DNA of 20,164 bases from a virus: the IMG/VR virus record IMGVR_UViG_3300044623_001560, positions 1 through 20,164 of that record. One strand, written 5' to 3'. Shown here piece after piece: positions 1-20,164 of this stretch. A model generated the notes under the pieces. The model saw nothing but the letters and a program-made list of their open reading frames with translations, made no database searches and was not told the origin of the DNA. The position numbers were made by a program, and so were the translations under genes. The first letter of the stretch is position 1, and every line of letters begins with the position of its first letter.

Positions 1-2
1 TC

Positions 3-260
3 CGCGAATTGCGTACCGCTTTCTTTGCGTATTCCAAAAGTGACCTTTCAAGAAAGAAAAAGTCCGCTTTGAAATCTCATCTTGCGACAATCCGCGAAAT
101 TTCGCGCCGGACTCTCCGCCATAGGGGGATGAGTGAAAATGAGATAAAAGCGATTTGCATGAAAATCGCACGTTTCAATGAATACGTGAAACTAGGAAAA
201 GCGGTGATTGCATCCAAGCGGATTCAATCAGGCCCTTGGATGCCTCTCGCGGCCCTTTAA
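3..260 (+). CDS. partial hypothetical protein, 5' end outside window
   Basis: The frame is open from the window edge to a TAA at 258-260, so this is probably the 3' end of a longer gene. A TTG at 9 could also start an 83-residue protein, but it has no ribosome-binding signal. The visible product is basic and mostly helical, rich in Lys and Arg, with KKKSALKSHL near the start and RRTLRHRGMSENEIKAI in the middle. I recognise no catalytic motif or family. A strong hairpin terminator begins 20 bp after the stop, so this is the last gene of its transcription unit. GC is lower here (about 53% in 61-120) than in the clamp gene. Confidence 0.5.
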   Translation, partial: RELRTAFFAYSKSDLSRKKKSALKSHLATIREISRRTLRHRGMSENEIKAICMKIARFNEYVKLGKAVIASKRIQSGPWMPLAAL

Positions 261-279
261 ATTAACCCAAAAAATAAAA

Positions 280-312
280 GCCGACACCCTTGCACAAGGG
301 TGTCGGCTTTTT
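280..312 (+). terminator. Rho-independent terminator built around a palindromic repeat
   Basis: A 13-bp perfect stem, GCCGACACCCTTG with CAAGGGTGTCGGC, closes on CA and is followed by five T and preceded by AAAATAAAA. The inner six base pairs of each arm are the dispersed CCCTTG-CA-CAAGGG palindrome. The outer seven base pairs are unique to this copy. It ends the unit of the first gene. Confidence 0.85.
287..300. repeat. dispersed palindrome copy 1 (centre CA)
   Basis: CCCTTGCACAAGGG, forming the apex of the terminator stem at 280-312. This is the only copy whose flanks extend the symmetry with non-consensus bases (GACA/TGTC instead of AAA/TTT). Confidence 0.85.
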
Positions 313-313
313 C

Positions 314-937
314 ATGAAGATGAAAACACCATTTCAAATCTGGAAAGAAAATGAAGCCGCTCCGCCCGTCTGGTCTCGCACCCGTCCGCCCGGCCCCATC
401 CGCTCAAATGATCTGCCGCACGTCGGCCCTTGGATTGAGCCCGCCCCCGTCCCCAAGCTATCCAAAGCATCCAATGCTAGGCTCCGCCGTCTTGGCTTTC
501 CTGCCACCACTAGGTCACTTGCACCGTGCAAGAACCTTCACGCCGTCATGGAATTCTACCAATACGAAGACAAGGAAACATCCACGCCCGCCCATTGGAC
601 GGATTACTTTGTCGATGACAGGATCATTTTCATCCCGACGGGAAAAATTAAGACGCTGAAAAATGGCGAGCTCCGACCAGAAAAGGCCCGCGTCATCATC
701 TGGTCTCGCGCCGTCACCATCGGCACCACGCGCTATCAATTCAGCTCTGCCGCCAAGGTCGTCACCATGACCAACACCGCCGCACCCGACCGAGAAGGTG
801 ACTACTCCAAGCTAAATGACGCTCCAGTCAATCCGCTGGCAATCCGCCGCACTCCCGAGCAAGTCACCGAAATTTTCCGCCGCGTCCTGCCGAATGAGGC
901 CACCGCGCTCGCTTCCCATCTTTTCAATGGCAAGTGA
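314..937 (+). CDS. hypothetical protein, about 207 residues
   Basis: The frame extends back to a TTG at 290, but that codon lies inside the terminator hairpin, so the ATG at 314 (MKMKTPFQ) or at 320 is the likely start. The N-terminal 80 residues are rich in Pro and Arg and look disordered. The C-terminal 120 residues look folded, with a strand-rich stretch (YFVDDRIIFIPTGKIKTL) and a helical end. I recognise no family or catalytic motif. The gene stands alone between two strong terminators, so it is a single-gene unit. No Shine-Dalgarno sequence is visible. Length and codon use (C-ending codons) support a real gene. Confidence 0.7.
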   Translation: MKMKTPFQIWKENEAAPPVWSRTRPPGPIRSNDLPHVGPWIEPAPVPKLSKASNARLRRLGFPATTRSLAPCKNLHAVMEFYQYEDKETSTPAHWTDYFVDDRIIFIPTGKIKTLKNGELRPEKARVIIWSRAVTIGTTRYQFSSAAKVVTMTNTAAPDREGDYSKLNDAPVNPLAIRRTPEQVTEIFRRVLPNEATALASHLFNGK

Positions 938-943
938 TTCGCC

Positions 944-973
944 AAGCCGAGGCACTCGCCTCGGCTTTTTTTT
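944..973 (+). terminator. Rho-independent terminator
   Basis: AAGCCGAGGC pairs with GCCTCGGCTT around an ACTC loop and runs into eight T. It lies 7 bp after the stop of the 314-937 gene and ends that unit. An alternative GTG start at 934 for the next frame would place this hairpin inside a coding sequence, which argues for the ATG at 997. Confidence 0.88.
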
Positions 974-996
974 CCCTTATTTTTTTCCGTCCGTCC

Positions 997-1212
997 ATGA
1001 AACCACCCATCTCCAAGCCCGTCACCAAACCCGCACCGCCCTCGCATCACGCCTTCCTGGCCGCCTTGCGTATCGCGCGAAAGGCTGAAATTCAGAGAAT
1101 TCAGAATTCTCTCCGTGACCTTCGCGACCATGACCACCGCCCCGACAAGGATGCGGCGTGGTACGCCATCATCGATGGCTTGCAAGCCCTCACCCATATC
1201 CAACCCGAATGA
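997..1212 (+). CDS. small hypothetical protein, 71 residues
   Basis: The ATG at 997 comes just after the preceding terminator. The product has a Pro/Lys-rich start (MKPPISKPVTKPAPP) followed by a charged amphipathic helix (about residues 20-50) and a C-terminal segment DKDAAWYAIIDGLQAL. No family is recognised. The stop overlaps the next start (ATGA at 1209-1212), so the two are probably translationally coupled. The codons for IQRIQNSL form a 19-bp inverted repeat. The gene lies between two terminators and may share a unit with the 1209-1373 gene. Confidence 0.6.
   Translation: MKPPISKPVTKPAPPSHHAFLAALRIARKAEIQRIQNSLRDLRDHDHRPDKDAAWYAIIDGLQALTHIQPE
1094..1112. repeat. 19-bp inverted repeat inside coding sequence
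   Basis: AGAGAATTC-A-GAATTCTCT has 9-bp perfect arms around a single A and contains two GAATTC sites. It also reads as a short tandem of ATTCAG-like units. It sits inside the 997-1212 gene, whose surroundings are much more GC-rich. A role as an operator or as a replication-slippage product cannot be told apart. Confidence 0.6.
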
Positions 1213-1373
1213 AAGTCACCGTCAACTGCATCACGTCCGAAGGTCGCCGCCACTACACCGCGACCAACCGCAAAGGCGAAACCGTCACCGCCACCGTCGC
1301 CGATTGCGGCCACGGCGGACACCTCTTCTGGCAGAAAGTCCTCGGCACTTGGCCGAAGGCTTACGTCCACTGA
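1209..1373 (+). CDS. small hypothetical protein, 54 residues
   Basis: The ATG at 1209 overlaps the preceding TGA (ATGA), the usual junction in this element, so I prefer it over the upstream GTG at 1158 in the same frame. The product begins MKVTVNCITSEGRR and has a beta-rich pattern (HYTATNRKGETVTATVADC) followed by GHGGHLFW. Two Cys and several His suggest a possible metal site, but the spacing matches no family I know. Coupled to the 997-1212 gene. A copy of the dispersed palindrome follows 12 bp after the stop. Confidence 0.6.
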   Translation: MKVTVNCITSEGRRHYTATNRKGETVTATVADCGHGGHLFWQKVLGTWPKAYVH

Positions 1374-1384
1374 AATTTCACAAA

Positions 1385-1398
1385 CCCTTGCACAAGGG
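1385..1398. repeat. dispersed palindrome copy 2 (centre CA)
   Basis: AAACCCTTGCACAAGGGTTT, full 20-bp form at 1382-1401, in the 65-bp gap before the 1439 gene. A separate 10-bp palindrome, TGAAATTTCA, lies just upstream at 1371-1380 and includes the preceding stop codon. Confidence 0.9.
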
Positions 1399-1438
1399 TT
1401 TCACACTCTCCTGAAAACCAACTAATGAAAACACCACC

Positions 1439-2479
1439 ATGAAACCACCGAAAATCGAACTCGCCCCGTGCCTGTCTCTTGAAGACGTCGCCGGGCTCAC
1501 CGTCAATGCCACTTGCGACCTTTACGCGAACCGCGTAAAAGTCGCAAGCCGAGTCTTCATCGAGCAAGGCAAGCTCGTCCACCACCTCCGCAAAGATGGC
1601 AAGCTAAAAGCTGGCCAGAGCATCTACGGCCTGCTTCAGGCCAAGGGTGCCAGCGAAGGTTCCATCCAGTCCGCCGTGGTCGTCGCCGACCTCATCGACG
1701 CACTGATCCTGCCCGGCCATCTCACCGAGGCCCGCTTTGACGAGTGCATCACCTTCCGCGTTTCGCGGATGGGTCGCCAACTCTTCCAAGGCAAGGCCAA
1801 GTCGGGTCTCAAGCTCGACGGCCCCGCCCTCGCCGCCCTCATGCAGTCTGGCACCACCGCCGCCGTCGGCGCGGAGCTTGACTGTCTCTGCGAGCACGGC
1901 GTGACCATCGCCGAGCGTGAATCCGCGCAAGCCGCCGCCATCGCCCAAGCCGACGCCGACCGCAAGGTCGCCGCCGCCCTCACCGAGATCCAGAAAGCGG
2001 AAGCCGCCGCCAAGGTCATCTCCGACGCCGAAGAGGCGAAGGAAAAAGCCGACGCCGCCGCTGCCGCCGCCGCCATCCCCGCCAACGTCACCCCGATCAC
2101 CGCGCCGACCCCCACCCCAGCGCCGACCGTCACCGCCCCCGAGCCGACCAAGGAGACCATCGCCGAGGCAATCGTCGCCGTGATAGCCGAGCTTGAGGAC
2201 GACGACGTGCCCGACGACGTGCCCGAGACCGACGAAACCGAGGACGAAGCACCCGCCCCCCTCGTGGTGGATGGCACCAAGAGCAAAGGCCCCCCGCCCG
2301 CGCCGCCCGTCAAGCCTGCCATCACCCTCGTCTCCGTCACCATGGAGATCGACGCCGCCCTCACCCGCGCCATGTCCGCCGACGGACTCAACGCCGAGGA
2401 CACCGAGAAGCTCGTCCACTACCTCCGCGGCATCACCGCCAGCATCGAATCCACTCTGGATTCCCTCAAGGTGGCTTAA
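1439..2479 (+). CDS. hypothetical protein with Ala-rich coiled coil and acidic linker, 346 residues
   Basis: Residues 1-150 look like a folded domain (SIYGLLQAKGASEGSIQSAV, then a helix-rich part ending near ELDCLCEHGV). Residues 157-212 form an Ala/Glu/Lys-rich helix with coiled-coil character. Residues 213-238 are a Pro/Thr linker. Residues 251-271 are strongly acidic. The C-terminal 50 residues form a second helical unit (MEIDAALTRAMSADGL, then TEKLVHYLRGI). I do not recognise the family. Domain, coiled coil, linker and C-terminal helices are typical of scaffold or adaptor proteins, but that is only inference. The ATG at 1439 has an A/C-rich leader with no Shine-Dalgarno sequence. A strong terminator follows, so this is a single-gene unit. 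A long antisense frame here is a codon-bias artefact. Confidence 0.75.
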   Translation: MKPPKIELAPCLSLEDVAGLTVNATCDLYANRVKVASRVFIEQGKLVHHLRKDGKLKAGQSIYGLLQAKGASEGSIQSAVVVADLIDALILPGHLTEARFDECITFRVSRMGRQLFQGKAKSGLKLDGPALAALMQSGTTAAVGAELDCLCEHGVTIAERESAQAAAIAQADADRKVAAALTEIQKAEAAAKVISDAEEAKEKADAAAAAAAIPANVTPITAPTPTPAPTVTAPEPTKETIAEAIVAVIAELEDDDVPDDVPETDETEDEAPAPLVVDGTKSKGPPPAPPVKPAITLVSVTMEIDAALTRAMSADGLNAEDTEKLVHYLRGITASIESTLDSLKVA

Positions 2480-2533
2480 CTCCCAAGAGAAGACAAATAG
2501 ATCCCCCGATGGACGCGCTTCCAGAATGCGCCT

Positions 2534-2570
2534 GGCCCGACCTGCTTCCAAGCAGGTCGGGCCTTTTTTT
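2534..2570 (+). terminator. Rho-independent terminator
   Basis: GGCCCGACCTGCTT pairs perfectly over 14 bp with AAGCAGGTCGGGCC around CC, followed by seven T. It lies 54 bp after the stop of the 1439-2479 gene and isolates that gene from the small gene at 2630. Confidence 0.92.
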
Positions 2571-2629
2571 GTGAAGGGTAGAGGCCGCCGTCCGGCTCTC
2601 TCCCATCCAACATCCAACATCCAAATATC

Positions 2630-2809
2630 ATGAACGCCACCATCGAAAACAATATGCTCGTCGTCCGCATTCCCATGAACGCCGTGCCCACCCCGTCCGC
2701 CTCCGGCAAGACCCTGTCCGTCGCCAGCTCTGGCGGGAACAAGTCCACCACCGTCCAGGTGAACGGCCAGCCAGTCATCATCGGCCTTAACGCTTACATC
2801 AAGCGTTAA
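2630..2809 (+). CDS. small hypothetical protein, 59 residues
   Basis: ATG at 2630, preceded by a C/A-rich leader made of repeated CATCCAA units and no Shine-Dalgarno sequence. The product begins MNATIENNMLVVRIPMNAVP, then has a Ser/Gly/Thr-rich stretch (SASGKTLSVASSGGNKSTTV) and ends QVNGQPVIIGLNAYIKR. The alternation of hydrophobic and polar residues suggests a small beta-sheet protein. The first half (ENNMLVVRIPM) recalls small phage or plasmid proteins, but I cannot name a family. It stands between a strong terminator and the dyad-rich non-coding region, so it is probably transcribed alone or from a promoter near 2580-2620. Clean C-ending codon use supports it being real. Confidence 0.65.
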   Translation: MNATIENNMLVVRIPMNAVPTPSASGKTLSVASSGGNKSTTVQVNGQPVIIGLNAYIKR

Positions 2810-2820
2810 GCCGTCCACTC

Positions 2821-2884
2821 TTCCCGCTGCTCTGCCGCATACCGTTCGACTCTCCCCCGAGCCGCCGGCCGCAGACAGCGGGAA
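2821..2884. repeat. long inverted repeat A (14 paired bp, 35-nt loop)
   Basis: TTCCCGCTG at 2821-2829 pairs with CAGCGGGAA at 2876-2884. After a single bulged C at 2830, TCTGC at 2831-2835 pairs with GCAGA at 2871-2875. The loop is 2836-2870. There is no T run on the plus side, so this is not an ordinary terminator. Confidence 0.75.
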
Positions 2885-2904
2885 CCCACCTCCCCCGAAA
2901 AAAA

Positions 2905-2965
2905 TTTCCTGCGTCGTGCGAGTAAGTATGGATTGCAACCGACCGTCGATACACGACGCAGGAAA
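2905..2965. repeat. long inverted repeat B (14 bp perfect, 33-nt loop)
   Basis: TTTCCTGCGTCGTG at 2905-2918 is perfectly complementary to CACGACGCAGGAAA at 2952-2965. Seven A precede the left arm (2898-2904), so on the minus strand the stem would be followed by seven T, as in a terminator, although the loop is unusually long. The arms occur nowhere else that I can see in the window. Confidence 0.85.
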
Positions 2966-2978
2966 ACCCGCGCAACGA

Positions 2979-2992
2979 CCCTTGCGCAAGGG
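2979..2992. repeat. dispersed palindrome copy 3 (centre CG)
   Basis: CCCTTGCGCAAGGG, a perfect 14-bp palindrome. It is flanked by A on the left and TTTTT on the right and lies 13 bp after inverted repeat B. Confidence 0.9.
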
Positions 2993-3016
2993 TTTTTGAG
3001 TCATTCGTGATTCAAA

Positions 3017-3030
3017 CCCTTGCGCAAGGG
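3017..3030. repeat. dispersed palindrome copy 4 (centre CG)
   Basis: AAACCCTTGCGCAAGGGTTT in full 20-bp form at 3014-3033. It lies 22 bp upstream of the next ATG and 38 bp centre to centre from copy 3. These are the only two copies arranged as a close pair. Confidence 0.9.
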
Positions 3031-3052
3031 TTTCTCAAAACTCTCTCGAATC

Positions 3053-3466
3053 ATGATAACCACCGTCCACATTTTCCACAAACCCGAAGAAGCCGAAGCA
3101 TTCATGTTCGGCATCGACCATGCTTCCCACCCACTTGACGGATGGTTCGCCACCGATCTCGGCCCCGAGCCCAACGAAGTCACCGTCCGCGACTACCGCC
3201 TAGACCCTTCCGATGCAGACGCAGACCACCGCCTAGACCCTCCCGCCGTGGTCTACGACCACCGCCTGCAAATCTCCAATCCTATCATCACCACGCTGCA
3301 GGTCGTCTCGCGCTTGCCACGGATTCCACCCAGCAAACTCCTCGAAGAACTCGAGCAAAGAGTTAGCGATATGATCTCAAACGACAAGGAAAGTGGTGAG
3401 CACAAAGATGCCACTCCGCTCGACTACGTCCGCTGGGCAATCGAAGAGATCGAAGAAAACCAATAA
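3053..3466 (+). CDS. hypothetical protein, 137 residues
   Basis: The frame opens back to a TTG at 3020 inside the palindrome, but the ATG at 3053 (MITTVHIFHKPEEAEAFMFG) is the natural start. The N-terminal half alternates strands and helices. Two short near-repeats, DYRLDP and DHRLDP, followed by YDHRLQ, occupy about residues 44-77. The C-terminal 50 residues form a charged helix (PPSKLLEELEQRVSDMI). No known family. The next gene, the sliding clamp, starts 10 bp after the stop, so the two are probably co-transcribed. Its position just after the dyad-rich region makes it a candidate replication accessory protein, by context only. Confidence 0.68.
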   Translation: MITTVHIFHKPEEAEAFMFGIDHASHPLDGWFATDLGPEPNEVTVRDYRLDPSDADADHRLDPPAVVYDHRLQISNPIITTLQVVSRLPRIPPSKLLEELEQRVSDMISNDKESGEHKDATPLDYVRWAIEEIEENQ

Positions 3467-3476
3467 ACCACACATC

Positions 3477-4637
3477 ATGTACCTATCCATTCCGTCCGCC
3501 ACCTATCGCGACTGCCTCACCACCGCCCGCACCGCCATGGTCACCCGTGGGAGCTTGCCCGTCCTTGCCATGCTCCACTTCCGCATCACCCCGGAAGCAC
3601 CCTATGTGCTGGAGGTCACCTCCACCGACCTCGACGTCTCGCTCACCCAGCTCATCCCGCTCACCGAGCCCGGCGGCCCCGGCGCCGTCTGCATTTCCCT
3701 CGCCTCGCTCACCGCCATCAAACCGGATCGCGGCACACCCGTCCGCATCGACCATGCGCCGCTCATGAAGCAGTTCAACTCGGACACCCCAGACGCCCAG
3801 ATCCTCTACGTCAAGGCCGGTCACTCCGCCGCCGCCCATCTGGAAATCCTCCCGTCCGAGGACTTTCCCCACTGGACTAACCCGCCCGGCCCCGAGGAAT
3901 TTACCTGCCTCATCCCAGGCCGCACCCTCCAGTGCATCGCGGAGTCCATCGCCTTCCAGTCCACCGAGGAGACCCGCCCCGTCCTTAACGGCGTCCTACT
4001 CTCGCCGGATGCCGGTGGCACCATCGTCGCCACCAACGGTCGGATGCTCGCCAAATGGCAAAGCAAAGTCACGCCGGAGGAAGTCATCCTGCCGAGAAAA
4101 GCCTGCAATGTGCTCACCAAGCTCGGCCTGTCCTCCGCCACCTGCGCCATCACCCGCGAGTATGATGACCACAACACCTCCATCTCGTTCCGCAGCAGCA
4201 AGTCCGTCCTACACACCAAACTCGTTCCGGGTAAATTCCCGAACTACCAAGCAGTGATCCCCGAGACGGACTCCCTCACCCTTAACTCCGCCATCACCTT
4301 TGCCGACCCCGTCGGCATCTCCTCTTGGCTCTCATCCCTGCCCGTCCCCAAAAATACCAGCTCCGTCCGCCTCTGCCCGCGCCTCCCGCACTTTGTAGAC
4401 ATCATCCACGAGCAAGGCCACCTCACCGTCACTGCCTATCTGCAAAATAATCCTCCCGAGATCGCCTTCGCTCCCAAGCTACTCGCCACCGCCCTCGCCA
4501 TCATTCCCGGCACCCTCCATCTCACCGATGATACGAGCCCCGGCGTCCTCCGCCACAGCCACGCCCTCGCCGTCCTCATGCCCATGCGCATCACCGCCCC
4601 CGCCTCCACGGAATCCAACGAATCCGCCGCCGCCTAA
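3477..4637 (+). CDS. dnaN: DNA polymerase III beta subunit-like sliding clamp
   Basis: A 386-residue protein of normal DnaN length (E. coli beta is 366). DnaN forms a ring around DNA that tethers polymerase and other partners. Several DnaN landmarks are visible: LPVLAMLHF (28-36), TRPVLNGVLL (166-175), IVATNGRMLA (183-192), KFPNYQAVIP (253-262) and the C-terminal MPMRI (368-372), each matching a conserved segment of bacterial beta clamps. A 14-residue Ser/Ala-rich tail follows. The frame opens further upstream, but the ATG at 3477, 10 bp after the previous stop, gives the normal N terminus. A clamp on a phage-like element suggests it supplies its own processivity factor. No polymerase gene is visible in the window. 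I am confident of the family, less so of full function because of divergence. Confidence 0.93.
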   Translation: MYLSIPSATYRDCLTTARTAMVTRGSLPVLAMLHFRITPEAPYVLEVTSTDLDVSLTQLIPLTEPGGPGAVCISLASLTAIKPDRGTPVRIDHAPLMKQFNSDTPDAQILYVKAGHSAAAHLEILPSEDFPHWTNPPGPEEFTCLIPGRTLQCIAESIAFQSTEETRPVLNGVLLSPDAGGTIVATNGRMLAKWQSKVTPEEVILPRKACNVLTKLGLSSATCAITREYDDHNTSISFRSSKSVLHTKLVPGKFPNYQAVIPETDSLTLNSAITFADPVGISSWLSSLPVPKNTSSVRLCPRLPHFVDIIHEQGHLTVTAYLQNNPPEIAFAPKLLATALAIIPGTLHLTDDTSPGVLRHSHALAVLMPMRITAPASTESNESAAA

Positions 4638-4652
4638 CCAAACCTACCGACC

Positions 4653-5099
4653 ATGAAAACTTATAAAATCCCCTGCGGCTGGGAAGTCTACGGCTACTTA
4701 GAAATTGAGGCCGAATCATTAGAGGATGCGGTCGAGATCGCCGAAAGCGATGACACCAACCTACCTACTAAAAGTTCTTACACCGAAGGATCTTTTTGGG
4801 TTGATCGCGCGGAGATCGACGCCGTCACCGATTCCTATCCCCCGCCATCCAGCCCAAGCCATTGCTGTCGTCCGACCGAACTCCCCGATACCGTCACAAG
4901 AGTAGACGGGTACTGGAATGACGGCAAGCCGTTTGAAGGCTACTTGATCCATGAGTTTGACGGCCTTGAAGACGGAGACCATTACACGGACGACGAGATA
5001 TTCTTCTACGGCGTATCCCGCGCCACCATCGAGAAGTCGCTCGCCGAAAGCGGAGAATGCAAAGTAGACGACTTCGTCATCACCGCCATTGTGGACTAA
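4653..5099 (+). CDS. hypothetical acidic protein, 148 residues
   Basis: ATG at 4653 after the A/C-rich leader CTACCGACC. The first 55 residues (GYLEIEAESLEDAVEIAESD then a beta strand to SFWVDRAEID) resemble a recurring small phage and plasmid module, a strand followed by an EAESLEEA helix and a final strand with EVD. This is resemblance from memory, not a named family. The rest is acidic, with GYWNDGKPFEGYLIHEFDGL and DDEIFFYGVSR, and has two adjacent Cys (HCCRP). It lies 15 bp after the clamp gene and 3 bp before the next small gene, so it is part of the clamp operon. Confidence 0.7.
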   Translation: MKTYKIPCGWEVYGYLEIEAESLEDAVEIAESDDTNLPTKSSYTEGSFWVDRAEIDAVTDSYPPPSSPSHCCRPTELPDTVTRVDGYWNDGKPFEGYLIHEFDGLEDGDHYTDDEIFFYGVSRATIEKSLAESGECKVDDFVITAIVD

Positions 5100-5102
5100 A
5101 AC

Positions 5103-5279
5103 ATGACACTCCCTGAAATCATCGCCGCCCTTGCCGACGGCCTCACCGTCTGCTGGAAAAACACCAGCTACCAAGTGAAGGGCAAGCCAGATAACCTGCT
5201 GGTCTGCTGCACCTGGAATAACCACTGCATCGGCCTCAACGCCGACCACTTGCCGGAGGATTTCTTCATCCCCATCTGA
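5103..5279 (+). CDS. small hypothetical protein, 58 residues
   Basis: ATG at 5103, three bases after the preceding TAA. The product begins MTLPEIIAALADGLTVCWKN and ends DHLPEDFFIPI. The pattern is one helix followed by several strands (SYQVKGKPDNLLVCCTWNN, then CIGLN), with four Cys (17, 35, 36, 42). The compact alternation and tight spacing argue for a real gene. It looks like a small phage or plasmid protein of the kind that begins with a helix and a DG turn, but I cannot name the family. It ends the 3053-5279 run. A 152-bp gap with a palindrome copy follows. Confidence 0.65.
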   Translation: MTLPEIIAALADGLTVCWKNTSYQVKGKPDNLLVCCTWNNHCIGLNADHLPEDFFIPI

Positions 5280-5388
5280 GACCCTTTCTCTAGAGAGAAC
5301 CGCCCGCCGTGGCGAAAACCACCTCGCCCGGAGTCGGGACTGAGGAGGCCGTCCATTGCACCCGCCACGTCGGGCACACTCCCCTGCA

Positions 5389-5402
5389 CCCTTGTGCAAG
5401 GG
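5389..5402. repeat. dispersed palindrome copy 5 (centre TG)
   Basis: CCCTTGTGCAAGGG followed by TTTC, 29 bp upstream of the ATG at 5432. It lies in a 152-bp gap (5280-5431) that also has a 7-bp inverted repeat, CGTGGCG (5308-5314) with CGCCACG (5363-5369), enclosing a small CCCG-GAGT-CGGG hairpin. No reading frame there convinces me. Confidence 0.9.
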
Positions 5403-5431
5403 TTTCTCTCTCATCAATCCCCAAGATCATC

Positions 5432-5716
5432 ATGCCATACCAACTTTTACAACCTCGCTTCCCCATCGGGGAAACCTTCGCCACCCCCGGAGCACTCGCC
5501 CTAACCGACGTAGACCTCACCAAATACCTGCGCCGTCACCACTGCGGCGACTGGGGCGAGGAACTCTGCGAAGACGACAAGCAGGCCAACGAGGAATCGC
5601 TCAAAGACGGCACCCGCCTACTGAGCTGTTACCGCACCCCCGCAGGCGACCGCCTCTACATCATCACCGAGTGGGATCGCAGCCTGACCACCATCCTCCT
5701 ACCGGACGAATACTAA
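5432..5716 (+). CDS. conserved plasmid-associated hypothetical protein, 94 residues
   Basis: The frame runs back to a GTG at 5309, but the ATG at 5432 after the palindrome is the sensible start (MPYQLLQPRFPIGETFATPG). The pattern, an ATPGAL helix, then RHHCGDWGEELCEDD, then NEESLKDGTRLLSCYRT, then LYIITEWDRSLTTILLPDEY, matches from memory a widespread family of short proteins on plasmids and integrative elements, often annotated only as plasmid-related protein. Its function is unknown. Strong conservation of the GDWG, IITE-DRS-TT-LLP and final EY segments suggests a defined fold. It opens the 5432-7907 gene run. The palindrome 29 bp upstream may influence its expression. Confidence 0.82.
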   Translation: MPYQLLQPRFPIGETFATPGALALTDVDLTKYLRRHHCGDWGEELCEDDKQANEESLKDGTRLLSCYRTPAGDRLYIITEWDRSLTTILLPDEY

Positions 5717-5729
5717 CTACCAACTAACC

Positions 5730-6131
5730 ATGAATCCCTATCACAACTTTACCTTGAAACCGTGGAAAGTCGTCTGGCAAACCGACCTCGCCTGCGCCAA
5801 GGAATTCTTCGCGACCGAAGACGAAGCCCGTGCCGCCATCAACGGGACAAAAGCCCCTTTTCGCCCCTCGCCCGTCCTCTGGCCCACCGACGACAAAGAC
5901 CGCGCCACCCAATGCCTAGATCACCTACGCGATTTCATCGGCTCCGTCCTTACCCTCGCGATGGAGGATCAGGAACACTCCCTCTGCTACAATCTGGGAG
6001 AAATGGACTACGGCACCGTCGATGTCGTTGAAGAGATCATCGACGAGATCGAATCCGTCATCCTGCCGTATTTCGAGGACAACGATCCCATCTCCATGGG
6101 CTGGGTCAACGGTAGAACCGGACGACCATGA
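5730..6131 (+). CDS. hypothetical protein, 133 residues
   Basis: ATG at 5730, 13 bp after the previous stop, with leader AACTACCAACTAACC and no Shine-Dalgarno sequence. The first third has two aromatic strands (FTLKPWKVVWQTDLACAKEF) and an EDEARAAI helix. The second half is helical and acidic (HLRDFIGSVLTLAMEDQ, then VDVVEEIIDEIESVILPYFE). No family recognised. The stop overlaps the next ATG (ATGA at 6128-6131), so it is translationally coupled to the 74-residue gene. Confidence 0.68.
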   Translation: MNPYHNFTLKPWKVVWQTDLACAKEFFATEDEARAAINGTKAPFRPSPVLWPTDDKDRATQCLDHLRDFIGSVLTLAMEDQEHSLCYNLGEMDYGTVDVVEEIIDEIESVILPYFEDNDPISMGWVNGRTGRP

Positions 6132-6352
6132 TCTCATCCATCTACCACTACGCCACGCTGCCACTCGCCGACGTGGAGCCTTGTTTCCGCGTGCCCGTTC
6201 CACCCGACAGCTTTCTAAGCCAAGACGGCACTTCCCGCGAACTCTCCCTCCTTCTCAAATCCGGATACCGATGGATTCGCACGGATGGCGAATTCTGCAT
6301 CTTTGAAAAAACTCTCCGCGAGGGAATCCCCGCCAACAAACCAACGCCATGA
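6128..6352 (+). CDS. small hypothetical protein, 74 residues
   Basis: Starts at the ATGA overlap at 6128 and ends in another ATGA overlap at 6349-6352. The product begins MISSIYHYATLPLADVEPCF and contains LLLKSGYRWIRTDGEFCIFEKTL, which reads as a short helix, a SGYRWIRTD turn and strands. One Cys in each half. No family recognised. The double overlap and the consistent codon use argue strongly for translation. Confidence 0.65.
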   Translation: MISSIYHYATLPLADVEPCFRVPVPPDSFLSQDGTSRELSLLLKSGYRWIRTDGEFCIFEKTLREGIPANKPTP

Positions 6353-6714
6353 ACACTCCCACACCACCCCTTGAAGAACTCGCCATCCTACTCTCCGCCG
6401 GTGCCTATTGGGCAGACGAGACGGACAAACGCGAATGCTGCGCGGACTATCACGACCCCATCCAAGAAGTCCAAGACGTCGTCCGCGAAGCTGACAACTT
6501 GATAAAGACGCTCCCCGCCGTCTATCACTCCGCGCCCGCCCTGTTTGATGCCCTCCATTACCTGTTAGAACAATCCGTGGATATGGATTTAAAGCACGGA
6601 ATTACCCTCAGTGAAGGCGAGCAATATGCCCGCGAAAAAGCCCTCGCCGTCTTCGCTCACATCCACTTAATGGAACCAGAATCTCCCTACTACACTGCCA
6701 CCACTAACCCCTAA
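6349..6714 (+). CDS. hypothetical phage-type protein, 121 residues
   Basis: Starts at the ATGA overlap at 6349. The sequence is helical throughout. The segment SAPALFDALHYLLEQSVDM followed by EGEQYAREKALAVFA resembles a common short phage and plasmid protein type with the pattern APxLxEAL ... ARxALA, seen near replication genes and of unknown function. That is resemblance from memory. Two adjacent Cys (ECCAD) lie near residue 28. The next gene begins 4 bp after the stop, so it belongs to the same operon. Confidence 0.68.
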   Translation: MNTPTPPLEELAILLSAGAYWADETDKRECCADYHDPIQEVQDVVREADNLIKTLPAVYHSAPALFDALHYLLEQSVDMDLKHGITLSEGEQYAREKALAVFAHIHLMEPESPYYTATTNP

Positions 6715-6718
6715 AAAC

Positions 6719-7594
6719 ATGAGCCTACACGACAAATCACTCCTCATCACCCTCCAGCTCGCCGGCATCGCCTCCGCACGGGCGGACAAGCAAATCACCC
6801 GAGACGTGCTATTCCAGAAAAACGCCCAGTCCGATGCTGGCCGCTGGGTTTCCCGCCTCTGGACTCGCGCCGCCATGGAGCCCATCCGCGGCCTGGACTC
6901 CCAGATCCGCTCCCTCCACTACGCCAAAACCCTGCCGTGGATGGACAAGGGCGAGCGCATCATCGCCACCCGCATCTTCACCGACTACATGGCCCAGATG
7001 CGCGAACTCCGCTTCAAGCGCGAGACCCTTGTACAAGGGTTTATCGATAACTACGATGACTGGCTCGACCAAGCCCGCGAGATGCGCGGCGACTCATTCA
7101 AATACGAAGAATACCCCACCCGCTGCGCCGCCCGCGACAAGTTCAAGTTCGAGCTCACCTCCGCACCCGTCCCCCACCGGGACGACTTCCGCATCACCCT
7201 CGCCTCCGAGGACATGACCGAGATCCAAGACGCCCTCGACCAACGCGTCCAAGACGCCGAGCTCACCGCCCGCCGAGACCTCTACCGCCGCATGGCAGAT
7301 CCCGTGAGTAAACTCGTCGAGCGCCTTGCCCAGCCAGACGCCCGCTTCACCGCCGCCACCCTCAACGTCCTGCGCGAGCTCTGCGCCACCCTGCCGGACG
7401 TAAACGTCCTAGACGATCCAGAGGTGGAAATGCTCCGCGCCACCATCGAGGCCCAACTCTGCCACCTCGACCCCGAAAGCATCACCGAGTCCCGCTCCGA
7501 CCGCTCCCGCGCCCTGTCCAAGGCCAACGACATCCTCGCCAAAATGGCCCCGTGGATGGACGCGCTGGAGGACGACGAAGAAGAAGCCGCGTAA
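6719..7594 (+). CDS. hypothetical protein, 291 residues, possibly DUF3150-like
   Basis: ATG at 6719 after CCCCTAAAAAC. The protein is helical and highly charged. A central signature runs TLPWMDKGERIIATRIFTDY, then a helix to FIDNYDDWLDQAREM, then YEEYPTRCAARDKFKFEL and PVPHRDDFRITL. From memory this resembles a protein often found next to MoxR/VWA pairs in phages and plasmids, sometimes labelled DUF3150; I am not certain of the label. The MoxR and VWA genes begin 0.5 kb downstream, after a terminator and one small gene, which fits. A dispersed palindrome copy interrupts the coding sequence at 7026 and encodes TLVQGF. The C terminus is acidic (ALEDDEEEAA). Confidence 0.72.
   Translation: MSLHDKSLLITLQLAGIASARADKQITRDVLFQKNAQSDAGRWVSRLWTRAAMEPIRGLDSQIRSLHYAKTLPWMDKGERIIATRIFTDYMAQMRELRFKRETLVQGFIDNYDDWLDQAREMRGDSFKYEEYPTRCAARDKFKFELTSAPVPHRDDFRITLASEDMTEIQDALDQRVQDAELTARRDLYRRMADPVSKLVERLAQPDARFTAATLNVLRELCATLPDVNVLDDPEVEMLRATIEAQLCHLDPESITESRSDRSRALSKANDILAKMAPWMDALEDDEEEAA
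7026..7039. repeat. dispersed palindrome copy 6 (centre TA), inside a gene
   Basis: CCCTTGTACAAGGG, a perfect 14-bp palindrome inside the 6719-7594 gene, read as (A)CC CTT GTA CAA GGG, giving TLVQG. Its frame differs from that of the copies in the methylase-like and helicase genes, which give PLCKG and PLHKG. Confidence 0.9.
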
Positions 7595-7607
7595 CTAAAC
7601 GAACAAC

Positions 7608-7907
7608 ATGACCTCCTTCCGCGATATTGTCCTCCGCGTTGGTACCACCTACCTGCGCGGAGAAATCACTTGGACAACCAGCGTCGCCAAAAAAACCCGT
7701 GGCGGCAAATTCTATTCCGAGCACATCTCCCACAACTGCAAAGACGCCATCCTCCGCCACGTTTCCGAAAAGACCGTGGAAATTACACTACCGGATGGAC
7801 AAACCTTCCGCAAACAGAAACGCTGGGGTTTCGCTTTCGTCAAAGTCCGCTCGCTCAAGCCGAATGGCTACAAGATCCTACTCAAGAAACGCACCAAACC
7901 AAAATAG
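7608..7907 (+). CDS. small basic hypothetical protein, 99 residues
   Basis: ATG at 7608, 13 bp after the previous stop. The product is basic and strand-rich: DIVLRVGTTYLRGEITWTTS, a KKTRGGKFYSEHI turn, then TVEITLPDGQTFRKQKRWGF and FVKVRSLKPNGYKILLKKR. It looks like a small beta-barrel, and the net positive charge would suit nucleic-acid binding, but no family is recognised. It is the last gene before the terminator at 7940, so it closes the 5432-7907 run. Confidence 0.65.
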   Translation: MTSFRDIVLRVGTTYLRGEITWTTSVAKKTRGGKFYSEHISHNCKDAILRHVSEKTVEITLPDGQTFRKQKRWGFAFVKVRSLKPNGYKILLKKRTKPK

Positions 7908-7939
7908 GTTCTAAACGTCCCCCACAACCATTTCCCCAA

Positions 7940-7970
7940 CCCGGTAGGATTTTCCTCACCGGGTTTTTTT
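7940..7970 (+). terminator. Rho-independent terminator
   Basis: CCCGGTAGGA (7940-7949) pairs with TCCT-C-ACCGGG (7953-7963), a 10-bp stem with one bulged C and a TTT loop, followed by seven T. It separates the clamp-side genes from the MoxR block. Confidence 0.9.
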
Positions 7971-8102
7971 ACGCCCTTGCAGAAGGATCATCAAAAATGC
8001 TTATTTAGAACTTTTACCCATTATTGTAAAAACTTCCCTTTTTACTTGCCATTTTTTCCCACGTTTAGAAATTAAACCAACCAACAACCAAATAACACCA
8101 CC
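7971..8102 (+). promoter_or_regulatory. AT-rich gap, likely promoter region of the MoxR block
   Basis: This 132-bp gap between a terminator and a long gene block is much more AT-rich than the genes around it, so it is the obvious place for the promoter. It contains an inverted repeat TTTTAC-N8-GTAAAA at 8012-8031 that could be an operator, and a decayed palindrome copy at 7974-7987 (CCCTTGCAGAAGGA). TTGCAG at 7977 with TTATTT at 8001 is one weak promoter candidate. I cannot fix the -35 and -10 elements. The 30 bp before the ATG are almost free of G (ACCAACCAACAACC). Confidence 0.5.
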
Positions 8103-9098
8103 ATGACTCCATCCACACTCGAAAAACGCCTAGCCGTCGCCTTCTCAAACAATCTCAAGATTTTGATCAAGGGCGCACCAGGCATCGGCAAATCAGAAAT
8201 CGTAGAAGCCGCGGCCCGCCGCGCCAACTGCGATCTCGTCATCATGCACCCCGCCGTTAGCGATCCCACCGACTTCAAGGGACTGCCCGCCATCGTCAAC
8301 AGTAAGGCAGAATTCCTGCCTTACGGACAACTCCGCAAGCTCATCGAGGCCACCATGCCGACCGTTGCCTTCATCGACGACATCGGCCAATCCCCGCACG
8401 CCGTGCAGGCCGGACTGATGCAACTGCTCCAAGCCCGCGAAATCGACGGTCAGAAAATCTCCGACTACGTCACCTTCTGCGGGGCCACCAATGACACCGC
8501 CCACATGGCTGGAGTGCAAAGTCTCTTAGAGCCGGTCAAATCCCGCTGGCACACCATCGTCGAGCTCACCGCAGACAAAATGGAGTGGATTCAATGGGCG
8601 CACAAGAAAGGTCTCCGCGAGGAGATCCTCGCCTTCGTCTCGTTTCGTGGCATGGAAGCGCTCCACAACTTCAAGCCCACCCGCGACCTAACCAACTCCC
8701 CGTCCCCCCGCACCGTTGCCAACGCCGCCGCACTTTTCGCCGCTGGCTTCCAAGACGCGGAAACCCTCGGTGGAGCAGCAGGCGCGGGCTGGGCTGCCGA
8801 GTTCCTCGGCTTCCTCAAGGTCTATCGCACCCTGCCAGATCCCGACGAGTGCATCAAGAACCCCACCACCGCCCGCATCCCGAGCGATGGCGATTTCGCC
8901 ACCCTCTTCGCCATCGCCGTCGCCCTCAGCCTTCGTACCACCAAGGGTAACCTCGCCGCCGTCACCACCTACCTCAAACGACTACCCAAGGAGCATGAAG
9001 TCTTCGCCGTGCGCGACGCGCTCGCCCGCGAGTCATCCCTCACCAATACCGCCGCCTTCACCAACTGGGCCTCCGACAATATCAAAGTATTGAGCTAA
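8103..9098 (+). CDS. MoxR-family AAA+ ATPase
   Basis: A 331-residue ATPase. Walker A GAPGIGKS at 24-31, the MoxR-type segment SDPTDFKGLP at 53-62, Walker B VAFIDDIG at 88-95, sensor-1 region FCGATN at 125-130, a probable arginine finger in EPVKSRW (R148), and a sensor-2 stretch around SPRTVANAA near 205. MoxR ATPases usually work with a VWA partner as metal-insertion or protein-remodelling chaperones (CobS/CobT of cobalt chelation is one example). A VWA protein is encoded two genes downstream. Phages and plasmids often carry such pairs with unknown targets. First gene of a 13-gene block. It ends in a TAATG overlap with the next gene. Confidence 0.9.
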   Translation: MTPSTLEKRLAVAFSNNLKILIKGAPGIGKSEIVEAAARRANCDLVIMHPAVSDPTDFKGLPAIVNSKAEFLPYGQLRKLIEATMPTVAFIDDIGQSPHAVQAGLMQLLQAREIDGQKISDYVTFCGATNDTAHMAGVQSLLEPVKSRWHTIVELTADKMEWIQWAHKKGLREEILAFVSFRGMEALHNFKPTRDLTNSPSPRTVANAAALFAAGFQDAETLGGAAGAGWAAEFLGFLKVYRTLPDPDECIKNPTTARIPSDGDFATLFAIAVALSLRTTKGNLAAVTTYLKRLPKEHEVFAVRDALARESSLTNTAAFTNWASDNIKVLS

Positions 9099-9466
9099 TG
9101 ACCATCGAGGAAGAAACCGACGAATACCTCTTTGTGCAGCACGTCGTGGACATCCTCGGCGTGGAGAACAGTCGCCCGGACTTAGAACCGGGCGGCTTAT
9201 GGATTTGCCGCAAGTTCCGCCTGTCTTGGGGACTACGCCATGCCACCGAGCCACCCACCCTACAAGTGGGCCTCAGCTCCGCCATCCTCAACGGCCCCAA
9301 CGCCTTCCTCCCCTACGAGCTGGAAGGCCGCCTCGCCCAATGGCGCACCGTCTGGGACAACCGCGCCACCTCCATCCACAAAGACCTCACCTCCCTCGAC
9401 TTTCGCGACATCGTCGCCATCACCGCCATCCTCGGATGGAGAAAAGAATCCGACCAAACCTTATGA
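9098..9466 (+). CDS. hypothetical protein between MoxR and VWA genes, 122 residues
   Basis: Starts in a TAATG overlap with the MoxR stop and ends in an ATGA overlap with the VWA gene, so it is wedged between the two and probably made in fixed ratio with them. The sequence begins MTIEEETDEYLFVQHVVDIL. Later parts include a strand-rich middle (GLWICRKFRLSWGLRHA), an SSAILNGPNAFLPYELEGRL segment and a helical end. No catalytic motif or family is recognised. By position it could be an adaptor of the MoxR/VWA module. Confidence 0.7.
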   Translation: MTIEEETDEYLFVQHVVDILGVENSRPDLEPGGLWICRKFRLSWGLRHATEPPTLQVGLSSAILNGPNAFLPYELEGRLAQWRTVWDNRATSIHKDLTSLDFRDIVAITAILGWRKESDQTL

Positions 9467-10713
9467 ACCTCACCGACCGCCTCAAACGCACCCGCCTCAA
9501 CCTCATCATGGACGCGCCTTTCTTCGGCACGCTCGCCTTCAGGCTGGATGCCACTCTGGACGCATCCGTCACCTCCGCCATGACCGATGGCCGCACCATC
9601 AAGATCAACCCCGAGTTCGCCGCCAAGCTCACCGAACCACAGCTCACAGGTCTCATGGTCGAGTGCATCGGCCACTGCGCGATGGGCCACCTCTGGCGAC
9701 GCGGCGGCCGCGACATGGAAGGCTGGAACAAATCCGCAGACCAAGCAATCTGGGAGATCATCTCCAAGCTCCAAACAGCCACCGACGGTCGCGTGACCAT
9801 GCCTCCTAACGGCACCTGCGACCCCAAGTATAACAACCTGTCCGCCGAGGAAATCTACTCGCTGATAAAACAGGAAGAGCAACAACAACAAGGCGGCAAG
9901 CCGCCCGAAAAATACCAATCTCCCGGCGCGTTCGAGAACCCCGCGCCCGATCCCGAGTCCGAGAACCAGCCCGGAGACGACGGTGAAGGCGAAGGTGCAG
10001 GTGACAATGACGGCCAAGGCGAAGGTAAAGGCGGTGCAGGGCAAGCCCCTGCGCCGCCCGCATCTCTCGAAGAAGAGTGGAAAAGCGCCGTCACCCAAGC
10101 CGCCACCGTAGAGCGCCAGAAAAACCAAGGCACACTCCCCGCCTGGATGAAGTCGCTGGTGGACGAGCTCATCGAGCCCAAGGTACCGTGGACGGAACAC
10201 GTCCGCGAGTTCTGCCACCGGCTTTCCCGTGACGATTACTCCTTCCGCCGACCGAACCTGCGCTACCTACCCCTCGGCTTCGTGCTACCATCGCTCAAGT
10301 CCGAGCGACTCGGCCCCATCGTCGGCGCGTTCGACACCTCCGGTTCCATCTTCTGCCACCCACAAATGGTGCAAGACATTCTCTCCGAATTCCAAGGTGT
10401 CTTGGATCTCTGCCGCCCCGAGCAAATGGTACTCATGGATTGCGACACCCGCGTCCACCAGCAGGTGGAATTCTTACCCGGTGACACGCTCCTGTCATTC
10501 ATCCCCGAAGGCGGTGGTGGCACCGACTTCCGCCCGATCTTCGAAGCCATCGAACTCATGCCCGAACCACCCGCCTGCCTAATCTTCCTCACCGATCTCT
10601 GGGGCAGTTTCCCAAAGACCGCGCCAGACTATCCAGTGCTATGGGCCAACTTCGGCCACCCGCACGAGAAAGCCCCGTTCGGCACCACCATCTACGTTCC
10701 CATCGCCTGCTAA
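9463..10713 (+). CDS. VWA-like protein with degenerate metallopeptidase domain (DUF2201-like)
   Basis: Starts in the ATGA overlap at 9463, 416 residues. Residues 1-115 match the N-terminal domain of the DUF2201 putative metallopeptidases, where HExxH is expected before a GHLxRRGGRD-like segment. Here that position reads ECIGH (67-71), so the first His and the catalytic Glu are missing. Residues 135-200 are a low-complexity linker rich in Gln, Gly, Glu and Pro. Residues 285-416 form the VWA-like domain, with a MIDAS motif DTSGS (291-295), GGGGTDF (350-356) and LTDLW (376-380). VWA proteins commonly partner MoxR ATPases, so this is the likely partner of the 8103 gene. The intact metal site in the VWA domain and lost protease site suggest a binding, not proteolytic, role. 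Confidence 0.88.
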   Translation: MNLTDRLKRTRLNLIMDAPFFGTLAFRLDATLDASVTSAMTDGRTIKINPEFAAKLTEPQLTGLMVECIGHCAMGHLWRRGGRDMEGWNKSADQAIWEIISKLQTATDGRVTMPPNGTCDPKYNNLSAEEIYSLIKQEEQQQQGGKPPEKYQSPGAFENPAPDPESENQPGDDGEGEGAGDNDGQGEGKGGAGQAPAPPASLEEEWKSAVTQAATVERQKNQGTLPAWMKSLVDELIEPKVPWTEHVREFCHRLSRDDYSFRRPNLRYLPLGFVLPSLKSERLGPIVGAFDTSGSIFCHPQMVQDILSEFQGVLDLCRPEQMVLMDCDTRVHQQVEFLPGDTLLSFIPEGGGGTDFRPIFEAIELMPEPPACLIFLTDLWGSFPKTAPDYPVLWANFGHPHEKAPFGTTIYVPIAC

Positions 10714-11330
10714 TGAACCAACGCATCGTCATGTCCCCGAGAGCCCGCTTAGAAGCGAAGCGGATGCTCGTAAACCGCTACCTAATATCTTGTAACACCT
10801 CCGGCGTGGTGACGGTGAGTCGCCTAGCCTTCTCTAACCATCCGCGTGATTGGTATGTATCATCCAAGATCGTCACCGGCCAACGCTATGACCATCCTCT
10901 GAAAGACCGAAAACGCACCAACGTCCACATACACGCCTGCATTCCCCCACAGCACAAAAGCATGCCCTTCATGAACGAAGCCACCGGCTTCTACAACTTC
11001 ACCTGTGGCATCCTCCCTCTCCCCGCGCCGGAAGGCATCGACAAGCTCGATCTGCTCTGCACCTCGGACGGGGAACGCGGCTCAGTGATCATCCGCACCC
11101 GCTGGCACTTCCGCTTCACCATCGGCAACTTCACCGCCACCGTCGGCATGGGCATTAAGCACCCCGTGATCCGCAAGACCCTAGAGCCCGCCCACCAAGA
11201 GTACCGCCAACTCTGCGCCAACTACCTCGCGGAGCGTCTCAATCCCAAAACGATGTTAGTAGTAAGCGGAGACGGTGGACCACCTCCGAAGCGGGTGAGT
11301 TACGATGCCCAGTACAAATACACTCCATGA
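10713..11330 (+). CDS. hypothetical protein, 205 residues
   Basis: Starts in a TAATG overlap with the VWA stop and ends in an ATGA overlap at 11327-11330. The product begins MNQRIVMSPRARLEAKRMLV (a basic helix). The middle is strand-rich with aromatic residues (WYVSSKIVTGQRYDHP, FYNFTCGILPLP), then RWHFRFTIGNFTATVGMG. It ends in a helical and Pro-rich segment. It looks like a mixed alpha/beta fold I do not recognise. Position behind the MoxR and VWA genes suggests it works with them or belongs to the same transcript only. Confidence 0.7.
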   Translation: MNQRIVMSPRARLEAKRMLVNRYLISCNTSGVVTVSRLAFSNHPRDWYVSSKIVTGQRYDHPLKDRKRTNVHIHACIPPQHKSMPFMNEATGFYNFTCGILPLPAPEGIDKLDLLCTSDGERGSVIIRTRWHFRFTIGNFTATVGMGIKHPVIRKTLEPAHQEYRQLCANYLAERLNPKTMLVVSGDGGPPPKRVSYDAQYKYTP

Positions 11331-11527
11331 AAACACCACTTAACGAAATCCTCATCAAATGTTCTGAATGCGGAGAAGAATCTTCAGCTTCTACCCGCCA
11401 CCATACAGCAATGGGTGCTGTCATTGGGCTGCCAAAAACAGGTCTTGAACCAGAACAAATAACCCAGCTCAAAACAATGATCCTGCTCTGCGAATGCTGC
11501 CAGGAAGAAAAAGAAGATCGCGAATGA
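11327..11527 (+). CDS. small zinc-ribbon-like protein, 66 residues
   Basis: ATG at 11327 in an ATGA overlap, stop in a further ATGA overlap at 11524-11527. CSEC at 12-15 (C-x2-C) and CECC at 55-58 (C-x2-C, with an extra Cys at 57) are spaced like a treble-clef or zinc-ribbon metal site, with two His at 25-26 between them. The middle is short and helical. Such small ribbon proteins commonly bind nucleic acid or modify a neighbouring enzyme. The specific partner is unknown, but the methylase-like gene begins inside its stop codon. Confidence 0.65.
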   Translation: MKTPLNEILIKCSECGEESSASTRHHTAMGAVIGLPKTGLEPEQITQLKTMILLCECCQEEKEDRE

Positions 11528-13080
11528 AAAATAAAAAACAATCCATCACCCCCGCCTCCACCCAGTCCGCTGCGACTAACAGCGACCGCAAAGGACTCCA
11601 GCAATACTTCACCCCAGAGCCATGGGCCACCGCCCTCGGAGCCGCATGGCCAGAATACCGCAAAACTCTAACTGACCTCCACTGCGGCAACGGCCAACTC
11701 ATGCGCGGGCTCTCTAACGACACCACCCGCGAAGTGATGGGTAACGACCTCGATCCCACCGCCACCCTCGGCGGCCCCGTGACATGGAGCAAGTCCCACC
11801 CTGGCATGATAGCCCCCATCACCAACTGCTCCCACGGTGACATCCTCGACCTCTATCCACTTCTGCTAGAGACGGAAACCCGCTTCGACCTACTCGCCCT
11901 TAACCCACCGTTCTCGCTGAATTGGCCTGTGGAACTTTTACCTGAACCCTTGTGCAAGGGTCTAACGGGTAAGACAGTGGACAGCACCCACGCCACCCTG
12001 CGGATGATGCCCACTCTGCTAACAGAGAAAGGCGAAGGGATGCTCATCGCAAACCAAAGCACGCTGGAGCGGATCTATCAAGAACACCCCACCGACTTCG
12101 CCTCCGCATGGCTATGGGCGTCCATCCCCTCGTTCTATCCCGGCGTAGACCCGTCCACACGCATCGGGGTACTTTACTTTTCCGGCACGCCGCGCCCAGT
12201 GGGTGGGTTTGATGCACGAGACCTCGTCCATCAAGCACTCCGCCCCAAGACCGTACAGGATCTCGCCGTAGCACTCGAGATCCTCCGCTATCAATACTTC
12301 AAAAACACTTGCATCAGCGAACCCTGGGAATCCACCTCCGGCGTCTCCCGCACCTTCCTCGCCTGCACGGAGGAGATGGAACGCCGCCGCGATCCCTCCG
12401 CATCGCGGTGCAACGTCACCCTCGACATCTCCGGCCGCCTACGCACTTGGGTCTCCGCATTCCAAGAACGCACCCACACCATCCCCAGCGAGCTCGCGGA
12501 CTTCCTACGCTCCATCAACCGCAAGCACCCGCTGGAACTCACCCTCCAGCGCGGTGCCCGCCAAGCTCTCCAGCATGTCATCGACTGTGGGATCTGGTCC
12601 ATCGACACCCTCGCCGACGACACCCTCCGACAAGCCATCTCCAACTACGACCGCGAACGCGCCCCACTCACCCCCGTCAGTGACGTGCAACGCATTGGAT
12701 GGATCGACGATGCGGAGGAACTTCTCTGCGAGAAAGACTTCCTCCATTTCCGCACCGGCCACCGCTACCCACTCACCACCGAGACCATCAACTGGAAGAA
12801 GACCGAGAAGCGTCCCCGCTACCATGCCGGCAAACGTGATACCGAGGAGGTACTCGTCCGCGGCACCGACCTGCGCCTCACCCTCCATCCGCAAGACGGA
12901 AAGCCCGTCCACTTCATCTTTAACCCGGACAAGGTGGATACCACGCAGGAAACCCACTCGCTAGAAACCCTCGCCGCCCACTTCGCCCTACCCGTGGTGG
13001 TAGACATCACCTCCCTCAAGGCGGACCAATACGCCGCCAACCTCGCCCTGCTAGATGAACTCGAAACACTAACACCATGA
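11524..13080 (+). CDS. N6-adenine DNA methyltransferase-like protein
   Basis: A 518-residue protein starting at the ATG in the ATGA overlap at 11524. The frame extends back to 11494 but the overlap is the better start. QQYFTPEPWA (26-35) followed by DLHCGNGQL (51-59) fits the cofactor-binding motif I of methylases (DxxxGxGxL). NPPF (127-130) is the catalytic motif IV of N6-adenine methylases. The C-terminal 370 residues are unlike ordinary methylases and may recognise DNA or a partner. No restriction nuclease gene is adjacent, so an orphan or regulatory methylase is more likely than a restriction-modification system. A palindrome copy at 11947 encodes PLCKG just after NPPF. Ends in an ATGA overlap at 13077. 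Confidence 0.82.
   Translation: MKNKKQSITPASTQSAATNSDRKGLQQYFTPEPWATALGAAWPEYRKTLTDLHCGNGQLMRGLSNDTTREVMGNDLDPTATLGGPVTWSKSHPGMIAPITNCSHGDILDLYPLLLETETRFDLLALNPPFSLNWPVELLPEPLCKGLTGKTVDSTHATLRMMPTLLTEKGEGMLIANQSTLERIYQEHPTDFASAWLWASIPSFYPGVDPSTRIGVLYFSGTPRPVGGFDARDLVHQALRPKTVQDLAVALEILRYQYFKNTCISEPWESTSGVSRTFLACTEEMERRRDPSASRCNVTLDISGRLRTWVSAFQERTHTIPSELADFLRSINRKHPLELTLQRGARQALQHVIDCGIWSIDTLADDTLRQAISNYDRERAPLTPVSDVQRIGWIDDAEELLCEKDFLHFRTGHRYPLTTETINWKKTEKRPRYHAGKRDTEEVLVRGTDLRLTLHPQDGKPVHFIFNPDKVDTTQETHSLETLAAHFALPVVVDITSLKADQYAANLALLDELETLTP
11947..11960. repeat. dispersed palindrome copy 7 (centre TG), inside a gene
   Basis: CCCTTGTGCAAGGG inside the methylase-like gene, read as CCC TTG TGC AAG GGT, giving PLCKG (residues 142-146), shortly after the catalytic NPPF. 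The flanks keep the final T but not the full AAA/TTT. Confidence 0.9.
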
Positions 13081-13343
13081 GTGCCAAACCCGTTACCAAG
13101 AAGCGCAGCTATCACTACTCGTTCAAGCTACCAGACGGCTTGTTTGTCGGACGCATGGGTTTCCATGCACCACTAACCCCTCAGCCTGTCTCACACGCCA
13201 TCTGGTACTCTGTGGAAGGCATCGCCTCGAAACGCCACGAAATTCTCACCCTGTTTCCCACCGCAAGAATCGTCCCCACCCCACGCTTTAACGACGAATC
13301 CAACGAATGGGAAACACCCGTCGATGTACCAAACCTAAACTGA
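13077..13343 (+). CDS. small hypothetical protein, 88 residues
   Basis: Starts in the ATGA overlap with the methylase-like gene. The product begins MSAKPVTKKRSYHYSFKLPD and continues as a strand-rich chain (LFVGRMGFHAPL, then AIWYSVEGIASKRHEILTLF) with an Asn/Glu/Pro-rich C terminus. The basic N terminus and the strand-rich core suggest a small beta fold. No family recognised. The next gene starts 4 bp after its stop. Confidence 0.65.
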   Translation: MSAKPVTKKRSYHYSFKLPDGLFVGRMGFHAPLTPQPVSHAIWYSVEGIASKRHEILTLFPTARIVPTPRFNDESNEWETPVDVPNLN

Positions 13344-13347
13344 ACCT

Positions 13348-13575
13348 ATGAAAATAAAAAGCGTCATCATCACCCCCATGCCACGGCCAATGCCGCAGGG
13401 CATGTTCGACCCCATGCCCATAGTCATCGCGACCTTTGAGGATGGAACCACCAAGAACCTGTTCTCGTTCTACCCGGACGAGGTTTGGTTTACCCCAAAC
13501 GAATTTATCGGACTAACCGAAGAGGAGGCGAAGCGTCTCTCCCAACAAAAAGACACCGCATACCTCCGGTCATAA
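13348..13575 (+). CDS. conserved small hypothetical protein, 75 residues
   Basis: ATG at 13348, 4 bp after the previous stop. From memory the pattern KIKSVIITPMPRPMPQGMFD, then ATFEDGTTKNLFSFYPDE, then FIGLTEEEAKRL and a final AYLRS matches a widespread family of about 70-75 residues on phages, plasmids and integrative elements. No function is known to me. The strong conservation of the EDGT-K-LF-FYPDE and GLTEEEA segments suggests a compact structured protein. It lies 15 bp before the ParB-type gene and is part of the same block. Confidence 0.78.
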   Translation: MKIKSVIITPMPRPMPQGMFDPMPIVIATFEDGTTKNLFSFYPDEVWFTPNEFIGLTEEEAKRLSQQKDTAYLRS

Positions 13576-13590
13576 CACTCCCCTAACACC

Positions 13591-15102
13591 ATGAAACTAA
13601 CTAACGAAACCGTATCCCTGCTAGACCCGAAGATAGTCCTCATTTCCAAGCTCAACACCCGCCAGCCCAAGAAGGCCGACGTCGCCGAGCTAATGGAAAC
13701 CATCAAGAACTCCGGCCAGATCACCCCCGCCGTCGCCCGCCCGCATCCGACTAAGCCCGGCCACTACGAGCTCGCCACCGGCGCCCGCCGCAAGGTGGCC
13801 TGCGAGGCACTCAAGATCACCCTCAAAGTCGTCATCCGCGAGATTCCGGATGCGGAGTTCGAGGACATGATCCTCATCGACAACCTCCAACGCGAAGACC
13901 CCGATCCGATGTCGGAAGCCACCCTCATCGAGCGCCGCCTCGCCGCTGGCGCGATGCCCACCGAGATCGCCGCCAAGTACGGTAAGAGCGAGACTTGGCT
14001 AAAGCGACGGATGAAACTCACATGCCTCACCACCGCCGTCCGCGAGGCATGGAAACCAGAAGGCTACATGGCTCACTACACCACCGAGATGATGGAATAC
14101 GTCGGCACCCTGCTAGAACACGATCAAGACGAACTCGCCGCCAGCCGCTGGGACCACGAAGTCACGCTCTCCGCACTCATTCACTCGACCACCCGCTCCG
14201 GCCATGACTTGGCGGATGTGGCGTGGCTGGACGACCCCTGCTCATTCATCGCCGGATGCGGCCCCGGATGCGCCACCGACACCTCAAAGGGACTCTTCCC
14301 AGATCCCGACTCGGCCTGCGGCACCTGCCTCAACGGAGCCTGTTTCAAGAAACGCCAGTCCCTCGTCCGCACCGCGAAAATGTCCGACGTCCTCGCAGAC
14401 CGCCCCATCACCGACTTCATCGTCTTTAGCTCTCGCGGCTACGGCGACACGTTCTCCCACGACGGCAAGGAGGCGAAATGCTTACCCTCTTGGAAGCTCA
14501 AGGAACACTACACCATCGCCAAGAAATCCGGTCCTAACACTCTACTAGGACTCGACGTGGGCGACCTCGACCAACCCGCCGTGATCCACATCAAGCGCAA
14601 AGTGGACAACAACGGCACCACCGCAGATGCCACCGTCGGCAAGAAAGAATCCCGCGAAGACCGCCTCACCAGCAAACGCCTCTCCGTGATGAACCAACTC
14701 ATCGACAACGAAGTCATCGACGCCAAGATACCCACTGGCGTCTCCATGCTGCGGCTCGCCGCAGCGTTCGGTATGAACACCTCCCGCAACATAGCGGACG
14801 AAACGGCATGGCAATCTCTCTACAGCGGTGGAAATGAAATGACGGGTCTCGGCTGGAAAGGCGACCAAGGCACTGCGGAGCAAGTGATCTGGGATACCAT
14901 CCGCCCTATCCTCCGCAAGCGTCTGAATTATCAAACCGGCAAGGATTTGCTCCGCGAAGAACGCCGTACCAATATGGTCCGCACCGCGATGCTACTCGGC
15001 ATGGACTACGAAGCGGAGTGGCAGAAAATCTGCACCAAGGATGTGACCGTGCCGAAAAGCTGGGGACCAGGAATTGATCCGGTAACGCTGAAAGCAGCAT
15101 GA
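13591..15102 (+). CDS. ParB/Srx-type DNA-binding protein with Cys cluster
   Basis: A 503-residue protein. The ParB N-terminal domain is visible: LNTRQPKK (21-28), the CTP-binding segment TGARRKVACE (63-72, where ParB usually has GERR), and DNLQRED (97-103). A helix-turn-helix follows (MPTEIAAKYGKSETWLKRRM, 122-141). A cluster of six Cys at 217, 223, 227, 243, 246 and 251 includes CFKKR, as in some large phage and plasmid ParB-family proteins, and may bind metal. The rest is helical and unassigned. Such proteins bind a short palindromic site and act in partition or regulation. The dispersed palindrome is an obvious candidate site but this is inference. No ParA gene is visible. Ends in an ATGA overlap at 15099. 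Confidence 0.88.
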   Translation: MKLTNETVSLLDPKIVLISKLNTRQPKKADVAELMETIKNSGQITPAVARPHPTKPGHYELATGARRKVACEALKITLKVVIREIPDAEFEDMILIDNLQREDPDPMSEATLIERRLAAGAMPTEIAAKYGKSETWLKRRMKLTCLTTAVREAWKPEGYMAHYTTEMMEYVGTLLEHDQDELAASRWDHEVTLSALIHSTTRSGHDLADVAWLDDPCSFIAGCGPGCATDTSKGLFPDPDSACGTCLNGACFKKRQSLVRTAKMSDVLADRPITDFIVFSSRGYGDTFSHDGKEAKCLPSWKLKEHYTIAKKSGPNTLLGLDVGDLDQPAVIHIKRKVDNNGTTADATVGKKESREDRLTSKRLSVMNQLIDNEVIDAKIPTGVSMLRLAAAFGMNTSRNIADETAWQSLYSGGNEMTGLGWKGDQGTAEQVIWDTIRPILRKRLNYQTGKDLLREERRTNMVRTAMLLGMDYEAEWQKICTKDVTVPKSWGPGIDPVTLKAA

Positions 15103-15200
15103 TTATGAAACTCCAACGGATTAAACACCTCGTGTGGGTGGCGCTCTGGTTGGCCATAACCATAGTTATGGTCGCAACCATAACCGATTTAATTATATGA
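15099..15200 (+). CDS. single-pass membrane microprotein, 33 residues
   Basis: The ATG at 15099 overlaps the ParB-type stop (ATGA), and the TGA at 15198-15200 overlaps the helicase ATG at 15197 (ATGA), so this short frame exactly bridges two large genes in the style of the whole block. The product begins MIMKLQRIKH, basic, then has a continuous hydrophobic stretch of about 19 residues (11-29, LVWVALWLAI then TIVMVATIT) and ends DLII. This reads as a positively charged N terminus and one transmembrane helix. The function is unknown; holin-like or inhibitor peptides are possibilities, not evidence. The coding sequence contains an inverted repeat CCATAAC-CATA-GTTATGG at 15154-15171. Confidence 0.6.
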   Translation: MIMKLQRIKHLVWVALWLAITIVMVATITDLII

Positions 15201-17194
15201 AACTCAAGAAATTCCAACGGGATCACTATGCCCGCGCGGCACTGGTCAAGGGGCTGATGCTGGCTCACGAACAAGGCACTGGCAAGTCGTTCGCAGCGTT
15301 TTGCATTCCCTACGTCTGGCGGGCACGGCGGGTACTCATCGCCGCACCGGTGGACTTGCATGACCAACTCCGCAAGGAGGCGATCAAGCAATTCGGAATC
15401 GCGCTGCCAACCATCAAGTCGATGGACGATGTGAGACTTCATCGGCTCGATCAAATCGCGAAACCCTTGCACAAGGGGCAAATGCCTAAGTACTATCTGG
15501 TAGGGTACGAAGCTCTCACGCGTAACGGCGCGGACGAGTGGCCTGCCTTCGTGGATGCCAAGGGCAAGGTGGTGATGCGCCACCGCGAACGGGCACGACT
15601 GATCGAGGCCAAGACATTCGCCAAGGAGCATGTGCTTTCCCGCTTGCTAGGGACGAAGGTGGATTTCTCTCCCTACATGCAAGGAGTGGGGGCAGAGCAG
15701 CAAGGCATCACCTGCGTCTGGCATCCCTCGCTGGCCCGCGAGCTCAAGCAACTCGAAGGCCGCGGCGCGGGATTCGACTGCGTGGTGCTGGACGAGGCGA
15801 CGATGATCCAGGGCGACTCAAAGATTTCCCGTGGGGTGACGATCCTCAACCCAGAATACCGTCTACTGATGAGCGGAACCCCTGCCAAGAATAAGTTAGA
15901 AAGCATCTTCACACTGGCATGGTGGGCGGCAGGTGGCAGCGAGACGCCTACGGCGCGCTGGCCCTACCCGCGCGATGGCAAGGATACCTTCGCCAAGCAT
16001 CACCTCGAAATCGACCGCTACATATCCCGCGAGGAAGACCAAGCCGCCAAGCTCGGCAAGCGCCGCGCCTCGGTGCGGATGATCAAATCCACAGCCCGCG
16101 TCTGCAACGTCCAACGTCTTTGGCGCTTGCTGGCCCCGGTGACGCTGCGGATGCGTAAGGCGGATTGCGGCGAGGCAATCGTCGCGAAGACGGTACGCCC
16201 CATCGAATGCCAGATGGGCGCGGCTCAAGCGGCAGTGTACAAAGAACATTTACAAAACCGCCCGACCTCACCAGCCGGGATGCCGGGAGCGAAACTGTCC
16301 GGCTTGGCCCGCATCGGGATGCAGCTCACCAACTTGCGGATCGCCTCGGTCTGCCCAGACTCACCCTCGCTGGACGAGGTGATTTCCATGGCCCATCCGG
16401 CACGCAAGAGGTCATGGACGCCATGGACACCCAAGCTGGCGACGGTGCTGTCCTTGACGGCAGACCTGCTAGACAATGGCGAGCAAGTGATGATCGGCTC
16501 GCCGTTCACCCGTTTTAACCAAACCCTTTACCAACTTCTCACCGAGGCTGGGGTATCCGTCCTGCTGCTGGACGGCGAAATCTCCCCGACTCAGCGCGGC
16601 TTGTTGGCGGAGCAATTCAAGAACGGCAACACCGCCGTGCTCATCGCCGGATACGCCTCGATGGGGCGAGGTCACTCGTTCGAGAATTGCGCCCACCTAA
16701 TCGCGGTGGGCTACCCATGGGCCTACGATGTGTTCGCGCAATTCGTGGACCGGATCTGGCGGCTCACCTCGCTGCGACCGATCACGGTCTATCCGGTCAT
16801 CACCACCGGCTCGATAGAGGAGCGGATGCGTGACCTTTTCTCCGACAAATCCGACACCGCACAACTCATGCTCGACGGCAAACTCTTCCCCGACACGGTG
16901 GACGACATCGATCCGGAGCGACTGCTGGCAGAAGCCTTCGACGCCTTCAAGGCGGCCGGACCCGGCGCGGACGAGAGCTTGCTGGAATCCGCCTGGCCCT
17001 CGCTGGCGAAGCGGCTCGGCTGGAGCCAAAAACGCTACCTCGAATGGCACCCGCCCATCGTCACGCCGAAAGTGACGGCAGAGGACATCGCCCGTGCGAA
17101 CGAGGGAATCAAGATCGACCCGATATTTGACTTTGCAGTGGCTAAAGAACGACTAAAACAACAGTTTATAAACAGACAAAAACCAAAACTATGA
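15197..17194 (+). CDS. SNF2-like DEAD/H-family helicase
   Basis: A 665-residue protein with ATG at 15197. A GTG at 15134 in frame would extend it, but the ATGA overlap with the microprotein favours 15197. Walker A HEQGTGKS (24-31), motif II VVLDEAT (196-202), motif III LLMSGTPAKN (223-232), and near the C terminus the SNF2 motif V and VI region (AGYASMGRGHSFENC, then QFVDRIWRLTSLRP). SNF2 proteins translocate on duplex DNA. As a phage-type member it may act in replication, remodelling or defence. Codon use changes here: in 16621-16680 there are 20 C and 19 G, against 27 C and 11 G in 12421-12480 of the methylase-like gene. It carries palindrome copy 8. Ends in an ATGA overlap at 17191. Confidence 0.9.
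   Translation: MKLKKFQRDHYARAALVKGLMLAHEQGTGKSFAAFCIPYVWRARRVLIAAPVDLHDQLRKEAIKQFGIALPTIKSMDDVRLHRLDQIAKPLHKGQMPKYYLVGYEALTRNGADEWPAFVDAKGKVVMRHRERARLIEAKTFAKEHVLSRLLGTKVDFSPYMQGVGAEQQGITCVWHPSLARELKQLEGRGAGFDCVVLDEATMIQGDSKISRGVTILNPEYRLLMSGTPAKNKLESIFTLAWWAAGGSETPTARWPYPRDGKDTFAKHHLEIDRYISREEDQAAKLGKRRASVRMIKSTARVCNVQRLWRLLAPVTLRMRKADCGEAIVAKTVRPIECQMGAAQAAVYKEHLQNRPTSPAGMPGAKLSGLARIGMQLTNLRIASVCPDSPSLDEVISMAHPARKRSWTPWTPKLATVLSLTADLLDNGEQVMIGSPFTRFNQTLYQLLTEAGVSVLLLDGEISPTQRGLLAEQFKNGNTAVLIAGYASMGRGHSFENCAHLIAVGYPWAYDVFAQFVDRIWRLTSLRPITVYPVITTGSIEERMRDLFSDKSDTAQLMLDGKLFPDTVDDIDPERLLAEAFDAFKAAGPGADESLLESAWPSLAKRLGWSQKRYLEWHPPIVTPKVTAEDIARANEGIKIDPIFDFAVAKERLKQQFINRQKPKL
15464..15477. repeat. 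dispersed palindrome copy 8 (centre CA), inside a gene
   Basis: CCCTTGCACAAGGG, preceded by AAA and followed by G instead of T, inside the helicase gene. It reads CCC TTG CAC AAG GGG, giving PLHKG (residues 90-94), between the Walker A and motif II regions. Confidence 0.9.
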
Positions 17195-17562
17195 AAAAAC
17201 GAGAACTTACCCTCGAAGATTACGCGTTGATAGATACACTCTTCGATGACCCCAAAGCGTGGAACAACTGGCTCGTCAGCCAAGGCTACGAACCTTTCCT
17301 CGACTTACCGGAATGCCTCGCGCTCATCCCTAAGGACAAATGGATGGAAAATACCAAGGTCGTCACCCCGCCTGCCGTGCAAAAGTATCTGGACAGCGGC
17401 GACATCCTCACGCCGCACACCATCGAGATGATGGAGTTAGCGATTGAAAAAGCGTATGGCGTGGAAGCCCCGTGGTACATCACCGCGGTGACTCCCTACT
17501 ACAATGCAGCGAATGGAGAATCGCCAACGGTGGAGTATTTCTACTTGGGGAGGGAATCATGA
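17191..17562 (+). CDS. hypothetical protein, 123 residues
   Basis: Starts in the ATGA overlap with the helicase and ends in an ATGA overlap with the BRO gene at 17559-17562. The sequence begins MKKRELTLEDYALIDTLFDD. A helix with WNNWLVSQGYEPFLDLPECL follows, then AVQKYLDSGDILTPHTIEMM, and it ends in aromatic-rich strands (WYITAVTPYYN). The helical pattern looks like a small globular protein. No family recognised. Confidence 0.7.
   Translation: MKKRELTLEDYALIDTLFDDPKAWNNWLVSQGYEPFLDLPECLALIPKDKWMENTKVVTPPAVQKYLDSGDILTPHTIEMMELAIEKAYGVEAPWYITAVTPYYNAANGESPTVEYFYLGRES
17549..17553 (+). promoter_or_regulatory. Shine-Dalgarno sequence of the BRO gene
   Basis: GGAGG lies 5 bp before the ATG at 17559, inside GGGGAGGG. 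It is the only strong ribosome-binding site I noticed in the window and so sets this gene apart from its neighbours, whose leaders are A/C-rich. Confidence 0.8.
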
Positions 17563-18212
17563 TCATCCAATTCAACAACGAAGAAGTCCGAACGGTCATA
17601 TTCAAAGGTGAAACGTGGTGGGTGGTAGGTGACGTTTGCAAGATCCTTAGTATTAGAAATCCGAGCCAAGCAATTACACGAATTCACCCGGATGACCTCA
17701 TTTTAAATGAGGTCATCGACGCTCTTGGCAGACCCCAAAAGACAAATCTCGTCTCCGAATCCGGTTTATACGACCTAATTTTACAGTCCCGAAGTCCCAA
17801 AGCTGCCACTTTTCGGCGCTGGGTGACAAAAGAAGTGCTGCCCTCAATTCGAAAAAACGGCTTCTATTCTGCCGACAAAACGCTGGCCTGCCGGTTTCTT
17901 CAGCTTACTCACGCATTTCAATATGCCAACATGCTACCGCACAGCTCGCATAAACTGGCGTTAAAACTCATCAAAATTTCAAGTGATGACGAGCTTGGTG
18001 ACGTGGTTAAATTGGTAGAAAACTTGATTGGCGACGGCGGAGATCCGTACCTCGTAAGCAAGATCGAGCGCGAGCTTCCACGCCGTATCAAGATGGCCAA
18101 AATGGCAAGGGCTGAACAAATGGCCGCTGATTTTCTCAATAATGTTAGCGAAAACGATGCCGCCGCGTTGCGCTGCATGCTTGAGCAACAACCACCTTGG
18201 ACGAACGAGTAA
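17559..18212 (+). CDS. BRO-N domain phage regulator/antirepressor-like protein
   Basis: A 217-residue protein with ATG at 17559 in an ATGA overlap and a strong Shine-Dalgarno sequence. The BRO-N signature is clear: FNNEEVRTVIFKGETWWVVG, then DVCKILSI (25-32), NPSQAITRIHPDD, then SESGLYDLILQSR (66-78) and KAATFRRWVTKEVLPSIRKN (81-100). BRO-N domains bind DNA, and such proteins often act as antirepressors or regulators in phages. The C-terminal 110 residues are helical and of no recognised family. GC is about 43-45% here against 67% in 4501-4560 of the clamp gene. Together with the different ribosome-binding site this suggests separate acquisition. A 27-bp palindrome lies inside the coding sequence. 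Confidence 0.9.
   Translation: MIIQFNNEEVRTVIFKGETWWVVGDVCKILSIRNPSQAITRIHPDDLILNEVIDALGRPQKTNLVSESGLYDLILQSRSPKAATFRRWVTKEVLPSIRKNGFYSADKTLACRFLQLTHAFQYANMLPHSSHKLALKLIKISSDDELGDVVKLVENLIGDGGDPYLVSKIERELPRRIKMAKMARAEQMAADFLNNVSENDAAALRCMLEQQPPWTNE
17691..17717. repeat. 27-bp palindrome inside BRO gene
   Basis: GATGACCTCATTT and AAATGAGGTCATC are perfect 13-bp arms around a single T. It encodes DDLILNEVI. At this length it is unlikely by chance in a window of this size. A self-regulatory binding site for the BRO protein is one reading; a cruciform or a sequence-duplication scar are others. Confidence 0.8.
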
Positions 18213-18213
18213 A

Positions 18214-18227
18214 CCCTTGCACAAGGG
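18214..18227. repeat. dispersed palindrome copy 9 (centre CA)
   Basis: CCCTTGCACAAGGG, preceded by AAA (18211-18213, the last two bases of the BRO stop and one gap base) and followed by T and then CA of the minus-strand terminase stop. It fills almost the whole 15-bp gap between the two convergent genes, so it could serve as a shared transcription end. Confidence 0.9.
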
Positions 18228-20042
18228 TCAATCTGACTCACCGGCTTTTTTCCACAACTCCAAGTCTTCAGGCATGTGCAGCAGACCGGTCGCCGCAGCG
18301 GCGACGATCTGCATCTGCTCGCAGTCCGCAAGGTGGTCTTCCTTGCGGCGCTGATACCACTCCAGAGACTCATGCCCGTTACGGCCCATGCGGGCGCGGC
18401 GGTCCCAAGTGGTGACTTGCAGGTTGTAGTCCTGCCCGGTGTGCGGGAAGATTTCCCACTGCCCCATCACCCCGTGGAGGAACGCATACATTCGGGCGAT
18501 GACACCGTATTTCGCCCAAACGTATAGCTCGATGTCGCGGATGTTGAGGTTCTTCTTACGGCCCAGCGTCGGATCAACCATCGACTTGGTGAACAACCAG
18601 GTCTTGCCGCGGATCTTGTAGCCGTCCTTATCGTCGCCCTTGAGTGCCTTCCACCGGTAGCCGGAGTCGATGATTTTTTGATAGACCTCGGGTGCCCACT
18701 GGCCGGAGTCAATGACGACATTGTCCTCCACGACGTTCCATTCCTCGGCCTTGCTTTGCAGCTCCTCCCATGAATGCGCCTTGCCATAGGCCAGAAGGCG
18801 GCTTTTAGCCCCCGCACCCCATGCCCGGATAACGTACCAGAAGTGCCGCCCACCGGCGCCTTGCACGTCCACGGACATGAAGCGGTGCACCTCCAACTCC
18901 CATGGGAGCATCGGGTCGTAGTCCACGACGCGGTCAGCGATGTATTTATCATCGTCGCCGTAGCGGAGCTGGTCGGTCCAGACCTCGCCGCGGGTCTCGT
19001 TGATGTGGGATTTAAGCGGCTCATGCTCAGACCATTCGAGAGCTTTCTTGGCATCAAGGAACTGAAAGACCTGTTTTTTCCAGCCCCGCCACCACGGGAC
19101 GAGCGCGTTCCAGGTGTAGGACTTACGGTTGGACGGAGCGTTCGGGTTGTAGGAAACCCACTTGCCACGGGTGGAAATGTATTTCCGCTCCGGCACGGTG
19201 TCGCGCCAAACATGGTCGCACTCGGGATTCCAGCAATGGTAGCGGATCGTTTCCGCAAGAGCATCGGCACGATAGCCGCCTTTCTCACCGTCGTAGGTTT
19301 CCTCGGTTTTATCCCACTTGAGCCCGCCAGATGAGGATTGATCCCCCCACCCCATATCATGGTAATTACCGCAGACCGGGCACTCCACCTCCCACCTCGC
19401 CTGGTGCCCGCCCAAGTACGAACGATGGACGGCATCTCCTTCATCGGCAGGTGTCGTGATGATGACTTTCTTGTAATTGTGGGTGTAGGACTCAGTTCGC
19501 TGGCTGACCATTTCCAGCGCACCCTTCGGATACGAGCGGGCCTCGTCCAGAATGAGGTAGCGAAACGGCGTGGACTGGAGCGAGGCCGGAGACTCGGAAC
19601 CGGTGATGATGAGCGGCGCTCCGGGAAAATAGATCTCCAGCGTCGTACGGAACATCCGGTTCGTCGGCATGATCTCAGCGGTCGGTGCTGTTTTCTCCAG
19701 CAGCGGAAGAAGCCGGCCCTTGGAGAGCTTCTTCGCCTCGTTCAGTTTCGCCGTGACCCAGAGGATAGGACCGGGATTTTGAGTGAGTGTCCATGGCACA
19801 ACTGCCAGCAACGTAAGGGTTTTCCCTGACTGCGCGGAGCAAATGACGGTGATCTCGTTGACCTCCGGATCGGCGAAGTCCTCCATGATCTGGCGGACGA
19901 ACATCGCGTCCTCGGAACTCCACTTGCTCCCATCTACGGGATTTCGGACATGCTTTTCAGCCCATCGCCAAGGTTGTTTTTCTTGAGTAGGTCTTGCAGA
20001 TGCACATAAACGCTCGACCAAAATGGTTTTTTTTTTGCCCAA
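18228..20042 (-). CDS. phage terminase large subunit (GpA family)
   Basis: About 604 residues, close to lambda GpA (641). The enzyme packages DNA into phage heads with an ATPase and a nuclease. Walker A CSAQSGKT (68-75), Walker B YLILDEA (162-168) and ITTPADEGD (195-203, coupling motif) are visible. A metal-binding pair CPVC (221-224) joins C270 and C275. The nuclease part shows MSVDVQG (389-395, D392) and DSGQWA (445-450). The first 22 residues of the frame have poor codon use. The only upstream starts are TTG codons (20042 or 20021), so the exact N terminus is uncertain; see the overlapping ORF. It is convergent with the BRO gene and has no portal gene after it. Confidence 0.93.
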   Translation of the reverse strand: MGKKKTILVERLCASARPTQEKQPWRWAEKHVRNPVDGSKWSSEDAMFVRQIMEDFADPEVNEITVICSAQSGKTLTLLAVVPWTLTQNPGPILWVTAKLNEAKKLSKGRLLPLLEKTAPTAEIMPTNRMFRTTLEIYFPGAPLIITGSESPASLQSTPFRYLILDEARSYPKGALEMVSQRTESYTHNYKKVIITTPADEGDAVHRSYLGGHQARWEVECPVCGNYHDMGWGDQSSSGGLKWDKTEETYDGEKGGYRADALAETIRYHCWNPECDHVWRDTVPERKYISTRGKWVSYNPNAPSNRKSYTWNALVPWWRGWKKQVFQFLDAKKALEWSEHEPLKSHINETRGEVWTDQLRYGDDDKYIADRVVDYDPMLPWELEVHRFMSVDVQGAGGRHFWYVIRAWGAGAKSRLLAYGKAHSWEELQSKAEEWNVVEDNVVIDSGQWAPEVYQKIIDSGYRWKALKGDDKDGYKIRGKTWLFTKSMVDPTLGRKKNLNIRDIELYVWAKYGVIARMYAFLHGVMGQWEIFPHTGQDYNLQVTTWDRRARMGRNGHESLEWYQRRKEDHLADCEQMQIVAAAATGLLHMPEDLELWKKAGESD

Positions 20043-20164
20043 TCACCAAGTGCCAGTTCGTTCAGAGCCTCATCGGTCTCGACGTCGATCCGCTTCGTCG
20101 CCTCCGGAATGGAGACTCCGACACAAGCTGGGGACAGCGTGTTCTTCATCGAACGAATCCTCGA
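19934..20164 (-). CDS. partial ORF overlapping terminase 5' end
   Basis: The minus-strand frame is open from the window edge. An ATG at 20149 would give a 71-residue protein beginning MKNTLSPACVGVSIPEATKR, ending SMSEIP with a stop at 19934-19936. It overlaps the terminase frame by up to 109 bp. In the overlap its codons look better (more G or C in third position) than those of the terminase frame. A run of ten A at 20036-20027 is shared, read GCA AAA AAA AAA CCA here. A -1 shift on it leads into the terminase frame. It may be the end of the gene preceding the terminase, a small terminase subunit candidate by position only, or part of a frameshifted terminase. Confidence 0.5.
   Translation of the reverse strand, partial: SRIRSMKNTLSPACVGVSIPEATKRIDVETDEALNELALGDWAKKKPFWSSVYVHLQDLLKKNNLGDGLKSMSEIP

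Follow-up and report, generated by a model that had tools for sequence, protein, structure and literature searches.

The window, W, comprises an entire viral record (20,164 bases). Its left part carries, all on the + strand, a gene for a 346-aa protein (1439 to 2479; here, protein 1439), a gene for a conserved 59-aa protein that serves as the marker of a syntenic block (2630 to 2809), a small conserved open reading frame (3053 to 3466), and a gene for a DNA polymerase III beta-like sliding clamp (3477 to 4637). Gene 1439 is followed by a strong intrinsic terminator (14-bp stem, T7; 2534 to 2563). Farther along lie a conserved trio (6719 to 10713) consisting of gene 6719 and the genes for a MoxR-like AAA ATPase and a DUF2201/VWA protein, and, on the + strand, a gene for a 503-aa ParB-like protein (13591 to 15102) that has a ParB_N domain and relatives among ParB, Noc, and KorB. 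The 59-aa gene and the small reading frame are separated by a gap of 243 bp, in which two hairpins precede two palindromes.

Both of the 14-bp stems described in the first-pass annotation are present. Hairpin 1 (2822 to 2884, + strand) pairs over 9 bp (2822-2830/2876-2884) and, beyond a 1-nt bulge, a further 5 bp (2832-2836/2871-2875) around an inner loop of ~34 nt, and the fold of 2820 to 2910 has a z score of -5.3. Hairpin 2 (2905 to 2965) has 14 perfect bp (2905-2918/2952-2965), a loop of 33 nt, and a fold z score of -3.8; perfect 14-bp inverted repeats with loops of ≤40 nt had a mean of 0 in shuffles of the window. Because seven T residues follow hairpin 2 on the minus strand, it may act as a terminator on that strand. 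Neither hairpin is present in the orthologous gap of six relatives (G001, G007, G021, G022, G023, and G024), and a short-word BLAST search with the hairpin region found no match in any relative examined. We therefore treat them, judging by sequence, as specific to the W phage, and the idea that they form a pair of structured RNAs loses its footing, as neither stem was found conserved or compensated in relatives. In agreement with the annotation, which recognized no RNA family, an Rfam scan of the gap gave no match; a tRNA scan found none, and a sigma-70 promoter scan gave nothing useful. The proposal of a replication origin fares no better: GC skew has no turning point at the gap or elsewhere in W, and the skew extremes of G001 lie away from the orthologous region.

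The two palindromes, at 2979 to 2992 and 3017 to 3030 (38 bp start to start), are exact, and they belong to a family dispersed over the whole 20-kb contig. CCCTTGYRCAAGGG occurs in nine exact copies, compared with 0 in shuffles, with no one-mismatch intermediates. Copy 1 (CCCTTGCACAAGGG; 287 to 300) is extended into a long, terminator-like stem ending in T5 (276 to 311), and a copy at 14720 in G009 is extended similarly. The start of copy 2 (1385 to 1398) precedes that of gene 1439 by 54 bp. Copies 3 and 4 are the doublet of the gap, upstream of the clamp operon, and their 18-nt extended forms are an inverted repeat of each other. Copy 5 (5389 to 5402) is intergenic, and copies 6, 7, and 8 lie within gene 6719 (6719 to 7594; copy at 7026 to 7039), a methyltransferase-like gene (11947 to 11960), and a helicase gene (15464 to 15477). 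Copy 9 (18214 to 18227) fits between the convergent stop codons of a BRO-type gene and the terminase gene. The former, a BRO-N/anti-repressor-type gene (17544 to 18212) that ends just before the copy, fits a repressor-controlled temperate phage. Sites are spaced about every 2 to 4 kb along a temperate phage genome. A literature search found no paper containing the palindrome, and the doublet, searched as a DNA pattern in viral contigs, had no match outside W.

Relatives were reached via the ATPase, ParB, and terminase genes and via the palindrome itself; most of the records are metagenomic fragments. The same site is present in 18 exact copies in G001 (64.9 kb; reversed control, 0) and in 10, 7, 4, and 2 copies in G007, G009, G011, and G017, respectively. 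These five records and W share genes with one another and constitute one phage lineage. The consensus of 50 exact sites is the 16-bp palindrome RCCCTTGYRCAAGGGY, in which the central two bases are always YR (CG in 32 sites, CA or TG in 17, and TA in 1). The variable base of the half-site is C in 81% and T in 19% of cases and is chosen independently in each half-site, which is the pattern expected of a homodimer reading two half-sites.

By our own simple gene model, most sites are intergenic: 65 of the 88 placeable sites in ten records, where ~18 are expected. The enriched gaps are convergent as well as codirectional and divergent, and sites located where two genes converge speak against a role as promoter operators only. 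Three locations are used repeatedly: the region upstream of gene 1439; the interval that separates the 59-aa gene from the clamp gene; and the terminase 3′ junction, which is occupied in W, G001, G009, G021, and G023. The emphasis that the first-pass annotation placed on the gap holds in one respect, in that three relatives also have a doublet in the interval from the 59-aa gene to the clamp operon, with a spacing of 24 bp in G007, 20 in G021, and 31 in G022, compared with 38 in W; taken as a whole, its interpretation is partly supported. The site in gene 6719 has the same nucleotide offset (307) in W, G001, and G007; a synonymous-codon test in that gene was uninformative (4/5 versus 101/167). 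The site in the methyltransferase-like gene is read in one frame in W and in another in G001 and G007; therefore, it is the DNA that is kept and not the protein.

Further phages were found by alignment of the ATPase and the 59-aa gene. Many of these distant temperate relatives carry a differing palindrome of their own that is equally dispersed: ACCCTTACGCGTAAGGGT in G021, ACCGTTACGTAACGGT in G022, CCCTTRCGYAAGGG in G023, ACACTTACGTAAGTGT in G024 (where the right arm also occurs as GCGT), ATCCTTACSGTAAGGAT in G040, AGTCTTAYNRTAAGACT in G041 and G047, ATCCTTAYNRTAAGGAT in G043 and G044, and TCATTACGTAATGA in G048. Their common core is TTRC-(0-2 bp)-GYAA, and the outer bases and the spacing differ between lineages. 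In all, about nine site types were seen, in versions of 16, 17, and 18 bp. The copies within one genome agree, so that all have changed together. That each relative repeats its own version of the site suggests a phage-made protein that binds all of the copies. In G023 (L111 and L112), 8 of the 9 sites are mixed, combining the half-sites CCCTTA and CCCTTG more often than independent half-sites would give. Two more distant phages that lack gene 1439 have 13-bp palindromes, GTTAGAnTCTAAC in six copies (L095, G028) and GCTAGAnTCTAGC in three (L096, G029), whose form we take to be like that of the KorB operator.

The best candidate for such a binder, we infer, is protein 1439. In a set of 65 loci, gene 1439 was found at 14 of the 14 loci with the palindrome by HMM (13 of 14 by BLAST) and at 0 of 48 that have the 59-aa gene and no TTRC-core palindrome, the latter including L140/L180 and L135, which repeat other sequences; outside both groups are L157/L158 (G049/G050), with the gene and no palindrome, and L139, with a weak match to the gene. 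The sequences repeated at L140, L180, and L135, which have the 59-aa gene and lack gene 1439, are GTACCCTAKAGGGTGT (four to five copies) and CGCGCAACGNTGCGCG-like (six copies). Gene 1439 is present at all site-bearing loci that cover its position, and in 12 of 13 genomes a site lies 41 to 165 bp upstream of its start (within 175 bp), although the sequence of the site differs between lineages. The exception is G048, which has sites, none of them just upstream of gene 1439. Counting one genome per site type, the chance of such an upstream site in 8 of 9 lineages is ~1e-5 under an intergenic-only null that assumes 18% intergenic DNA and ignores shared descent. The four complete-looking genomes share structural genes, the clamp, the 59-aa protein, gene 6719, gene 1439 (in G041 via HMM), and little else. 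The association of gene 1439 marks a clade, so that any clade-wide gene is a candidate; the 59-aa protein was excluded because many phages that lack such sites also have it.

The predicted structure of protein 1439 (mean pLDDT, 88) has an all-helical N-terminal domain, a long coiled coil, an acidic/Ala-Pro linker, and a C-terminal helical part, with an HTH-like helix pair predicted at residues 62 to 68 and 73 to 90. The putative recognition helix includes residue 78, which is Ser where the genome has a TTG core and Asn where it has a TTA or TTR core; this split represents one evolutionary event and is therefore suggestive only. Some results stand against protein 1439 as the binder. By sequence, it belongs to no recognizable DNA-binding family or other known family, and its predicted fold has no significant match in the PDB and no informative one in BFVD, where the sole significant match is a homologue. 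Furthermore, G049 and G050 have the protein and no comparable palindrome.

Another possibility is that the palindromes are operators or stoperators of a fast-evolving immunity repressor missed by sequence search, such as the product of an HTH-like gene near the integrase in G001 and G009. The clade is temperate, as tyrosine integrases in 7 of 13 records indicate. Known phage repressors, such as those of L5/cluster A and SPbeta, also have many intergenic sites and lineage-specific specificity. However, the HTH-like gene of G001 and G009 did not turn up throughout the clade and lies near one site rather than near a cluster of operators, and the weak HTH_3 traces in G001, G009, G022, and G048 are below the cutoff and in different short frames. 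We consider a hidden repressor of this kind unlikely.

The ParB-like protein offers a second alternative, under which the sites would be centromeres similar to parS or to KorB operators, to which a CTP-dependent clamp would bind in partition or in silencing over long distances. The 16-bp palindrome does resemble parS. The recognition helix of ParB is identical in W and G007, which have the same site, and changed in G021, which has another one. Using a six-member profile, adopted because the G021 ParB, found by tblastn, had escaped a Pfam ParB_N search, we detected ParB in W, G007, G021, G040, G041, G043, and G047, and G049/G050 have neither ParB nor sites. On the other hand, the profile had no match in G001 (18 exact sites) or G048 (8 sites), whose exact terminal overlaps of 59 and 16 bp, respectively, point to complete circular assemblies, and in G023, which has 9 sites, ParB is reduced to a C-terminal scrap. 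Since these genomes keep their sites without an intact ParB, it was rejected as a required partner of the sites. No ParA (PF13614) was matched in seven records, several of them fragments. The partition site suggested by the first-pass annotation is therefore only half upheld: the palindromes resemble the dispersed site of a partition or KorB-type protein, but two complete-looking genomes that bear sites have no ParB, and the seven records gave no match to ParA. A role for ParB as the reader is improbable. Where the relatives have ParB, G001 encodes a Mom-type DNA modification protein and a DNA polymerase X-like protein (L032, 4128 to 4871; L029, 16 to 621). VarioGold, Aval, and a Myxococcus plasmid, which encode related ParBs, have no comparable rare palindrome; the plasmid has low-complexity repeats.

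The palindromes could also act as structures in RNA or DNA, either as bidirectional terminators or as recombination sites at module boundaries. The sites at convergent gene ends in five genomes and the terminator-like extension of copy 1 fit this reading, and a palindrome in G023 (L111, 6211 to 6340) lies at the breakpoint where another gene replaced the N-terminal part, and thus most, of ParB. However, the arms are invariant within a genome and the bases that would form the hairpin loop are conserved too, unlike those of terminators; a T tract is missing at most sites; the G022 sites follow a separate, proper terminator; and three genomes have the site within gene 6719 at the same position. 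A structural role thus seems distinctly improbable. It is very improbable indeed that the phages have copied a chromosomal motif that a protein of the host recognizes. The motifs do vary from phage to phage, perhaps along with the host, but among 84,980 species genomes, which may not include the host, the 18-bp form turns up only as single copies, 19 in total, close to the ~15 estimated for chance.

We favor the explanation that the palindromes are sites for a dimeric DNA-binding protein that the phage encodes and that acts on the whole genome, with protein 1439 as the best candidate, and regard it as evenly balanced between right and wrong; both the binding of protein 1439 and its effect are inferred. 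The clade is temperate, and no canonical HTH_3 repressor was found in it above the cutoff, so that an unusual repressor is wanted; a master regulator of this kind would be the simplest reading. A protein 1439 dimer would contact two half-sites (RCCCTTGY in W), with ACCCTTGCGCAAGGGT as the candidate target DNA. From the site upstream of its gene it would repress or tune its own promoter, and by occupying the other one to two dozen sites, mostly between genes, it would silence or organize the phage genome. A site before a gene would act as an operator, and one at convergent gene ends or inside a gene could block transcription or serve as an architectural anchor. The doublet at 2979/3017, which precedes the clamp (replication) operon, may act as a double operator bound cooperatively.

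A change in the specificity of a regulator normally needs a matching change of its sites. We propose tentatively, and with a little more doubt than trust, that gene 1439 represents a previously undescribed family of global phage DNA-binding proteins that reads a dispersed palindrome whose copies throughout the genome have, on several occasions in a single temperate clade, changed together with the protein, giving each phage a private silencing or organizing code. Related phages with several site versions at matching positions and a single candidate protein make it directly testable how a global regulator and its 7 to 25 sites evolve together. If the proposal is true, master regulators of a new class would be defined in phages, and immunity groups among these phages would be predictable from sequence alone.

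By analogy with known systems, the role is likely that of a genome-wide phage silencer or organizer comparable to stoperators, SPBRE/MrpR, or KorB. The repressors of temperate cluster A mycobacteriophages (L5 and TipsytheTRex) have more than 20 sites genome-wide, in promoters and short intergenic gaps (PMC9283540), and the W clade likewise has many, mostly intergenic copies across a temperate phage genome. However, L5 stoperators are asymmetric 13-bp sites that follow the direction of transcription and are recognized by a monomer, whereas the W-clade sites are perfect palindromes found also at convergent ends, and candidate protein 1439 is unrelated to any known family. SPBRE of SPbeta is a repeated element in the intergenic regions of one phage that is bound by an unconventional master repressor, MrpR (PMC10516654). 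It is a 15-bp motif with a recombinase-fold reader, and no such reader is implied in the W clade, where the site differs between related phages.

The O_B operator of plasmid RK2 is a palindrome with about a dozen dispersed copies. Its reader, KorB, is a ParB-family regulator that can silence at a distance from sites on a mobile genome (PMC11790492), whereas ParB is dispensable for the presence of sites in the W clade. Similarly, a ParABS system would share the 16-bp palindromic site of the W clade (RCCCTTGYRCAAGGGY), but ParB is not always encoded with the sites and ParA was not found in the seven records searched. KfrA of plasmid RA3, a transcriptional autoregulator of ~345 aa, has an N-terminal HTH region and a long alpha-helical tail (PMC7783346), and protein 1439 as modeled resembles it in size, in the predicted N-terminal HTH-like region, and in the helical tail. 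The KfrA N-terminal domain had no Pfam match in seven members of the protein 1439 family, and no sequence match between the families was found. The KfrA operator consists of five 9-bp direct repeats at its own promoter; upstream of gene 1439, a palindrome that may be a binding site lies in 12 of the 13 genomes. Although at least one defining feature failed for stoperators, ParABS, and KfrA, the W-clade system would, by analogy, work in the manner of stoperators, SPBRE/MrpR, KorB, and, as regards the architecture and putative autoregulation of protein 1439, KfrA.
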